Made by a program: the position numbers and the translations under genes
In this document: positions 1 to 64,000 of the stretch, piece after piece
How positions within the stretch are numbered: the first letter of the stretch is position 1
Layout: the number at the start of each line of letters is the position of its first letter
Assembly (NCBI RefSeq): GCF_018889955.1
Contig: NZ_CP076545.1
Location: forward strand, 124,001 to 188,000
Direction of reading: 5' to 3'
Origin: Collinsella sp. zg1085
Lineage (GTDB): Bacteria; Actinomycetota; Coriobacteriia; Coriobacteriales; Coriobacteriaceae
DNA length: 64,000 nucleotides
Notes under the pieces: model-generated
Told to the model about the DNA's origin: nothing
What the model saw: the letters and a program-made list of their open reading frames with translations, nothing else
Databases searched by the model: none

Positions 1-1067
1 AACGCTTTCAGGCAGGAACATTCAAACTCTCCAGCCCACCCTATGGCTATATATGGAATGGTGAAAACCTCGTCATCGATCAGCACAAAGCACCCATTGT
101 TCAAGATATTTTCACGTGCGCTCTATCTGGGATGGGAAGCAGTGCCATTGCTAAAAAGCTCAATGATGAGAACGTTTCACCTTGCAGAGCTACTCTGTGG
201 AGAGACACTGCTATTCGCTCGATTTTGACCAACGAGAAATATACCGGTGATGTTATTTTCCAAAAAACCTATACCGATGATGCGTACAAACGCCACATAA
301 ACAGGGGAGAAAAACAACACTTCCGCATAGCCAATCATCACGAGGCAATCATCACCCATGAAACATTCGATAAAGTGCAGCAACTTCTAAGCATGAGAGC
401 GAGTCGAAAGAATAATCCTCAGGGTAGTACAAAGTGTCTTGTGCGCTACGCGTTCTCGGGAAAAATCTCGTGCGCAGTCTGCCATTCATCATTTAAGCGC
501 ATCACCTACGGCAAGCAAAATACTGCCGTGAAATGGGGATGCACAGGTCACATACGCAACAAAGATGCCTGCCCAATAAAAGCGATTCCCGATGAGTTAA
601 TCAAGGTTGCTTTTGTCACCATGTTCAACAAACTCATCTATGCACGCCAAAGAATCCTTACGCCCTATTTGGCTGATTTACACTCGAGTGCTCAGGACAA
701 CTCAGCGCAAAGAATCCATGTGCTTACCAGCTCAGTAACCAACCTAGAGCAAAGCCTTAGTGACTATCAAAACTTGCTAAACGAAGGTCTTATCGACCAA
801 GCCTTATACCTCAATGAATCAAGCATCGTAAAAAACAAAATACAAACCACCAAAATAGAAATCGAACACATCAAGCGAAGCATCGAAAACTCAGTCGACT
901 TTGTCAAAGCCACCCAAGAACTCCTCGATAAAACCAGTCGAGCAAACATGCAACAAAGCTTTGATGAGCAGCTGTTTTTAGACATCGTCAGGCGCGTGCT
1001 TATACAAAGCCAGCGCGAACTGGTCTTTGAGCTTAAATGCGGACTGTATTTACCAGAAAGGATATAA
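1..1067 (+). CDS. Large serine recombinase, 5'-truncated by the window edge
   Basis: Reading frame is open from base 3 (no start in the window) to a TAA at 1065-1067. What is visible is the DNA-binding part of a large serine integrase: a recombinase domain (PYGYIWNG near the edge; the typical ILTNEKYTGDVIFQKTY segment), a zinc-ribbon with CAVC and a second Cys pair (CTGH...DACP), and a Gln/Lys-rich coiled-coil tail. The catalytic Ser domain would lie to the left and cannot be checked. It is followed after 4 bp by a small recombinase-like gene and then a full recombinase, so the three form one operon. Such triplets of serine integrases are known from integrative conjugative elements of Gram-positives; assignment as the integration module of such an element is inference. 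Confidence 0.85.
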   Translation, partial: RFQAGTFKLSSPPYGYIWNGENLVIDQHKAPIVQDIFTCALSGMGSSAIAKKLNDENVSPCRATLWRDTAIRSILTNEKYTGDVIFQKTYTDDAYKRHINRGEKQHFRIANHHEAIITHETFDKVQQLLSMRASRKNNPQGSTKCLVRYAFSGKISCAVCHSSFKRITYGKQNTAVKWGCTGHIRNKDACPIKAIPDELIKVAFVTMFNKLIYARQRILTPYLADLHSSAQDNSAQRIHVLTSSVTNLEQSLSDYQNLLNEGLIDQALYLNESSIVKNKIQTTKIEIEHIKRSIENSVDFVKATQELLDKTSRANMQQSFDEQLFLDIVRRVLIQSQRELVFELKCGLYLPERI

Positions 1068-1071
1068 GAAC

Positions 1072-1500
1072 ATGACACACATACCCTTTGGCTACATCAT
1101 AGAAAACGGCCACATTAAAATCAACCCAGTACAGGCTAGGCAACTTAAAGTCTTGTTTGAAAGCTACCGCGACCACCAAGGTCTAAGCCGTGCCGGAAAA
1201 GATGCAGGCACCACCTTGACGCACTCGCGAATTGCACACATCCTAGCCGACCAACGCTACCTCGGTGATGACATCTATCCTGCCATCATTGACCAACAGC
1301 TCTTTGACGCAGTCCAAGACAAACGTCGTACCTTAAAAGAAAAACACCATATGACAGGATGGCGAAAAGAAAAGCACACACCCAATATTCCTACTGTGTT
1401 TCACATCCGTCCTGAGCAAGAACACTTTGAAAACATTCGAGAGCACGTCCAATACATCTACACGCTCATTGAAAGCGAGGACGAATCATGCCACAAGTAA
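1072..1500 (+). CDS. Small recombinase-domain protein lacking the catalytic domain
   Basis: 142 residues from the ATG at 1072, chosen because AAAGGATATAAGAAC just upstream supplies a ribosome site; a longer frame from 1027 would overlap the preceding gene without one. The sequence resembles only the central recombinase segment of large serine integrases: [12 protein letters not shown], then an [18 protein letters not shown] block like the SNEKYxGD segment of its neighbours. There is no resolvase domain and so no catalytic Ser. It overlaps the next recombinase by 13 bp, implying translational coupling. It may be a DNA-binding accessory subunit or directionality factor for the two large recombinases; that role is inference. 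Confidence 0.75.
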
Positions 1501-3053
1501 CCATCATCCCAGCAAAACCACAGCTGGGCAACCGCTCCAGCACAGAAGAAATCAAAAAGCTTCGCGTTGCCGCATACTGCCGTGTATCCACCGATACTGA
1601 AGAACAAGAAACAAGCTACGAAGCACAAGTCGAACACTACAAGTACTATATAAAAGCTCATCCAGAATGGACGTTTGCTGGCATCTATGCAGATGACGGA
1701 ATATCCGGCACAAACACCAAAAAGCGAGAAGAATTCAACCGCATGATTGAGGCGTGTATGGCAGGGGATATCGATATGATTATCACCAAATCCATCTCAC
1801 GCTTTGCCAGAAACACGCTGGACTGCCTCACATACATCCGTCAGCTCAAAGAACAAAACATTGCAGTCCTTTTTGAAAAAGAATCCATCAACACACTGGA
1901 CGCAAAAGGGGAGGTGCTCCTCACCATCATGGCAAGTCTTGCCCAGCAAGAAAGCCAATCGCTATCACAAAACGTCAAACTAGGTATTCAGTACCGCTAT
2001 CAGCAAGGCAAAGTTCAAATCAACCATAAGCACTTTCTGGGCTACACCAAAGACACAGACGGCAACCTCATCATTGACCCTGAGCAAGCACAAACCGTCA
2101 AACGCATCTTCAGAGAATTCCTTGATGGGAAAAGCCCTCACAGCATCGCTAAAGGCTTGCAAGCAGACGGTATTTCTAATGGTGCAGGAAAAACGAAATG
2201 GTGGGAATCAAATATCAGGCAAATCCTGAGCAACGAAAAATACATGGGAGATGCCCTCTTACAAAAAACAGTCACCACTGATTTCTTGACAAAAACACGG
2301 GTGAAAAACACCGGGCAAGCACAGCAATACTATGTTGAAAACAACCACGAAGCCATTATCCCCAAAGACATCTTCTTGCTCGCTCAAGAAGAACTTATCA
2401 AACGGTCCAAAAGCTACCTAAGCCCTGCAGGCATTCGGCGCAACTACTCAAGTCAACATCCGCTGTCACAGAAAGTGATATGTGCCGAGTGTGGCGACCT
2501 GTTCAGGCGAATCCATTGGAATAATCGTGGTAAGAAATCCGTGGTCTGGCGCTGTATCTCAAGACTTGAAGCAGCTCATGCACACATGGTCTGTCACGCA
2601 AGAACCGTCCACGAAGATGAACTTAAAGCAGTTTGCACAAAGGCATTGAACATGCTGCTTGCATCCAAACAAGACTTCATCGACCAGCTCACACAAAACC
2701 TCGAACATGCAATACAACCCACAACCGATATGAACGCTCTTGAGATTGATAAACAACTTAAAGAGCTCCAGCAACAGCTCATCGGAAAAGTCCAACAAAA
2801 ACAAGACTACGCTCACATCGCAGAACAAATACATGCCCTCATGGCACAAAAAGCAGACATCGAACAAGAACAAACCCGCACATCAGAACACCTCATGCGC
2901 ATGAATGAACTCAAATCGTTCATTCAAAAGCAAACGCTCGCTATCACCGACTTTGACGAAACCCTCGTGCGCAGACTCATCGAATCCATCCTCATAGAAG
3001 ATGAAGGCTATACCGTAGCCTTCAAATCAGGCACAAGCCTACACATCAACTAA
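1488..3053 (+). CDS. Large serine recombinase (site-specific integrase)
   Basis: 521 residues, complete. Resolvase domain about 25-165 with catalytic Ser34 in YCRVST and the SISRFARN helix at 102-109; recombinase domain about 185-300 ([24 protein letters not shown]); zinc ribbon around CAECGDLF with a distal Cys pair; C-terminal Gln-rich coiled coil. Length and order fit the TndX/TnpX-type large serine integrases that cut and rejoin DNA at short att sites. Last gene of the three-recombinase operon, reading towards the element end at 3429-3468, as expected for an integration module beside its att site. Followed by an intrinsic terminator at 3075-3108. Confidence 0.93.
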
Positions 3054-3074
3054 AACCAATCCCATAAAAACTCT

Positions 3075-3108
3075 AACGGTCGCTTCTAACACAGGATGCG
3101 ACCGTTTT
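3075..3108 (+). terminator. Intrinsic terminator of the recombinase operon
   Basis: Stem AACGGTCGC (3075-3083) pairs perfectly with GCGACCGTT (3098-3106), 14-nt loop, followed by TTTTCTT. It lies 22 bp after the stop codon of the full recombinase. Confidence 0.85.
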
Positions 3109-3150
3109 CTTATGCCAAAACATGGTAGATGACCTCGTGTTATCAACCCT

Positions 3151-3312
3151 ACACACTCAACACCAAAAAACATCTATCCTGAACACTCAACAAGCCAAAA
3201 CATCTATCTCGCACACTCAACACCGTGAAAACATCAATCCTAAACACTCAAGAGAGAAAAACATCCATCGTAAACACTCAACATGTCAAAACATCTATCC
3301 TGCACACTCGAG
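3151..3312. repeat. Six-unit 30-bp tandem repeat (iteron-like array)
   Basis: The word CACTCAA (CACTCGA in the last unit) recurs at 3154, 3184, 3214, 3245, 3275 and 3305, so the period is 30 bp (once 31). Each unit is CACTCAA, four to six variable bases, then AAAACATCTATCC-like sequence. Units abut without spacers. The array lies between the recombinase operon and the att copy at 3429. A 76-codon frame runs through it (3122-3352), but it is low-complexity and lacks a convincing ribosome site, so it is treated as DNA repeat. Role unknown; recombinase accessory sites, iterons or element-end binding sites are possible. Confidence 0.85.
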
Positions 3313-3428
3313 GTCACGCAATCCAAAATCGAGAGCCAAGAGCCTAAAGTAGACTTGTTCCCACAAACACATACTGTGCGCAAAAACGCTTCAAACCGCA
3401 ACCTGTAGAACAGGCATTTTAGCTGGAT

Positions 3429-3468
3429 ACTACCCCTTGCGTGACAGCAAACACACCGTCTCAACATG
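3429..3468. repeat. Attachment-site copy 1 (junction of two integrated elements)
   Basis: These 40 bp match 4618-4657 at 39 positions (the only difference is C3440 against T4629). The second copy is the real 3' end of rlmD, so this is a duplicated target site. Read on the minus strand it still encodes the last residues of the methyltransferase (VETVCLLS, then RKG instead of HKG, and a TAG stop). It marks the right end of the left-hand element and the left end of the 1.2-kb unit. Confidence 0.88.
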
Positions 3469-3574
3469 TGAAAGTTAGACTATTTTACGCATTTGCAGAT
3501 TTCCCCTGTTTTTATGGGTTTGCTGTCTATTTTTGTGCTTCCACACATTCATATTGCTGTCTCAGATAAGTAGG

Positions 3575-4501
3575 CTATTTTGAATTTTTAGAACTGTATT
3601 TCGTGCTCTTTCTCTGTCTTTCACCAGCTTCACTAACAACAATATTACTCCGTTTCGCTCGAGTCTCCTTTGCGGCACGAAACACGTCCTCCGTAATGAT
3701 TGGCGGGTGGCTGTCCTTCATCTCAAACATCTGTTCTCTGGTTACAGAATCTACCAACCGCACAGTTCCTATGTATTTCTCATTTGAGAGCAGTGTGTCA
3801 ACTGACCTCTTGCTCCAATGCTCTTTTCCCGTAGGAGAGGGAATCTTATGCTCAGCTAGCTTCTTTATAATCCCCAGTATGCTCGCACCATCAATATACC
3901 AACGGAATATATCTCGAACCACCTGAGCCTGCGTTGGCGATATGACAAGATTGCCATCATTGTCTTTCACATACCCATATAAACGCTTTCGGTAATTTCC
4001 AGAACTACCATTCAAGGCACGGTTCCTCAGTCCGATGCGAATATTCATGCTTCTGGTCTCGTTCTCAGCCTGCGCAAAAGATTCAGCAATAGAAATTAGC
4101 AGTTCGTCATCTACCACATCTGTGTCAAGTCCATCCTCATCAAATATGACGCGGACACCAGCTGCTTTTAGTTTCCGAAGAGCCTCAAGTGTATCAACCG
4201 TATCTCTTCCGAAGCGGTTAATGCTCTTAGTGAGAATAACCGAAATATGATGAGCCTGCGCCTCACGGATCATACGCTCAAATTCTCGACGCGGCGATTC
4301 TCCTTTTGCAGAAGCAATGTCTATAAATGTATCGGTCAGTTTCCATTGCTCAACATTGGCAACCGCCCTTGTAAGAGTAGCTATTTGAGCAGCAAGACTA
4401 TTCAGTTGGTTCTTTTCGCCGGTACTAACCCTGCAATAAATGCCAACATTCATACCTGGATCAGTTCTTTTGGCAGGGATATACCAAACTTTTGGATCCA
4501 A
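3575..4501 (-). CDS. Short serine recombinase of the 1.2-kb inner unit
   Basis: About 308 residues. A GTG at 4519 opens the frame, but AGAGGAGG lies between it and a TTG at 4501, so the TTG giving MDPKVWYIPAK is the better start. Resolvase domain with catalytic Ser26 in IYCRVST and SINRFGRDTVD; then a recombinase domain (LYGYVKDNDGN, LLSNEKYIGTVRL). It ends soon after, without the zinc ribbon and coiled coil of the large recombinases at 1-3053, so it is a short-form or truncated enzyme. It is the only gene between the two att copies. It resembles the full recombinase only in family motifs and is not a copy of it. The 3469-3574 and 4502-4617 flanks hold no gene. Confidence 0.9.
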   Translation of the reverse strand: MDPKVWYIPAKRTDPGMNVGIYCRVSTGEKNQLNSLAAQIATLTRAVANVEQWKLTDTFIDIASAKGESPRREFERMIREAQAHHISVILTKSINRFGRDTVDTLEALRKLKAAGVRVIFDEDGLDTDVVDDELLISIAESFAQAENETRSMNIRIGLRNRALNGSSGNYRKRLYGYVKDNDGNLVISPTQAQVVRDIFRWYIDGASILGIIKKLAEHKIPSPTGKEHWSKRSVDTLLSNEKYIGTVRLVDSVTREQMFEMKDSHPPIITEDVFRAAKETRAKRSNIVVSEAGERQRKSTKYSSKNSK

Positions 4502-4617
4502 TGTTCCGCCTCCTCTCACCTCAATTTAGCCTAATTGTATTGAAAAATAATGGAAATGTATAGTAGTCTATTTTTATTCATAGACACAAGATATATGGGT
4601 ATATTCACAGGTCGAGC

Positions 4618-4657
4618 ACTACCCCTTGTGTGACAGCAAACACACCGTCTCAACATG
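4618..4657. repeat. Attachment-site copy 2 at the chromosomal rlmD 3' end
   Basis: Partner of 3429-3468 with one mismatch. It contains the stop codon and last twelve codons of rlmD on the minus strand, so integration here restores an intact gene end. rumA/rlmD 3' ends are known insertion sites for serine-recombinase elements in other Gram-positive bacteria (established for several streptococcal ICEs); use of that site here is read from the duplicated sequence. Confidence 0.88.
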
Positions 4658-5863
4658 GGCGGTATGGGGGAACATATCAACTGGTGTGAGTCGGGTGAGT
4701 TGATAACCTGCCTTGCCAAGAAGCGTGAGGTCACGAACCTGTGTTGCGGGATTGCAGCTTATATATACTATGCGTTTTGGCGCAAGCTCAGCCGCCACCG
4801 ATAAAAACTCAGGCGTTGACCCAGCGCGCGGCGGATCCATTACGAGTACATCGATATGCCGTTTTTGCTCGGCAAGGCGCTGGATATAGTCAGTTGCGTC
4901 CTCAGCGATAAAGGTTGCACAGTTATCAAGTTGGTTGAGCTGAGCATTACGTGCTGCATCGGCTATGCCTGATGGATTGCGTTCGACACCAAGCAGTTGT
5001 ACGTCAATACCAAGCTCTCGTGCTGCATGAGCTGCGCATAAACCAATGGTACCGCTGCCGCAGTAGGCATCAAGAAGCGTATCACCTGCATCAAGTGACA
5101 TCCCGTCAATGGCAAGGCGATAGAGCACTTCCGTTTGTTTAGGATTGACTTGGTAAAAGGCTCCGGGAGAAATTTCAAACGTGCAGCCAAGAAGCTTGTC
5201 ATGCATGCAAGGTTGTCCCCATACAAGATGCGTTTCGGCACCAAGAATTGCATTGGTAGTGCGCCCGTTGATGTTTTGCGCAATACACGTAATACGCGGA
5301 TTATGTGCGGCGATTTGCTTGATGAGCTCATTAAAGCGTGGGATATCGCGATGAGCGGTAACGAGTGTAAGGAGCCCTTCGTTTGTTTGCCAGCCGAGAC
5401 GCAAAATGGCGTAACGCAGCTGACCACGCTGACGATCTTCATCATAGGCAGGGATGTTGAGTTTTTCTGCGATGCGCGCAACACTGTTGAGTATAGACCG
5501 CGCCTCGGGAGCCTCGACTACACAGTCAGGTGTTTCGATTATGTGATGACTTCCACGTGCGAAAAGTCCTGCTTGATAGCCGCCGTGAGCGTTTGGAGCA
5601 AACGGGGTAGCAGCTTTATAACGAAAGTGCAGTGGACGTGCGATGCTGTGTGGCTGACCAGCTTGTCCACCCATGCCACGAATTGCGTCAACAGTAATAT
5701 CCCAGTTGAACTCTTTGAGCAGAGGTTCAAAGAGCGTCTCTATAGCACGCTGCTTTCGATTGAGTTGCTTGAGGTAGGGGAGACCCAGCAGCTCGCAGCC
5801 ACCGCAGCTGTGCATGATAGGGCAGGGTGCACCGGTGTCGGATTTGTTGCGTCGTGTAGCCAT
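4619..5863 (-). CDS. rlmD: 23S rRNA (uracil-C5)-methyltransferase, RlmD/RumA type
   Basis: 414 residues from the ATG at 5863 (MATRRNKSD). An upstream in-frame ATG at 6052 exists, but the extra 63 residues come from repeat element sequence, so the shorter form is preferred. Iron-sulfur motif CPIMHSCGGC near the N-terminus with a fourth Cys in TPDC; SAM fold with DAYCGSGTIGL, DPPRAG, the catalytic Cys in ISCNP, and the general-base Glu in HVETV. It methylates C5 of a uridine in 23S rRNA. No Shine-Dalgarno precedes the ATG, while TATAAT ends 6 bp before it, so a leaderless mRNA is likely. Its 3' end is the integration site of the elements on its left. Confidence 0.93.
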   Translation of the reverse strand: MATRRNKSDTGAPCPIMHSCGGCELLGLPYLKQLNRKQRAIETLFEPLLKEFNWDITVDAIRGMGGQAGQPHSIARPLHFRYKAATPFAPNAHGGYQAGLFARGSHHIIETPDCVVEAPEARSILNSVARIAEKLNIPAYDEDRQRGQLRYAILRLGWQTNEGLLTLVTAHRDIPRFNELIKQIAAHNPRITCIAQNINGRTTNAILGAETHLVWGQPCMHDKLLGCTFEISPGAFYQVNPKQTEVLYRLAIDGMSLDAGDTLLDAYCGSGTIGLCAAHAARELGIDVQLLGVERNPSGIADAARNAQLNQLDNCATFIAEDATDYIQRLAEQKRHIDVLVMDPPRAGSTPEFLSVAAELAPKRIVYISCNPATQVRDLTLLGKAGYQLTRLTPVDMFPHTAHVETVCLLSHKG

Positions 5864-5869
5864 GGGGTC

Positions 5870-5875
5870 ATTATA
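5870..5875 (-). promoter_or_regulatory. -10 box of rlmD, probable leaderless start
   Basis: TATAAT on the minus strand, 6 bp before the ATG at 5863, so transcription would begin at or next to the start codon. The -35 is weak (nothing like TTGACA at 16-18 bp). The absence of a ribosome site supports the leaderless reading. Confidence 0.45.
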
Positions 5876-5929
5876 GCGGGGATGCGCTTGCTTATATGGT
5901 TGCTTTTCTTGGTGTTTGTTCTTTATGTA

Positions 5930-7603
5930 AGAGACAGGCTTTAGGAGGGGCTGTGTTTTTCGAGAGTTTTTGGGAACATATGCGTCACAAAACTGCTCGC
6001 TTCTCAATTCAGATGAGACCAAGGTATTGCCTTCCCTGAATGTGCTGCGCAAAATTCTCCGAACGCAACACCTTGGTTTTACGTCTGCCTTTCGTGTTTA
6101 AACAAACTGCATTTCAATAAAGCTGTGTCCCGCGAACACTTCCCTGAAAAAGCAACTTGTTTTTCTCTTGTGCGGACAGATTTCAAAACACCGCCAACTT
6201 GAATGAGCTGTTTTGACAGAAACGGGCAATGTGGCAGTAAAACCTGACAGAAACAGGCAATGTGGCAATAAACCCCCTGTAGTACAAAAAACTGCACTTC
6301 ATCTACCTGCAGGTTTATAAAACAATGAATAACCCACGGGGTTCTACACTACCAAATTGCCCGTTTCTGTCAAAAGAGGTTTGGCTAATGCCACTGTCTT
6401 CCTGTGAGTTGGCAAAAAAGACTAATTTGACGCAAAAATCTGTCATTTTTGACCAATTTGGCATAAAGAGACAGTTGTTGCTTTACGCGTAGCTCTTCTA
6501 CCTGCGGCTTTGTATGACAAATACTAACCCGCTGGGTTATAGAGAGTACTTTTTTGTCATTTTTGCCAAAGCGACAGGTGTAACTTATTGATGTAATGGT
6601 GGTAGTAGTTTGTGTTTAGTGCATTAGCTGTACTACTGCGTAACGTGCCGTAATGAATTGCAGTGTTAGAAATACCTTGTAATAGCTTTACGAAATTGCG
6701 AAAACTCAGGGCTACTGGGAAGCAAAACGCTCTAGTGTACGAATTTTTGCTAGTAGCCCGAGTATAGGGGGTCTGTACAAAGAAACTTTTCAGCATTTCC
6801 GCAGGAAGGATGCTTTAGCTTAGTAGAGTGTACTTGACCCTAGTCAAGAAAATCGTACATTAGATGGATTTCCTCTTGGGGCGTTGATGTAATGCAGCTC
6901 ATATCACTTATTAGCTAAAAAAACACTGCAACAGAGGTAGTTTGAGCAGTCAGACCAAGGTATTGCGTTCGGAGAATTCTGCGTAGCACATTCGTAGAAC
7001 GCAATACCTTGTCTCGTGCACTAACTCTGTAAAAGCTAAGCTCACGGGCAGGCAAAAGCTTAACGGTAGAAAAGAGCTTCAACCCAATCCCATTTCATCC
7101 CATAAGCGCTGCTTGTGCATGGCGGGGTGTGGGAGTGAGCTGATTGCTGTTTGTACATTTGGTATTTACTGTAAGAAAGGGGACGAATGATTGTGCTCGG
7201 AGAATTCTGCGTAGCACATTCGGAGAGCGCAATCATTCGTTCAGTTGAGGTGGAGCTACAGTACAAAGCAGGTGAGATAGAGCTACAACATAAGGGTGGC
7301 ATAGCTTTTCTAAGGGAACTTTCGCGAAGCGCAGTTCCCGTGAAAAGACTATGCCACCCCATAGGTTTACGACTCATTCATCACATAGACGAGGTGAAAG
7401 ACTATGCCACCTCGTAAGCTTGCAATTCATTCGCCCAGCTTAGACGACATGAAAAGTCTCTACCATTCCATACGCTTGCGACTCATTCGTCCAACTTAGA
7501 CGGTGTGAAAAGCCTCTGCCATCAACGATGCTAAGAGCGAAACAAAGCCACCAACCACAGCTCACCCCACACCCCGCCTTCAGGAAGCAAGCAGCCGCTT
7601 ATA
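5930..7603. repeat. Long non-coding palindromic element, copy A (left arm missing)
   Basis: Core with hairpins H3 at 6019-6076 and 6955-7012, then a right arm with H2 at 7183-7240, H1 at 7294-7359, and the outer repeat (AGCTCACCCCACACCCCGCC) ending at about 7603. H1 is GGGTGGCATAG...CTATGCCACCC; H2 is ACGAATGATTG...CAATCATTCGT; H3 is CCAAGGTATTG...CAATACCTTGG. The core also holds TAACCCGCTGGGTTA, ACCTGCAGGT, CTTGACCCTAGTCAAG and repeated TGACAGAAACGGGCAA motifs in both orientations. 5996-6898 reads identical to 36845-37747 of copy B; left of 5996 the two remain alignable but diverge, and the H2/H1 left arm is absent. The right end overlaps the TAA of pepT. No credible gene inside; small frames here are explained by the repeats. 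Confidence 0.9.
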
Positions 7604-8843
7604 CCTCGCTGAAGCGCTTTACGAGCTCTACCAGCATATCGACCATCTTTTCCAAAGACTCAACGGGGATAAACTCATGCACGCCATGCATGCAATATCC
7701 ACCGGTTGAAATGTTCGGACACGGCAGCCCTCTAAAACTAAGCTGCGCGCCATCGGTGCCACCACGAATAGGAAGTACGCGCGGCTCAATATCAATAGCC
7801 CTAAATGCCTCTTCGGCGCGGCTTATCAACTCAGGGCGCACACTCACGACCTCAGCCATGTTACGGTACTGCTGCTTTATTTCAACATGTACACGCTTAG
7901 TATCTGAGCCGGCATTGATAAACTCTGCTGCGCGGTTAATCAGGTCAATTTTTGCCGCAAACGCATCTGCACTATGGTCGCGAATGATATAGCGCGCTGT
8001 GGCGTGGCTCGCTGTTCCCGAAACTCCTTCGAGGTGAATAAACCCTTCGTACCCTTCGGTAGTTTCTGCACGCTGTGCTGGCGGAAGCAAGGCATGGAAA
8101 TCCGTAAACATGTTGAGCGCGTGAATCATGCGCCCTTTTGCATCGCCGGTATGAATTGAGCGCCCCTCAAAGCTGACGGTTGCTTCCGCCGCATTAAAGC
8201 ACTCCCATTCAAGCACGCCGATAGGTCCGCCATCTACGGTATAGGCATAGTCACAAGCAAAACGTTCAATATCAAGCAGCTCAGCGCCGTGTCCTATCTC
8301 CTCGTCTGGGCAAAAGCAGATGCCCAGCGGTGGATGCGGCAATTCAGGGTGCTGAGACAGGCGAGCAACCAAAGACATTATCTCTGCAACGCCAGCCTTA
8401 TCATCTGCACCCAAAAGTGTTGTACCATCGGTGCAAACAAGGTCTTTGCCAACCAGCTTATGCAGCTCAGGCAAGGTGTCATCAGATAGCGCAACAGGCA
8501 CCCCATTGACCTCACCACAAACTAAGTCCCCACCGGTATAGTGCACGATATGCGGCTTTACACCTTCGCCCAGCGCCTGCTCGGTGGTATCTATATGCGC
8601 AATAAGCCCCAAACGTGGCAGATGCTCAGCTCCAGGGCTTGCCGGAATATGAGCGGTAACGTAGGCATGTTCGCTCACCTCAACCTGCTCAGCGCCCAAT
8701 GACCGCAGCTCATCTGTCAGCATATGGGCGAGGTCAAACTGACATGCGGTCGATGGAACCTGATAAGAATGTTCATCGGATGAAGTTGTAAAAACCTGGA
8801 CATAGCGCAAAAAGCGCTTAAGTACATCGGATGAATTACTCAT
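7599..8843 (-). CDS. pepT: Peptidase T (tripeptide aminopeptidase)
   Basis: 414 residues, the usual PepT length. M20-family dizinc metallopeptidase that releases the N-terminal residue from tripeptides in the cytosol. Visible: zinc-binding AHIDT, LGADDKAG, catalytic/bridging PDEEIGHG, VDGG, and the C-terminal RGGTDGAQLSFRGLPCPN block with the final HGVHEF. AAGGAG six bases before the ATG sets the start. Transcribed divergently from the regulator at 8974 across 130 bp. Its TAA stop lies inside the outer repeat of element A, so the element reaches exactly to the coding end. A role in peptide nutrition of an asaccharolytic or weakly saccharolytic anaerobe is inference. Confidence 0.95.
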   Translation of the reverse strand: MSNSSDVLKRFLRYVQVFTTSSDEHSYQVPSTACQFDLAHMLTDELRSLGAEQVEVSEHAYVTAHIPASPGAEHLPRLGLIAHIDTTEQALGEGVKPHIVHYTGGDLVCGEVNGVPVALSDDTLPELHKLVGKDLVCTDGTTLLGADDKAGVAEIMSLVARLSQHPELPHPPLGICFCPDEEIGHGAELLDIERFACDYAYTVDGGPIGVLEWECFNAAEATVSFEGRSIHTGDAKGRMIHALNMFTDFHALLPPAQRAETTEGYEGFIHLEGVSGTASHATARYIIRDHSADAFAAKIDLINRAAEFINAGSDTKRVHVEIKQQYRNMAEVVSVRPELISRAEEAFRAIDIEPRVLPIRGGTDGAQLSFRGLPCPNISTGGYCMHGVHEFIPVESLEKMVDMLVELVKRFSEV

Positions 8844-8973
8844 ATGATGCTCCTTGCCAAAATTGAATCAGACTATGTCACTCTAGCATGGCTTTTTGTC
8901 TAAACGTATCGTCATGATTAAAAGCGCTGCAGCTGCGGTAGAATTTGAAAAAAACCAAAGGGGGTTTACACGC

Positions 8974-9399
8974 ATGGAAAACTTTGAAGCGTCCCAAGAA
9001 CGTCATTTAACCATGGCAAACGAGGACTATCTTGAGTGTATTGTCCGCATTGAAATAGAAGACGGTGAGACCGACGGCGTTCGCTCGGTGGATATTGCAA
9101 CGCGCCTGAACGTCTCTAAGGCTTCCGTTAACAAGGCGGTAACGGCGTTAAAAGCGCAGGGTATGGTCGAGCAGTCGCACTATGGCAAGGTTGTGCTTAC
9201 TGATGAAGGTCGAAGCCTCGGGCGCAAAGTTTGGCGCCGTCATCGCCTATTGCGAACCTTTCTCATGAAAGAGCTGGACGTTGCCTATGAACGCGCTGAT
9301 GCTGAGGCTTGCCTCATGGAGCATGCTCTTTCTGAGGACACCATGAAGCGCTGGTTGGCATATCTGGAAAAGCAAGGCATTACGGTTGTTGACGAGTAG
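8974..9399 (+). CDS. DtxR/MntR-family metal-dependent regulator
   Basis: 141 residues from the ATG at 8974, chosen because AAAGGGGG lies ten bases upstream; an in-frame ATG at 8896 has no ribosome site. N-terminal winged helix with the family opening (MANEDYLECIVRI), recognition helix LNVSKASVNKAVTALKAQG and wing HYGKVVLTDEG, then the dimerisation helix KVWRRHRLLRTFL. It ends soon after the dimerisation domain and lacks an SH3-like third domain, as in MntR rather than DtxR. Expected role: Mn- or Fe-responsive repressor. No metal transporter is adjacent, so its targets cannot be read here. A palindromic operator was not recognised in the 130-bp divergent region with pepT. Confidence 0.85.
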   Translation: MENFEASQERHLTMANEDYLECIVRIEIEDGETDGVRSVDIATRLNVSKASVNKAVTALKAQGMVEQSHYGKVVLTDEGRSLGRKVWRRHRLLRTFLMKELDVAYERADAEACLMEHALSEDTMKRWLAYLEKQGITVVDE

Positions 9400-9440
9400 T
9401 CTTTATATGCTCCGGCAGTAATTCAGATTGGCCTAGGCAT

Positions 9441-10838
9441 ATGAGTGTCATCATTCACTTTGGTACTGACGGATGGCGAGCCCGTACCGACGGTGATTTT
9501 ACCAACGAGCAGGTTATTAGAATTGCCGATGCGGTAGGCGGACTTTGGAGCCAGACGGGCCATAACCACGTCTACGTTGGCTTTGATACACGCCCGCAAG
9601 CTCATGAAATGGCTCATCTTGCAGCTGAGGTGCTCGCTGGATACGGCCTCACGGCAATTTTAAGCGACCGTGCTCTTCCAACGCCCATGTTGAGCTGGTC
9701 TTGCGCGCAAGACCCTCGCTCTGCAGGCGCGCTGATGGTTACTGGCTCGCATCATCCCATGGGCTATCTGGGCATTAAGCTGCGCAGCGCTGATGGTGGC
9801 GCTGTCGATGATGAGTTTTACCGCCGGCTTGAATCTCAAATTGCGCAAGACCCTAGCTCTGCACGTGGTATTCCCCAGGCGCATGACTTAACTCGTGCAT
9901 ATCTGGCTCATATTACTACTCTGGTTGATGTCAAGCGTATTGCAGCAGCGCAACTTTCTGCGATATGTGACCCTATGTATGGAGCCGCGCGGGGGTATTT
10001 GGCTCAAGTGCTGCGGGATTTGGGCGTGCAAGTAAGCGAAATTCACGCACAAGAAGAACCGGGCTGGGAAGATGTAAGACCAGAGCCCACAGAGCCTTGG
10101 GTTGATGATTGTGAACGTGCAGTTGTAGGACAAAAAACTAATATTGGTTTAGTTGTTGATGGCGATGCCGACCGCATGGGTGCAGTGGATAACAAAGGCC
10201 GCTTTATTAGCTCGCAGACAATTCTTGCCTTGCTTTTGCGGCATTTAGTAAAACATCGCAAACAACAGGGTCGTCTGGTTGTTAACTTGTCAACATCGAT
10301 GCTGCCGCGTCGCGTTGCTGCAGACCTTGGATGTCAGGTTACGGTTAAACCTATTGGCTTCAAATATATATGTGAGGAAATGCGCAAGGGCGATGTGCTA
10401 ATAGGCGGTGAGGAGGCCGGCGGCCTGGGTGTGCCTTTCCATTTATGTGAGCGCGATGCCATAGTGTGCAGTCTTTTATTAGTAGAGATGCTTGCGTGGG
10501 AGCAAAAGTCGCTCGCTGAGCTTATCGATGAGTTACAAACACAGTATGGCGCTATGAGCTATGCTCGCCGTGATTTACGCTTGCCGCCTGAGACTATCGA
10601 AATGCTTGAGACAAAGTTACCCGGTCTCAATCCTGCTCAAGTTGCAGGAAAGGTGCCTCAGCAGGTAAGTCATCTGGACGGACTGAGACTCGACTTTGAT
10701 AATGACGCTTGGCTGCTGTTGCGTCCAAGCGGAACCGAAGCCGTGGTACGAGTGTGTGCTGAGGCGCCCAATGTGCAAGAACGCGATGCTCTTCTCGACG
10801 CCGGGTCTGATATAGCGCGTGGCGCCCTTCTCTTATAG
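9441..10838 (+). CDS. Phosphoglucomutase/phosphomannomutase family protein
   Basis: 465 residues, four-domain alpha-D-phosphohexomutase. Landmarks in order: FGTDGWRA at 7-14; phosphoserine loop VTGSHHP with Ser103 (usual form TASHNP, so the loop is a variant); metal-binding DGDADR; sugar-binding GGEEAGGLG; phosphate-binding RPSGTEAVVRV near the C-terminus. It interconverts hexose 1- and 6-phosphates for cell-wall or glycogen precursors; the exact sugar cannot be told from the sequence. GlmM is a less likely alternative. It starts 41 bp after the regulator gene; the ribosome site (GGCCTAGG) is poor. Confidence 0.9.
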   Translation: MSVIIHFGTDGWRARTDGDFTNEQVIRIADAVGGLWSQTGHNHVYVGFDTRPQAHEMAHLAAEVLAGYGLTAILSDRALPTPMLSWSCAQDPRSAGALMVTGSHHPMGYLGIKLRSADGGAVDDEFYRRLESQIAQDPSSARGIPQAHDLTRAYLAHITTLVDVKRIAAAQLSAICDPMYGAARGYLAQVLRDLGVQVSEIHAQEEPGWEDVRPEPTEPWVDDCERAVVGQKTNIGLVVDGDADRMGAVDNKGRFISSQTILALLLRHLVKHRKQQGRLVVNLSTSMLPRRVAADLGCQVTVKPIGFKYICEEMRKGDVLIGGEEAGGLGVPFHLCERDAIVCSLLLVEMLAWEQKSLAELIDELQTQYGAMSYARRDLRLPPETIEMLETKLPGLNPAQVAGKVPQQVSHLDGLRLDFDNDAWLLLRPSGTEAVVRVCAEAPNVQERDALLDAGSDIARGALLL

Positions 10839-11304
10839 CCCCTATCGGTGAACGGTAGAAATATGGCGCCAAACGTAAACCATCCCCTATATATAGCCTC
10901 TACCCCTAACAACTAACCCCTCACTTATGTACAAACTGTGTACAGAAAAATCCTTCTCTTCAAAGACTTGAGAGTCTGGCAATATATCTCCTTGCCGCGC
11001 GGGACTCACGTGTTCTGAGCGAGCGGGTACCTTGAGAACCGGATACTGCGAAAGACACAGGTAAATACCTGTGTTTGACAGATGGAAATCAGATATACCA
11101 TTCAATATGGTAGCAGTGATGTGACCAAGTCAAGTGAAAAGGACAAGGACCGCTTCTTATATAAGAAGCAGGCCTCTATATTCCAATTCCTTCTTGAAAA
11201 CCAGATCAATATGCTTTCATAAACTCAAATGGAATCCGATCAGCGAATATGCTGGCCGGAACGAGCCTCGCGCTCATATAAGTCCTATCTCATAGGGCTC
11301 ATAT
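10839..11304 (+). promoter_or_regulatory. rRNA operon leader with 5' arm of the pre-16S processing stem
   Basis: No gene. 11027-11056 (GTACCTTGAGAACCGGATAC and on) is the reverse complement, with a few mismatches, of 12898-12932 behind 16S, giving the long stem cut by RNase III. A palindrome CTTCTTATATAAGAAG lies at about 11153-11168. The promoter must lie left of 11027; TTGAGA at 10968 has no -10 at proper spacing, so no promoter is called. Confidence 0.7.
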
Positions 11305-12813
<1,509 letters not shown>

Positions 12814-13158
12814 CTAGGGAGATACTTCTTCTAGGAAGAACATAATTTGATTTGATGGCGCGGAGGTAATAGTCGTTCCGGCTCTATCTGTTAAACAGTC
12901 TTTATCGCAGCATCCGGTTCCTGAGGGATACCTTCAGTGTACCTTGAGAGCCGCATAGCGAAATACGTATGAGTCAAATTTGACTCAGACACAATTCTTC
13001 TTAATGGAGATATAAGAGATACATCCAATCTGCAATAGATTTTATGTAAGAAGCATCTAATACGATCGCAAGAAGATAGATTATCTTCTCATCGTGGTAT
13101 GCGACACCCAAGAGTTTACAATTACTCATGAATATACATGTTAGCATCTCGCTTCTAA
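12814..13158 (+). other. 16S-23S spacer without tRNA genes
   Basis: 345 bp. Holds the 3' arm of the pre-16S stem (12898-12932) and the 5' arm of the pre-23S stem (12938-12973, pairs with 16224-16262). No tRNA-Ile or tRNA-Ala can be folded from it: there is no T-loop (GGTTCGANTCC) motif. Confidence 0.85.
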
Positions 13159-16147
<2,989 letters not shown>

Positions 16148-16223
16148 TTAGACGAGATGCATATACACATGTACTCGGTGTCGCTAAGAACTTCTTCTCT
16201 TATGGTCTTGGTCTAAATCACAC

Positions 16224-16262
16224 CTCATACGTATAAAATCGCTGTGTGGCCCTCAGGGTACA
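16224..16262 (+). other. 3' arm of the pre-23S processing stem
   Basis: CTCATACGTA...TCGCTGTGTGGC...GGTACA is nearly the reverse complement of 12938-12973. The pair closes the 23S precursor for RNase III and lies in the 23S-5S spacer. Confidence 0.7.
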
Positions 16263-16295
16263 TATATCTCTCAAGGTGGGTGAGTGTCGCCCACC

Positions 16296-16412
16296 GGTCA
16301 GCGGCTATGGCGGGCGGGGTACGCCCGGTCCCATTCCGAACCCGGAAGCTAAGCCGCCGAGCGCCGATGGTACTGCGGAGTAAGTCCGTGGGAGAGCAGG
16401 GCGCCGCTGACC
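16296..16412 (+). rRNA. rrf: 5S ribosomal RNA
   Basis: About 117 nt. GGTCAGCGGCTATGGCGGGC at the 5' end pairs with GCCGCTGACC at the 3' end; the loop CCCATTCCGAACCCGGAAGC is the conserved 5S core. Third gene of the 16S-23S-5S operon. Confidence 0.95.
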
Positions 16413-16430
16413 GGTGGACGACACTTTTTT
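16403..16430 (+). terminator. rRNA operon terminator built on the 5S precursor stem
   Basis: The 5S closing helix extends outwards: AGTGTCGCCCACCGGTCAGC (16283-16302) pairs with GCTGACCGGTGGACGACACT with one bulge, directly followed by six T (16425-16430). The processing stem and terminator are the same structure. Confidence 0.75.
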
Positions 16431-16660
16431 GTTAGCTGGACAGGGTGCTCGGCTGTCTTGTTGTGGCAGTGCTCGCAGCTTGGTTGCGGGAGTTTGTGTT
16501 AGCTGGGCAGGGCACTTGGTCGTGGCAGTGCCAGCGCTTGCGTTGCGGAGTACCGCAAGCGCTCCTGAGCTGTTGTGGGCGGTGACGTTATTGTTAGATG
16601 GACGAGCTGTTCGGCTGGGGCAGTGTTATTGCAGCTCGGTGGGCGTGTTGCTCAGGTTTA
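16431..16660. repeat. Three degenerate repeats after the rRNA operon
   Basis: Imperfect units open with GTTAGCTGGACAGGGTGCTC at 16431, with TTAGCTGGGCAGGGCACTTG at about 16499 and TTAGATGGACGAGCTG at about 16593; each carries a copy of (GT)GGCAGTG. A perfect hairpin (AGCGCTTGCG / CGCAAGCGCT) lies at about 16533-16564. No gene; frames through it have no start signal. The rest of the gap to 16858 shows nothing recognisable. Confidence 0.5.
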
Positions 16661-16858
16661 ATTAAGATGCATGTAATTTCACTTGTGGATTGAAGAATTA
16701 GTTTGTATTTATTTTATCTCGGGCTTCTTAAGTTTAGCCTATTTTTGAGCGTTTTCTAATCATAGGTATAGAGCAAGTTAGCAGGTAGCAATACTAATAA
16801 TCGGCGCATATGTAAATATTGTAAACAATTGTGATTGTTCGTGTTGATTTTAAGTGTC

Positions 16859-16867
16859 GGGGGGGGG
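16859..16867 (+). promoter_or_regulatory. G9 tract at the -35 position of the surface-protein promoter
   Basis: Nine G, followed 13 bp later by the extended -10 TGCTATATA (16881-16889). With a 17-bp spacer the -35 hexamer would fall on 16861-16866, inside the tract. Slipped-strand length changes would alter promoter strength, as in known G-tract promoters of other bacteria. Confidence 0.5.
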
Positions 16868-16951
16868 CTTCCGAGTTTTCTGCTATATATGTATGTCCAC
16901 CCTTGCTGTGCGAGGGCAATTTTGTGTGCATCTAGTTAGTAAGGAGGCGCC

Positions 16952-19198
16952 ATGAAAAAACAGGTGCCCGTAAGTGTGCTCATGAGCGCTGCTCTTGTAG
17001 CTTCAAATCCAGCATTTGTGCTTGCTCGTGAGGCTGAGAATGCGTCTGCTCCTCAGCCGGTTGCAGAGGCTCCAGCTGCTGCAGATTCAAATTCCAGCAC
17101 GAGCGCCGATGCGACTTCTACAACCTCGTCGGCACCAACCGGTGATTCGGCAGATACAACAGCCGACGGAGACAGTGCAGATGTTGCTCACGTTGTTCCA
17201 GCTTCTCCCGATGAGGGTACGACAACAGAGAATGGCGAGAACGCTGCTCCAACTGCTCCTGTGTCTTATGAGGGTACCGTAACCTTTGTTGGACAATGGA
17301 CAAATGAGTCACGTGCGATGCAGAACACAACTAAAGAGTTTCATGCTGAAAACGATAAGTTGGGCACGGCTCTTGCTAATGGCGGTTTGTATCGAGGTAT
17401 AGCCAAGACCTTCCTTGGCTGGTCTGATAAAGAGCCTAAGGCTGATGGTTCTATTGCAGAGGGTGCGCGTCTTTATTCGGCAGAAGATACGGTTAAAACC
17501 GCATTTCCTAATGGCATTCCTGCTGATGCCAAATTATATGGCGTTTATTACAGCTTAAATAACCCAAAGGCTTCATTCCCTGATGATAAGTTTAAAATGG
17601 GTACTGATTTACTTGGGGGTCTTGGAAAAATCAGCACTGGAATTGCGAAAAGCAATGTCATTATTGAATCGGCCGACCACGAAGGCGTGCTGCCCAATAC
17701 AACAAATCATTCTGCCTCTAGTGCACAAGGTGAGTCAGTAGATAATAAACCTTCTCGCTTTGAGACAAAGATTATCGATGTATATGATGCAAACAAAGAT
17801 GATGTAGAGAAAATCAATGAGGTTGTGCTTCGTTCTCACTTTACGATGAACAACGAAGTTGCCATGCTGGTGTATAAAAACCCAGTCGTTGGCTATGGTG
17901 ATTCAAACATAGACACAAATCGTGTTTTAAGCCGTAACTATAACCCCAAGTTTGCAGTAGAAAATGGCTTTAGCAATGCGGCAGGCGCCAAAGATTATAC
18001 GTACGTAGACCTGCGTGCTAACTTTGAGGAGGGTATTACCCTTCCTGAGAATTTGCACATGGAGTTCTCAGGCTATTCTTGGCGCCCACTTTTTGTTATG
18101 AATGAAAACCACGAGAAGCTTGAAGTGTTTAACCCTGCGAACGATGCATCGCTGGGCAGTGGACAGGACGCTTTCAAAACCCTTGTCAGCAAAACTAACC
18201 CTGCTGTTCGTTTTGGTGTTAAAACCAACGGTGCAAAATCAGTTATTATTCGCTGCATTTTGCGCTATACCAATGATGAACGCATTGCAGAGTCTGATGT
18301 AGTACGTGATGGTGATAAGTCTATTGCAGAGACCATCTTGAGCCCTATGACGCTTCGTAGCATCTCAACTGTTGACCTTAAGAAGGAACGCACTGATTTA
18401 GCAGAAGATGCAACTGCACTCAATAGTCGTGCAATTCAAATTAAGAATGCAAAAGCAAAAGAACTTGTGGAGCTTAAGAAGACACTTGCAATTGATGGTG
18501 TTGTTTCTGGTTATGCATTCGCTGATAGTGGATATAAGGTTTCGCTTTTTGGATTATCACTTCCTGTAAAATCAGAACAGCCTATTGGTCCTTTTGCCTC
18601 TAATGTTTTACGTTTGGGCTATATAAGCTATAAGGCTGATTATGAGTATGTCAGCGGAACGCCTGGTAAGGAATTGCCAGAAGGTATTGTTGCGCTTACT
18701 CCTACGCCCTATACCGACCTTGCAACAGGTGATGAGGTGCCGCACGGAACTCCGGGCGAGGATGTAATTCACGTCGAAGGTGGTACGTGGAAGTTTACCT
18801 CTTGGTATAAGGGCAGCGTTTCAGAAGCGAATAAGCTAACCACTCTGAAGTCTACGATTGAGCACTCTGACCTTCACTTCGTTGGCGTTTGGGTCTTTGA
18901 GGAAGACGCTCCTCAGCCTCAGCCTCAGCCTGAGCCTCAACCACAGCCTCAGCCTCAACCACAGCCTGAACCGCAACCACAACCGCAGCCCCAGCCGGAA
19001 CCAAAGCCGCAGCCGCAGCCTGAGATGAAGGACGAAGCAGCGGTTACAAAGACCAAGACAGTTAAGAAGATTAAAAAGGTTAAGAAACAGCTTCCGCAAA
19101 CCTCAGATGCTGGTATTATTGCAAGTGTTGCTACGGTAGTTGCAGGCAGTGTAGCTACTATGGCTGGCGTTGTTACACGTCGTAAGCGCAAGCAGTAA
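16952..19198 (+). CDS. Sortase-anchored surface protein with Pro-Gln-rich wall spanner
   Basis: 748 residues. AAGGAGGCGCC precedes the ATG. Signal peptide about 1-25 (MKKQVPVSVLM...FVLA), then an Ala/Ser/Thr-rich low-complexity stretch to about 95. The body (about 100-640) is a beta-rich adhesin-like region; the segment around GGTWKFTSWYKG and FVGVWVFEE resembles a SHIRT/MucBP-like repeat module. Next a (PQ/PE)n spacer of about 40 residues, a Lys-rich stretch, and the sorting signal LPQTS, a hydrophobic helix and RRKRKQ. LPQTS departs from LPXTG at the last position. Expected to be covalently linked to the cell wall. Alone in its transcription unit; preceded by the G9 tract and a 5' leader of about 55 bp. 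Ligand unknown. Confidence 0.88.
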   Translation: MKKQVPVSVLMSAALVASNPAFVLAREAENASAPQPVAEAPAAADSNSSTSADATSTTSSAPTGDSADTTADGDSADVAHVVPASPDEGTTTENGENAAPTAPVSYEGTVTFVGQWTNESRAMQNTTKEFHAENDKLGTALANGGLYRGIAKTFLGWSDKEPKADGSIAEGARLYSAEDTVKTAFPNGIPADAKLYGVYYSLNNPKASFPDDKFKMGTDLLGGLGKISTGIAKSNVIIESADHEGVLPNTTNHSASSAQGESVDNKPSRFETKIIDVYDANKDDVEKINEVVLRSHFTMNNEVAMLVYKNPVVGYGDSNIDTNRVLSRNYNPKFAVENGFSNAAGAKDYTYVDLRANFEEGITLPENLHMEFSGYSWRPLFVMNENHEKLEVFNPANDASLGSGQDAFKTLVSKTNPAVRFGVKTNGAKSVIIRCILRYTNDERIAESDVVRDGDKSIAETILSPMTLRSISTVDLKKERTDLAEDATALNSRAIQIKNAKAKELVELKKTLAIDGVVSGYAFADSGYKVSLFGLSLPVKSEQPIGPFASNVLRLGYISYKADYEYVSGTPGKELPEGIVALTPTPYTDLATGDEVPHGTPGEDVIHVEGGTWKFTSWYKGSVSEANKLTTLKSTIEHSDLHFVGVWVFEEDAPQPQPQPEPQPQPQPQPQPEPQPQPQPQPEPKPQPQPEMKDEAAVTKTKTVKKIKKVKKQLPQTSDAGIIASVATVVAGSVATMAGVVTRRKRKQ

Positions 19199-19249
19199 AA
19201 CGCTCTGATTGCTTAAGAGGCAGGAGATTTTCTCCGCAAGCTCAATGTG

Positions 19250-19280
19250 AGGACCCTCGAGTTTCGGGGGTCCTTCATTC
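19250..19280 (+). terminator. Probable terminator of the surface-protein gene
   Basis: AGGACCC (19250-19256) pairs with GGGTCCT (19268-19274), followed by a moderately T-rich TCATTCTATT. Located 50 bp after the stop codon. Confidence 0.6.
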
Positions 19281-19379
19281 TATTGAGACCTTGTTTTGCA
19301 TATCGATTTAGGTGTGAGGCGCTCAGTTGATGGGCTTTCCGTCATAATAGGTATATCTATGTTGATAAGGAGGTGAGCG

Positions 19380-19937
19380 GTGGTTACAGCAGGAATTGGC
19401 GTAGATATTGTTGAGATTGCCCGTATGGAGTCAATCATGCATCGAACGCCGCGCTTTCTTACGCGCGTTTTTACCGAGCAAGAGCGTAGCTATTGTGAGA
19501 CAAGCAGCCGACCAGCCGCTCATTATGCGTGCCGATTTGCTGCACGTGAAGCTGTTCTAAAAGCGCTTGGTACAGGTTTTTCTCAAGGTATTAGCTTTGC
19601 TGATGTTTCGGTTGAACACGATGCACACGGGCGTCCGCAGGTGTTGTTGCGTGGGCAAGCACAAGAAATTGCCGCTCGCCAAGGTATTACCGAGATTGCT
19701 CTATCGCTTTCATTTACCGGTGAATATGCCGTTGCAAATGCTTTGGCTATTACCAGTGCCGTACAGCCACAATCCAAAGAACCTGTAGAAGATGAACGTA
19801 CCGTTATTGCGCGTTCATTTAAGGAAGTTCGTTCACTCATTGATGAGCTTGATTCTTCCTCGCGTGATAAGCTCACTGAATATACGTCACCCGTAGACTT
19901 AAGCGAACAGGAGCATGGCAATGAGACCCGTTCTTGA
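19380..19937 (+). CDS. acpS: Holo-[acyl-carrier-protein] synthase with C-terminal extension
   Basis: GTG start at 19380 behind AAGGAGGTGAGCG. The first 125 residues are a complete AcpS: GIGVDIVEI with the Mg-binding Asp9, FTEQERSYC, and RFAAREAVLKALGTG with the second metal ligand. It transfers 4'-phosphopantetheine from CoA to the acyl carrier protein. The family is usually near 120-130 residues; here about 55 more residues follow (acidic, Ser-rich, no known domain), so the 185-residue protein is longer than usual. Its end overlaps the next gene by 23 bp. First gene of an operon of six reaching to 26311. Confidence 0.93.
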   Translation: MVTAGIGVDIVEIARMESIMHRTPRFLTRVFTEQERSYCETSSRPAAHYACRFAAREAVLKALGTGFSQGISFADVSVEHDAHGRPQVLLRGQAQEIAARQGITEIALSLSFTGEYAVANALAITSAVQPQSKEPVEDERTVIARSFKEVRSLIDELDSSSRDKLTEYTSPVDLSEQEHGNETRS

Positions 19938-21528
19938 TACCGACGCGATTCGGCGGCTTGAAGACATCATTGAAAAAGAGGGGACTTCACGCGCAGAGCT
20001 TATGGAGCTTGCGGGTGAGTTTGTTGCCTCTGTGGCGCTTGAGTACAAGCCAAAGCGCGTTGTGGCACTGGCTGGCTTCGGCAATAACGGCGGGGACGCT
20101 TGGGTTGCGGCAGATATATTGCAACATAAGGGCGTGCATGTTGATGTTGTAACACCCGTTGAGCCTGACGAAATTCCTGCTGCTCTTGCGCGTCATGTTG
20201 CACGACGAAGCGCCGGTCGTGACGTTGCTATAACGGTGGGGCCATCAAAAGACGAGCTGGCTGAGCTGCTTGATAGCGCCGATGTCATTATAGATGCTAT
20301 GCTGGGAATTGGCTTTCATGGCACGGTTCGAGCTCCCTTTACCATTTGGATTCCCACAGTAAATGCTGCATCGGCACCGGTTGTGTCAGTTGATGTACCT
20401 TCAGGTCTTAATGTTGAGACGGGTATTGCGTCTGATGCCTGCATACATGCAGATATTACTGCTACCTTGCTTGCTGAAAAAATTGGTTTGTTTAGTGCTG
20501 GCGGTCCTGGTTGCGCAGGTGAGATTAGATGCGGGTCGTTGTATGCTCAGATTGCGGACGCGCTAACTGAGGTAGATAAGGCAGCCGAGTTTGTTGAACC
20601 GGCTGATTTGGCGCCCTGCTTGCAAGACATTCCGCCGCATGTTGATAAATATGCACGTGGTTCGGTGTTGGTGGTAGCGGGGTCCTCGGCGTATCCGGGA
20701 GCGGCAATGCTGGCAGCACAGGCAGCAGCCCGTGCTGGCGCAGGTTATGTAGCTGTTGCTACGCCAGAGACCTGTGCAAACCTCATTCGTATGGCGCTGC
20801 CATCGATACCTGTTATTGCGGTTCCGGCTGATGCGCGTGGCTCATTTGGGGCAGCAGCAAAGTCGGTTATCAGTGAAATTGCCGAGAAATATGACTGCGT
20901 GCTCTGCGGTCCTGGAATAACTACAGCAGCTGGTTCTGCCGGCATTGTAACAATGCTCCTTGAGATGAATGTGCCGCTTATTTTAGATGCTGATGCCCTC
21001 AATTGTCTCTCACGAGTTACGATTGATGGGCTTGATAGCCTTCCTGAGGTGTATCGCCGTGAAGCACCTCTTCTGTTGACCCCGCATTATCGAGAGCTTG
21101 CACGCTTGGTATCTGAGGGCGATGTTCATGATTTGGTGAGTTCTATTCAGGCAGCTCAAAAGATTTTGTGGGCAGCTGGTTCGAGTAATATGGCTATTGT
21201 GGCAAAAGGTCCTACAACCGCTGTTGTGGGTGTTGAGCAGGTGTTTATTCCGCAGGCAGGTCCGGTTGCGCTGGCAACAGCGGGCTCAGGCGATGTGCTT
21301 GCGGGCATTTTGGCGGGCATAGTGGCAACACTTCAAGATGAGCCAGAGAGCTGGGAACTTCTTGCGTCGTATGCGGTTACCATTCACTCTCAAACGGGCT
21401 ATCTAGCGGCATCTACCTATGGTTCTCGAAGCGTTATGGCAAGTGATTTGCCAGATTTGATAGGTCCAGCATTGCAACTTGTTGAAGACGAAGTACTTGA
21501 AGCGCTTGCACGTGGAAAGGAGGCATAA
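19915..21528 (+). CDS. nnr: Bifunctional NAD(P)H-hydrate epimerase / dehydratase
   Basis: 537 residues. N-terminal YjeF_N epimerase (about 1-215) with GFGNNGGDAW, DAMLGIGFHG and DVPSGLN; C-terminal ribokinase-like ADP-dependent dehydratase (about 235-530) with KYARGSVLVVAGSSAYPGAA, CGPGI, DADALN, LLTPHYRELARL and the catalytic TAGSGDVLAG loop. The two activities repair hydrated NADH/NADPH: one interconverts the R and S epimers, the other dehydrates the S form. The start ATGGCAATG lies within acpS, behind AACAGGAGC; the TAA overlaps the ATG of alr by one base. Pairing with acpS and alr is common in Gram-positive genomes. Confidence 0.95.
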   Translation: MAMRPVLDTDAIRRLEDIIEKEGTSRAELMELAGEFVASVALEYKPKRVVALAGFGNNGGDAWVAADILQHKGVHVDVVTPVEPDEIPAALARHVARRSAGRDVAITVGPSKDELAELLDSADVIIDAMLGIGFHGTVRAPFTIWIPTVNAASAPVVSVDVPSGLNVETGIASDACIHADITATLLAEKIGLFSAGGPGCAGEIRCGSLYAQIADALTEVDKAAEFVEPADLAPCLQDIPPHVDKYARGSVLVVAGSSAYPGAAMLAAQAAARAGAGYVAVATPETCANLIRMALPSIPVIAVPADARGSFGAAAKSVISEIAEKYDCVLCGPGITTAAGSAGIVTMLLEMNVPLILDADALNCLSRVTIDGLDSLPEVYRREAPLLLTPHYRELARLVSEGDVHDLVSSIQAAQKILWAAGSSNMAIVAKGPTTAVVGVEQVFIPQAGPVALATAGSGDVLAGILAGIVATLQDEPESWELLASYAVTIHSQTGYLAASTYGSRSVMASDLPDLIGPALQLVEDEVLEALARGKEA

Positions 21529-22679
21529 TGCCGTTGACGCATGAGCCTGCACTACGGTGGGCGTGGGTTGAGATACATCAAGGTGCCCTGCGCCGTAATG
21601 TGCGTGCATTTAAGCAGCTCTTAGGGCCAAGACAGCGATTATGCTGCGCAGTGAAGGCCGATGCCTATGGGCATGGCGCTGTTGCAAGTGCCAAGATAAT
21701 GCATGCAACAGGTGCCGATATGTTTGCGGTTGCAACGGTTGCTGAGGGTATTGAGCTGCGCGAGGGCGGAATTGTGGCTCCTATTCTTGTTTTAGCAGAG
21801 CCGCCTATCACGGCTATTGAACACATCTTGGCATACGATTTAATGCCGGCTATCTATACGTCTGAGTTTGCTCTTGCGTTTGGTGAGTACGCTGTACATG
21901 CGGGTAAGGTGGGTAAATATCACCTGGCTATCGATACCGGCATGAATCGTATTGGCGTGCATCATACCGAGGCGCTCGAATTTAGGCGCAGCATTGATTT
22001 TCATCGCGGTATTGTGTGCGATGGCGTATTTACGCACTTTGCAACTGCCGATGAGCCCGATGGCTGGGATTATAAATTGCAATGCCGTCGTTTTGAAGAA
22101 GTTATTGCTGCGCTTAAAGATGCGGGCTTTGATTGCGGTCTTGTTCACTGTGACAACACTGCTGCGTCTATCTTGGACGCTTCAACGCATTTTGATATGG
22201 TTCGCGCTGGTATTGGCTTATATGGATTGCAGCCCTGTGGTTTGACGGCGCAAAAAATACAGCTCGACCCGGTTATGAGCGTTCATGCGCGCATTACGCG
22301 TGTGGTGAATCCTGCCATGGGAGAAGGTGTTAGTTATAACTACACCTATCGAGTGCCGCGGGCGCGTGTGCAACTCTGTACCTTGCCACTGGGCTATGGC
22401 GATGGTCTTGCACGTGTACTTTCTAACCGTATGGATGTGCTGTTTCAAGGACAGCGCGTGCGACAAGTGGGCAACATCTGTATGGATCAGTGCATGATGG
22501 CAATTCAAGAAACCTCAGCGCGTCAGATGCCTACGGCAGAGATTGGTGATTATGTCACCATTATTGGTCGTGATGGTGATGCCGAGATTACGCTTGATGA
22601 ACATGCACAGATGCGCGGAACCATCAATTATGAGGTGGCATGCGACTTTGGCATGCGTCTCGAAAAAGTGTATCGCTGA
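21528..22679 (+). CDS. alr: Alanine racemase
   Basis: 383 residues. PLP enzyme making D-alanine for peptidoglycan. The PLP lysine is Lys43 in CAVKADAYGHG; the opposing catalytic Tyr is in GVSYNYTYR; NICMDQCM and the substrate-loop residues are present. Fold type III barrel followed by a C-terminal beta domain, normal length. Start overlaps the stop of nnr (TAATG), with GAAAGGAGG a few bases upstream, so translation is coupled. Confidence 0.96.
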   Translation: MPLTHEPALRWAWVEIHQGALRRNVRAFKQLLGPRQRLCCAVKADAYGHGAVASAKIMHATGADMFAVATVAEGIELREGGIVAPILVLAEPPITAIEHILAYDLMPAIYTSEFALAFGEYAVHAGKVGKYHLAIDTGMNRIGVHHTEALEFRRSIDFHRGIVCDGVFTHFATADEPDGWDYKLQCRRFEEVIAALKDAGFDCGLVHCDNTAASILDASTHFDMVRAGIGLYGLQPCGLTAQKIQLDPVMSVHARITRVVNPAMGEGVSYNYTYRVPRARVQLCTLPLGYGDGLARVLSNRMDVLFQGQRVRQVGNICMDQCMMAIQETSARQMPTAEIGDYVTIIGRDGDAEITLDEHAQMRGTINYEVACDFGMRLEKVYR

Positions 22680-22688
22680 GGTTAATCT

Positions 22689-23405
22689 ATGGCGAGCTTG
22701 CTTATTCCCGGTTATGAACAGGTAAAACCGCGTGAGCTAAGCCTTGCGTTTATCCGTGAGCTTGTAGGCGACTGCAAACAGTGTGAGCTATGCCAGACAC
22801 GCACACATATTGTGTTTGGCGAGGGCAATCCGAAGGCGCGGGTCATGATTATTGGCGAGGCGCCTGGCAAGAACGAGGACGAGCAGGGTCTTCCTTTTGT
22901 GGGGCGCGCGGGCAAAAATTTAAGCCGCGTTTTGGAGCTTGCGGGGCTAAAGCGCGATGAGATTTATATTGCTAACGTGCTTAAATGTCGTCCGCCTGAT
23001 AATCGCAATCCAAAAGCAGCAGAAATGCTGGCATGTACGCCGTATTTGCGCGAACAAATTCGCAGCATTTGGCCAGATGTCGTGGTGACTTTAGGAAACC
23101 CCGCAACGCACTTTATTCTCAAGACCGAGATTGGTATTACAAAGTTGCGTGGGAGTTTTCATCAAGCTGGGCATTTTGTTGTCATGCCTACGCTTCATCC
23201 AGCGGCTGCACTGCGCAATCCCGCTTGGCAACGTTTGCTTGAAGATGACATGCGTATGTTGGGTAGATATTTAGCCAATCATGCACCGCAGGATATAACG
23301 GCGCTTGAGCAAGCGCAGCAACAAGACGCAAGCGGCGCATTTGATGATTTGTCACAAGCAATTCCTGTCATGGAGGAAACACATGACATATCTTTTTCAG
23401 AATGA
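22689..23405 (+). CDS. udg: Family 4 uracil-DNA glycosylase
   Basis: 238 residues. Removes uracil from DNA. The family-4 [4Fe-4S] ligands are visible: Cys29 and Cys32 (CKQCELC), Cys100 in LKCRPPDNRNP and Cys116. Catalytic motif A is IGEAPGKNEDEQG followed by PFVGRAG; motif B is TLHPAA. The last 40 residues (Gln/Asp-rich) go beyond the core. The gene starts 9 bp after alr with a weak ribosome site (GAGGTTAATCT) and its 3' end overlaps tsaE by 23 bp. Confidence 0.94.
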   Translation: MASLLIPGYEQVKPRELSLAFIRELVGDCKQCELCQTRTHIVFGEGNPKARVMIIGEAPGKNEDEQGLPFVGRAGKNLSRVLELAGLKRDEIYIANVLKCRPPDNRNPKAAEMLACTPYLREQIRSIWPDVVVTLGNPATHFILKTEIGITKLRGSFHQAGHFVVMPTLHPAAALRNPAWQRLLEDDMRMLGRYLANHAPQDITALEQAQQQDASGAFDDLSQAIPVMEETHDISFSE

Positions 23406-23895
23406 AGCAGTCACATCATATGAAGCTGCCGACACCGAAAAACTTGGCGAGCTGATTGCACCTAAGCTGAGAGATGGCGATGTATTAGTTTTGTCGGGCG
23501 GCTTAGGAGCAGGTAAAACGCATTTTACCAAAGGCGTTGCGCGCGGTTTGGGCGATACCGTGCCGGTTACCAGCCCAACTTTTGCCTTGATGGCTGTACA
23601 CGACCAAGGGCGCATACCACTCTTTCACTTTGACCTTTATCGGCTTGAGCATGCATATGAGCTTGAAGATACCGGTATTTTTGATGTGCTTGGCTATGAA
23701 GGGGTTTGTTTGCTTGAGTGGGGAGAGCAGTTTCAGGATGAGCTGAGCGACGAGTTTTTGCGCGTGGTGATTGAAAAAACGGCCGAAGGTGCCCGCCGTA
23801 TTTATTTTGATGCAGTGGGCGCGCGCCCGAAGCAGTTGCGCCAGCAGATTTTGGATACACTTGAGCAGGAAAACGGCGCTTCGGCAAGCGAATAA
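23383..23895 (+). CDS. tsaE: t6A biosynthesis ATPase TsaE
   Basis: 170 residues from the ATG at 23383, set by GGAGGAAACAC; an in-frame ATG at 23305 lies deep in udg and lacks such a site. P-loop SGGLGAGKTHFTKG, switch-like SPTFALM, HFDLYRL and LLEWGEQ identify TsaE. It is the ATPase that supports turnover of the TsaBD complex making N6-threonylcarbamoyladenosine at position 37 of ANN-decoding tRNAs. Lies immediately before the tsaB-rimI-tsaD fusion (16 bp gap). Confidence 0.95.
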   Translation: MTYLFQNEAVTSYEAADTEKLGELIAPKLRDGDVLVLSGGLGAGKTHFTKGVARGLGDTVPVTSPTFALMAVHDQGRIPLFHFDLYRLEHAYELEDTGIFDVLGYEGVCLLEWGEQFQDELSDEFLRVVIEKTAEGARRIYFDAVGARPKQLRQQILDTLEQENGASASE

Positions 23896-23911
23896 TCAAG
23901 AAGGATACACG

Positions 23912-26311
23912 GTGTTTGAGTTTCAAACGGGCATAATAGCAGCCCTTGATACGTCTACAGATATGCTGGTATGTACGCTCGCACGCATACATGATTCGGG
24001 CTTTGAGGTGCTGGGCATAGCGGACCATATATGTCGGCGCAAAGCAAATGTTGAGTTGGTGCCTACGCTTGAAGCTTTGCTTAGTGAGCAAGGTATGGGC
24101 GTAGATGCTCTTGAGGCTCTGCTGGTTGGGCGAGGTCCTGGCTCGTTTACGGGTGTTCGCATTGGCATCTCTACTGCAAAAGGTTTGGCTATAGGTGCTC
24201 ATGTGCCTTTGTTTGGAGCATCGAGCCTTGATGCGTGTGCATGGGGAGCATGGCGTACAGGCATTCGTGGACGGGTGGCAGTGGCAGCCGATGCCATGCG
24301 TGGCGAGTTATATCCGGCTTTATATGAACTGAACGATGATGGCGCACAGCGTCTTTTTGAACGTGAGCGTGTGGTTAAAGCCGCAGCTGTGGTTGATGAA
24401 TGGGCGCAGCTGCCAGAAGCAAATACCTTGCAGCTGATAGGCGATGGTCTTAAGCGCTATCGAAGCCTTTTTGAAGAGGTGGGTTTTGCTGAGCAGTTGT
24501 TACCTGAGAATCTATGGTGGCCAAGTGGCGCGGGGCTTGTGCATGCCTTTGTGGCGGCAGATGGGGCTGCTCATGCTAGTGGTAACCCAGCTGCGGTGCT
24601 GCCGGTGTATACGCGCCTGAGTGATGCTGAAGAACATGAACGCGCACGTCTTGGAAAGGGTGTGAGCGCTACGCTTGACACGAGTGGCGTAGCAGATGAT
24701 GTTGCAGGGCGGCATTTGCAGCTGCGTCCTATGGGTGTGGCAGATGCCGAGGCTGCAGCCGCTCTTGATAGCGCTGCGTTTGAGGGTATAACGCATAGCC
24801 CGTGGTCGGCTACTTCGTTTTTAGAAGAGCTTGATGAGAGCTTGCCTGTGCCACATAGTTGGTGGGTAGCACATGATGCTGGTGAGCTTTTGGGTTTTGC
24901 GGGCGGTCGAGTTGTTGACGCTCATCTTGAGTTGCTCAACGTTGCAGTTAAGAGCGCTGCACGCCGACAAGGCATTGCACGCAAGCTTCTGGCGCAACTT
25001 ACCTATGATGCACAGATGCTTGGTTGTACAAGCGTAAGTCTTGAGGTTGAAGAGCAAAATACAGCAGCTCAGTCGCTGTATGTGAGCCTCGGGTTTGAGG
25101 TGGTGGGCAGGCGCGCTGATTATTATGGAGCAGGAGCGTCAGCATTTGTTATGAGTGCCGCGCTTCCGCTCCATTTGCCTCGCGACGCACATTCGCCTGA
25201 ACCAACGGCTGAGGGGATAAAAACTTGGTCTTTGCAACGTATTAGGCGCACTAATCAGGAGCGGGAAGCTCTTGCTGAGCGGCAACTTATTCTTGCTATT
25301 GAGAGCTCATGCGATGAAACAGCGGTAGCTATTGTAGATAAAGCAGGTACAATGCTTGCCAACCAGATTTCAACCCAGATTGATTTTCATGCGCGTTTTG
25401 GCGGCGTAGTGCCTGAGATTGCGTCGCGCAAGCATGTTGAAGTGATGGTGTCGGTGGTTGAGGCGGCGCTTGAAGAGGCAAGCGAGGCTTTGGGTCTGAA
25501 AAGCGGCACGCTTCAAGCTTCTGAGTTGGCTGCAATAAGTGTTACTCAGGGCCCTGGTTTGGTGGGTGCGCTGGTGGTTGGCGTTGCCTTTGCAAAGGGT
25601 ATGGCATACGCAGCTGGGGTTCCGCTTATCTGCGTTAACCATTTAGAGGGACACCTGTTTGCCAATCGTCTTACTGACCCTACGCTTGAACCGCCGTTTA
25701 TCTTTACCTTAGTTTCGGGCGGGCATACCATGCTGGTACATGTGCGGGCATGGGGTGATTACGAGGTTTTGGGCGAGACGCTCGACGACGCAGTAGGGGA
25801 AGCCTTCGATAAAGTTGCTAAGGCCTTGGGCCTTGGTTATCCTGGTGGCCCGGTTATCTCGCGCTTGGCGGAGTCGGGCAATGCGTCGGCTATCGATTTT
25901 CCGCGTGCCATGATGCACAGCCACGACTATCGTTTCTCGCTCTCGGGGCTCAAAACAGCAGTGGTTAGCTATATCGAGCAAGAAACTGCAGCGGGTCGGG
26001 TCTTACATCTGCCTGATATAGCGGCTTCTTTTGAGGCTGCGGTGTTTGATGTGCAATATAAAAAAGCTTGGGACGCGTTGCGGGAGACCGGCGCTCAAAG
26101 CTATTGCTTGGGTGGAGGCGTTGCGGCAAATGCACATCTTCGTGCCCTGCTTGAACAAAAGCTTACCAAGCGTGGCATTAAGGTTGTTTTGCCGCCGCAG
26201 CAAGCCTGTACCGACAATGCTGCGATGATTGCTGAGGTTGCACGTCAGAAGTTTGCCTCTGGCGAATTTGCTCAGTTTAATGTAGATGCTGACCCCAACA
26301 TGTCGTTATAA
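23912..26311 (+). CDS. tsaB-rimI-tsaD: TsaB-RimI-TsaD triple fusion
   Basis: 799 residues from the GTG at 23912 behind AAGAAGGATACAC; the frame stays open further left into tsaE, but no start signal is there. Domain 1 (about 1-235) is TsaB: ALDTSTDMLVC, GRGPGSFTGVRIG. Domain 2 (about 268-415) is a GNAT acetyltransferase like RimI: LNVAVKSAARRQGIARKLL with the acetyl-CoA loop and ENTAAQSLYVSLGF. Domain 3 (about 458-799) is TsaD: IESSCDETAVAI, metal-binding NHLEGH, VSGGHT, LGGGVAANAHL, CTDNAAM. TsaB and TsaD are partners in t6A synthesis; RimI acetylates ribosomal protein S18. These genes are often adjacent, and pairwise fusions occur; all three in one chain is unusual. No frameshift or linker stop is seen. 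Confidence 0.93.
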   Translation: MFEFQTGIIAALDTSTDMLVCTLARIHDSGFEVLGIADHICRRKANVELVPTLEALLSEQGMGVDALEALLVGRGPGSFTGVRIGISTAKGLAIGAHVPLFGASSLDACAWGAWRTGIRGRVAVAADAMRGELYPALYELNDDGAQRLFERERVVKAAAVVDEWAQLPEANTLQLIGDGLKRYRSLFEEVGFAEQLLPENLWWPSGAGLVHAFVAADGAAHASGNPAAVLPVYTRLSDAEEHERARLGKGVSATLDTSGVADDVAGRHLQLRPMGVADAEAAAALDSAAFEGITHSPWSATSFLEELDESLPVPHSWWVAHDAGELLGFAGGRVVDAHLELLNVAVKSAARRQGIARKLLAQLTYDAQMLGCTSVSLEVEEQNTAAQSLYVSLGFEVVGRRADYYGAGASAFVMSAALPLHLPRDAHSPEPTAEGIKTWSLQRIRRTNQEREALAERQLILAIESSCDETAVAIVDKAGTMLANQISTQIDFHARFGGVVPEIASRKHVEVMVSVVEAALEEASEALGLKSGTLQASELAAISVTQGPGLVGALVVGVAFAKGMAYAAGVPLICVNHLEGHLFANRLTDPTLEPPFIFTLVSGGHTMLVHVRAWGDYEVLGETLDDAVGEAFDKVAKALGLGYPGGPVISRLAESGNASAIDFPRAMMHSHDYRFSLSGLKTAVVSYIEQETAAGRVLHLPDIAASFEAAVFDVQYKKAWDALRETGAQSYCLGGGVAANAHLRALLEQKLTKRGIKVVLPPQQACTDNAAMIAEVARQKFASGEFAQFNVDADPNMSL

Positions 26312-26430
26312 GGTGCCTTCAAATTAGCAGATGTTGTGTTAAAACCATGAGCAGTTCTAAGTTTTTGCACAGGTATAGCTAGTTTAGCTGGGGGCTTCAT
26401 TGGGATTCTTGCGCCTCGCGTGAGCCTCGC

Positions 26431-26457
26431 TTGTATGTCTGGGCAACGGGCTATAAT
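26431..26457 (+). promoter_or_regulatory. Probable nrdA promoter
   Basis: TATAAT at 26452-26457, with TTGTAT at 26431-26436 (15-bp spacer). It lies 40 bp before the nrdA ATG. No clear NrdR box pair was recognised. Confidence 0.45.
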
Positions 26458-26496
26458 GCTACTACTCAATCAACGAACATGACCCGAGGAGGGCCC

Positions 26497-29031
26497 ATGA
26501 ATATAACCAAGCGTGATGGGCGCGTGGAGACCTATGACTCTCAAAAGATTGTCTCTGCAATTTGTCGCGCCTTTGCTGATGTTCGCGCATCTGCAGATAT
26601 GGCAGGAAGCGAATTTGAAGCCATTGCGCGTGAGTTGCTTGTCGATGTTGAATCTCATATCACATCTGAGAGCCCGGCATCGGTTGAGGCAATTCAGGAC
26701 CGCGTTGAGCGGGTGCTCATGGAGCATGCCTATTTTGACGAGGCAAAAGGTTATATTCTGTATCGTCACCAGCGCTCTCTTGAGCGTGCGCAGCGTCGTG
26801 AGATAGCCCTTGAGGCAGGTGTGCCCGAGCTCGAAGAGGTGCTGTTAGGCATTGCGCATGACTTTGACCGTCGCATCTATGCGTTGGCGTACCTTTCGGC
26901 AAAGTTTCACAGTTTTATGAAGGCTGATATGCCGGTTGAGGAGCGTTTGCAGGCGCTTACCAAGGCAGCAGTTGAGCTCACGAGCCAAGAAGCTCCTAAG
27001 TGGGAGTTCATTGCAGCGCGTCTGCTTGCGTTTTCCTTTCATCGAGAATTGCACGCTCTGGAGCAGAGCCGCGGTTTTGCTTCGTTTGCCGATAAGCTGC
27101 GCTATTTAGCCGATCAAAACCTGTATGGCAGCTATATTTTGGAGCGCTATACCTCCGAAGAGCTCAATCAGGCTGCTTTGTTTATGGATAACACGCGCGA
27201 CCACCTGCTGACCTATTCTGGCCTTGACCTGCTGATTAAGCGCTATGTTGTCTGTTCACATCGTCGTGAGCCGCTTGAAAGCCCGCAAGAAATGTTTTTG
27301 GGCATTGCGCTGCATCTTGCCATGAATGAGGAGCATAATCGCTTGGATTGGGTGCGTCGTTTTTATGACATGCTCTCCAAGCTTGAAGTAACCATGGCAA
27401 CTCCAACGCTTTCTAATGCCCGAAAGCCCCAGCATCAGCTTTCGAGCTGCTTTATTGATACGGTTCCCGATAGCCTTGAGGGTATTTATCGCAGTATTGA
27501 TAACTTTGCTCAGGTGTCAAAATTTGGCGGCGGCATGGGCATGTATCTTGGTAAGGTTCGTGCAACCGGCGGAAGTATTCGCGGCTTTAAGGGTGCTGCT
27601 GGCGGTGTTATTCGCTGGATTCGCGTGATTAACGACACAGCGGTGGCAGTAGACCAGCTTGGTGTACGTCAAGGTGCAGTAGCGGTATACCTAGATGCAT
27701 GGCATCGTGATTTACCTGAGTTTTTGCAGCTGCGCACCAACAACGGCGATGACCGCATGAAGGCGCACGATGTATTCCCAGCAATTTGTTATCCCGATTT
27801 GTTTTGGAAAAAGGCCGAAGAAGACCTCAACCAAGACTGGTATCTCATGTGCCCGCATGACATTTTGACTGTCAAGGGTTATGCGCTTGAAGATTATTTT
27901 GGCGAAGAATGGGAGCGCCGGTATCAGGATTGCGTTGATGACCCGCGCATTCCTAAACGTGTTTTGAGCGTTAAAGACATTGTGCGCCTTATTATTAAGA
28001 GCGCTGTTGAAACAGGTACTCCTTTTGCCTATATGCGGGATACGGTTAATCGCGCTAATCCCAATCCGCATGCCGGAATTATCTACTGCTCTAATCTTTG
28101 TACCGAGATTGCGCAAAATACCAGCGAGATTGAGACGGTATCGCGTGAGGTAATCACCGAGGACGGCGATACCGTGGTTGTGTCTACAACGCGTCCTGGT
28201 AACTTTGTTGTTTGCAATTTGGCGAGCCTTACCCTGGGTCATTTGCCGGTTGAGGACGAGGCTTATATGAGCCGCACCGTTGAGACGGTGGTTCGTGCTC
28301 TCGATAACGTTATTGACCTCAATTTTTATGCCCTACCGTATGCCAAGATTACCAATCATAGCTATCGGAGCATTGGTTTGGGTGTTTCGGGCTATCACCA
28401 TATGCTTGCTCAGAGGGGCATTGCATGGGAAAGTGAAGAGCATCTTGCGTTTGTTGATAAGGTATTTGAGCGCATTAACCGCGCTGCTATTGAAGCATCA
28501 AGCAAGCTAGCTGCTGAGAAGGGGAGCTATAAGCTGTTTGAGGGTAGTGATTGGCAGACGGGCGCTTATTTTGAGAAGCGCGGCTACACGTCGCCTGAGT
28601 GGCAAGAGACTGCTCAGCGGGTGGCGCAACAGGGTATGCGCAATGCCTACCTGTTGGCAATTGCACCTACGAGTTCAACTTCTATCATTTCGGGAACAAC
28701 AGCAGGTGTGGACCCAGTTATGAAGCGCTTCTTCTTAGAGGAGAAGAAAGGCTCTATGCTGCCGCGCGTAGCTCCTGATTTGTCCATGGAAACCTATTGG
28801 TACTACAAGCCTGCGCACTTAATTGACCAGAGCTGGAGCATGCGCGCCTCGGGTATTCGTCAGCGCCACATAGACCAAGCGCAGTCGGTGAATCTCTACG
28901 TTACTAACGACTACAGCATGCGCCAAGTGCTTGATTTGTATCTATTGGCATGGCGTGAAGGTGTTAAGACGGTGTATTACATTCGTAGCAAGTCACTTGA
29001 AGTTGAGGAATGTGAGAGTTGTAGTAGCTAA
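26497..29031 (+). CDS. nrdA: Class I ribonucleotide reductase, large (alpha) subunit
   Basis: 844 residues from the ATG at 26497, preceded by GAGGAGGGCCC. Reduces ribonucleoside diphosphates using the radical supplied by the beta subunit. N-terminal ATP-cone (about 1-90, ITKRDGRVETYD), giving allosteric control of activity; barrel with the first active-site Cys in SSCFID, the Asn-Leu-Cys-Thr-Glu catalytic loop (NLCTEI), the second redox Cys in FVVCNLAS, SSTSIISGTTAGVDP, and a C-terminal redox tail ECESC. Its partner nrdB is not downstream but 6.2 kb away, beyond an opposing gene. A strong terminator follows. Confidence 0.96.
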   Translation: MNITKRDGRVETYDSQKIVSAICRAFADVRASADMAGSEFEAIARELLVDVESHITSESPASVEAIQDRVERVLMEHAYFDEAKGYILYRHQRSLERAQRREIALEAGVPELEEVLLGIAHDFDRRIYALAYLSAKFHSFMKADMPVEERLQALTKAAVELTSQEAPKWEFIAARLLAFSFHRELHALEQSRGFASFADKLRYLADQNLYGSYILERYTSEELNQAALFMDNTRDHLLTYSGLDLLIKRYVVCSHRREPLESPQEMFLGIALHLAMNEEHNRLDWVRRFYDMLSKLEVTMATPTLSNARKPQHQLSSCFIDTVPDSLEGIYRSIDNFAQVSKFGGGMGMYLGKVRATGGSIRGFKGAAGGVIRWIRVINDTAVAVDQLGVRQGAVAVYLDAWHRDLPEFLQLRTNNGDDRMKAHDVFPAICYPDLFWKKAEEDLNQDWYLMCPHDILTVKGYALEDYFGEEWERRYQDCVDDPRIPKRVLSVKDIVRLIIKSAVETGTPFAYMRDTVNRANPNPHAGIIYCSNLCTEIAQNTSEIETVSREVITEDGDTVVVSTTRPGNFVVCNLASLTLGHLPVEDEAYMSRTVETVVRALDNVIDLNFYALPYAKITNHSYRSIGLGVSGYHHMLAQRGIAWESEEHLAFVDKVFERINRAAIEASSKLAAEKGSYKLFEGSDWQTGAYFEKRGYTSPEWQETAQRVAQQGMRNAYLLAIAPTSSTSIISGTTAGVDPVMKRFFLEEKKGSMLPRVAPDLSMETYWYYKPAHLIDQSWSMRASGIRQRHIDQAQSVNLYVTNDYSMRQVLDLYLLAWREGVKTVYYIRSKSLEVEECESCSS

Positions 29032-29077
29032 ATCTGCTTGGTTTTGTGTGCACAAATTGCCACGGTAACGCACAAAG

Positions 29078-29110
29078 AAACCCCGCACGCCGGTGGGGGT
29101 GCGGGGTTTT
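29078..29110. terminator. Bidirectional terminator between nrdA and the GH123 gene
   Basis: AAACCCCGCAC (29078-29088) pairs perfectly with GTGCGGGGTTT (29099-29109); T run on the right, A run on the left, so it can stop both convergent transcripts. Confidence 0.88.
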
Positions 29111-29180
29111 GCGGACGCTTCTATGTTGTGCTGCCAGTCGCTCGTTGGCGGGCGACCTTGTGCATGGCAAAGACAGCAGC

Positions 29181-32100
29181 TTAGTCTTTCTTTCGCCATT
29201 TGCCTGCGATACCTGCAGCAACAAGACCAACCGCAGCAAGTGTTACAACACCAATGACCACGAATACCATATCACCCGATGCGGGCAAAGCAGAAGCCTT
29301 GTGCTGAGCTGTCTTAGCTTTGCCGCTGTGGTTTGTACCGTCTGTACCCGCCAAACCTGCGGCCGGCGTTGAGCCATGTGTAGTTCCAGGGGCAGTGCTT
29401 GTATTGCCCGCAGGCGCTTCTTCTGTAGTGGAATGATTGGTATCGGGGAGCTTGGAGAAAACAGCGCGCAGGGTAATAGGCCCATGGATAGGTGTCGAGA
29501 AATCGAAGGGTGCTGGCGTGAGTGCTGCGGCGCGTCTAAAGAAGGTGGCGTTGGTGTCGAGGGTCCAATATTCAAATCGATAGCCTTCATGCACAGGAGC
29601 TTGGGGTTCGGTGAGCGTATCGCCATCTTTGACCATGAGACTTAGGGTTTCTTGGCCATTAACCTTAAAGACAACACGATGCATAAGCGGAGTACCCACC
29701 GCGGTGAGCGCAGCACGTGCGTCAGCGAGCGCCTCAACGAGTGCGTCAATTTCAATCTGTTGCAGGCTGGTGTTGGTCATGCCTGCGCGTGCTGCCTCAA
29801 GCGCCTTTGTGTATGCCAGCCATGATGCGGGACTGTAATCTGCTTCGGCGAGATTAGTGTTTGCATCAAGAGAGGCCTCAAGTGCATTGCGCGAGACAAG
29901 ACCCTGTGCATTCTCAACATCGCCGAGCTTGAACTTAGCCTGCTTAATATAGCAGCGGTCAGTGGTAACGCCTCCGCCCCAGCTGTGCGAGTAGTCCTTA
30001 TCCCAGTGACCGTAGGAGTCCATGATAAAGGTACCATCTTTGAGCACGACAACACCTGCATAGCCGGTATCGCCTGACTTGGCATTATTAGACCAGTCCT
30101 CGGCAAGAACAATGAGATAGTCGCCATCGTTTTGGTTCATGAGGTCTTCGTAGCTGCCTACCCATGCAACCCATTCACCGCAGGTCCAGTCGCTGTTGCC
30201 ATCAAAGCGACCATTGTTATTGAGGTCGTATTTAATTTGGCGGAAGGTAACAACCAAGCGTCCACTGATAGGGTCGTATGCCATCTTATGGCGCTCACCT
30301 GCAAGAGAGCCGGGCAACTCCATAGGCTCGCTCCATGTCATGCCTTCATCGTCTGAGTAGATAAGGGTTGCTGGGTGGTTATGTGATTGGCTGCGCACCA
30401 AGCCAACAATGCGCTTGTTGTCGGGTGCGCGGAAAAGACCAATCTCGCACATTTGATAGCGCTGCTCCATACTGCGATAGGCGCTCAGATATGGCTCAGG
30501 CTCACTCCATTGCTCGTTGCCCTGTTCATCAAAGGTGAGATAGGTTTTGTAGTTAATGTAGTCGTGGTCATGATAGATGCCAAGCCATTTGGGAATGTCC
30601 TTGCCGGTTTCATCTTTGAGCTGAATGAGGCTTGCCATGCCAACAATGCAACGATTATTGGTGCCGTTAGCATGAGAGCTGTGCCAGTGCTTATATTCTG
30701 TCCACGTGTTGCCATTGTCATCAGAATACGAGGTATTCCAGCCATGCTGGTTGCCATCACTGTCGGTACCCCAACCGGGGCAGGCGGTGATAAGCATCAG
30801 CCGCTCGTTCCCATTGGGGAGCGTGAGGGCGTACATGGTAGGCGTTTCTTGTGACCCAGCCCAAGAGCTGGGAATGTCGGTTTTGCGCGCCCATGTTTCG
30901 CCGTTGTCGTCGCTTATCTTCATAATCAACGGACCTTTGCCATGACCCTGGGGGAAGGAAGTAATCAAACGTCCAGTCTTGGTGCGAATCATGTCGGGCT
31001 GACCAAAGTATTGGTTAGAGGTGTCCTCAGTCTCTTTATGCACATCGCTTACGTGGCGAGCTTGGTCAAGCAGATATTCAGGCAGAGTGCTAGATGGAGA
31101 GAGCTTCTTGCGAACCCGTACTTTGACCTGCTCAGTATAGTTACCTGCTTCGTTGGCAACGGTAATGTAGGTTGTGCCGCGTGCAACACCGGTTACTATG
31201 CCGTTTTCATCAACTTTTGCAATATCGGGGTTTTTGCTGGTAAAGCTAATCGTTTTATCCGCCGCGTCACTGAGCAGGTTGGTGCCAATGATTTGTGTCT
31301 CACCAATAAAGAGCTCGAGGGAATCTTCAGAAATATTGAGTCCTTTGACCAGCGTGTCAGCTTGAATTTCTGCTGCTGATAATACACGCTTATAAACCTT
31401 GAGCTCATCGATTAGTCCGGTAAAGCCAGTTGAACCAATAATGTCGAGCGGCGAAAGCAGACGGTTTGTTTTTGACCAGCTATTATTTTCAACGGCCTTA
31501 CCGTTGACGTACATGGTTAGGCCGCCTTCTTTAGACTGCGTCCAAGTAATGTGATACCACGTATCGCGCACAAAGTTAGTTCTAAAGGTTAAAACATCGC
31601 CGGGGCGCGTGCCAACGTGATAACCAGGGTCTCTATCTTCAGCCATTTTGACATCAGCACTAAAATTGCCGTCGCGGTTAGCAAGAACACTGATGCGCTT
31701 GTTGAAGTCGGTTTCGGTGCGTACCCAATAGCTCACCGTCCATGGGTCGTTCTCTCCAATACCAGCGTCTCCAGGAAGCGTGGCACCGTGCCCATCAACA
31801 ACGCGAAGGGCACCGCCTGAGCGTCCAGCGGCCTCAAAGCTCGCACCTTCCACAATACTGCCGTGACGCGTACCCCAGCTGTCCTGAATGTCTTGGTTGT
31901 CAAAGCTATAGTATGCAAGACCTAGCTCAACCTTTAGAGGAACAATAGTCAGGGTAAACTCGTCGGTTTTGCTGGAGTCGAGGCGCGATGCAGCGCTTAT
32001 GGTGACGCGCCCGGTGCGATGGGCAGTTAGCGTGCCATCAGGTGCAACGCTGGCAATAGCATCGGCAGAAGACTTCCAGACTACACGGGTATCGAGTACG

Positions 32101-34712
32101 TTGCTGGGGTTGACGGTAGCACGCAGTGAGAGGTTTTGACCAACCGCAAGCTCCTGTGCGGGGTTTTCGATATGAACTGACTCAACCGTATTGGTGCCGG
32201 TAGCTTTGAGCGTGAGATAGCGCTCGGTGAGCGTATCTATGCCTTGCTTGAAGGCGGTCATCTCACGTGAGAGCTGCGCTACGCCATCTGCACTGAGATA
32301 TGTTTTGCGCGTAATGGCTTGGGTGGCAATAGCGCTATAGAGCCGGTCAACGTCTTCTTGCAGCACAGGGGCTTCGGCGAGCATTTGTCTAATCTTGTTA
32401 ACGTCGCGCACACCCTCTGCCATACGCATAAGGCGAACCGAGGCCTGTACCTGTGGGTTTTGAGTACCCTTCTGTTCGGGGTAGACGAGGAAAGGGTCGC
32501 CCGGCTCAAAGGCGTTATGTGTGGCATCGTGCAGCGGGTCTTCAACCCATGCATCAAAGGCCCAGCGCAAAAATCCGGCAGTTTCTTTACCTGCGTTAAT
32601 AACGGACCAATAGCTTTCCACAGGGGCTGAGAGTGAGAAGTTTCCTGGTACGTGCTCGGTGCAGGAGTAAAGTGTGGTGCGATAACCCTTTGCAGCGCGG
32701 TCTGCCAGAAGCTTGCTAAAGGCGGCAGGGTGCTTGGCAGCAGCGGTATCGCCCACGTTGAGGTCGGTGACGCGTCGGGCAAGCTCGGGCTTATCGACAA
32801 AGCCATCCATAGCTCCAGCAGTTTTAAGTGGCAAATCATGAATATTGTGAACAGAATCAATGAGGTCAAAGGCTTCCCTTGAGAACCCGCGTTCGTCGAT
32901 ACCAATATAGGCATCATCAAACCAGCCGCGGTCCATAAGGTGCTCAATGAGAGCCCGCAAGAATGAGGTCCATACAGTGCGGTAACGCTCGCTACCTACG
33001 GTGTAGCGCTCGCGCACGAGCTGGTTGTTTTCCCAGTAAGTAAAGGAATTATGCCAAGGAGCAATGCTGTAGAGCACAATTTTGTCTCCCAGACCTTCGC
33101 GTTTGCAAAAGCTCACCCATGCATCAAAGGCGCTAAAGTCATAGCTCATGCTGCCATCGGCTTGTTTGGTCCAACGGATCATCGACGGGTAGTGAATGCT
33201 TCGCGCGCTGTATGTTTGTCCGTTCCAAGCGTCCTCAGAGATAGTGGTGGTAATGGCGTGACCGCCAATTTGTTTGTACAAACTCATAATGGGTTTGAGA
33301 ATTTCAAAATGTTCTGGCGAGAAGGGCTCTACGCCGTAATACTCGGCAGACGAATAGGGGTATTGCCAGAGTTCAATATCAAAGTTGTCTTTGAAATGGC
33401 TGGGTTTAGCTAAGGTGGCATCAGCAACGGTGATGGTGTAGGTAAAAACGAGCGGCGCATCGAGGCCATCAGCCGTAACGGTAACCGATGTTGTGTAGGT
33501 GCCTGCAGCAGCATCGGCGGGAATAGCAAACTGTAACCAGAGCGGTTGAACCTTGTTATAACCAAGGTTAACGCTGGTGGCATTAGAGAGAATGTCGCTG
33601 CTTTCTGAGCGATTGGTAGCACTAACAGGAGGAAGGGCTCGATTGGGGTCACCGTAGCCGAGGTAGCGGCCGTTGTACGCTTTGGTGGAGGCTACAAAGC
33701 GTGCGCTAACAGCGGATGCGTCAATAGTTCCTGCGGGACCGGTAAGGTTAGTTGTCTGCACACGAAGATTGCGCAAGCTTGAGCCGGAGGAGGCTAAAGC
33801 TATGAGCGAGCTTGCGATGTCTTGTTTCCATGCACTGAGATGCGCCTCACGTGTGGTAAGCGCTATAACTTCGTCGTAGCGATTCTGCGTGTATTGCGTA
33901 TCGGTTGAAGCAATGCCGCCTTTCAGCGCGGGAACTCCTGCGCGTACGGTGACGGCAATCTCCTTGCGGATACCTGTACGAGCGCTCGAAAGCGTAATGC
34001 TTGTATTTCCGGCTTGACCGGCGGTGATGAGACCATGTTCATCAACCGTGGCAATATCGTTGTTGTTTGAGCTGTACTGCATATCGTCAATTGATGCATA
34101 GCTTGGCGTGACGGTATAACTAACTTGGTGTGTCTCGCCTTCGGTGAGCGTTAGGGTGCTTGCGTTAAGTGTGACGTCTTGTGCTTGATAGGGGCGATGG
34201 TAGACCACAACCTTAGCGCAGTCGATGAGGGTATTTTGAGCAGCGGTGTCTTTGGTGCCCGTGGCGACAGCTTTGAAGGTATGTGCGCCCTCGGTAAGAT
34301 TATCAAAGCTGGCGATAAGTATTTCGTTGATATTGCTTGAGTTATAGAGGCTATAGGTGCCAACTTCTTGGCCGTCAATGAAATAGGTAACCTTGCCCAT
34401 GGGGCGGTTTTTACCTGCGTAGACATCAATCTTGTGGCCAACAAAATCAACGGTATACCAGATGTCTTGCGCAGGGAGTGATGCACTTGGCGCGAGCGAC
34501 CATACATGGCTGCTGCTGCCAGCCGACCACGCGTTGGGCGCAAAGGTAAATTTATTCGTTTCGCCATCCACCTTAGTATGAGCAATGGTGGTTTGTATGA
34601 CTTCTTGTTCGGCATGGGCAAGGCGCGTGGCTAATATGGGGGTAATACAAAGAAGTAGCAGGATGCTCAGTATATAGAGCTTTACCTGCAAGGTGAAATG
34701 CCTCGCGTTCAT
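29181..34712 (-). CDS. Giant cell-wall GH123 / sialidase-like multidomain protein
   Basis: 1843 residues from the ATG at 34712, behind GGGAGGG; an in-frame ATG six codons earlier is possible. Order: signal peptide 1-35; carbohydrate-binding-like domain; Big_2 Ig-like domain (about 150-245); DUF4091/GH123 catalytic region (about 450-740) with the family's Asp-Glu pair in YIGIDERG near 603; second Big_2; LamG-type lectin fold (about 930-1110); third Big_2; six-bladed sialidase-like domain (about 1205-1600) with three Asp boxes (SDDNGETW, SDDNGNTW, SDDEGMTW); FIVAR; an Flg_new-like repeat; sorting signal LPASGD, helix, KWRKKD. GH123 enzymes cleave beta-N-acetylgalactosamine, suggesting host mucin or glycolipid glycans as substrate. 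The sialidase-like domain shows FGQPD where GH33 enzymes have an Arg in FRIP, so its activity is unsure. Start is next to a C12 tract; the gene splits nrdA from nrdB. Confidence 0.9.
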   Translation of the reverse strand: MNARHFTLQVKLYILSILLLLCITPILATRLAHAEQEVIQTTIAHTKVDGETNKFTFAPNAWSAGSSSHVWSLAPSASLPAQDIWYTVDFVGHKIDVYAGKNRPMGKVTYFIDGQEVGTYSLYNSSNINEILIASFDNLTEGAHTFKAVATGTKDTAAQNTLIDCAKVVVYHRPYQAQDVTLNASTLTLTEGETHQVSYTVTPSYASIDDMQYSSNNNDIATVDEHGLITAGQAGNTSITLSSARTGIRKEIAVTVRAGVPALKGGIASTDTQYTQNRYDEVIALTTREAHLSAWKQDIASSLIALASSGSSLRNLRVQTTNLTGPAGTIDASAVSARFVASTKAYNGRYLGYGDPNRALPPVSATNRSESSDILSNATSVNLGYNKVQPLWLQFAIPADAAAGTYTTSVTVTADGLDAPLVFTYTITVADATLAKPSHFKDNFDIELWQYPYSSAEYYGVEPFSPEHFEILKPIMSLYKQIGGHAITTTISEDAWNGQTYSARSIHYPSMIRWTKQADGSMSYDFSAFDAWVSFCKREGLGDKIVLYSIAPWHNSFTYWENNQLVRERYTVGSERYRTVWTSFLRALIEHLMDRGWFDDAYIGIDERGFSREAFDLIDSVHNIHDLPLKTAGAMDGFVDKPELARRVTDLNVGDTAAAKHPAAFSKLLADRAAKGYRTTLYSCTEHVPGNFSLSAPVESYWSVINAGKETAGFLRWAFDAWVEDPLHDATHNAFEPGDPFLVYPEQKGTQNPQVQASVRLMRMAEGVRDVNKIRQMLAEAPVLQEDVDRLYSAIATQAITRKTYLSADGVAQLSREMTAFKQGIDTLTERYLTLKATGTNTVESVHIENPAQELAVGQNLSLRATVNPSNVLDTRVVWKSSADAIASVAPDGTLTAHRTGRVTISAASRLDSSKTDEFTLTIVPLKVELGLAYYSFDNQDIQDSWGTRHGSIVEGASFEAAGRSGGALRVVDGHGATLPGDAGIGENDPWTVSYWVRTETDFNKRISVLANRDGNFSADVKMAEDRDPGYHVGTRPGDVLTFRTNFVRDTWYHITWTQSKEGGLTMYVNGKAVENNSWSKTNRLLSPLDIIGSTGFTGLIDELKVYKRVLSAAEIQADTLVKGLNISEDSLELFIGETQIIGTNLLSDAADKTISFTSKNPDIAKVDENGIVTGVARGTTYITVANEAGNYTEQVKVRVRKKLSPSSTLPEYLLDQARHVSDVHKETEDTSNQYFGQPDMIRTKTGRLITSFPQGHGKGPLIMKISDDNGETWARKTDIPSSWAGSQETPTMYALTLPNGNERLMLITACPGWGTDSDGNQHGWNTSYSDDNGNTWTEYKHWHSSHANGTNNRCIVGMASLIQLKDETGKDIPKWLGIYHDHDYINYKTYLTFDEQGNEQWSEPEPYLSAYRSMEQRYQMCEIGLFRAPDNKRIVGLVRSQSHNHPATLIYSDDEGMTWSEPMELPGSLAGERHKMAYDPISGRLVVTFRQIKYDLNNNGRFDGNSDWTCGEWVAWVGSYEDLMNQNDGDYLIVLAEDWSNNAKSGDTGYAGVVVLKDGTFIMDSYGHWDKDYSHSWGGGVTTDRCYIKQAKFKLGDVENAQGLVSRNALEASLDANTNLAEADYSPASWLAYTKALEAARAGMTNTSLQQIEIDALVEALADARAALTAVGTPLMHRVVFKVNGQETLSLMVKDGDTLTEPQAPVHEGYRFEYWTLDTNATFFRRAAALTPAPFDFSTPIHGPITLRAVFSKLPDTNHSTTEEAPAGNTSTAPGTTHGSTPAAGLAGTDGTNHSGKAKTAQHKASALPASGDMVFVVIGVVTLAAVGLVAAGIAGKWRKKD

Positions 34713-34740
34713 AGGACCCTCCCATCCCATGTCTAAATGC

Positions 34741-34752
34741 GGGGGGGGGGGG
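34741..34752 (-). promoter_or_regulatory. C12 tract in the leader of the GH123 gene
   Basis: Twelve C on the coding (minus) strand, ending 28 bp before the ATG at 34712. An upstream ATG at 34758 opens a frame through the tract (Met-Ser-Pro4) that is out of frame with the gene at 12 C, but in frame if one C is lost or two gained. The ATG at 34758 has no ribosome site, so an effect through leader or promoter spacing is equally possible. Confidence 0.6.
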
Positions 34753-35280
34753 ACTCATTTATGCATAAATAAAGAATAATTATTCAGTTAGTGTGCTCTG
34801 TCTTGTATGAATACCTGTATGAGCACAGTGTCCCTCGTCCCACGATTTATGACATATGTTTAGATATTCATATAGAAGCAGAAAAATAGTGTTGTGCATA
34901 TATGTAAGAGCCCTTGTGTCGTAAACGGTCAAGATATTCGGTAAATGGTTGATTATGAGAAGAAATATGCAAACTGGTTTGATGATGGATATACCAGTTT
35001 GTTCAATTTGTCGGCAAGATATGGAGGCTATGGGTGTTTGGAGTTTATGACTATGGATATCTGTAAGGTTTGGGCTGTTAAGAGTGAACAGTGCGGGTGT
35101 CCTATATCGAGTGTGGTCGCTGCGTCTTGTGGCTATGTATGGCGGGAGATTGAAGACATGCGCTGCACATTTGGCGCATTTTATGCCGCCGTCTAGGCTA
35201 CGTGATAGGATTTACAGCGGTGATAGGATTTACAGAGCCGACAGCGGTCGGCGTATGCGCTATTTCGAGAGAGGACGAAT
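34753..35280. promoter_or_regulatory. Divergent intergenic region with direct repeat and hairpin before nrdB
   Basis: AT-rich near 34753-34800 (probable promoter of the leftward gene). Before nrdB a 16-bp word GTGATAGGATTTACAG is repeated at 35202-35217 and 35220-35235, followed at once by the hairpin GCCGAC-AGCG-GTCGGC (about 35237-35252) and the nrdB ribosome site. This could be an operator or a leader control element for nrdB. Otherwise no gene: an 83-codon frame at 34945-35196 has no ribosome site and no recognisable family. Confidence 0.5.
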
Positions 35281-36339
35281 ATGTCGCTTGAGCCCATCAA
35301 TGAACTCACTCGTACTCCGCTTTTTAATCCTGACGGGGACACCGAGGTGCGCGATCGCCGCATGATTGGTGGAAATACCACCAATTTGAACGACTTTAAC
35401 AACTTGAAGTATCCTTGGGTATCTGATTGGTATCGCCAGGCCATGAATAACTTTTGGATTCCGGAAGAGATAAATCTGTCGCAAGACGTCAAAGACTATC
35501 CCAACCTTACCGAGGATGAGCGTATGGCCTACGATAAAATTTTATCGTTTTTGGTCTTTTTAGATTCGCTTCAGTCAGCAAATTTGCCTAATGTTGCAGA
35601 ATACATCACTGCAAACGAGGTCAACTTGTGCTTGCATATTCAGACTTTCCAGGAATGCGTACATTCCCAGAGCTATAGCTATATGTTGGACACCATTTGC
35701 AGCCCTGAGAAACGTAACGAAATTTTGTATCAATGGAAAGACGACGAGCATTTGCTGCGCCGTAACACCTTTATTGGTGAGCAGTACAACGAGTTCATGA
35801 GCAAAAAAGACGTGCGAACATTGCTCAAGGTAATGATGGCGAATTTTATTCTTGAAGGCGTTTATTTCTATTCGGGCTTTATGTTCTTCTATAACTTGGC
35901 GCGTAATGGAAAAATGCCAGGGTCAGCTCAGGAAATTCGCTATATTAACCGCGACGAGAATACGCATTTGTGGTTGTTCCGCAGTATTATTCTTGAGCTG
36001 CAGCGCGAGGAGCCGCAGCTTTTTGACGACGAGATAGTGAATGAGCTGCGTGAAATGTTGATTGAGGGCGTGCGTCAGGAGATTGAGTGGGGACACTATG
36101 TCATTGATGGACGCATTGCAGGATTAACCCGTGAAATGGTATCGGATTATATCCACTATCTAGGCAATTTGCGCTGGCATTCGCTTGGCTTTGGCACGCT
36201 GTTTGAGGGCTTCGAGCGCGAGCCGGAGAACATGGCGTGGGTGAGCCAGTATTCTAATGCGAATATGGTAAAGACGGACTTCTTTGAGGCACGGTCTACG
36301 GCATATGCAAAGTCAACAGCGTTAGTTGACGACCTATAA
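35281..36339 (+). CDS. nrdB: Class I ribonucleotide reductase, small (beta) subunit
   Basis: 352 residues, ATG behind GAGAGAGGACGAAT. Ferritin-like four-helix protein that generates the radical for NrdA. The metal ligands line up as Asp95 (FLDSLQS), Glu125 and His128 (QECVHS), Glu192 (ILEGVYF), Glu226 and His229 (RDENTHL); the radical-site Tyr132 is present (HSQSYSYM), so this is a tyrosyl-radical type and not a Phe-substituted one. Separated from nrdA by the GH123 gene and therefore needs its own promoter. Its stop codon lies 3-4 bp before repeat element B. Confidence 0.96.
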   Translation: MSLEPINELTRTPLFNPDGDTEVRDRRMIGGNTTNLNDFNNLKYPWVSDWYRQAMNNFWIPEEINLSQDVKDYPNLTEDERMAYDKILSFLVFLDSLQSANLPNVAEYITANEVNLCLHIQTFQECVHSQSYSYMLDTICSPEKRNEILYQWKDDEHLLRRNTFIGEQYNEFMSKKDVRTLLKVMMANFILEGVYFYSGFMFFYNLARNGKMPGSAQEIRYINRDENTHLWLFRSIILELQREEPQLFDDEIVNELREMLIEGVRQEIEWGHYVIDGRIAGLTREMVSDYIHYLGNLRWHSLGFGTLFEGFEREPENMAWVSQYSNANMVKTDFFEARSTAYAKSTALVDDL

Positions 36340-36342
36340 GGA

Positions 36343-38421
36343 TATACGCTGCTGTTTGTTTCTCGGAGGCGGGGTGTGGGGTGAGCTAGCTCCGTGATTG
36401 CCGTCCTAACTTCACCTTTTGTTCAGCAAGTGGCATAGGCTTTTCGCATCGTCAGTTGGGCGAATGAATTGCACGTCTCTGGGGTGGCATAGTCTTTTCA
36501 CGGGAACTGCGCTACGCGAAAGTTCCCTTAGAAAAGCTATGCCACCCCTAAGTGGAAGTTCTATCTCACCTGCTTTGTACAGTAGCTCCATCTCAACGGG
36601 ACGAATGATTGTGCTCTCCGAATGTGCTTCGCAAAATTCTCCGAACACAATCATTCGTCCATTTCTTTAAAGCAAATGCCAAACACACATACGGCACTCA
36701 GCTCGCCCCACACCTCGCCATGCACAAGCAGCGCGTATAGGATGAAAGGGGTTGAGTTGCAACTCCTGCGCAACCAGAGAGAAATCCCGCTTCAAGGGCT
36801 TTTCTACTCGAAAGTCTGCCTAAAACATTTGTTCAGTAAAACTTCTCGCTTCTCAATTCAGATGAGACCAAGGTATTGCCTTCCCTGAATGTGCTGCGCA
36901 AAATTCTCCGAACGCAACACCTTGGTTTTACGTCTGCCTTTCGTGTTTAAACAAACTGCATTTCAATAAAGCTGTGTCCCGCGAACACTTCCCTGAAAAA
37001 GCAACTTGTTTTTCTCTTGTGCGGACAGATTTCAAAACACCGCCAACTTGAATGAGCTGTTTTGACAGAAACGGGCAATGTGGCAGTAAAACCTGACAGA
37101 AACAGGCAATGTGGCAATAAACCCCCTGTAGTACAAAAAACTGCACTTCATCTACCTGCAGGTTTATAAAACAATGAATAACCCACGGGGTTCTACACTA
37201 CCAAATTGCCCGTTTCTGTCAAAAGAGGTTTGGCTAATGCCACTGTCTTCCTGTGAGTTGGCAAAAAAGACTAATTTGACGCAAAAATCTGTCATTTTTG
37301 ACCAATTTGGCATAAAGAGACAGTTGTTGCTTTACGCGTAGCTCTTCTACCTGCGGCTTTGTATGACAAATACTAACCCGCTGGGTTATAGAGAGTACTT
37401 TTTTGTCATTTTTGCCAAAGCGACAGGTGTAACTTATTGATGTAATGGTGGTAGTAGTTTGTGTTTAGTGCATTAGCTGTACTACTGCGTAACGTGCCGT
37501 AATGAATTGCAGTGTTAGAAATACCTTGTAATAGCTTTACGAAATTGCGAAAACTCAGGGCTACTGGGAAGCAAAACGCTCTAGTGTACGAATTTTTGCT
37601 AGTAGCCCGAGTATAGGGGGTCTGTACAAAGAAACTTTTCAGCATTTCCGCAGGAAGGATGCTTTAGCTTAGTAGAGTGTACTTGACCCTAGTCAAGAAA
37701 ATCGTACATTAGATGGATTTCCTCTTGGGGCGTTGATGTAATGCAGCGCATATCACTTATTAGCTAAAAGAAAACACTGCAACAGAGGTAGTTTGAGTGG
37801 GCAGACCAAGGTATTGCATTCGGAGAATTCTGCGTAGCACATTCGTAGAACGCAATACCTTGTCTGTACTGTTAACCAAGTGGGAGTGAGGCTCACGGGC
37901 AAGTAGGGATTTAACGGTAGAAAAGAGCTTAAACCCAAACCCATTTCATCTCATATGCCCTGCTTGTGCATGGCGGGGTGTGAGGTGAGTTGAGTGTCGT
38001 TGTGCATTTGGCATTTACTGTATGAAAGGGACGAATGATTGTGTGCGAAGAATTCTGCGTAGCACATTCGGAGAACACAATCATTCATCCGGTTGATATG
38101 AGGTGATAAGTAATCAACGGAGAGGGAGAATTAGTTCGTAGAACAGGTGAGATAGAACTACAACATAAGGGTGGCATAGCTTTTCTAAGGGAACTTTCGC
38201 GAAGCGCAGTTCCCGTGAAAAGACTATGCCACCCCATAGGTTTACGACTCATTCTCCCAACTGGTGAGATGAAAGACCTACGTCACACAGCAAGCCTGCG
38301 AACCATTCGTTAAACTGTCGAAGCGAAAAGCCTCTGCCATCAACGATGCCAAGAGCGAAATCAAATCCGCAACCACAGCTCACCCCACGCCCCGCCTACA
38401 GGAAGCGAGTAGCCGCTTATC
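36343..38421. repeat. Long non-coding palindromic element, copy B (complete)
   Basis: About 2.08 kb between nrdB and the EF-G-like gene. Left arm: outer repeat (GGCGGGGTGTGGGGTGAGCT near 36372), H1 36482-36547, H2 36601-36658, inner outer-type repeat with CCACACCTCGCCATGCACAA near 36705, H3 36868-36925. Core to H3 37806-37862. Right arm, inverted: inner repeat near 37965, H2 38031-38088, H1 38169-38234, outer repeat ending at about 38421. 36845-37747 reads identical to 5996-6898. No protein-coding signature; a 72-codon and a 79-codon frame shared with copy A follow simply from that identity. The left end starts 3-4 bp after the nrdB stop. Confidence 0.92.
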
Positions 38422-38566
38422 TACCCTTTACCGTAAAGTCCGCTACGTTGGGCGAAAAATCGATGCTACTTAGCTTGACTAGGGCTAGTCTGTATACATT
38501 GATATACCGACTGCTTTGAGTCAGTGACAGAATATCTGGCTTCAAGCAAGAAGGAGGTTGGTGGCC

Positions 38567-40633
38567 ATGGGTGCTCCCAAAACTGGTAATGTAAGGAACG
38601 TGGTGCTGGTAGGCCAAGGTGGGGTGGGCAAGACGTCGCTCGCTGAGGCAATGCTTCACCTGTCAGGTAAAACCGCTCGTTTGGGCGGGCATGACGGTAC
38701 TAAGCCCACCCTTGATTACGATGCCGAAGAAGTTAAGCGGTCGTTCTCTATTTCAACTGCAATTGCTCCTATCGATTGGCGCGGCGCACGTATCAATGTG
38801 CTTGATGCTCCTTGCTATCCCGATTTTATCGGCGACGCTTACGCCGCTATGAGCGTGGTTGAGGCTGCAATTTTTGTTGTTGACGCAGCTGCTGGTCCGC
38901 AGTCTACCACCGTTAAACTTTGGTATGCGGCAGAGGACTTGCGCATGGCGCGCTCGGTGTTCATTAACCGCATTGATCGTCCGGACGCAGATTATGCAAG
39001 TTGCCTTGACCAGCTAAAAGAGCGCTTTGGTATGCGTCTGGGTGCTGTAACCTTGCCACTAGGGGTGGGCGAGGATTTTGACGGCATCATTGACGTTGTT
39101 CGTATGAAGGCGCGCCGCTGTAAAGGCACTCAGCAAAGTGAATTTGACATCCCTGAACAGTATCTTGCCGAAGCAGAAGCTGCGCACGAGACGCTTACCG
39201 AGCTTGTTGCAGAAGCCGATGATGAGCTGATGGAAAAGTACCTCGAAGGTGAGACGCTCACAGTCGAAGAAATTGAAGGCCTCATGGGCAAGGCCATTGC
39301 TAAGCGTCTTTTTGTCCCAGTCTTTGTAGGAAGCTGCGTTCAAGAGCAGGGTGTCAACTCGCTCATGGACGACATCGCTGCCTACTTCCCAGCACCGACC
39401 GATTACGGTGAGATGCCGCTTATCGATGGTGACAAGTTGAAGATTTCGTCTGAGGACGACCGCCCGGTGGTTTTTGTCTTTAAGACACTCAACGATCCAG
39501 CGCAAGGTCGCCTTTCCTTTATCAAGGTTATTACGGGTACCATCGAACCAGGTATGGAGCTTATCAACGCGCGTACCCGCAAGTCCGAGCGCCTGGCACA
39601 TCTCAACGTTATGTGCGGTCGCGAGATGACTGAGGTGGGGCACGCTTATGCGGGGGACATCGTGGTTGTTGCCAAGATGAGCGCTGAGACCGGTGACACC
39701 CTGTCGGTTTCTGGCAAAGTTGAAGCAGCGGCATTTGCTTTCCCCAATTCGCAATATCGCATTGCTATAGAAGCCGAAAACCGCAGTGATGAGGAGAAAC
39801 TCTATACCTTTATTGACAAAGCCTGCCAAGCAGACCCAACCATGCATATCGAGCGTGATGAAGAGACTGGTCAAACTATCATTTCTGCAGTCGGCGAGGC
39901 TCAGGTGAGCGTTCTGCTCAACCGGCTTGAAGACCGCACTAAGGTAGAAGCCCATATTGTGCCGCTGCGCATACCATATCGTGAGACCATTCGTCGCGTT
40001 GCAAGTGCTCAGGGTCGTCATAAGAAGCAAACCGGTGGCGCAGGCCAGTTTGGCGATTGCTATCTACGTGTTGAACCGCTGCTCGATGGCACTGTGTATG
40101 AATTTGTTGATGAGGTTGTGGGTGGACGGATTCCACGTGCACTTATTCCCGCGGTTGACCGAGGCGTTCAAGAAACCATGAAGGAAGGCATTATTGCAGG
40201 TTACCCGCTTACGGGTATCCGTGTTGCGTGCTACGACGGTTCGTATCACCCGGTAGATTCTAATGAAATGGCGTTTCGCTCTGCAGCACGTCTTGCGCTT
40301 AAGAAAGCTTGCGCTGAGGCCGACCCTGTAATTCTTGAGCCTATGCGCAGCATCACAGTGACCATTCCGGAGAGCTATGCTGGTGCTGTTATGGGTGATG
40401 TGAGCGCGTCGCGTGGTCGCGTAACCGGTATGGAAACTAATGAACGCGGCGATACAGTAGTGTCTGCGGTAGTGCCTTATGCAGAATTGACCGATTATGC
40501 AACGCGCTTGCGGTCGCTTACGCGCGGCAATGGTGACTTTAGTATGGAGCCAGCTGGATACGAGCAGGTTCCCTACGATGTGCAAAAGCATCTCGTTGAG
40601 TTTTATGAGGAGAGCCGCACGCAGGGAAGATAA
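38567..40633 (+). CDS. EF-G-like GTPase (EF-G2 type)
   Basis: 688 residues from the ATG at 38567, nine bases after AAGGAGG; TTG and GTG codons at 38558 and 38561 are too close to it. Translational GTPase with the five EF-G domains: G1 GQGGVGKTSL, G3 DAPCYPDF, G4 INRID, then domain II, and domain IV/V (GGAGQFGDCYLRVEP, DVSASRGRVTGME). G1 is not the GHVDAGKT of true EF-G, and the invariant Gly of DxxG is Cys here (DAPC), so GTP-dependent switching may be altered. Similar EF-G-like paralogues in actinobacteria do not replace EF-G in translocation; their role is unsettled. Not next to rpsL/rpsG/tuf, which also speaks against canonical fusA. Confidence 0.88.
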   Translation: MGAPKTGNVRNVVLVGQGGVGKTSLAEAMLHLSGKTARLGGHDGTKPTLDYDAEEVKRSFSISTAIAPIDWRGARINVLDAPCYPDFIGDAYAAMSVVEAAIFVVDAAAGPQSTTVKLWYAAEDLRMARSVFINRIDRPDADYASCLDQLKERFGMRLGAVTLPLGVGEDFDGIIDVVRMKARRCKGTQQSEFDIPEQYLAEAEAAHETLTELVAEADDELMEKYLEGETLTVEEIEGLMGKAIAKRLFVPVFVGSCVQEQGVNSLMDDIAAYFPAPTDYGEMPLIDGDKLKISSEDDRPVVFVFKTLNDPAQGRLSFIKVITGTIEPGMELINARTRKSERLAHLNVMCGREMTEVGHAYAGDIVVVAKMSAETGDTLSVSGKVEAAAFAFPNSQYRIAIEAENRSDEEKLYTFIDKACQADPTMHIERDEETGQTIISAVGEAQVSVLLNRLEDRTKVEAHIVPLRIPYRETIRRVASAQGRHKKQTGGAGQFGDCYLRVEPLLDGTVYEFVDEVVGGRIPRALIPAVDRGVQETMKEGIIAGYPLTGIRVACYDGSYHPVDSNEMAFRSAARLALKKACAEADPVILEPMRSITVTIPESYAGAVMGDVSASRGRVTGMETNERGDTVVSAVVPYAELTDYATRLRSLTRGNGDFSMEPAGYEQVPYDVQKHLVEFYEESRTQGR

Positions 40634-40670
40634 GGGTAGCGCGTTAGGCATTGGTAGCATGTAGTTCTGA

Positions 40671-40709
40671 CTGGCTTGGTTGTTGATTTTGTATGTGCAA
40701 CCAAGCCAG
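40671..40709 (+). terminator. Hairpin after the EF-G-like gene
   Basis: CTGGCTTGGTTG (40671-40682) pairs perfectly with CAACCAAGCCAG (40698-40709), 15-nt loop. No T run follows, so termination is uncertain. The rest of the gap to 41003 is AT-rich and shows no gene. Confidence 0.45.
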
Positions 40710-41003
40710 ATTATGGTATGTAATGGGTGTACGAGATAGAAAATTTTTCTACCGCTTAGGCATATTGTGAATACGTTTTTACTGGATTGTTAACCGGTTT
40801 TATGCATTTAGTTCTGTGAAAGCAGGTGTAAAATCGTACCAAGAAGTGCTAAACTAAAGTTGTTTTACATTTATGGTGAAATCACAGGTTAGCAATGAAG
40901 AAACTTGGAAGATAGTGTATAACTTAAGCTGAGAAATTTAGTTGCATGTTATTATAAAAACTCCAAATGGTATGTGTTAGGTCTAGAGGAAAGTGGTGAA
41001 CTG

Positions 41004-41396
41004 ATGGCGAGCGGACACTCAAGAAATACATACGACGCAGAAACACGGCGCCGCGCAGTAAAAGTGCTCGCTTCCGGCTCGGGTCATCGCGCGCTTGCTG
41101 CAGCTTTGGGCCTCCCAGAGGCAACTGCACGCCAGTGGGCACGTTCCTACGCCGTTGGCGGGGCATCTGCTGTTATGAATGCGGGTGCTACACATCGAAT
41201 CTATCCATTTGCGTTAAAACTGTCGGTTGTAAAAGACCGCGTTGAGAACGGCTTGTCGGTTCGCGACGTCATGATTAAGTATGGCGTTCCAAGCGAGTCA
41301 TCCGTGAAAACTTGGTGCCGACAATACCGAGACCAGGGCGAAGGCGCACTGATTGACCGACCGCGTGGCCGCAAGCCTAAGCAAAAGGCTGAGTAG
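41004..41396 (+). CDS. Orphan transposase-type helix-turn-helix protein
   Basis: 130 residues from the ATG at 41004 (GTG at 40974 also possible). Two helix-turn-helix units: about 8-45 (YDAETRRRAVKVL, HRALAAALGLPEATARQWARSY) and about 65-105 (YPFALKLSVVKDRVENGLSVRDVMIKYGVPSESSVKTWCRQY), then a basic tail (RPRGRKPKQKAE). This is the layout of the DNA-binding OrfA of IS3-like elements. But no OrfB with a DDE domain follows (next gene 200 bp later is a flavoprotein), there are no terminal inverted repeats, and it has its own terminator. It may be a domesticated regulator or an insertion-sequence remnant. Confidence 0.75.
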   Translation: MASGHSRNTYDAETRRRAVKVLASGSGHRALAAALGLPEATARQWARSYAVGGASAVMNAGATHRIYPFALKLSVVKDRVENGLSVRDVMIKYGVPSESSVKTWCRQYRDQGEGALIDRPRGRKPKQKAE

Positions 41397-41458
41397 GCAA
41401 GCCTAAGCACTGAGTAGGTTTACCTGCAGAAGCAGGCTATGTATGTTGTAATTACTAG

Positions 41459-41495
41459 CAAACAGCGGCTACGCTTGTGGTCGCTGTTTGTTTTT
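41459..41495 (+). terminator. Intrinsic terminator
   Basis: CAAACAGCG (41459-41467) pairs with CGCTGTTTG (41482-41490), followed by TTTTT. Ends the orphan HTH gene. Confidence 0.88.
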
Positions 41496-41597
41496 GCGCT
41501 TCAGGCACCGGGTGGCTCTCGCGACCCTATTCTTGTGCGGTTATCCTCGTGTTATTATGTGCTGAACCTGTTTACTTAGAGCACGGGAGGAGCACCT

Positions 41598-42779
41598 ATG
41601 CTTAATGCTATTGAGATTAGCCCCGACATCTGGTGGGTCGGCGGTATTGACTGGAATGAGCGGTCGTTTCACGGTTATTCAACTGAGCGGGGTATCACCT
41701 ATAACGCCTACCTCATTTTGGACGAAAAAGTAACGTTGATTGACACTGCAAAGTCGAGCTTTACTGATGAGTTTATTCAACGCATTAAGCAGGTAGTTGA
41801 CCCTTCAAAAATTGAAGTGATTATTGCCAATCATATTGAGATGGATCACTCAGGCTCAATCCCTGCAATTTTGGAGCTTGCACCAAATGCTAAGGTATAT
41901 GCAAGTGCACCTGCTGGCGTTAATGAGTTGCGTGCGCACTTTGGCCTTGATGTTGAGGGTGTAAAGACCGGCGATACGCTCAATATTGGCAAGCGCACGC
42001 TCAGCTTTCTTCAGACGCCTTTTGTGCATTGGCCAGATAACATGCTGACGTATAGCGAAGCGGACAAGATTTTATTCTCCAATGATTGCTTTGGTCAGCA
42101 CTTTGCAACGACAAAGCGCTTTGACGATGAAGTCGATACTTGCGAGTTGTTCCGCCAAGCAAAGAAGTACTATGCAAATATCGTGCTGCCCTATGGCGCA
42201 CAGGCGCAAAAGGCGCTCAAGGCAGCCGCTGCTTTGGACATCAGGCTTATTGCCACCAGTCATGGTTGTTGCTGGCGTTCGCATATTGACGAGATTGTCG
42301 CGAAATATCAGGCATGGAGTACGTATCAAACCGAGAACAAGGCTGTAGTGGTTTTTGACTCCATGTGGCATTCAACTGAGAGAATGGCGCGTGAAATTAC
42401 CGATGCTTTTATTGCAGAAGATATTTCAGCAGTGCTGCTTGACGTGAAGGCAACGCATATTTCAGACGTGATTTTGGAGATGATGGATGCGCGCTATGTT
42501 GCCGTTGGTTCACCGACTCTGAATTCTAATATGCTGCCAACTGTTGCGGGGTTTTTGACCTATATGCGCGGATTGGCGCCAAACAATAGTCATCGTGTTG
42601 GTTTGGCATTTGGCAGCTATGGTTGGGCACCGCTTGGCCCAAAGCAGGTTTACGATGAGCTTGAGCGCGCAAAGTTCCAGCTGCCGGTGCCGGCAATTAC
42701 GCAACAGTGGATTCCGTCTGAGGAGAGTTTGGCCGAGCTTCAAGCTACGGTTAGAAAGATAATCGCGGAGCAGGCATAA
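41598..42779 (+). CDS. fprA: Flavo-diiron protein (A-type flavoprotein)
   Basis: 393 residues, ATG behind GGGAGGAGCACCT. Metallo-beta-lactamase-like domain (1-245) with all diiron ligands: His79, Glu81, Asp83, His84 (NHIEMDHSG), His144 (VHWPDN), Asp163 (SNDCFGQH), His222 (SHG). Flavodoxin domain from about 250 (VVVFDSMWHSTERMA, VGSPTLN, FGSYGW) binds FMN. No C-terminal rubredoxin extension, so an external donor is needed. It reduces O2 to water or NO to N2O, protecting an anaerobe. Its stop codon lies 8 bp before element C. Confidence 0.94.
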   Translation: MLNAIEISPDIWWVGGIDWNERSFHGYSTERGITYNAYLILDEKVTLIDTAKSSFTDEFIQRIKQVVDPSKIEVIIANHIEMDHSGSIPAILELAPNAKVYASAPAGVNELRAHFGLDVEGVKTGDTLNIGKRTLSFLQTPFVHWPDNMLTYSEADKILFSNDCFGQHFATTKRFDDEVDTCELFRQAKKYYANIVLPYGAQAQKALKAAAALDIRLIATSHGCCWRSHIDEIVAKYQAWSTYQTENKAVVVFDSMWHSTERMAREITDAFIAEDISAVLLDVKATHISDVILEMMDARYVAVGSPTLNSNMLPTVAGFLTYMRGLAPNNSHRVGLAFGSYGWAPLGPKQVYDELERAKFQLPVPAITQQWIPSEESLAELQATVRKIIAEQA

Positions 42780-42786
42780 GACGGGG

Positions 42787-45020
42787 TATACGCCGGTGCT
42801 TGCTTCCTGGAGGCGAGGTGTGGGGTGAGCTGGCCTTGCGTCACCCATTTGGTTTGCAAACTTGTTGGGTGGCATGGTTTTTCACGTCATCTAAGCTGGG
42901 CGAACGATTTGCAGGCTTGTTGAGCGGCAGAGGTTTTCACCTCGTCAGTTGGGCGATTGGTTTGCACGTCTATGGGGTGGCATAGTTTTTTCACGGGAAC
43001 TGCGCTTCGCGAAAGTTCCCTTAGAAAAGCTATGCCACCCTTATGCTGCATCTCTATCTCACCCGCTTTGTTCGGTAGCTCCATCTCAATCAAACGAATG
43101 ATTGTGCTCTCCGAATGTGCTACGCAGAATTCTCCGAACACAATCATTCGTCCTTTTAATACGATAAAGACCTAAAACCTTACAGCATGCGGCAATCTCC
43201 ACACCCCGCCATGTACAAGCAGCGCATATGGGTTGAAAAGGGGTTGAGTTGTAGCTCTTACGGGACAAAAGCGAGATGCCCACTTCAAAAGGATAGTGCT
43301 ACTCGATAATCTACCTAGAAACGTAAGCTCCGCAAAGCTCATTCGTTTCTTAACTCAGGTAAGACCAAGGTATTGCATTTTACGAATGTGCTTCGCAGAA
43401 TTCTCCGAACGCAATACCTTGGTCTTTCACCTATTTACCGTGCTTTCCAAATTTCAAATCAAGAATAGAGTAGTTCGCGAACACTTTCCCTAGAAATACA
43501 GCACGTTTCTCATATGTGCGGACAGATTCCAAAACACCGCCAACTTGGTTGAGCGGTTTTGACAGAAACGGGCAATTTGGCAGTAAAACCTGACAAAAAT
43601 GAGCAATATGGCAATAAACCCCCTGTAGTATGAAAAACTGCAAGTTATCTACCTGCAGGTTTACAAAACAACAAATAACCCACGGGGGTTCTACACTGCC
43701 AAATTGCCCATTTCTGTCAAAAGAGGCTGGGCTAGCATTGCCACCAACGGAAATCAGATTAGGAAACAAAACTTGAAATCCTGCGAAAACAATTAAATCT
43801 AGCGGTCAAACAAAACCTCTGAACTGCGCTTTGGCAAAAGTGACTAATTTGACGCAAAATTCTGTCATTTTTGACCAATTTGGCATAAAGAGACAATTGT
43901 TAACTTACTCTCAGCTTATCTACCTGCGGCTTTGTAGGATAAATACTAACCCGCTGGGTTATAGAGAGTACTTTTTCGTCAGTTTTGCCAAAGCGACAGA
44001 TGTAACTTATCTATGTGACAAGAGCCTTAGCACCCGATACGGCATAATTGTGCTGCTATTGCGTTTTGCGAAGCAATTCCGGTATGTTAACCCAACGTGT
44101 AACGATGCATTGTTGGCTTGTCTCGGCAATATCTTGACGTAATGGGAACTCGCAGGGATTTATGGAGCAAACAATGCTCCTATGAAATTGCGAAAACTCT
44201 GAGGTTCTGGAAGTTAATCAATCTAGTGTACGAATTTTTGCCAGCAGCTTGAGTATGGGGGGTCTGTACAAGCAAATATTTTAGTATTTCCGCAGGAAAG
44301 ACGCTTTACTTTAGTGGAGTGTACTTAACCATAGTCAAGATGATCGTACATTAGATGGGTTTCCTCTTGGGGCGTTAATGTGAAAGACCTATTCTACATA
44401 TTAGTCGACGAAAAACAGTGCAGCAGAAGCAATGACGAGCAATGAGACAAGGTATTGCATTCGGGGAATTCTGCGCAGCACATTCATAGAATGCAATACC
44501 TTGCCCGTAGTGCTAACTAGGTGAGTGTAAAGCTTACAGGCAGGTAAGAACTTAACGGTAGAAAAGAGCTCCAGTCCAAACCTTTTTATCCCATATGCCC
44601 TGCTTGTGCATGGCGGGGTGTGGAGTGAGCTGACCGCTGTTGTGCATTTGGTATTTACCGTAAGAAAGGGGACGAATGATTGTGCAGCACATTCTTAGAG
44701 CATAATCATTCGTCCAGTTGAGATAGGGTTGTAGTACAAAGCAGGTGAGATAGAGCTGCAGCATAAGGGTGGCATAGCTTTTCTAAGGGAACTTTCGCGA
44801 AGCGCAGTTCCCGTGAAAAGACTATGCCACCCCATAGGCGTGCAAACCAATCGCCCAACTGACGAAGTAAAAGCCTCTGCCGCTCAACAAGCTTGCAAAT
44901 CATTCGTCTAACTTAGATGACGTGAAAAGCCTCTGCCATCAACGAAATCAAGGACGAAACAAAGACAGCAACAACAGCTCATCCCACACCCCGCCTCTAG
45001 GAAACAAGCAGCCGCGTATA
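42787..45020. repeat. Long non-coding palindromic element, copy C (complete, diverged)
   Basis: About 2.23 kb. Left arm: outer repeat (GAGGTGTGGGGTGAGCT near 42813), H1 42975-43040, H2 43094-43151, H3 43365-43422. Core 43423-44447 keeps the same order of motifs as copies A and B (TGACAGAAACGGGCAA pair, ACCTGCAGGT, ATAACCCACGGG, TAACCCGCTGGGTTA, CGCAGGAAAGACGCTTTA) but with many substitutions and about 100 extra bases near 43730-43830. Right arm: H3 44448-44503, H2 44672-44713 (shortened to 42 bp, middle deleted but tips kept), H1 44767-44832, outer repeat to about 45020. No credible gene. Confidence 0.9.
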
Positions 45021-45223
45021 TCATCATAGTTTCTCTAAAATTCACGCCCCTTCACCGATTTTTATCCCCGCTTGCCGGAATAAAGCGAATGTGTCTATAA
45101 AATTATGCGTTGCATGAGAGAATTTAAGTAACATTTGCACAATTTTTTGTTGTGCACAATTGAACCTGAGTGGCTCTGGAAACTGGGTAGCTCTGAGTTG
45201 AATGGTGGAGGTGGTAGCGACTT

Positions 45224-46042
45224 ATGCAGACAGTCTTTCGTGTTCCGGTTAATATCGAACGTCCAAGAGCGCTTGTGTTGGTTCATGCTGCAGCTGAGCT
45301 TTGTGCGGGTGGCTTGGTGTTATTGCCAACAGAAACAGTGTACGGTATTGGAGTCGCGGTTAAGGCCTTTGCAGGTTCCGATGCTGCAACTGCCTCTATG
45401 CCGCCCTCTCATTCTGGATACGGTCGCATTTTCTCACTCAAACAGCGTTCACTTCAGCAGACGGTTCCTTGGCTTGTTTCGGGTGCTCAAGACCTTGACG
45501 TGTACGGTGTCAACGTTGATCCACGAGCCCGCGCGCTTGCTCAAGCATTTTGGCCGGGCGCCCTCACCATTGTGGTACAGGCCTCTGCTGCGGTTCCGAC
45601 CTTTATGCAGGCATCCGACGGCACCGTTGCTTTGCGTGCAAGCGCCTCTCCGGTCATTCAAGGACTCATTAACGTGAGCCACTCACCCCTTGCAGTTACC
45701 AGCGCCAACACACACGGGTGTCCTGCCCCAAGCTCATTTGACGAGGTAGAGCCTGTTATTCTAGCGGGCGTAGATATGGCAATTGACGCAGGTGCAACAC
45801 CTTGCCATGAAGCTTCGACCATTGTGTCGTTTGAAACTGGCGAACCGGTGATTTTGCGCGAAGGGGCGTTGTCGTCTGAGCAAATCATGTCTTGCTGCGC
45901 GCGCGTATGCACGCCAAACACGACGACGCACGCACCAAGAGCAGCTCAAATACACGCACCAGCAAGTCAATCCCACGCGAGCTCTACATCTGTCATAGGC
46001 ACCACAGCCAGTCCAAGCATCTCCATAGATACATCAAGGTAG
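45224..46042 (+). CDS. Threonylcarbamoyl-AMP synthase (Sua5/YrdC family)
   Basis: 272 residues, ATG at 45224 with GGAGGTGG a little far upstream (about 11 bases). Makes L-threonylcarbamoyladenylate from Thr, bicarbonate and ATP, the first step of t6A37. YrdC fold with LPTETVYGIG, the KQRS element (FSLKQRSLQQ) and TSANTHG. The last 60 residues are Ala/Ser/Thr-rich and do not resemble the Sua5 C-terminal domain. A run of about 30 residues after TVYGIG is longer than usual in YrdC. Its partners tsaE and tsaB/D are at 23383-26311. Co-transcribed with glpK (5 bp gap). Confidence 0.9.
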   Translation: MQTVFRVPVNIERPRALVLVHAAAELCAGGLVLLPTETVYGIGVAVKAFAGSDAATASMPPSHSGYGRIFSLKQRSLQQTVPWLVSGAQDLDVYGVNVDPRARALAQAFWPGALTIVVQASAAVPTFMQASDGTVALRASASPVIQGLINVSHSPLAVTSANTHGCPAPSSFDEVEPVILAGVDMAIDAGATPCHEASTIVSFETGEPVILREGALSSEQIMSCCARVCTPNTTTHAPRAAQIHAPASQSHASSTSVIGTTASPSISIDTSR

Positions 46043-46047
46043 GATTT

Positions 46048-47586
46048 ATGTCGCTGTCACTCAAAGATATACATCTCGTTGAAGATAGATATTTTCCGGT
46101 CAAAAGCCAATACATTATGGCGCTTGATTCGGGCACTACCTCAGCACGTGCGGTTATCGTAGATGAATACGGCTGTATTGTGTCGCAGGCGCAGCGCGCT
46201 ATCCCTACCTTGTATCCGCAGTCGGGCTGGGTTGAGCAAGACCCTATGGAGATACTTGCCGCCCAGATTGCGGTTATGATGGAAGTCCAGTTTAAGAGCG
46301 GCATTCATTCGGATAGCATTGCTGCGCTGGGAATTACCAACCAACGTGAGACTACCATTGTATGGGACCGCGACAGTGGTCAGCCCATTCATAACGCGAT
46401 TGTCTGGCAGTGTCGCCGCACAGCTCCGTTGGCAGCAAAGCTTGTAAACGACGGTTATGAGGAGCTTATTCGCTCAAAAACCGGATTAACACCAGACGCT
46501 TATTTCTCAGCAACAAAAATCCGTTGGATTCTTGATAACGTTGACGGCGCAAAAGAGGCAGCTGATGCAGGCGAGCTCATGTTTGGAACCGTCGATACGT
46601 GGCTTATGTACAACCTCACCGGCGGTATGGTGCATGCAACTGACTACACCAATGCAAGTCGAACCATGCTGTTCAACATTCACACGCTTGAGTGGGACCA
46701 AGAGCTGCTTAATCTTTTGGATATTCCGCGTTCCATGTTGCCTGATGTGCGTTGGAGCTCGGGGGATTTTGGTCGCGTCTCGAGTGAGATTATGACGCAT
46801 ATGCCTCGTATTACCGGCGTAGCTGGTGATCAGCAGGCATCGCTCTTTGGACACTGCTGTTTTGAGCCTGGCGATACTAAAAACACCTATGGCACCGGCT
46901 GTTTCTTGTTGATGAACACGGGAGATACGCCTGTTACCTCGCGTAATGGATTGGTTTCAACCATTGGAATTGCCGAGGGCGGCAGCATTAGCTACGCGCT
47001 AGAGGGTTCAATATTTCAGGCTGGTGCTGTACTTGGGTGGTTGCGCGATAAACTTGGCATCATCACGTCGGTTGCTGAGTCTGAGCAGATTGCCCAGTCG
47101 ATTCCTGACAACGGTGGGTGCTATCTGGTGCCCGCTTTTGCCGGCCTCGGTGCGCCATGGTGGGATCCTGACGCGCGTGGTTTAATCTGTGGGCTGTCGG
47201 CCGCTTCGGACAAGGCGAGTCTCGTGCGCGCTGCTTGTGAATCGATGGCATATCAAACCTATGATGTCGTGCGTGCTATGGAGGCAGATGCTGGACATAA
47301 GCTCAGAATGCTCTCGGTTGATGGAGCCGCATCGCGCAATGGCTTTATTATGCAATTCCAAGCAGACCTTTTAGGTATTTCGCTGGTGCAGTCTGAATCG
47401 ATTGAGACGACATCGCTTGGAGCTGCCTATCTTGCGGGGCTAGCGGTAGGTTATTGGGAAGACCGCGAAGACCTTAAAAGCAATTTGAGTCAAAATCGGC
47501 GGTTTGACCCCATTGAGGACCAGAACATGATGCTACAGACGCTCTCAGGTTGGCATGATGCTGTGGCGCGCTCAAGAACATCGTAG
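46048..47586 (+). CDS. glpK: Glycerol kinase
   Basis: 512 residues from the ATG at 46048, with AAGGTAGGA upstream; a longer frame reaches into the preceding gene. FGGY-family kinase: phosphate loop MALDSGTTSARAV, NQRETTIVWDR, glycerol-binding VWQCRRT, TYGTGCFLLMNTG, GLGAPWWDPDARG and the C-terminal VDGAASRNGF. It has about 20 residues before the usual start of the domain. Phosphorylates glycerol to glycerol 3-phosphate. No glpF or glycerol-phosphate oxidase/dehydrogenase is nearby. Confidence 0.94.
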   Translation: MSLSLKDIHLVEDRYFPVKSQYIMALDSGTTSARAVIVDEYGCIVSQAQRAIPTLYPQSGWVEQDPMEILAAQIAVMMEVQFKSGIHSDSIAALGITNQRETTIVWDRDSGQPIHNAIVWQCRRTAPLAAKLVNDGYEELIRSKTGLTPDAYFSATKIRWILDNVDGAKEAADAGELMFGTVDTWLMYNLTGGMVHATDYTNASRTMLFNIHTLEWDQELLNLLDIPRSMLPDVRWSSGDFGRVSSEIMTHMPRITGVAGDQQASLFGHCCFEPGDTKNTYGTGCFLLMNTGDTPVTSRNGLVSTIGIAEGGSISYALEGSIFQAGAVLGWLRDKLGIITSVAESEQIAQSIPDNGGCYLVPAFAGLGAPWWDPDARGLICGLSAASDKASLVRAACESMAYQTYDVVRAMEADAGHKLRMLSVDGAASRNGFIMQFQADLLGISLVQSESIETTSLGAAYLAGLAVGYWEDREDLKSNLSQNRRFDPIEDQNMMLQTLSGWHDAVARSRTS

Positions 47587-47660
47587 GTGCCGGTAGCGAG
47601 CCAGCTTAGATGTAGTACAGTAACTAAGGTTACGTGTTATTGCGCGAAAGGAATGGTGCT

Positions 47661-48176
47661 ATGCGCATTGCTCTGGGTTCAGACCATGCCGGCTTTGAAC
47701 AAAAGCAGCTGCTGCTTGAGTTTATTCAAGATGAGCTCGGCCATGAAGTTGTTGACTGTGGTCCTGCAACCGACGATCGGGTTGATTATCCCGATTTTGG
47801 CGAGCGGGTAGGTCAAGCAGTTGCGTCGGGTGCAGCAGATCGAGGCGTTTGCGTGTGCGGCACTGGTATTGGTATTGCGCTTGCTGCAAATAAAATTCCA
47901 GGTATTCGCGCATCTTCAATTACAACGTCTGCATTTGCCGATTTATTTCGGCGACACAATGACGGCAACGTTATTGGACTATCAGGGCGTTTTATTGACC
48001 CAGAGCTTAATCGTGAGATTGTGCGAACCTTTTTGAGTTCTGAATTTGAAGGCGGTCGCCATGCTGAGCGTGTTGCCAAAATTATGAAACTTGACCATGT
48101 TGATGGTGTCGAGCATGCTGATTCTGCTGAGCATGTTCAACAATCAGGTGGCGCCTCGTGCGCATGTGAGCTTTAA
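47661..48176 (+). CDS. rpiB: Ribose-5-phosphate isomerase B
   Basis: 171 residues from the ATG at 47661, set by GAAAGGA; an in-frame TTG at 47634 overlaps that site. RpiB/LacAB fold: GSDHAGFEQK at the N-terminus, catalytic Cys in VCVCGTGIGIALAANK, and the RRHNDGNVIGLSGR phosphate-binding segment. Interconverts ribose 5-phosphate and ribulose 5-phosphate. The last 20-25 residues (His/Asp/Glu-rich, ending CACEL) extend beyond the fold. Confidence 0.94.
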   Translation: MRIALGSDHAGFEQKQLLLEFIQDELGHEVVDCGPATDDRVDYPDFGERVGQAVASGAADRGVCVCGTGIGIALAANKIPGIRASSITTSAFADLFRRHNDGNVIGLSGRFIDPELNREIVRTFLSSEFEGGRHAERVAKIMKLDHVDGVEHADSAEHVQQSGGASCACEL

Positions 48177-48285
48177 GGTGCGCAGGGTAAATAAAGGCAA
48201 AACAGCACGTATGAGTGAGTCAGTAAACAGTCATTGAACTAGACTGTAGGCAGTTAAGTAAACCCCTTGAGAAGAGGAGAGCGTT

Positions 48286-48933
48286 ATGCTTCAAGATGTT
48301 GATATGTCACGGGTAACCCTTATCGACCATCCTTTGGTGCAGCATAAGCTAGCGATTATGCGCAGTATTGAGACGGGTACCAAGCAGTTCCGCGAACTTG
48401 TACGTGAGCTGGCGCTCTTTGAGGGATACGAGGCGACGCGCGATTTTCCGCTTGAAGACGTTGCGGTAACTACCCCCATTTGCGACACGGTATGCAAACA
48501 GCTTTCCGGCCGTAAAGTTGCTATTATTCCTATCCTTCGAGCAGGTCTTGGTATGGTAGATGGCTTGCTTGAGCTGGTGCCATCAGCTCGTGTGGGGCAT
48601 TTGGGGATGTATCGCGACGAGGTTACCCATGAGCCGCATGAGTACTATGCCAAGGTGCCCGCCGACATCGATCACCGCATTTGCCTAGTGGTTGACCCTA
48701 TGCTTGCAACTGGTGGTTCGTCTATCGATGCTATCAAATATTTGCGCGCCCAAGGTGTGCAGGATATTCGCTTGCTTGTGCTGGTGGCCGCCCCTGAAGG
48801 CATCAAAGCTGTGCTCAACTCTGATGCTCAAGTACGGGTATTTACTTGTGCTATTGATGAAGGGTTGAATGAGGCTGCCTATATTGTGCCGGGTTTGGGC
48901 GATGCAGGTGACAGAATTTTTGGCACTAAATAG
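48286..48933 (+). CDS. upp: Uracil phosphoribosyltransferase
   Basis: 215 residues, ATG behind GAAGAGGAGAGCG. Salvages uracil to UMP with PRPP. PRPP loop VVDPMLATGGSSIDAI, RAGLGMVDGLLELVPSARVGH, and the C-terminal uracil-binding YIVPGLGDAGDRIFGTK are all typical. Follows rpiB by 110 bp, and a terminator comes next. Confidence 0.96.
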   Translation: MLQDVDMSRVTLIDHPLVQHKLAIMRSIETGTKQFRELVRELALFEGYEATRDFPLEDVAVTTPICDTVCKQLSGRKVAIIPILRAGLGMVDGLLELVPSARVGHLGMYRDEVTHEPHEYYAKVPADIDHRICLVVDPMLATGGSSIDAIKYLRAQGVQDIRLLVLVAAPEGIKAVLNSDAQVRVFTCAIDEGLNEAAYIVPGLGDAGDRIFGTK

Positions 48934-48973
48934 GCAACGAGTGTTATTTATTGCACAGAAGCTACAAAGTGGC

Positions 48974-49003
48974 AAAACGGGGCGTATGTTGTGCCCCGTT
49001 TTC
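48974..49003 (+). terminator. Intrinsic terminator after upp
   Basis: AAAACGGGGC (48974-48983) pairs with GCCCCGTTTT (48993-49002); T-rich TTTTCT follows. Confidence 0.85.
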
Positions 49004-49033
49004 TCTGCAGTTCAACGGCTTGAGACGCGTTTG

Positions 49034-49042
49034 TGCTAAAAT
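49034..49042 (+). promoter_or_regulatory. Probable extended -10 promoter of the ATP synthase operon
   Basis: TGCTAAAAT matches an extended -10 (TGN then TAAAAT). No good -35. It is the best candidate between the upp terminator and the first atp gene, leaving a leader of about 155 bases. Confidence 0.4.
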
Positions 49043-49203
49043 AGTCAGACCGTTCTTCTGGAATTGGATACCACTTATGGGTAGCATTCTCCATTATTCG
49101 AAAAAATCGGGCGTGGCTTTGACTCAAAGTTGCGCCCGTTCACTTTCGGGATACACTGGTATGGGAAACATGACATCAGGTTCGGAGGGTATGCAGTCGT
49201 ATC

Positions 49204-49506
49204 GTGCATGAGTTTATTGACAGCTTGGTAGTTCATGCACCAATGCTTGCGGCAGGGCTCGCAACAGGAGTCGTCGCGTTTGGCGCGCTTATGCTAGCTC
49301 TGATTCCGGTGCTGCGTCGCCATAAGCAGGCAGACCTTACGCGCGGACTGTTAGGACTTGCGATTTCGGTCTGCGTGCTTGCAGGAGGCGCGTTTATCGC
49401 ATGGTGTTTTGTTGCCGAGGGGCTCAGCGTGTTTATCTTTGGCGAAGCTCTGAGCTTGTTGCTCGGTTGGGTTGTCTTAGCCGGTGTGTTGCTGGTGCGT
49501 TCTTAG
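49204..49506 (+). CDS. AtpI-like small membrane protein
   Basis: 100 residues, three to four hydrophobic helices (about 8-33, 44-66 and 72-97) split by a basic loop RRHKQADLTRG. It lies directly before atpB, where many operons carry atpI, a non-essential assembly factor for the c-ring. Similarity beyond position and hydrophobicity cannot be claimed. The GTG start at 49204 is uncertain: GGAGGG lies about 14 bases upstream, too far; an in-frame ATG at 49243 has no ribosome site either. Confidence 0.7.
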   Translation: MHEFIDSLVVHAPMLAAGLATGVVAFGALMLALIPVLRRHKQADLTRGLLGLAISVCVLAGGAFIAWCFVAEGLSVFIFGEALSLLLGWVVLAGVLLVRS

Positions 49507-49539
49507 ACGCGCTACGCATGTGTTGGAAAGGGTGAAGCT

Positions 49540-50337
49540 GTGGAGGCATTTGAAAAACTCCCAGGTGAGATTAACCATATGGTATCGGAGTTTATGTCGA
49601 TACCCATTGTGGGCAATCTTATGGCAGGCTTGACGCAGTATACGTTCTGGCTCATCGTGGCTGCCATTGTTTTGCTGCTGCTTGTTTTTAGCTACACCAA
49701 AAAGATTGCACTCGTACCGCATGGCATTTTTGCTAACGGCATGGAGAAGGCAATTGACGTGGTGTCTACAGGCATTGGTAAGCAGATTTTAGGGCCAACC
49801 TGGAAAGAGCATTTTCCTTTTTTGGCAAGTCTGTTTTTCTTTATTCTAGTCAACAACATTGTGGGTGTTATCCCTGGCATGAAGCCCGGTAGTGGAACCA
49901 TTTCTACAACTGCAGCTGTGGCCATTGTTGTTTTTCTGTACTTTGTTGGGGTGGGCATCAAAAAGCATGGTTTTTCGGGCTATGCAAAGAGTCTTGCGCC
50001 AAAAGGCGTGAGCTTTCCGCTCAACGTGCTCATTTGGATTATTGAGCTCATCTCAACCATTTTGCGCCCCATTACCTTAGCAGTTCGTCTGTTTTGCAAT
50101 ATGTTTGCTGGGCATATTGTTATGGGTTCTTTTGCGCTGATGGTTGCACTCTTTGCTCAGCCTTTACTCGAAGAGATTACCGCCTTAAATGTGCTTGGAG
50201 CACTGCCAGCGCTTGCTTTTGCAGGTATTCTCTTGGTCATTTATGTAATTGAGATTTTTGTTGCCTGTGTGCAGGCTTATGTGTTCACCATGCTAACGGC
50301 TGTTTATATTCAAGGTGCAGAGGCTGAGGGACACTAG
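49540..50337 (+). CDS. atpB: F-type ATP synthase subunit a
   Basis: 265 residues, GTG start behind GGAAAGGGTGAAGCT. Membrane half-channel subunit of Fo. Five or six membrane helices; the essential Arg lies in LRPITLAVRLFCNMFAGHIVMG, and the C-terminal helix IEIFVACVQAYVFTMLTAVYI is typical. First core gene of the operon a-c-b-delta-alpha-gamma-beta-epsilon. Confidence 0.96.
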   Translation: MEAFEKLPGEINHMVSEFMSIPIVGNLMAGLTQYTFWLIVAAIVLLLLVFSYTKKIALVPHGIFANGMEKAIDVVSTGIGKQILGPTWKEHFPFLASLFFFILVNNIVGVIPGMKPGSGTISTTAAVAIVVFLYFVGVGIKKHGFSGYAKSLAPKGVSFPLNVLIWIIELISTILRPITLAVRLFCNMFAGHIVMGSFALMVALFAQPLLEEITALNVLGALPALAFAGILLVIYVIEIFVACVQAYVFTMLTAVYIQGAEAEGH

Positions 50338-50451
50338 CACACGCGCACGACGAGGCGCATAACTCGTCTAAGATGGTACCAGGCGTAAACGTTGCGCTTG
50401 ATATAGGTTTCAAAGGAATGCACCGTTGAGTGCATAAATTGAGGAGGAAAC

Positions 50452-50646
50452 GTGGGAGTTATCGGTTATAGCATTGGCGTTATTGGTGCAAGTCTGGCCA
50501 TTGCTCTTTCAGCTTTTGGTGTGGCACAGGCCATGGCGCGCCAGCCCGAAATTGCAGACCGTGTCTTTACAGTCTTCATCATGAGCTCAGCGTTTGCCGA
50601 GGCCTTGGCATTGATTGGCTTCGTAGTTGCATTGGTTGTCAGATAG
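50452..50646 (+). CDS. atpE: F-type ATP synthase subunit c
   Basis: 64 residues, GTG start behind GAGGAGGAAAC. Helical hairpin with polar loop ARQPE (29-33) and the ion-binding carboxylate Glu50 in FAEALALIGF. The usual Na+-binding partners (Gln in helix 1, Ser/Thr after the Glu) are missing, so H+ coupling is likely. Shorter than most c subunits (70-80). A stretch of 114 bp before it may hold a translation enhancer, as in other operons where c is made in excess. Confidence 0.95.
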   Translation: MGVIGYSIGVIGASLAIALSAFGVAQAMARQPEIADRVFTVFIMSSAFAEALALIGFVVALVVR

Positions 50647-50674
50647 ATTGTTTGACACCTTTTAGGGAGGAACC

Positions 50675-51265
50675 ATGAAACAGGTTCGCACTGGTCTCGC
50701 TACCATGCTTGGAACTCTTGCAGCGGCGCCGCTTGCTGCTTATGCAGAGGAGTCTTCAGCTGGTGCAGAGATTTTGATTCCAAAACCCGCTGAGTTTATT
50801 CCGGCTCTTATTGTCTTTTTGATTATTTGGTTCCTGTTAGCCAAGTTTGCTTGGCCCAAGGTTCTTCATATGCTTGAAGAGCGCGAGCGCACCATCCAAG
50901 AAAGCATGGATGAAGCAGAGGAGATTAAAGCTCAGGCTGGCACTGCGCGCGATGAGGCCAACCAAACGGTAGCCGATGCACGTCGTCAGGCATCTGAGAT
51001 TTTGCTTGCCGCTCGCTCTGACAGCGAGAAGGAACGTGCACGTATTGTGGCTGATGCTCACAAAGAGGCTGAGGAGATTATTATCAAGGCTCGTGAGTAT
51101 GCCGCCGATGAACAGCGTCGTATCTATGCTAATGCAACGGATACTATTGCTAAGCTTTCGGTATCGGTTGCCCGCAAGGTTATAGGCGAAGAGTTAAGCG
51201 CTGATACCGAGAAGCAGCGTGAGCTCATCAAGAAATATGTTGCGGAAGTGGGTAACTTACAATGA
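50675..51265 (+). CDS. atpF: F-type ATP synthase subunit b
   Basis: 196 residues, ATG behind TTAGGGAGGAACC. The N-terminus resembles a signal peptide (MKQVRTGLATMLGTLAAAPLAAYA), then the true membrane anchor FIPALIVFLIIWFLLAKFAW at about 44-63, then a long heptad coiled coil (Ala/Glu/Arg-rich) forming the peripheral stalk. The extra N-terminal hydrophobic segment may be cleaved; similar extensions occur in other actinobacterial b subunits. The stop overlaps atpH by 4 bp. Confidence 0.94.
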   Translation: MKQVRTGLATMLGTLAAAPLAAYAEESSAGAEILIPKPAEFIPALIVFLIIWFLLAKFAWPKVLHMLEERERTIQESMDEAEEIKAQAGTARDEANQTVADARRQASEILLAARSDSEKERARIVADAHKEAEEIIIKAREYAADEQRRIYANATDTIAKLSVSVARKVIGEELSADTEKQRELIKKYVAEVGNLQ

Positions 51266-52008
51266 CAGATGAGAAGCCCTCAATGAGCGAGGAAAAGCGC
51301 AAGCTTGAATGCTACGCGCGCACCTTGCTTGAAGCCGCTAAAAGTGAAGACCGGGTGCTTGAAAACCTGGCATCGCTTTCGGCAGAAGCAGAAGCTTCGC
51401 CTGAGGTGTTATCGGTCCTGTCCACTATGGCAGCAAGTAACGACCTCGACAAACTTCCGGTCGTTCTTGATTTGTATCGCGAGATGATGTCAGGTGAGGA
51501 TCAGTTTGTCAGCGACCGCAAGTTGCCTAAATCGCTACAGCCAAAAAGTCGCGTAGAGCAGCGTCGTCTTGAGATTTATGCTCGTACATTGCTTGAGGCC
51601 GCTCAAAATGAGGATCGCGTCTACCAAGATTTAGCGCCCTTGCGAGCTGAGGCAGATGCGTCGCCTGAGGTTATGCAGGTGCTTTCTTCCATGGCAGTAG
51701 GTGGCGACCTCGATAAGTTGCCTGCGGTGCTCTCAATGTATCGCGAGATGGTTGCACGCGACCGAGATGTTGTAGGCGTACACGTGACCACGGCTATTCC
51801 ACTTGATGACGAGCTTCGTGATTTTATTAAACGCAAATGTGAGGCAGACCTTGAGTCGCGCGTCTTTTTGATTGAACACGTCGATGCCACCATCATTGGC
51901 GGCGTTATTTTGTCAGTCAATGGACACCGCCGCGATGCGTCAATTCGCATGCAGCTAGAAAGCGTGCGCAAGGTGCTGACTCAAACAAATTCGAATTCGG
52001 AGGTTTAA
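51262..52008 (+). CDS. atpH: F-type ATP synthase subunit delta with internal duplication
   Basis: 248 residues against about 180 for the family. The N-terminal unit is present twice: residues 18-76 ([15 protein letters not shown]...LYREMM) and 106-163 ([15 protein letters not shown]...MYREMV), 88 residues apart and about two-thirds identical. The single C-terminal region ([26 protein letters not shown]) carries the family's conserved parts. Delta clamps the top of F1 (alpha N-termini) to subunit b. The duplication lies in the domain that contacts alpha. No frameshift is seen. Overlaps atpF (ATGA) and is followed 5 bp later by atpA. Confidence 0.92.
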
Positions 52009-52013
52009 CACAT

Positions 52014-53636
52014 ATGGCTGAGGCTATTCATGCCGGCAATATTGAGGAGATCCTCCAGCAACGCCTGCTTGACCTTGAGGCTACCGTTGACACGCAAGAG
52101 GTGTCAGAGGTAGCTGAGGTAGGCGACGGCATTGCTCATGTACTCGGTCTTCAGCGCGCCATGGCTGGTGAGCTGCTTGAGTTTACGAGCTCTGTTACTG
52201 GCAAAACTGTCTACGGCTTGGCACAAAACCTCGACCGTGACGAGGTTGGTGCCGTGCTCTTTGGCGATGTTGACCTCATTAAAGAGGGCGATGAGTGCCG
52301 CACAACAGGTCGTATTATGGACATCCCTGTTGGTGAGGCTATGCTGGGTCGTGTGGTAAACCCTCTGGGTGAGCCAATTGATGGTAAAGGCAGCATTCCT
52401 ACCACGCATCGCCGTCCCATTGAGTTTAAGGCACCCGGCATTATCGACCGCACGCCGGTATGCGAGCCAGTGCAGACCGGTCTTTTGTCAATTGACGCAA
52501 TGATTCCGGTGGGTCGTGGTCAGCGCGAGCTGATTATTGGTGACCGCAAAACGGGTAAGACGGCCATCGCGATTGACGCTATCATCAATCAGCGTGGTAA
52601 GGGCATGATTTGCGTATACGTGGCGATTGGTCAAAAGGCGTCCACAATTGCTGCTATTCGCGAGACCTTAGCAGCGCACGGTGCACTTGACTACACCGTA
52701 ATTGTGTCGGCGAGTGCATCTACGTCGGCACCCTTGCAATACATTGCTCCTATGGCTGGCGCTGCTATTGGCGAATACTTTATGTACAACGGCCGTGATG
52801 GAAAGCCAGCAAGCGCTTCTAACCCAGGTGGTCATGTGCTTGCAGTTTATGACGACCTTTCCAAGCAGGCTGTGGCATACCGTCAGATGTCCTTAACGCT
52901 GCGTCGCCCACCTGGACGCGAGGCGTATCCTGGTGATATTTTCTACCTGCACTCTCGCTTGCTTGAACGTGCCTGTAAGTTGTCTGCCGCAAACGGCGGT
53001 GGTTCTCTAACTGCGTTGCCGATTATCGAGACGCAAGAGGGCGATGTTGCAGCTTATATTCCTACCAACGTAATTTCGATTACCGACGGCCAAATTTATT
53101 TGCAGTCTGAGCTGTTCTTCCAAGGTCAGCGTCCTGCTGTTGATGTGGGCATTTCGGTGTCGCGTGTTGGTGGTGCTGCACAGACTAAGGCCATGAAGCA
53201 AATGGCGGGTAACCTGCGCCTTGACCTGGCATCGTACCGTGAGCTTGCAGGCTTTGCACAGTTTGGCTCAGACCTCGATGCGGCAACAACCAAGCAGTTA
53301 ACGCACGGTTCACGCATGACTGAGCTACTCAAACAGCCGCGCTTTAAGCCAATGCCGGTAGCCGATCAGGTATTAACCTTATTTGCGGGCAATCGGGGCT
53401 ATATTGATGACCTTGAGCTGAGCGACGTTGTTCCTTTCCGTGATGGCTTGCTTGCGTTCTTTGGAGGCGCATATCGCAAGCTGCGCGACCAGCTGGGTGA
53501 TGCAAAGATTACCGATGAGCTTGCGCAACAGCTAGAACAGGTAGTTGCAGATTACAAAGAGCAGTTTGTAGCTACAAAAGAGGCTGAAAAGCTGCAGGCG
53601 CACCAAGAATTTCAGGCGCATGAAGAGGGGCGTTAG
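52014..53636 (+). CDS. atpA: F-type ATP synthase subunit alpha
   Basis: 540 residues. P-loop [10 protein letters not shown], the alpha signature [14 protein letters not shown], and the arginine-finger region SVSRVG. ATG behind TCGGAGG with a rather long spacer (11 bases). N-terminal about 25 residues contact the delta subunit. Regulatory, non-catalytic nucleotide site of F1. Confidence 0.97.
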
Positions 53637-53641
53637 AGCAC

Positions 53642-55980
<2,339 letters not shown>

Positions 55981-55981
55981 C

Positions 55982-56392
55982 ATGGCAATGCATGTTCGCA
56001 TTGTGTGTCCTGAGCATCTAGCCTTTGAGGGAGAGGCGCGTTTTTTGACGGTGCCAGCAACAGATGGAAGTCTTGGTATCGCGCCTCTTCATGCGAGTGA
56101 GATTTTCACCATCACCTCAGGCTTTGTGCAGCTCTGTGCAGAGGAAATGGGCTCTATAACCAGCACGTTTGCCGTTGGTACAGGGTATGTGCAGGTGGCG
56201 TCGGACAAGATTATCATTCTTGCCGAGCGCGCCGAAGATATGGCGCAGCTTGATGTACATACGCTTGAGACTCAACTTCAAGGTTTTGAAGACGAATTGG
56301 TTAATTTGTCAGAAAACGATGCTCGCCGTAGCAATCTCTATAATGAGATAGCATGGTGTAAGCTTCTGCTCACAGAGCTTAGTTCTACATAG
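55982..56392 (+). CDS. atpC: F-type ATP synthase subunit epsilon
   Basis: 136 residues. Beta-sandwich N-terminal domain (VCPEHLAFEGEARFLTVPATDGSLGIAPLHA) seen in parts as HLAFEGEARF and PATDGSLGI, then a short two-helix C-terminal domain. Starts one base after the atpD stop. Last gene of the operon; a terminator follows at 56420. Confidence 0.94.
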   Translation: MAMHVRIVCPEHLAFEGEARFLTVPATDGSLGIAPLHASEIFTITSGFVQLCAEEMGSITSTFAVGTGYVQVASDKIIILAERAEDMAQLDVHTLETQLQGFEDELVNLSENDARRSNLYNEIAWCKLLLTELSST

Positions 56393-56419
56393 AGGTTTGA
56401 GAACAAAGATTTGAGCATT

Positions 56420-56451
56420 AACCCGGAGGCACCGCTTCCGGGTTTCTTTTT
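56420..56451 (+). terminator. Intrinsic terminator of the ATP synthase operon
   Basis: AACCCGGAGGC (56420-56430) pairs with GCTTCCGGGTT (56434-56444) through 11 pairs including one G-T, 3-base loop, then TTTCTTTTT. It lies 28 bp after the atpC stop and 13 bp before the murA start. Confidence 0.85.
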
Positions 56452-56464
56452 GAAAGGTCTGCGT

Positions 56465-57748
56465 TTGGATATCATTCGCGTCAAAGGTGGTCACCGGCTT
56501 CACGGCTCAGTACAGGTAGCCGGTGCAAAGAACTCCGCACTCAAGCTGATGGCGGCAACGCTGCTTGCTCCGGGTGCAACAACGCTTACCAATGTTCCCA
56601 ATATTTCAGATGTACACGTTATGGGCAAAGTGCTCAAGTACATGGGAGCATCTATTGATGTAATCGACGAGCACACGCTGCTCATTGACACTTCTGCAGT
56701 ATCCATGTGGGAGGCACCGTATGAGCTGGTGGCTCAGATGCGGGCAAGTACAGCTGTTATGGGTCCCTTGCTGGGACGTTTTGGCAAGGCAAAGATTGCA
56801 ATGCCCGGTGGTTGCAATTTAGGTGCGCGCAAGATTGATATGCATATTCTGGGTCTTGAGGCGTTGGGTGTTCATTTTGATACCGATCACGGTTATATCT
56901 ATGCCGATGCTGCAGAGGGTCTTGTTGGCACTGACGTCTCGCTTGAGTTTGCAAGCGTGGGAGCTACCGAGAATCTCATTATGGCGGCAGTGCGTGCTCA
57001 AGGTTGTACAACCATTGATAATGCTGCGCGCGAGCCTGAGATTGTTGATTTGGCTTGTATGCTTAACAAGATGGGTGCAAAGATTGAAGGCGCTGGTACG
57101 CCGGTTATTAAAATTGAAGGTGTCGCGGAGCTTCATCCGGTTGAGCATCAGGTGGTAGGGGACCGCATTGAAGCGGGTACCTTTGTGGTTGCCGGCGCTT
57201 TAATGGCTGGTGCTGAGGGTATCGAGGTTACTGGCTTTAATCCGCTTCACCTTGATATGGTCATCAAGCGCTTTGCCTCTATGGGCATTGAATGCGAGCG
57301 TATTGCAGGCGGCATACATGTTCGTCCAGTTGAACATATTAAGCCCATCGACATTCAGACACTGCCGTTTCCAGGCTTTCCCACTGATATGCAACCGCAG
57401 GCAATGCTGGTATCTGCGCTTGCAGATGGTAACTCTATTATTACCGAAAATATTTTTGAAAATCGCTTTATGTTTGCATCAGAGTTGGTGCGCATGGGTG
57501 CAGATATTCATATTGAGGGGCATCACGCTATGATTCATGGTGTGCGCAGCCTGTCTGGTGCGCAGGTGGTTTCTCCCGATTTGCGCGGTGGCGCTGCTTT
57601 GGTGCTTGCTGGTCTTTGTGCTGAGGGCACTACTGAGGTATCGGCAATTCATCATATTGCACGCGGATATGAGCGTTTTGTTGAAAAACTTGTGGCACTT
57701 GGTGCGCAGGTAGCATACGTGACAGTTCCTGACCCCAACTTTGATTAG
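56465..57748 (+). CDS. murA: UDP-N-acetylglucosamine 1-carboxyvinyltransferase
   Basis: 427 residues from the TTG at 56465, seven bases after AAAGG. A TTG at 56411 gives 18 more residues, but that part encodes the terminator hairpin, so it is rejected. EPSP-synthase-like fold of two inverse domains: [17 protein letters not shown] with the catalytic Lys-Asn, MRAS, active-site loop [12 protein letters not shown] with Cys117 (the fosfomycin target; an Asp here would give resistance), and [13 protein letters not shown]. First committed step of peptidoglycan synthesis, joining phosphoenolpyruvate to UDP-GlcNAc. Transcript either reads through the atp terminator or starts within it. Confidence 0.94.
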
Positions 57749-57759
57749 TAGGAGCGGAT

Positions 57760-58920
57760 ATGGCAAGAAAACCCATTCAGCAAATGCGTTATGCAAGTGG
57801 AGCTGCAAGTCGTATTTATAGCCGCGAAAATGTTGAGCGGTATTCACAGCGTGCGCGTGAGCGTCGCCGCGGACGAGTTATGCGGCGTGTAATTACTACT
57901 ACCATTGTGTTGCTTTTTGTTTTGGGCGGCAGCGCGCTGGCACTCAATATTGCAAAGAGCATCATTAACGGCTCACTGCATGGTGATGCAGGTTATCTCA
58001 ATGGTCTGGTGGGTGTTCTTACCGATAATAATGCGGCAAAGGATCCATTTAATATTTTGTTGCTAGGCACCGATGGACGACCAGGAGAGGATACGTTTAG
58101 GTCGGATTCTATTATTCTGGCGCATGTCGATCCAGTTAAGAAAACCGCTGCTCTCATCTCAATTCCGCGCGATACTAAGGTTGAATATAAGGGCAGCACA
58201 ATGAAGATTAACGAGACGCATGCTTATGGCGGTCCTGAGGCTGTCGTTACTGCGGTTAAAGATTTGTGCGGTGTTGATATTTCCTATTACGCTGAAGTGA
58301 GTTTCACGGGTATGGTGAACTTGGTTGATGCAGTTGGGGGCATAGATTTAACCATTCCTGAAGGTGACGCCGTGGACGACCCAGATGCAGGTGATGTGCC
58401 GGTTCCTTCGGGAGATCAGCATCTTAACGGTGAGATGGCGTTGGTCTTTAGCCGCGCGCGTCATCAGTTTGGCGATGGCGACTATACACGCATGCGTCAC
58501 CAGCGTATGGTTTTAGGTGCACTAGCAAAGAAGATTCTTAATAATCTTGATTTGACACAGGTACCGGCATTGCTGGATTCACTGAAAGAAATGCTGGTCA
58601 CCACCATGAATGTAGATGACATCATTGGCGTTATGACAGCAATGCGCGGTATGGATACCAATAATATTTGGTCGGCTAATCTTCCAAGTCACGCCGGTTC
58701 AGATACCATGATTAACGGAAAGAGCTATGTCTTTGTATATGAAGAAGAGCTCAAAGAAATGATGGCACTTGTTGAGGCTGGTGAAGATCCCAAAGGCCCC
58801 AATAGCTCTGGGCGCAAGGGTCAGTCAACAACACTGGGCGATCTTGCAACTAACAGCAGCGACGATTGGACAAATGGAGCTGCTGTTACCGCGGGCGGCG
58901 GGCATTCCGAAACCGAGTGA
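57760..58920 (+). CDS. LytR-CpsA-Psr (LCP) family wall-polymer transferase
   Basis: 386 residues, starts 11 bp after murA. Basic cytosolic N-terminus (about 1-40), one membrane helix about 42-63 (VITTTIVLLFVLGGSALAL), then an external LCP domain: ILLLGTDGR, RSDSIILAHVDP, ISIPRDTKV, VDAVGGIDLTIP, FSRARHQFGDGDYTRMRHQR. LCP enzymes move teichoic-acid-like or capsular polymers from a lipid carrier to peptidoglycan or proteins. The Arg and Asp residues that bind pyrophosphate are present. The C-terminal 60 residues are Ser/Gly-rich and disordered. The TGA stop shares its final base with the start of element D. Confidence 0.94.
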   Translation: MARKPIQQMRYASGAASRIYSRENVERYSQRARERRRGRVMRRVITTTIVLLFVLGGSALALNIAKSIINGSLHGDAGYLNGLVGVLTDNNAAKDPFNILLLGTDGRPGEDTFRSDSIILAHVDPVKKTAALISIPRDTKVEYKGSTMKINETHAYGGPEAVVTAVKDLCGVDISYYAEVSFTGMVNLVDAVGGIDLTIPEGDAVDDPDAGDVPVPSGDQHLNGEMALVFSRARHQFGDGDYTRMRHQRMVLGALAKKILNNLDLTQVPALLDSLKEMLVTTMNVDDIIGVMTAMRGMDTNNIWSANLPSHAGSDTMINGKSYVFVYEEELKEMMALVEAGEDPKGPNSSGRKGQSTTLGDLATNSSDDWTNGAAVTAGGGHSETE

Positions 58921-61102
58921 TACGCCGTTGCTTGCTTCCTAGAGGCAGGGTGTGGGGCGAGCTGTTGTTGCGGATTTGATTTCGCTCTTAGTATCGTTGA
59001 TGGCAGAGGCTTTTCATGTCGTCTAAGCTGGACGAACGAATTGCAAGCTTACGGGGTGGCATAGTCTTTTCACGGGAACTGCGCTTCGCGAAAGTTCCCT
59101 TAGAAAAGCTATGCCACCCTTATGCTGCATCTCTATCTCACCTGTTCTACGAGCTAATTCTCCCTCTCAGTTGATTGCTTATCACCTCATATCAACTGAA
59201 CGAATGATTGTGCTCTCCGAATGTGCTTCGCAGAATTCTTCGAGCACAATCATTCGTCCTCTTCTTACAGTAAATGCCAAATGCATATACAGCACTCAGC
59301 TCACCCCACACCCCGCCATACACAAGCAGCGCATATGGGATAAAAAGGTTTGGGTTGAAGCTCTCTTTTACCGTTAAGCTTTTACCTGCCCGTGAGCCTC
59401 ACTCCCGCTTGGTTAGCAGTACGGACAAGGTATTGCATTCTTCGAATGCAATACCTTGGTCTGCCTACTCAAACTGCCTCTGTTGCAGTGCTTCCTTTTA
59501 GCTAATAAGTGATATATACGCTGTATTACATTAACGCTCAAGGAGGAAACGGGCCTAGTGTACGATTTTTTGCAAGAGGTTAAGTATACTTTGCTAGAGT
59601 AAAGCGTCTTTCCTGCGGAAACGCTGAAAAGTTCGCTTGTACAGACCCCCTATACTTGGACCACAGGGAATAATTCGTACACTAGAGCGATTTGCTTCCA
59701 GAAACCCTGAGTTTTCGCAATTTTGTAAAGCTATTACAAGGTATTCCAACACTGCAATTCATTACGGCACGTTACGCAGCAGTACAGCTAATGCACTAAA
59801 CACAAACTACCACCACCATCACATCGATAAGTTACACCTGTCGTTTTGGCAAAAATGACGAATTTGTACTCTCTATAACCCAGCGGGTTAGTATTTGTCC
59901 TACAAAACCGCAGGTAGATGAGCTGCGAGTAAGTTGACAGCTGTCTCTTTACGCCAAATTCGTCAAAAATGACAGGTTATTGCGTCAAATTAGTCATTTT
60001 TGCCAAAGCATAGGTCAGAGGTGTTATTTGACCACTAGATTTGATTGTTTTCGCCAGATTTCAAGTTTTGTTTGCTAATCTGATTTCCGCTGGTGGCAAT
60101 ACCAGCCCAACGCTTTTTGACAGAAATGGGCAATTTGGTAGTGTAGAACCCCCGTGGGTTATTCGTTATTTTATGAACCTGCAGGTAGATGAAGTATATC
60201 CTTTCCTGCTTTAGGGGGTTTATTGCCAGATTGCCCCTTTTTGTCAGTTTTTACTGCCAAATTGCCCGTTTCTGTCAAAATTGCTCAGCCAAGTTGTCGT
60301 CGTTTTGAAATCTATCTGTACATATGAGAAACGCGCTACTTTTTCAGAAAAAGTGTTTGCGAACTACTCTTTTCTTGATTTGAGTTTTTGGAAAGAACGA
60401 TAAGTAGGTGAATGACCAAGGTATTGCGTTCGGAGAATTCTGCCAAGCATATTCGTAGAATGCAATACCTTGGTCTATTTCAAGTTGAGAAACGAGAAGT
60501 TTTGCGGAGTACACGTTTCGAGGAAGTCTTTCGAGTGAAAAAGCCCTTGAAGCGGGATTTCTCTCTGGTTGCGCAGGAGTTGCAACTAAACCCTTTTCAT
60601 CCTATACGCACTGCTTGTGCATGGCGGAGTGTGGAGTGAGCTGAGTGTCGTATAGGTAATGGGTCGTTACTGTAAAAATAGGACGAATGATTGTGCTCGG
60701 AGAATTTTGCGAAGCACATTCGGAGAGCGCAATCATTCGTTCAGCTGATATGAGGTGATAAGCAAACTACAGAGGGAGAATTAGCTCGTAAAGCAAGTGA
60801 GACAGAGCTACAACATAAGGGTGGCATAGCTTTTCTAAGGGAACTTTCGCGTAGCGCAGTTCCCGTTAAAAGACTATGCCACCCTATACGTTTACGACTC
60901 ATTCATCACATAGACGAGGTGAAAACTATGCCACCCCATACACTTGCAATTCATTCTCCCAGCTTAGACGACGCAAAAAGCCTACGTCACTCAGCAAGCT
61001 TACGAGCTATTCGTCCAGTTGGCAAAGTGAAGCGACATGAAGCAAAATCAGAGCTGCAACCACACCCCACACCCCGCCTCCGGGAAACGAGCAGCTGCTT
61101 AT
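58920..61102. repeat. Long non-coding palindromic element, copy D (complete, core inverted)
   Basis: About 2.18 kb. Left arm: outer repeat (TACGCCGTTGCTTGCTTCCT then GGGTGTGGGGCGAGCT), H1 59054-59119, H2 59200-59257, H3 59426-59458 (only 33 bp: the middle is missing, the stem is perfect). Core to 60415 is the reverse complement of cores A-C (TAACCCAGCGGGTTA near 59877, CGCAAAACTC-type motif inverted). Right arm: H3 60416-60473, H2 60683-60740, H1 60819-60884, outer repeat ending about 61102, six bases before the TAA of the leftward nox gene. So it fills exactly the space between two convergent coding ends. No credible gene. Confidence 0.9.
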
Positions 61103-61107
61103 TCCGC

Positions 61108-62439
61108 TTATTCAGCGCCGAGAGCACACATGGTGATGTAGTTATACGGCTGGTTAAAGTGTGGAAGGAAGAAAATATCCAGCAACTTGAGCTTGTCGAT
61201 AGTTACACCCTCTTCAATTGCAAGCGAGAAAAGGTGAATGCCCATCGAAATGTCCTCAGTGGAAGCTAGCTGCGCTCCAACTACGCGACGGCTGCTCCGC
61301 TCGTAGACAATGCGAATCTTGACGCTTGCATTTTTGCGCATGAAGCCCGGACGCTGCAGGTCTTCAAAGTCAGCATGGCATACATCTAAGCCAGCTTTGG
61401 TTGCTGCAGTCACAGAAAGACCAGTTGATACCATGTTGTAGCCAAAGATTGAAATGCCGTTTGAGCCCTGAACACCAATAGCATCAAGCTGTGTACCACC
61501 AACATTGTGACCAGCAACAATACCTGAACGTACAGCGTTTGTAGCAAGCGCAATATAGGTAGTAGCCTGGAGAGCATTAGACCAAATGCTTGCGCAGTCG
61601 CCAATGGCATATACGTCTGGGTCGCTTGTTTGTTGGTGTGCATCAACAAGATAAGCGCCGTTCTTAAGGCACTCAAGATGCTCACGACCAAGCTCAGTAT
61701 TTGGCATAAAACCAATTGAGTTGATAATCAAATCAGCAGGGTAGGTGCCTGATTCGGTTTCCAGTGCAGTTATGCGACCGTTTTCTCCATGAAACGCTAC
61801 TGCCCGCTCACCAAAGTGACATTCAATGCCATGCTCGGCAAGGTTTTTGTCCATTGCCTCGGTAAAGTTGGGGTCGTAGTAGCTTGCAAGTGAGGTGGGA
61901 GCAATGTCAAACAAGCGTACATTTTTGCCACGGCGTTTAGCTGCCTCAGCTATTTCAACACCAATATAGCCAGCACCAATCACGGCAACATTGTTAACCT
62001 GTTCGTCGCTCATCCAGCGATCGACCTCTTGACCCTCTTGGAAGAGCTTCAAGAAGCAAATACCATCTAGGTCATGACCGGGCAGCTCGGGCGCAATGGG
62101 CAAAGAGCCGGTAGCCAGAATAAGCTTGTCATAGCTTTCATCGAAGCTGCTGCCATCAGCTGCTGTGCAATGGACAACATGTGCGTCAAAGTCGATGCTC
62201 TCAACACTTGTCTCAAGATGAATCTGTGCACCCTTGTCTTCAAACGCCTGTTTGTTGGTATAGAACAGGTTTTCGTATGAATCAATCTGACGGCCAACCC
62301 AAAGTGCGGTGCCGCAGCCCAAATAACTAAGATTGGTATTGCGGTCAATCATAACAACTTGCTGGTCAGGATAGTTATCCAGCAAGGTGTTAGCAGCTGC
62401 AATACCTGCATGATTGGTTCCAACAATGACAGTCTTCAT
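61108..62439 (-). CDS. nox: NADH oxidase (water-forming) / CoA-disulfide reductase family
   Basis: 443 residues, ATG behind AAAGGGGC. Flavoprotein with FAD-binding GTNHAGIAAANTLL at the N-terminus, His10, the single redox Cys42 in LSYLGCGTALWVG (sulfenic acid in the four-electron NADH oxidase), NAD-binding VIGAGYIGVEIAEAAKRRG, second FAD motif VYAIGDCA, and the C-terminal dimerisation domain. Reduces O2 to water with NADH, giving aerotolerance and NAD+ regeneration. CoA-disulfide reductase is the alternative, since the families share Cys42. Confidence 0.92.
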   Translation of the reverse strand: MKTVIVGTNHAGIAAANTLLDNYPDQQVVMIDRNTNLSYLGCGTALWVGRQIDSYENLFYTNKQAFEDKGAQIHLETSVESIDFDAHVVHCTAADGSSFDESYDKLILATGSLPIAPELPGHDLDGICFLKLFQEGQEVDRWMSDEQVNNVAVIGAGYIGVEIAEAAKRRGKNVRLFDIAPTSLASYYDPNFTEAMDKNLAEHGIECHFGERAVAFHGENGRITALETESGTYPADLIINSIGFMPNTELGREHLECLKNGAYLVDAHQQTSDPDVYAIGDCASIWSNALQATTYIALATNAVRSGIVAGHNVGGTQLDAIGVQGSNGISIFGYNMVSTGLSVTAATKAGLDVCHADFEDLQRPGFMRKNASVKIRIVYERSSRRVVGAQLASTEDISMGIHLFSLAIEEGVTIDKLKLLDIFFLPHFNQPYNYITMCALGAE

Positions 62440-62607
62440 AACATGCCCCTTTCACGCGAGCAACAGCGCTCAGCTAAAATGTTGCGCGGTCAGCTGAGAG
62501 GTTGTGAGGCAAGCAATCTGCAGTGCCCTTAATCCATAAAAGCAACAACAAATGGCACAGCACATACTCTCAAAATGCAAGCATCTGCTTGAGCATAAAG
62601 TGCTTCT

Positions 62608-62637
62608 ATTCTAGTCACATTTATGGATATGCGCCAA
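62608..62637 (-). promoter_or_regulatory. Possible nox promoter
   Basis: On the minus strand TTGGCG (62637-62632), 18-bp spacer, TAGAAT (62613-62608). It would give a leader of about 160 bases. The remaining 62440-62734 shows no gene. Confidence 0.35.
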
Positions 62638-62734
62638 TCGCGTTTTATCTGCGTGAATATCTGAAGAAAAATGTACAAACTGGCATGATGCTTGTAATAC
62701 CAGGGCGTGGGTTTTAGCAGAGATTCACGGCGAG

Positions 62735-62771
62735 CAAAAACAAAACAGGTCAGGCTCGGAACCTGACCTGT
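62735..62771 (-). terminator. Intrinsic terminator after tRNA-Gln
   Basis: On the minus strand AACAGGTCAGG pairs with CCTGACCTGTT (arms 62771-62761 and 62755-62745, loop TTCCGAG), followed by TTGTTTTT. It sits 9 bases after the tRNA. Confidence 0.85.
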
Positions 62772-62779
62772 TAAATAGC

Positions 62780-62853
62780 TGGCTGGGGCGGAGGGATTCG
62801 AACCCCCGTAACCGGCACCAAAAACCGGGGTCCTGCCGTTGGACGACGCCCCA
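62780..62853 (-). tRNA. tRNA-Gln (anticodon TTG), CCA encoded
   Basis: 74 nt cloverleaf. Acceptor TGGGGCG pairs with CGCCCCA; D stem GTCC/GGAC; anticodon stem CCGGT/GCCGG with loop TTTTGGT giving anticodon TTG; T arm GGGGG-TTCGAAT-CCCTC; discriminator G and encoded CCA. It reads CAA and probably CAG. The terminator at 62735-62771 follows. Confidence 0.95.
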
Positions 62854-62907
62854 CTGTAAGCCGCACGCAAAAGCCTGCAAACTCAACGCCGGTATAGTGT
62901 AGCGTAA

Positions 62908-63816
62908 TTAGGCGCTTAATGCATCACATACTCCATCAAGAAGTTTAAGCGCCAACATTTGTGCATCATTTGCGGTGAAGGAACCTGAGTTAGCCATGCC
63001 GGAAATCTCGAGTCTCAGGCGGGCGGGCGGTACTTTTGCTGCAGCGTAGGCGGTCTGAATACGCTGTGCAAGGTTGCTGACCTCACTTAGTACGATGGTT
63101 GCCTGCGGCTCAGCATCATCAGGGAGACTGCGGCTTGCAATATCAATAATAAAATCAACATCTTCTGGAGCGGTGCCATTAAAGAGCACCATACCGCTGT
63201 TGATGGTTGTTGCAGAGGCGATATTCCACATGCGCGATGCAACATTGCGCGAGATAGGGTCTTCGCCGCCCACTGCCACACGCACCTGTTCGAGCACGCT
63301 TGCGGCGCGTGCAAGACCCATGCGTGCGTGAGTAACCGCTTCGACTACGGAAGGCTTGCCGTCCCAAACGTGGCGCAGGCGAGCAATATAGCTAAACGTA
63401 TCTTGGAAAGCCATGCCATCGGCAAACAAGCCAACATTCTCCTGAAACTCCTGGAGTGCAGCCTCGGTATGCGGACCAAAATAGCCATCAACAACACCGC
63501 AGGCAAAGCCAAGTGTGTTAAGCGCTTGCTGAAGCTCGGCAACATCGGCTCCATGAAAGTTAGGAAGCCTGAGATAGAGCGTGCGATCGCCTAGCTTATA
63601 CGAGGCATCAACAAGCATGCTCCATGCAGGCATATCAATATCTTCAAGCTCGGGCAAGCCCTGTTCAGCGCGAAACGAACGCACTGCAGAAGCGGTGCTA
63701 GCTCCAAAGCTTTGCTCTTCGAGTTCGCGTTTATCAATCGAAAAGCCAAGACCAACAAGACGCGTCTGTACGTCTTCGACGGCAGGCCCCGTCATTCCTA
63801 CTACGATGGGCTCCAT
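62908..63816 (-). CDS. Peptidoglycan-binding-domain protein with unknown C-terminal domain
   Basis: 302 residues from the ATG at 63816 (MEPIVVGMTG), seven bases after AAAGG; an earlier ATG at 63831 overlaps that site. Two PG_binding_1 repeats: about 10-80 (VEDVQTRLVGLGFSI, FRAEQGLPE) and about 92-150 (VAELQQALNTLGFACG, VDGYFGPHTEAALQEFQ). The C-terminal half (about 160-302) contains VLFNGTAPEDVDFIIDIA and LRLEISGM, and I do not recognise it; it looks like an alpha/beta amidase-fold domain in the manner of cell-wall hydrolase partners. No signal peptide or membrane helix is seen, which is odd for a wall-binding protein. The tRNA-Gln gene follows. Confidence 0.75.
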   Translation of the reverse strand: MEPIVVGMTGPAVEDVQTRLVGLGFSIDKRELEEQSFGASTASAVRSFRAEQGLPELEDIDMPAWSMLVDASYKLGDRTLYLRLPNFHGADVAELQQALNTLGFACGVVDGYFGPHTEAALQEFQENVGLFADGMAFQDTFSYIARLRHVWDGKPSVVEAVTHARMGLARAASVLEQVRVAVGGEDPISRNVASRMWNIASATTINSGMVLFNGTAPEDVDFIIDIASRSLPDDAEPQATIVLSEVSNLAQRIQTAYAAAKVPPARLRLEISGMANSGSFTANDAQMLALKLLDGVCDALSA

Positions 63817-63873
63817 GGCAATGCCTTTCAATGCTCAACAGAAGCGCAGTGCTTCTGGCGGTGTGCTTGTGTG

Positions 63874-64000
63874 CTAGTGTACCCGATGAATAAAATAGTC
63901 TGCCATGTCCATGAACAGGCGATAACTTTCTGGTTCAAATTCAATACCCGCAAGATGCGATTTTGCACGTTCTACCAGCTGCTTTGCCTGCTGAGCTGCA
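63874..64000 (-). CDS. C-terminus of a probable polyprenyl diphosphate synthase (cut by window edge)
   Basis: 42 codons to the TAG at 63874-63876; the frame is open to the right edge. The visible tail is helical (QQAKQLVERAKSHL, then FEPESYRLFMDMADYFIHR), which resembles the end of trans-polyprenyl synthases (ALxxLADYVVxR). That would fit synthesis of the lipid carrier or quinone side chain. The assignment rests on this short tail only. Confidence 0.4.
   Translation of the reverse strand, partial: AAQQAKQLVERAKSHLAGIEFEPESYRLFMDMADYFIHRVH

Follow-up and report, generated by a model that had tools for sequence, protein, structure and literature searches.

Two integrative elements stacked behind rlmD on a common att core in Collinsella sp. 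zg1085, one of them a candidate minimal mobile unit

Stacking of mobile elements at the 3' end of rumA (rlmD) is already known. In streptococci, ICEs and IMEs with a single serine integrase insert at this gene, provide it with a new C-terminus, and undergo accretion (PMC4701971, PMC5357655); ICEs with recombinase triplets have been described as targeting mutT, traG, or hsdM (PMC4701971). The rumA target is also used by prophages, including phi-SsuFJNP3_rum, Erysipelothrix phages of the phiEr670 type (PMC12785378), and the rumA prophages of Streptococcus suis (PMC7168690). A serine recombinase, a methyltransferase 3' end, direct repeats, remnants, and successive insertions likewise characterize SCC/ECC (ccr at rlmH, PMC6222049), and many recombinases are likewise piled at the rumA 3' end in the nested recombinase island of Dehalobacter (PMC11578063).

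Here, we describe the 3' end of rlmD in the genome of Collinsella sp. zg1085 (G000), which lies in a 64,000-nucleotide stretch of contig C1 that we refer to as the window (positions to its left are negative, or given as C1 coordinates). In our reading, which we hold with a probability of roughly 0.8, two integrative elements with a common att core are stacked at rlmD, and the one next to the gene (element 2) is a minimal mobile unit. Element 2 resembles the streptococcal elements in its target gene, its serine recombinase, and the new C-terminus given to rumA, but is only 1.2 kb long, as opposed to means of 41 kb for the ICEs and 10 kb for the IMEs (PMC4701971, PMC5357655); moreover, the streptococcal elements have direct repeats of 2-21 bp and an att site inside the integrase gene, whereas the second att of element 2 lies 109 bp behind the recombinase gene. 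Element 1 shares its target with the rum/rlmD prophages but contains no phage genes. The SCC/ECC family, with its ccrAB recombinases, rlmH target, core TATCATAA, and 32-kb ECC element (PMC6222049), is set apart by its much greater size and by target and core, which here are rlmD and CAYGTTGAG. Finally, single elements could not be delimited in the Dehalobacter island (PMC11578063), whereas units running from att to att are delimited here. Coordinates are collected in Table 1.

Table 1. Features of the stacked elements at rlmD. Positions are those of the window unless marked C1.
Feature	Position	Strand	Basis or remark
AbiEi_4 antitoxin-like gene	C1:122397-122990	-	Upstream, outside window
SHOCT_2-like small ORF	C1:123276-123485		Upstream, outside window
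First triplet recombinase, 518 aa	1..1067	+	PF07508 + PF13408 (window part); start C1:123511, outside window
Middle triplet protein, 142 aa, no catalytic domain	1072..1500	+	Homologs in same slot: L107, L108, L109, L060, L095
Third triplet recombinase, 521 aa	1488..3053	+	PF00239, PF07508, PF13408
att copy 1, junction of small unit and triplet element	3429..3468	-	Repeat, core scan, DNA alignment
Box D (TAGNCTA)	3476..3482		Adjoins att core
Box C (TAGNCTA)	3571..3577		At recombinase stop codon
Compact serine recombinase, ~308 aa	3575..4501	-	Domain search
Box B (TAGNCTA), promoter-proximal	4527..4533		37 bp from box A
Box A (TAGNCTA)	4564..4570		
att copy 2, rlmD 3' end, codons HVETVCLLSHKG + stop	4618..4657	-	
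rlmD (rumA), 23S rRNA (uracil-1939-C5)-methyltransferase, target gene	4619..5863	-	PF05958

The initial annotation had described a 40-bp direct repeat with one mismatch covering the end of rlmD, and this is borne out by comparison within the window: the two copies agree at 39 of 40 bases, and the right copy comprises the final 12 codons of rlmD and its stop codon (4619-4621, minus strand). It had also predicted a third copy to the left of the window. A search of the 1.72-Mb genome for the 40-bp repeat (28-base core, up to 3 mismatches allowed) returned exactly the two known copies and no other, but a shorter match does lie where the third had been expected. Scanning 188 kb on both strands with the query CACATGTTGAGACG yielded three att cores of the form CACAT[G/C]TTGAGACG as the only sites matching at 13/14 or better, and the third of these, at C1:122323-122336 (window -1677 to -1664, 13/14), is situated 1.7 kb left of the window. 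Because this site has just the 14-bp core in common with the others, the 40-bp length of the repeat is not that of the recombination core; short shared sequences are usual for serine recombinases, with repeats of 2-21 bp in rumA ICEs and 2-8 bp in triplet ICEs (PMC4701971).

A further 22 species of the genus have an rlmD ortholog, and in 14 of these a convergent PHP gene follows 33-103 bp behind rlmD, with aminotransferase, ftsH, hpt, and tilS genes beyond it in the members examined at length. The ends of PHP and rlmD in G000 fall at C1:121623 and C1:128619, respectively; given the short spacing in the 14 relatives, which provide the empty site for comparison and lack this DNA, G000 has gained an insert of about 7 kb. 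Three att cores, two segments between them, and an empty site in relatives together make up a tandem accretion. Unlike DNA is also found behind rlmD in two further species of the genus (G001 and G017), and this genus may thus have a hot spot at the rlmD end. In G001 (locus L045, ~3560-3660), the gene ends in an element-type tail, VVLMSRVKD, followed by low-GC DNA with GNAT-like ORFs; this insertion is an independent event at the same rlmD site. Across rlmD-linked loci, the reading of rlmD crosses the core into such element-type tails, mostly V[VA]LMS, and G000 likewise has an insertion at the rumA 3' end with an exchanged rumA tail. At the third core, an rlmD-like reading runs on as HLETIALMPQL and a stop; we dropped the view that this tail is certainly native, as element tails look similar to it. 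Between PHP and this site lies a RelB/DinJ-YafQ toxin-antitoxin pair (C1:121743-122302, window -2257 to -1698), the stop codon of which overlaps the convergent rlmD-like tail. Since that tail also resembles element tails, the pair could possibly be a third, older insertion. To the right of rlmD, intergenic inverted repeats occupy window 6020-7233 (a 63-nt pair at 6020-6082/6949-7011, 86%, and one more copy at 7190-7233) that may represent a small repeat family.

Element 1 is bounded by the third core and att copy 1 (~C1:122320-127440, ~5.1 kb) and contains the AbiEi-like gene, the SHOCT-like ORF, and the serine recombinase triplet that had been placed left of copy 1 and is indeed present there. 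The accompanying suggestion of a larger element on that side did not hold up, as the segment is neither large nor conjugative: no conjugation or mobilisation genes were seen among its ORFs, phage structural and lysis genes are absent from the 5.1 kb, and a conjugative element to the left was rejected because the chromosomal genes tilS-hpt-ftsH-aminotransferase-PHP stand within a few kb. The third triplet recombinase is 58% identical to a protein of Streptococcus phage phi-SsuFJNP3_rum, 57% to one of Erysipelothrix phage phi1605, and 63% to its counterpart in a prophage triplet of another bacterium (G347). The triplet is akin to those of rum phages, and we take element 1, as part of our best explanation, to derive by reduction from an rlmD prophage element of the triplet type. 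The G347 triplet stands beside holin and GH25-like ORFs (L116-L118, L107; G347 C1 ~2778000-2822000) and closes a prophage-like region stacked behind a 1.2-kb unit of that genome. Element 1 of G000 also carries 5.2 copies of a 30-bp tandem repeat (window 3142..3309), each weakly att-like; similar 29-30 bp repeats (ACATCTA.CC.GA.CACTC) occur near att in L111 (6947-7023 and 8023-8099) and L114 (6046-6116). These arrays resemble degenerate att in the same phase (17 of 3000 shuffles were equally good for G000; 17, 20, 28, and 1 of 3000 over all), and on our att scale, whose cut-off of 22 was reached nowhere in 400 kb of random sequence, the G000 repeats score 20-22.

Element 2 (window 3429-4657) measures 1189 bp core to core, leaving no room for conjugation or mobilisation genes. 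The single short serine recombinase that had been noted between the repeat copies is confirmed, with Resolvase and Recombinase domains; its ORF has 314 codons, and a likely TTG start at 4501, behind AGGAGG, gives the 308-aa protein. A search for close relatives among 296 genomes of the same class turned up G000 alone. Farther afield, the recombinase is 90% identical to a G347 protein and 86% identical to one on JAEEJO010000013.1 (a Clostridiales MAG), both encoded directly behind rlmD. The DNA of element 2 aligns with the G347 unit from core to core (1189 vs 1200 bp, 81%) and poorly outside, and the two hosts are distant (16S 81.5%, rlmD 35%). Because the parts diverge so unequally (G000 and G347 agree at 90% in the small recombinase, and at 63% and 45% in the third and first recombinases of the triplet), the unit has moved apart from both triplet and host. 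We regard the structure of the locus, the discreteness of the 1.2-kb unit, and its horizontal movement as shown.

The recombinase has no domains beyond the two named above, and the zinc ribbon (PF13408) that follows the recombinase domain in large serine integrases was absent from all 11 family members checked by domain search. In a tree of sequences sampled by similarity to the compact clade, the compact recombinases cluster as a single clade to which neither triplet nor single integrases belong (support 100/100), and the serine-recombinase motif is invariant across 11 aligned members. A structure model of medium quality (pLDDT 71) has serine recombinases and integrases as its nearest solved relatives. 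Around the gene, the motif TAGNCTA occurs four times in 1189 bp, against 0.11 expected (P 5e-6) and 17 occurrences in 188 kb. The 37-bp spacing of boxes A and B recurs in seven units (element 2, L107, L012, L108, L109, L110, and L060), and a box beside the second (right) att core is found in most family members. The boxes are probably recombinase binding sites, serving as a putative operator and accessory site.

Scanning Clostridia, the phylum, and viral contigs for the compact recombinase gave 33 matches, of which, at the att score cut-off of 22, 15 are flanked by att on both sides and another 15 on one side (several at contig ends), while 3 have none; in viral contigs, the single-protein scan gave 0 matches and an alignment scan 11. 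Some 30 relatives are 1.2 to ~4 kb long, each with one compact recombinase of ~310 aa and usually 0-2 cargo genes, which by eye look like GNAT, XRE regulator, metallophosphoesterase, ABC transporter, and other genes. Whether at rlmD, in an array (three units in series in G452), or within a phage integrase gene, they adjoin the same att sequence; in Javan105, L124, and G417, the 3' end of a larger integrase gene provides the att that the unit occupies. A 2.6-kb unit is essentially unchanged between G452, where it lies at rlmD, and viral contig L123, where it lies elsewhere: the alignment has 2643 matches and one 46-base gap over 2692 columns, identity jumps from ~25% to 100% at CATGTTGAG, and the other end falls at TTTCA[C/T]GTTGAG. 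In a second and less close pair, Javan105 and L124, the unit is 93% identical and the preceding DNA unrelated. On L123, an IMG/VR contig, positions 1-7187 just before the inserted unit contain genes that by eye look defence-related (PglZ-like and neighbours).

We propose that the compact recombinase would recombine CAYGTTGAG, the core carried by a circular form of the element, with the same codons of rlmD (H-V-E). The right arm would give rlmD a new in-frame C-terminus and stop, and since this arm encodes a short replacement tail, the gene would stay whole. The new rlmD end would again be usable as an att site, so that further elements could enter and build up a stack. We infer that the compact recombinase alone performs this reaction and remains active, although help from the triplet is possible, given that the unit adjoins an inverted triplet in G000, G347, G544, and G540. 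The initial annotation had a second element entering the att site left by a first; tandem accretion at rlmD stands, but the order cannot be read from the sequence, because triplet-first and small-unit-first insertion yield the same final structure. We also dropped an order based on tails, since the positions at which copy 2 departs from the family tail (L012, L107, L108) are those at which it matches copy 1, a pattern that indicates homogenisation between neighbours and not an order. The 26 bp behind the core, nearly identical in the two G000 copies and unlike other members, would call for a further event, for example gene conversion, and are likewise best read as homogenised.

A broader proposal, which we entertain only tentatively, is that such units are widespread autonomous integrative elements of 1.2-4 kb, roughly as large as insertion sequences, whose compact recombinase lacks the zinc-ribbon/coiled-coil part and has its direction set by the TAGNCTA boxes instead, and which parasitize the att of rlmD and of larger phages and ICEs. 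The missing part controls direction in large serine integrases, which weakens the case for autonomy. The unit might instead be a CIME-like passenger of neighbouring rlmD prophage or ICE integrases, its own recombinase being accessory. A common core, the lodging of units in att sites that belong to larger integrase genes (Javan105, L124, G417), and the want of transfer functions would all fit, but the recombinase gene is intact, with its motif invariant in the 11 aligned members, and has conserved upstream boxes of its own, such that we consider this account unlikely.

Less probable still is that the 1.2-kb unit is a non-mobile leftover of a larger, deleted element, with an integrase gene stranded between attL and attR. 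The unit lacks cargo, recombinases are truncated or decayed in related stacks (L143, L149, L113), and S. suis rum prophages also have recombinase remnants behind rum; however, independent deletions would hardly give like ends in two distant bacteria, where the layout is the same (second core 109 bp behind the recombinase, total length 1189/1200 bp), and an intact 2.6-kb unit occurs in two contexts. That unit and triplet form a single composite that carries an internal att and invariably moves as a whole would agree with the order rlmD-unit-inverted triplet in G000, G347, and G544 (in G540 the unit is farther from rlmD) and with the co-occurrence of both recombinase kinds in Javan105 and Gardnerella phage AB1, yet it is very improbable in view of the unequal divergence (90% vs 63% and 45%), the G452 array with no triplet within the 19 kb examined, and the unit's own att at both sides. 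Chance or local duplication as the origin of the repeat has nothing in its favour beyond both copies being rlmD sequence, and can be practically dismissed given the empty-site comparison, the extra genes between the sites, and the conservation of att in unrelated hosts.

Within the open-access literature searched, an incomplete subset that gives weak evidence of novelty, we found no description of the compact unit and no match for a minimal single-gene serine element, and searches for a rumA satellite or hitchhiker returned mainly the known ICE/IME papers. If our reading of two stacked elements is correct, element 2 would be an integrative element of very small size, site-specific and equipped with a serine recombinase, that has crossed between distant bacteria. 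The unit would offer a clean att consensus together with a compact enzyme that targets conserved codons of rlmD, and nested rumA/rlmD recombinase islands could be resolved into single units running from att to att, a step beyond the reach of earlier island work (PMC11578063).

Follow-up and report, generated by a model that had tools for sequence, protein, structure and literature searches.

The window analysed here comprises 64,000 nucleotides, bases 124001–188000 of a genome that consists of a single contig of 1,720,218 bases. It contains four copies, called A to D, of a non-coding mosaic repeat, for which 44 element places were found in the fetched parts of the genome, with fragments and single modules included. 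According to the family alignment, copy A (5940–7604, + strand) lacks its left arm, and at its right end it overlaps the pepT stop codon. The family homology of this copy continues leftward to about 5940, and its left 56 bp match a copy outside the window, called E. The other three copies were delimited by the family alignment together with the end motif. Copy B (36343–38420, + strand) has the full length of about 2.08 kb and begins 3 nt past the nrdB stop codon, copy C is located at 42786–45021 (+ strand), and copy D (58918–61102, − strand) occupies the whole interval that separates two convergent stop codons. Copies A and B are in direct orientation, 30,849 bp apart, and one of the genome's two rRNA operons (11305–16412, + strand) lies between them, just as the earlier note had described for copies some 31 kb apart. 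The segment between them also carries ribonucleotide reductase genes.

In its full form, represented by copy B, the repeat has a core of ca 1.2 kb between two arms in inverted orientation. Each arm is ca 400–475 bp long, is bounded on the outer and the inner side by a shared end motif, and contains two palindromes, H1 and H3. The core modules, all on the + strand in copy A, are M1 (6208–6381; ca 170 bp, located by subtracting 30849 from 37057–37230 of copy B), M2 (6401–6594; ca 190 bp) and M3 (6689–6874; ca 185 bp), the latter two placed by the family alignment. M1 has terminal inverted repeats, and both M1 and M2 also occur solo elsewhere in the genome. In the arm, H1 (7185–7240, + strand) was recognized from family comparison and folding, and H3 (7294–7359, + strand) has a DNA folding energy of −23.8 kcal/mol with a z score of −8.6. 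H3 (64–66 bp) is nearly invariant, its 28 copies in the fetched DNA being 94–100% identical to the query, with even the unpaired positions kept, whereas conservation is lower in most of the remaining arm columns.

The elements have terminal inverted repeats, as the end motif pattern gives 32 matches compared to none in the reversed control. They hold short ORFs only (up to 160 aa), and several copies are without them. Inspection by eye of B, C, D and F, in which both ends are present, showed no clear target-site duplication, although a TA dinucleotide is possible. A Pfam search of the genome for Y1_Tnp, DDE_3 and DDE_Tnp_1 proteins returned none, with Y1_Tnp being found in 5 of 14 control genomes. 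The repeat resembles a composite MITE/REP. A scan of copy B yielded five terminator-like sites against 2.1 expected and one promoter-like site against 2.4, which is not decisive, and the known RNA families detected in the 64-kb window are rRNA and tRNA only.

We also searched for the element outside this genome. Querying 38 relatives, including 23 congeners, with the tract described below yielded nothing at E ≤ 0.001. The arm, at E ≤ 1, matches in 26 of 43 genomes (the own genome included), but the matches in the 42 congeners are short, the best having an E value of 0.0213, and many of those in relatives fall at one place, at arm positions of about 395–421. A 20-mer from the hairpin core has six exact matches in genome_contigs, which are single, fall in unrelated organisms and correspond roughly to chance by our own estimate, for a collection that may leave out the own genome; it has none in viral_contigs. 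An origin from a phage or plasmid was considered and rejected, the region 5900–7620 being without a blastn match in either collection.

We now consider the identity between copies A and B. The earlier note had claimed that 5996–6898 and 36845–37747 (both + strand) are the same base for base at a constant offset of 30849, and had proposed a pairwise alignment as a check. Direct comparison gives 903 of 903 bases the same, with no mismatches, and the maximal exact run between the two copies begins and ends at precisely these positions. It is the longest exact match across all fetched element places, the runner-up being 172 bases. To put this in relation to the rest of the family, 18 larger copies were aligned and the identity within the tract was scored for every pair in which over 300 columns were aligned. 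While A and B are 100% identical, the other 147 scorable pairs range from 70.3 to 88.5%, with a median of 79.4%. The ends of the tract fall elsewhere than the module ends.

The sequence just outside had been described as alignable but clearly different, with a sharp edge of identity. On the left, this holds through copy E: the flank of A aligns to that of E with 82% identity and a score of 56, reached by none of 200 shuffles (maximum 34). Against copy B alone it does not hold, since the score of 24 was reached by 10 of 200 shuffles and is near that of shuffled sequence. The six copies listed as nearest to A in this flank do not include B, which means that the A–B identity there is 60% or less. 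On the right, the ends of the exact run are confirmed, but the edge is less sharp than first described, because A and B retain 95.7% identity over the 115 alignment columns that directly follow the tract (other pairs 66–91%, n=14). Beyond these columns, from 37866 to 38420, the description applies, with A and B being 81.8% identical (432/528), within the range of the other pairs (76.1–86.8%, n=14). Here A is closer to D (84.9%) and to C (82.9%) than to B. The conversion event discussed below may thus have been compound, or its right end patchy, as the 115 columns would suggest.

Copy A is accordingly built of blocks, with a left part that resembles E, a middle part the same as in B, and a right part that resembles C and D, and the identity within the tract is far above that of both flanks. 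A run-length test on the polymorphic columns (148 pairs, 300 permutations) gave an expected number of 4e-33 for the A–B run, which none of the 300 permutations reached. Because a sharp and perfect block lies inside a longer homologous unit, and because both flanks of A are nearer to third copies than to B, we conclude with high confidence that the 903 bp were transferred recently by ectopic gene conversion, the two partners being copies of a dispersed composite inverted-repeat element that is non-coding. The earlier note had favored recent gene conversion or replacement over an old insertion, and the results bear out both parts: the block is surrounded by diverged flanks nearer to C, D and E, and since the alignment remains in register to the left and right of the block, an insertion can be excluded.

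A different explanation for the identity would be an assembly error by which both loci received the sequence of a single copy. We find this improbable. The two rRNA operons, of ca 5.6 kb and 99.7% identical (5633 aligned bases, 8 mismatches, 5 gap openings), were kept separate in the same contig, and since the contig resolves these, a merging of repeats that are ca 80% alike is unlikely. The other copies of the element were likewise kept distinct at 70–88%, and a collapse does not usually yield a block with the flanks of two different copies. As a separate observation on the operons, their 16S genes (11305–12813, and 538230–539740 of the genome) differ by two single-base gaps only, which could be sequencing error or real heterogeneity.

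Another option considered was a recent duplicative transposition, involving either the complete element or just 0.9 kb of it, with later divergence of the ends. The terminal inverted repeats and the many copies would be in line with this. However, outside the tract the divergence is the same as in other pairs, with A being nearer to C, D and E; the homology runs in register on both sides with nothing inserted; and the tract ends do not match the module ends. As A is a mosaic, there has therefore been no recent duplication of the whole element, and the transposition scenario as such is very unlikely. Strong purifying selection holding the 903 bp identical can be dismissed almost entirely: parts of the element are indeed highly conserved, such as H3 in its 28 copies, but H3 is outside the tract, and the same stretch is 12–30% different in all 147 other pairs.

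For the gene conversion, the following course can be envisaged. One copy would suffer a break or gap, and RecA-type homologous recombination, starting in short near-identical stretches, would mend it with the other copy as template. The heteroduplex between sequences that are ca 20% different would then not be rejected, and the tract would extend almost to the left limit of the homology of A. Mismatch repair normally hinders recombination between sequences of this degree of difference. A profile search of the genome for MutS_I gave no matches, while 11 of 14 control genomes have one. For NucS_C, the only match is below threshold (22.9 bits compared to a cut-off of 24, profile positions 12–55), and no full NucS was found; the ORF in the frame of this partial match could not be assigned to any Pfam family (E 0.01). 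Since the genome shows no MutS_I match and no full NucS match, recombination between diverged copies would be permitted, and the absence of these known mismatch-repair proteins probably helped the conversion between A and B. The 16S sequence suggests that the genome belongs to the Coriobacteriia. In a published study, NucS and MutS-MutL are missing from every member of this class that was analysed, and deletion of NucS in M. smegmatis raises recombination between non-identical sequences (PMC5290159), which is consistent with the present results.

The nearest copies determined window by window along the element do not settle the direction of the conversion. B as the donor is weakly favored, in that copy O is the closest both to its left flank and to a portion of the tract. 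A second probable conversion is found between D and E, which have a 172-bp exact tract in common (59598–59769, − strand; in E from position 208434 of the genome). The run-length test gave an expected number of 1e-14 for this exact match, with none of the 300 permutations reaching it. This second tract suggests that conversion is a recurrent process. Weaker signals in the same test (C–O, B–M and others) are not claimed here, as uneven conservation along the element can produce them.

The event is of a known and ordinary kind, although unusually clean and with a plausible permissive cause. Gene conversion has been described for the tuf genes of Salmonella, which differ at 12 positions and in which it is limited by the bounds of homology (PMC5485169), and between duplicates among the PE/PPE genes of M. 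tuberculosis (PMC12046097). Those cases share with ours the transfer of a block between homologous sequences of one chromosome, which in those genes is non-reciprocal. In contrast to tuf, the partners A and B are non-coding repeats that are only ca 80% alike outside the tract. A literature search for MITEs together with gene conversion in bacteria found no such case among the papers listed, and one for MITEs in Coriobacteriia gave a single, unrelated paper. Here, in a genome lacking a MutS match as well as a full NucS match, a long tract has been converted between repeats that are only ca 80% alike, which makes it a clean natural example. It leads to the prediction that, where mismatch repair is missing from a lineage, conversion between diverged repeats should be more frequent and extend over longer tracts.

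What is more curious, and less well understood, is the repeat family itself and where its copies are placed. With gene starts taken as maximal ORF starts, 25 outer ends were counted, 18 of which face a stop codon. For 17 of these 18, the distance to the stop falls between −10 and +8 nt, and for the remaining one it is 81 nt. The other seven ends face a start codon, at −83, 5, 13, 56, 72, 137 and 202 nt. Outside this list are two more copies (genome 260051 and 315513), for which the outer end motif was not found and whose ends are 43 and 51 nt after the stop. In the window, whose gene gaps alone serve as the null for the stop distances, non-operon-like gaps are mostly 100–500 nt, and the closeness to the stops is therefore not due to a lack of room. 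The adjoining genes are C-terminally complete where their families permit this to be judged (NrdB 346/346, NADH oxidase 442/442, GroEL 544/546 of one GroEL model). At several outer ends the stop codon is inside the end motif; stop-adjacent examples are 36343, 42786, 58918, 61102 and 7604.

Among known repeats, the BrickBuilt MITE of Porphyromonas gingivalis has 19 copies in one strain, located 49–591 nt from coding sequences (PMC4596501). The two families are alike in being species-limited, intergenic and MITE-like, with inverted-repeat ends and inner repeats. They differ in module structure and in the distance to genes, 17 of the 18 stop-facing ends here being closer, and a tandem-repeat scan of copies A–D revealed no 23-nt minisatellite. 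The REP/BIME sequences of enterobacteria are palindromic extragenic repeats, some of which are directly 3' of stop codons (PMC12306157); REP ends can also provide the stop codon (PMC3733652). Compared to the REP/BIME unit of 20–40 bp, the present elements are of 400–2200 bp with palindromes of ca 60–70 bp, and the Pfam search found no RAYT-type Y1_Tnp partner in the genome. The evolution of REP sequences by gene conversion was reportedly proposed by Higgins et al. in 1988.

One can speculate that the elements are shared gene-end units and not passive transposon remains. The outer arms, with a nearly invariant palindrome and with stop codons next to or within them, would then act as the 3' ends of transcription units, and frequent conversion, unchecked by mismatch repair, would keep the working parts uniform within one species and might even carry them to further gene ends. 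We regard this as a rather unlikely proposal. The repeat family at stop codons, so far found in one species, merits a separate study.

It is important to note that A and B now constitute a perfect direct repeat of 903 bp. A crossover between them could duplicate or delete the 31-kb segment with the rRNA operon, the deletion being probably harmful. Close to the left end of the window, at 132–3053, there are ORFs related to large serine recombinases (CcrB/CcrC/XisF-like), and at 3142–3309 a tandem array with a unit of ca 30 bp is found in a 521-bp gap between convergent genes.

Follow-up and report, generated by a model that had tools for sequence, protein, structure and literature searches.

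Like the intrinsic terminators of Neisseria and the Pasteurellaceae, many of which carry the DNA uptake sequence, the hairpins described here lie past a stop codon of tandem or convergent genes, and both kinds combine a GC-rich stem with T enrichment and a conserved sequence inside, as far as the accessible part of that source goes (PMC1852404). They also resemble terminator-embedded aptamers (HMP-PP, guanidine-IV and the HRC-8-4 motif) in having a terminator-like stem with conserved tip nucleotides, a combination called unusual for terminators in the available portion of the paper (PMC8632094). With REP, BIME and RAYT systems, as presented in partial texts, they have in common that they are small palindromes in intergenic DNA close to stop codons, mismatched internally and partly arranged in inverted pairs (PMC3733652, PMC2817692, PMC3116915). 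The repeat that carries them here is composite, multi-copy, intergenic and non-coding with inverted ends, similar to BrickBuilt and other bacterial MITEs in the accessible part of their description (PMC4596501).

The window, that is, the whole stretch of 64,000 nucleotides analysed, spans positions 124001-188000 of the genome of Collinsella sp. zg1085 (labelled G000; one contig of 1,720,218 bp). This genome belongs to the Coriobacteriia, a class of gut and mouth bacteria. Its 16S sequence, 91.7% identical to a Collinsella record, pointed to Coriobacteria and away from Porphyromonas, whose repeats had been considered. A 66-bp hairpin, H1, recurs in the window and is a member of a seemingly undescribed family of gene-end hairpins in Coriobacteriia. 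Our best reading is that H1 is a lineage-specific 3′-end or terminator hairpin whose core, made up of fixed internal loops and a GNA tip, is conserved, and that composite repeats captured and amplified it in this genome.

H1 and the repeats that carry it

All seven 66-bp copies claimed in the earlier note are where it placed them. They are given below with the strand that bears the GCGNAGC tip and the score of the covariance model R1, described in the next section.

7294-7359, plus strand: H1, 50.5 bits
36482-36547, minus strand: H1, 48.4 bits
38169-38234, plus strand: H1, 50.5 bits
42975-43040, minus strand: H1, 48.7 bits
44767-44832, plus strand: H1, 50.5 bits
59054-59119, minus strand: H1, 50.5 bits
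60819-60884, plus strand: H1, 41.1 bits

Genome-wide there are 28 near-identical copies, and a further, degenerate one lies at genome position 1362113. Folded as DNA, H1 is far more stable than expected (z about -8.4; none of 200 shuffles folds equally well), and both of its strands, as DNA or as RNA, fold much better than shuffles. The tip form first proposed, GCGAAGCGC, is present in five of the window copies, and those at 36482 and 60819 have GCGTAGCGC instead. The contrast drawn between a constant H1 and variable surroundings is also seen genome-wide: over the 28 copies, the per-site difference is 0.8% at paired sites and 32-33% in the 40-bp flanks. Unpaired sites differ from the consensus at 5.1%, and the middle loop base of GCG(A/T)AGC accounts for 11 of the 29 differences. 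In the stems of these copies, eight changes break pairing, four are one-sided and none is compensated. The absence of covariation within the 28 copies is explained by the near absence of variation there. At genome positions 1275625 and 1598870 (L026 and L027), one H1 copy keeps its usual flanks but is itself inverted, and one is perfectly palindromic, the outcome expected of template switching.

Two other hairpins, H2 and H3, have stems unlike that of H1 and follow a common plan of outer stem, internal loop, inner stem, 2x1 internal loop, three base pairs and GNA loop.

7181-7240, plus strand: H2, H1 architecture with another stem
36597-36662, minus strand: H2
38029-38090, plus strand: H2
43094-43153, minus strand: H2
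59200-59259, minus strand: H2
60681-60740, plus strand: H2
6954-7011, plus strand: H3, H1 architecture with a third stem
6017-6079, minus strand: H3
36866-36928, minus strand: H3
37805-37862, plus strand: H3
43363-43423, minus strand: H3
44448-44503, plus strand: H3
60415-60475, plus strand: H3

R1 matches them weakly, with 15-25 bits for H2 and 15-24 bits at most copies of H3. The window genome contains 72 matches to the tip pattern TYYGCGNAGCRC against 15 to a reversed control, with a slight excess at most in the other 38 genomes searched, and all 60 occurrences within the examined stretches fall in H1, H2 or H3. Four chimeric hairpins (genome positions 260275, 1275536, 1297473 and 1649065) have lost their outer pairing because an H3 left arm is joined to an H2 right arm.

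In the window genome, H1 sits together with H2 and H3 inside non-coding composite repeats of 0.4-2.2 kb, and all 28 copies lie in such composites or in solo repeat remnants. The modules follow the order End-Tan-H1-sp1-H2-GC1-H3-A-B-C, which is often followed by the inverted series.

6017-7603: composite repeat 1, H3-A-B-C-H3-GC1-H2-H1-Tan-End
36340-38420: composite repeat 2, full length, with nested inverted arms; its left end abuts the stop codon of ORF 35281-36339
42784-45022: composite repeat 3, full length
58920-61102: composite repeat 4, full length; the ORFs on its two sides are convergent, and each end of the repeat lies at a stop codon

GC1 is an inverted copy of End, and End...GC1 is therefore a unit with terminal inverted repeats; it stands alone at 67647-68058. 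The composite, as distinct from H1, has the terminal inverted repeats expected of a MITE, and no target-site duplication was seen by eye at four full-length composites. In 13 of 20 End modules, the distance to the stop codon of the gene ending there is -5 to +6 nt, and the remaining seven face a gene start.

Several further features of this genome were observed. Modules A, B and C, of about 170-190 bp, have terminal inverted repeats of their own (window 6402-6594, 6718-6890 and 37057-37725, and genome-wide), are also found singly in intergenic regions, and gave no BLAST match in 38 relatives. Two composites are essentially identical over about 866 bp (6081-6946 and 36930-37800), which points to recent copying or to gene conversion. 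The genome interval from 641 to 1115 kb (about 475 kb) holds neither composite nor H1, with a chance of about 1% by hand estimate, and is perhaps the terminus region. A tandem array of five copies of a 30-nt unit (73% matches) at window 3142-3309 is unrelated to H1. A phage or plasmid origin was rejected, as the composite and the exact cores had no match in viral contigs, phages or plasmids.

Related hairpins across the Coriobacteriia

BLAST with a 2.1-kb composite against 396 genomes of the class matched only the H1 core outside the window genome itself, in 9 of 395 genomes, all of them from genus g13, the Thermophilibacter/Olsenella group. A tenth g13 genome with the core came from a separate search. 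Both stems of the g13 hairpins differ from those of H1 yet are complementary, while the C-TAA-G/C-GT-G, TT/C and YGC-GNA-GCR elements are kept; over nine g13 sequences, both sides have changed in 10 of 20 pairs. The model R1 was trained on g13 sequences with H1 left out, and it finds all seven window copies of H1 (41.1-50.5 bits, with rough E-values of 1e-8 to 3e-11). Across the class, R1 matches occur in 60 of 396 genomes from 12 genera, with at most 15 candidates scored per genome and about four genomes expected by chance at the threshold used. Deeper scoring gives 3-29 matches per genome in nine g13 genomes and 30 in the window genome. Within the window's own genus, eleven other genomes have one to three matches each, mostly weak.

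The aligned matches (81, of which 74 are distinct) have 97.9% of cells paired and 366 two-sided cells. Two-sided change affects 19 of 20 pairs in the 74 distinct matches, and the covariation score is 0.671, where slid partners score no more than 0.098, in an alignment fitted to the structure, which favours this score. The idea of selection on structure is supported by the other genera, in which the H1-type internal loops and tip persist although both stems have given way to compensated sequences. A spaced exact pattern, searched in 84,980 species represented by one genome each, returned 79 stretches, every one with a Coriobacteriia title: Thermophilibacter, Olsenella, Atopobiaceae MAGs, an Atopobium sp., one Coriobacteriaceae and one Collinsella MAG. 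An exact 26-mer of H1 matched no other genome contig, in a set from which the window genome itself is possibly absent. None of the Rfam 15 covariance models scored above its gathering threshold, and only miRNA-type matches below it fell at the hairpins. A literature search, with most subscription papers outside its reach, found no description of an H1-type motif.

These results bear on whether H1 has a function at all. A recent passenger, or a gene-conversion tract inside a repeat family, could produce copies that are near identical and, in the window genome, confined to repeats; the 866-bp identity of two composites and the inverted and palindromic copies would suit such an origin as well. 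However, the flanks on both sides have diverged by a third and H1 has not, and the same fold is conserved with other stems in other families. Cross-genus covariation disfavours a functionless H1, which we regard as very improbable.

The hairpins might also be REP/BIME-like, that is, substrates of a RAYT or Y1 (HUH) single-strand transposase by which they are spread. They are indeed intergenic palindromes near stop codons, with back-to-back pairs at some loci and inverted flanks common to unrelated genes, and Y1_Tnp is found in 49 of 60 motif genomes against 196 of 396 overall (a hand tally confounded by kinship). However, the RAYT-type transposase envisaged in the earlier note is missing from the window genome, which has no Y1_Tnp (PF01797) match; the motif-rich genome G035 has none either, and G119 and G253 are not among the Y1 positives. 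No R1 match lies within 300 bp of any of the 20 Y1 genes examined (20 fetched regions). The best match of four Y1 proteins is a REP-associated transposase model, one of them above the cut-off, and 9 of 12 RAYT-like genes inspected in the Thermophilibacter group have a different hairpin, of the AAAAGGGGTCTGTCCCCTTTT or AAAAGTGACTGTCCCTTTT type, directly downstream. The foot tags are at chance (about 3.8% each for GTAG and CGTC), with GTAG at 5, GGAG at 6 and CGTC at 3 of 126 hairpins, and orthologous positions have compensated stems, which also argues against spread by a transposase. Such an element is, in our judgement, quite unlikely. The ORF bounded by hairpins in loci of the window's genus, considered as a candidate transposase, encodes a membrane transporter.

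Many hairpins of the Thermophilibacter group (L096-L107, L113, L166, L172, L188 and L196) are flanked by inverted CGAGAAGAAC/GTTCTTCTCG, beginning 0-2 nt past a TAG stop at unrelated genes. The sharing of inverted flanks among unrelated genes of this group and the amplification in the window genome look like mobility.

Position and polarity at gene ends

Outside the window genome, 126 hairpins from 110 loci were retained; they were chosen by score, are partly orthologous and are not independent. Genes were called with a codon model fitted to ORFs rich in GC at the third position. On these calls, 50 of the hairpins have a gene end on either side, 55 have an end on one side and a start on the other, and none is flanked by two starts; 8 overlap a called ORF and 13 have a missing neighbour. 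A gene end is found within 120 nt of 101 hairpins, and the GNA strand is antisense to that gene in 93 and sense in 8. In 92 of the 93 antisense cases, the hairpin starts 7-40 nt past the stop codon. The 10 nt after the hairpin contain 3.8 T on average, against 1.9 in the 10 nt at 21-30 nt (93 sequences; P 1e-9), although the T tracts are imperfect, with a longest run of at most three in 83 of 94. Outside the window genome, the hairpins thus have the placement by which terminators are recognised, being stable, GC-rich and just past the stop in tandem and convergent regions. TGA is rare among the stops beside them (1 of 110 against 23 of 154 among other stops, P 4e-5). The 94 upstream genes form 34 ortholog groups, one of which (S10-like) is common to genera g18 (family f1) and g13 (family f5). 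From their C-terminal letters, the upstream genes presumably include those for GroEL, a glutamate synthase-like protein, glutamate dehydrogenase, rubrerythrin, PhoU and ribosomal protein S10.

The statement in the earlier note that no T run follows H1 is correct for the strand on which it was made. The other strand, in the sense of the adjacent genes, does have an imperfect T-rich stretch, such as CTTATGTTGTAG; T content downstream of H1 is 4.5 per 10 nt in the sense direction (28 copies) and 2.9 in the opposite one (27 copies). The rejection of simple termination is accordingly weakened by the position, polarity and T enrichment of the hairpins. In the window genome, 21 of 29 H1 copies (the degenerate one included) face the 3′ end of a gene in the sense direction. 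The distance is 69-394 nt, and once 1197 nt, not about 25 nt.

The same core could also work in DNA, the template strand extruding an ultrastable GNA-tipped hairpin, as a cruciform or in single-stranded form, that is used at gene ends by a DNA-binding protein or topoisomerase. GNA loops and GGA/GGA sheared G-A motifs are very stable in DNA. The loop is G-N-A with N free (GAA in 67, GCA in 19, GGA in 5 and GTA in 1 of 114 distinct cores, as counted by automatic folding, which gave other loops for the other 22); H1 has 16 GAA and 11 GTA loops among 29, H3 shows all four middle bases, and the GGA/GGA loop of the H2/H3 type also suits sheared G-A pairs. The stable sheared G-A geometry of the invariant GNA and GGA/GGA fits the antisense strand better than mRNA, and a DNA role would therefore be favoured on this point. 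However, the hairpins keep a strict polarity towards the upstream gene and a fixed distance from it, with T enrichment, and these features fit a function in the transcript at least equally; we consider a DNA-level element unlikely.

A role at mRNA 3′ ends is the most likely reading of H1-type hairpins and one that we hold to be probable. Read in the sense of the upstream gene, the element consists of the stop codon, about 25 nt, and a long stem of free but complementary sequence, then a conserved 2x3 internal loop (AC/TTA, or TCC-type in the H2/H3 class) and an inner stem that is short and variable. It is completed by a conserved 1x2 internal loop (G/AA), three base pairs closed by a TNC loop (GNA on the other strand) and an imperfect T tract. 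The hairpin may end or protect the mRNA in the manner of an intrinsic terminator, and its core could be read by a protein or by RNA polymerase, or could act as a fold of exceptional stability. Such a reader or special fold is suggested by the combination of free stems with internal loops and a tip that are conserved. In the window genome, a composite palindromic repeat with ends abutting stop codons would have captured the hairpin and spread it, and constraint on the core would hold H1 constant while the surrounding repeat drifts. The signal seems older than the repeat that captured it, an order that we infer because eleven other genomes of the genus carry R1 matches. Against a 3′-end role stand the imperfect T tracts and the distance of H1 from gene ends in the window genome; in addition, neither the conserved internal loops nor the conserved tip would be required of a plain terminator.

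It is possible, and we suggest it tentatively, that the family is a factor-dependent gene-end signal specific to Coriobacteriia. The internal loops and GNA tip would bind a candidate protein or RNA polymerase that sets the 3′ ends of highly expressed housekeeping transcripts, the two loop types would be two addresses, and a selfish composite would have captured the signal and so settle harmlessly beside stop codons. Terminator stems normally vary freely; here, genera of at least two families have the same fixed loops and tip, and the stems are rewritten with compensation, which implies a specific reader. The analysis yields a ready covariance model and lists of genes, and it offers a natural example of a non-coding repeat that seems to owe its spread to the gene-end signal it carries.

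Comparison with known systems

The cited descriptions are compared here as far as their accessible parts extend. Unlike BrickBuilt and other MITEs, the composite is modular, reaches 2.2 kb and contains nested hairpins, and it shows no visible target duplication (PMC4596501). Unlike REP, BIME and RAYT systems, the H1 family is without GTAG/CGTC enrichment and without a cognate RAYT, and its stems differ between copies in other genera (PMC3733652). DNA uptake sequences number about 1000 or more per genome, whereas H1 has 28 copies here, in the tens (PMC1852404). In uptake-sequence terminators the likeness also ends at the core, as the H1 family conserves unpaired loops and tip, leaves its stems free and has an imperfect T tract (PMC1852404). 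Finally, terminator-embedded aptamers are taken as regulators of the genes downstream, whereas H1-type hairpins follow many unrelated housekeeping genes (PMC8632094).

Follow-up and report, generated by a model that had tools for sequence, protein, structure and literature searches.

Palindromic intergenic repeats of Collinsella sp. zg1085 carry predicted hairpins of a family found across the Coriobacteriales

Palindromic repeats of about 2 kb, dispersed between the genes of Collinsella sp. zg1085, carry in each arm three predicted hairpins, H1, H2 and H3, which by sequence and covariance models form one family spread through the order Coriobacteriales. We judge it an even call whether the composite is a dispersed intergenic element made of these 3'-end RNA hairpins, acting bidirectionally and spread non-autonomously. 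The hairpins stand behind genes and always point in the same direction; this hints at a mechanism peculiar to the lineage by which transcripts are finished or protected.

The window, that is the whole stretch of 64,000 nucleotides analyzed here, was compared with itself. The four originally predicted repeat blocks were recovered at 5988-7608, 36334-38421, 42782-45029 and 58914-61105 and take up, as proposed, one eighth of the window (~8.1 kb of 64 kb). The inverted arms of copy B (36343-38421) are present and 77-88% complementary. A single architecture had been described for all four copies, with arms of outer repeat, H1, H2, inner repeat and H3 mirrored around a core; copies B, C and D have both ends, while copy A is missing the whole left arm (Table 1). 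Searching copy B against its own genome, a single closed contig of 1,720,218 bp (1.72 Mb), gave 183 matches with E-values down to 0, which excludes chance. Reading about 30 stretches around these matches together with the window grouped them into 23 loci that contain pieces of arm or core, besides core modules standing alone, distributed genome-wide. Both outer ends are found in four copies (e160, e167, e183 and e1115, at 160.3, 166.8, 182.9 and 1115.1 kb), and the rest are truncated or partial copies or solo arms, one of which lies at 67647-68050.

Table 1. Positions of the repeat copies and of the parts of copy B in the window
Feature	Position	Strand	Remarks
Copy A, truncated	5989-7603	+	no left arm
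Copy C, both ends	42786-45020	+	left end 7 nt after stop codon
Copy D, both ends	58918-61103	-	between two convergent genes
Outer repeat (OR), left arm	36343-36390	+	TATACGC..GGCGGGGTGTGGGGTGAGCT
Hairpin H1, left, class I	36482-36547	+	model R1, E=2.7e-9
Hairpin H2, left, class II	36597-36662	+	model R3
Inner repeat (IR), left arm	36700-36738	-	OR inverted, closes arm
Hairpin H3, left, class II	36864-36929	+	model R3
Core module M1	37060-37224	.	~165 bp, inverted ends, internal 31-nt direct repeat; also solo
Core module M2	37258-37438	.	~180 bp, inverted ends; also solo
Core module M3	37538-37723	.	~185 bp
Hairpin H3, right, inward-facing	37802-37866	-	model R3
Inner repeat, right arm	37952-37992	+	OR inverted
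Hairpin H2, right, inward-facing	38027-38092	-	model R3
Hairpin H1, right, inward-facing	38169-38234	-	model R1, E=5.6e-10
Outer repeat, right arm	38377-38421	-	137 nt before next ORF (38558-40633 +)

Copies A and B share an identical core run of 903 bp, yet their right arms have clearly diverged. Left and right arms are equally similar within and between positions, with mean identities of 77.0, 77.5 and 77.2%. Since an identical core lies beside diverged right arms and the arms are interchangeable, copies appear to exchange sequence. The view that no known gene lies inside was borne out, as nine ORFs tested within composites yielded no Pfam family. Nor does the element match a described RNA family at or above the Rfam gathering score; in the window Rfam recognizes rRNA and tRNA only, and miRNA matches far below gathering are noise. 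Between copies A and B the window also holds a complete 16S-23S-5S rRNA operon (11305-16412); elsewhere it has a 174-bp direct repeat (51313-51486 and 51577-51750) inside the ORF region 51262-52008, and a short local repeat cluster near 3.1-3.5 kb (3142-3312) that is unrelated to the composites.

The arms have a simple plan. Each runs from the OR (TATACGC..GTGAGCT; sequence TATACGCnGCTGCTTGTTTCCTGGAGGCGGGGTGTGGGGTGAGCT) through H1 and H2 to an inverted copy of the OR, so that the predicted inner repeat exists but is the outer repeat inverted and not a separate unit. With up to three mismatches, the 20-nt core of the OR matches 15 times forward and 15 times in reverse genome-wide, against 0 matches for the reversed control. 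OR and IR are inverted copies, yet they differ consistently in the middle (UUUCCUGGA versus AUGC). As a candidate for a selected RNA stem the OR/IR pair folds well (cofold -74.6 kcal/mol), but in this genome its paired fraction is 88.4% compared with 88.6% in shuffles, and double changes are likewise not above shuffles. With covariation at shuffle level, the OR/IR pairing, which would close each arm into a single RNA domain, is not supported as a selected stem.

H1, H2 and H3 point inward in both arms. Mean identity across arms is 97.9% for H1 and 89.3% for H2, compared with 63-69% for the spacers; judged by these identities, the hairpins seem to be held within the arms while the remainder drifts. 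The class I hairpin H1 has the internal loop AC/UUA and the tip GCGCUWCGCGAA. H2, of class II, has the loop UCC/UCC, a type also seen in Olsenella hairpins, and the tip GUGCUWCGCARA, and the loop of H3 is UAC/UCC in most copies but variable in the left H3 of copy B. Between OR and H1, for example at 7360-7560 in the right arm of copy A and also at locus L046, there is a variable number of ~77-nt units repeating the 5' half of H1 (GGTGGCATAG.CTTTTCAC..), which could compete for pairing with its 3' half.

The lead to a wider family was a weak match in another Coriobacteriales genus, which proved to be a hairpin whose stem is completely different from that of H1 but whose internal loop and tip are the same. 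Family members have a long stem that is specific to each site, whereas their internal loop (AC/UUA or UNC/UCC) and their tip (YGC-UNC-GCR) are conserved. H1, H2 and H3 have these features, and covariance models cross-detect hairpins between genera. Model R1, built from seven Olsenella-type sequences and no local one, detects H1 in the composites with E-values of about 1e-9 to 1e-10. Similarly, model R3, built only from local H2 and H3, detects hairpins in six further genomes (G083, G175, G094, G202, G002 and G025), other genera included, as well as the local H1 in the same orientation. Scanning the order with R1 matched 64 of 397 Coriobacteriales genomes. Two Olsenella-type genomes gave 14 and 23 matches at E 1e-3, some of which are one hairpin scored on both strands. 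The tip pattern occurs in 78 stretches among ~85,000 named species, nearly all of them from Olsenella, Thermophilibacter, other Atopobiaceae or Collinsella-type members of the Coriobacteriia; the outlier, one record labelled Bacillota, is without the stem. Both loop classes, AC/UUA as in H1 and UNC/UCC as in H2 and H3, are present in Olsenella. No Rfam family describes these hairpins, and we found no description of them or of the composite in the limited open-access literature searched. The exact H1 pattern gave no hit in GTDB genomes with this genome left out. A viral origin was considered and dropped: the exact H1 and M1-end patterns gave 0 matches in IMG/VR.

The stems themselves are informative. 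Among hairpins selected by their tip, 51 of 61 have a perfect 14-bp outer stem (mean 13.6 of 14 pairs), whereas combining strands of different hairpins yields 9.7 of 14 pairs on average; mean identity among the 5' strands is only 60%. At the level of predicted pairing, this shows stems maintained by compensation. In relatives the hairpins are kept as single copies of ~65-95 nt, with compensated stems, at orthologous sites. In Olsenella-type genomes (L117, L142, L158, L162 and similar) many single hairpins seem to be enclosed by a further outer stem that starts near the stop codon (e.g. UAG-GCGAGAAGAACGUCC...GGACGGGUUCUCUU). G-U strand bias, considered as evidence for the transcribed strand, was not decisive, pointing one way for H1 and M3 and the other way for H2, H3 and M1.

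Position relative to genes was evaluated in two overlapping sets. In the first, of 28 foreign loci, the upstream gene lies on the hairpin strand in 27, 16-42 nt away. The larger set places it there at 56 of 57 loci, with the hairpin starting 8-41 nt after its stop codon in 54; these counts include orthologous sites, so that not all are independent and the events are fewer than the numbers. Downstream genes in the larger set are on the opposite strand in 31 cases and on the same strand in 22. Gene starts and stops were assigned by simple codon scoring, with a GC-position filter in the training of the gene caller for the larger set; the first set used a different gene caller and agrees with the larger. 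In Collinsella sp. zg1085 itself, one family hairpin that is not part of a composite follows a tRNA-Ser gene at a distance of 29 nt, where there is no stop codon. Strand-specific position behind both protein and tRNA genes points to the transcript rather than to a DNA palindrome. At about 276972-277465 of the genome (L321:2473-2966), where a class I hairpin follows tRNA-Ser(TGA), the 3' end of the tRNA and this hairpin recur 308 bp further along, an arrangement resembling an att remnant left behind by an integrated element that has since been lost.

Among the roles listed in the original prediction, structured RNA is the best supported, given that hairpins in relatives lie in sense shortly behind stop codons and have compensated stems. 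Because the arm hairpins face inward, transcripts entering the composite from either side meet H1, H2 and H3 in sense, a short way past the stop codon of their own gene. The hairpins would act on RNA as end-forming, end-protecting or insulating structures, and a host factor, either RNase III or a dedicated RNA-binding protein, would recognize internal loop and tip; we infer termination, or mRNA protection or processing, through such a factor. A U-tract was not found after 59 Olsenella-type hairpins, where T makes up 0.27-0.46 at positions 1-8, and a terminator scan returned terminator-like sites at shuffle or background level. As there is no U-tract behind the hairpins, Rho-assisted termination is possible. 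In evolutionary terms, a 3'-end RNA module would have been duplicated in mirror image, serving transcripts from both sides, and would have spread as a non-autonomous repeat that arrives flush with gene boundaries and whose copies later exchange sequence. The composite would have taken over the end role at roughly two dozen gene ends, the relatives having ordinary terminators there. More tentatively, and in our opinion with less than even prospects, the Coriobacteriales may own a dedicated, U-tract-free hairpin system for transcript 3' ends, sited a little way behind stop codons and tRNAs and read by some factor through internal loop and tip. In this species the signal would have been built into a bidirectional element of 2 kb, brought with precision to stop codons, where it takes the place of the native intergenic regions and terminators.

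The ends of the element fit closely to genes. Thirteen intact outer ends are placed within -4 to +7 nt of the stop codon of a gene that reads into the element, and at two convergent gene pairs this holds on both sides. The left OR of copy B begins 3 nt past the end of the gene upstream, ORF 35281-36339, counted from its stop codon; we take this gene to be nrdB. The right end of copy A overlaps such a stop codon (-4 nt), and copy D fills the whole space between its convergent neighbors (-2 and +5 nt from their stop codons). Six flush genes were compared with those of congeners, presumably nrdB, yebC and genes for a DUF47-like protein, an ABC permease, an NADH-oxidase-like protein and a membrane protein, as read from their sequences. 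All six align to the last residue in at least one congener, and their stop codons therefore appear natural; the end of a seventh gene, left of copy C, differs by a few residues from its congeners. In the congeners, these gene ends are mostly followed by terminator-type hairpins, and the R1 model found no match there. Looking for empty sites in congeners, as suggested in the original prediction, showed that gene order there is mostly not conserved. The exception is the gene pair around e1115, which is convergent without the element in one congener (G022), the spacer between the matching genes carrying a bidirectional terminator-type hairpin. The gene to the right of this copy (1117327-1118589) is ~40-100 residues shorter than the frames of relatives, its clear orthologues having 460-517 aa, and judging from this length difference the 1115-kb copy may have cut its C-terminal tail. 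Antisense placement does occur: several Olsenella pairs, and composites separating co-directional genes, have their far hairpins on the strand opposite to the nearby gene, an arrangement that a symmetric DNA element would fit as well.

Such a DNA reading has its clearest form in a giant REPIN or BIME, whose hairpins would be single-stranded DNA substrates of a RAYT-like Y1 transposase, with mobile inward doublets and the enzyme since lost here; we consider this rather unlikely. The element is closest in kind to REP/BIME mosaics and 3'-UTR hairpins, and the original placement beyond MITEs, REP/BIME and Correia repeats stands for its size and stop-codon anchoring but not for its arrangement, which resembles REPIN/BIME mosaics. 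Like REP, REPIN and BIME sequences, it comprises extragenic hairpins that are mismatched at the center and frequently lie 3' of genes, in inward doublets and larger mosaics. REP doublets are inverted, and REPINs have an inward geometry (PMC3116915). This geometry is matched by the inverted neighboring hairpin pairs of relatives, inward-facing in 7 of 7 cases in Olsenella, and by the inward triplets in both arms of every two-armed composite. Olsenella inward pairs with one antisense member keep the DNA reading alive. The antisense strand (UAAG..GCGAAGCGC), with GNA at the center of its loop, is similar to listed REP cores such as TAAGCGaaGCGC (PMC2817692). However, Y1_Tnp (PF01797) has no match in the genome of Collinsella sp. 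zg1085, although control genomes gave matches. Unlike GTAG/CGTC REPs, the 59 Olsenella-type hairpins are flanked on neither side by a conserved tetranucleotide within 30 nt, and none is fixed beside H1 in 19 arms. Single hairpins are also longer than the 20-40 nt of REPs, their stems vary by site in relatives rather than being copied, and they are strictly sense-oriented at a short distance behind stop codons. The composite differs again in being a 2-kb unit of six hairpins and three unrelated modules. Because neither the tetranucleotide tag nor, in this genome, the transposase was found and the size differs, we do not assign the hairpins to the REP family.

A non-autonomous mobile element had been another proposed role. 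The repeats are indeed dispersed over the 23 loci and species-specific, but target duplications, Y1 transposase and reverse transcriptase (PF00078, 0 matches in this genome) were not found, and no mobiliser was identified of which the element could be a satellite, as had also been suggested. In a composite transposon the arms would be MITEs bounded by OR, the core modules further MITEs, and a transposase acting on OR would have moved the whole. Like MITEs and composite transposons, the element is non-coding and dispersed and has inverted ends and solo units: each arm is bounded by OR and IR as inverted copies that differ in their middle, one arm is present by itself, M1 and M2 with their inverted ends are also met singly, and left and right arms are interchangeable in sequence. 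We nevertheless hold this origin to be quite improbable. None of the four two-ended copies (e160, e167, e183 and e1115) has a target-site duplication, OR and IR are consistently different, unlike equal transposon ends, and flush ends on both sides of two convergent pairs are not predicted by simple insertion. It would also leave the conserved, order-wide sense hairpins unexplained.

Decaying nested repeats with no present function, brought up to stop codons by the loss of intergenic DNA in a shrinking genome, would account for the many truncated copies and for a genome of 1.72 Mb where many congeners have ~2.2 Mb. This is very unlikely, considering that hairpins are conserved far above spacers, that intact ends lie within a few nucleotides of gene boundaries while the element persists, and that relatives keep single hairpins with compensated stems at orthologous sites. 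A chromosome-organizing or nucleoid-protein binding site would fit the dispersed, palindromic and intergenic character of the element, which BIMEs can have too, but such a role is barely credible here, as single hairpins keep strictly to the sense orientation behind genes and behind a tRNA, and this is not expected of a DNA site.

For the 3'-end RNA module, comparison with intrinsic (Rho-independent) terminators is useful. Both are GC-rich sense hairpins shortly behind a stop codon or tRNA, and congeners mostly carry terminator-type hairpins at the orthologous gene ends, but the hairpins described here have no U-tract, and their internal loop and tip are conserved, although an ordinary terminator requires neither. 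Integron attC sites also form imperfect, variable hairpins with conserved internal features, directly behind stop codons and in fixed orientation. In contrast to these, the hairpins lie behind core chromosomal genes (nrdB, purL, yebC) with no cassette array.

If the 3'-end RNA reading is correct, an entire order of gut bacteria gains a conserved, uncatalogued RNA hairpin family, and one has to ask which factor reads the hairpins. It would also account for those 3' gene ends of Olsenella, Thermophilibacter and their relatives that show no U-tract terminator. A repeat that abuts the stop codons of convergent genes exactly, and on both sides, is a rare case. Whether REP-like repeats work as RNA or DNA becomes directly testable here, where orientation, distance and compensation can be measured.

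The reading as 3'-end hairpins leaves the core unexplained. The predicted core of about 1 kb is present; it is not featureless but contains three modules of ~165-190 bp, M1, M2 and M3, in fixed order and orientation relative to the arms (H3, M1, M2, M3 and the second, inverted H3). M1 and M2 also occur solo in intergenic DNA, and M2 is distantly related to M1 (75% over 48 nt). Among 397 Coriobacteriales genomes, the M1 profile R2 scored convincingly in Collinsella sp. zg1085 only and in none of the other 396, with one marginal match in another genome (8.8e-4). Within window positions 37060-37438, M1 and M2 have the motif ATCTACCTGC.G.TTT..TA..ACAA....TAACCC.C.GGGTT in common and, on the minus strand, a small AACCC..GGGTT hairpin with a T-rich stretch after it. 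Motif and hairpin together may possibly form an RNA or regulatory element of their own.
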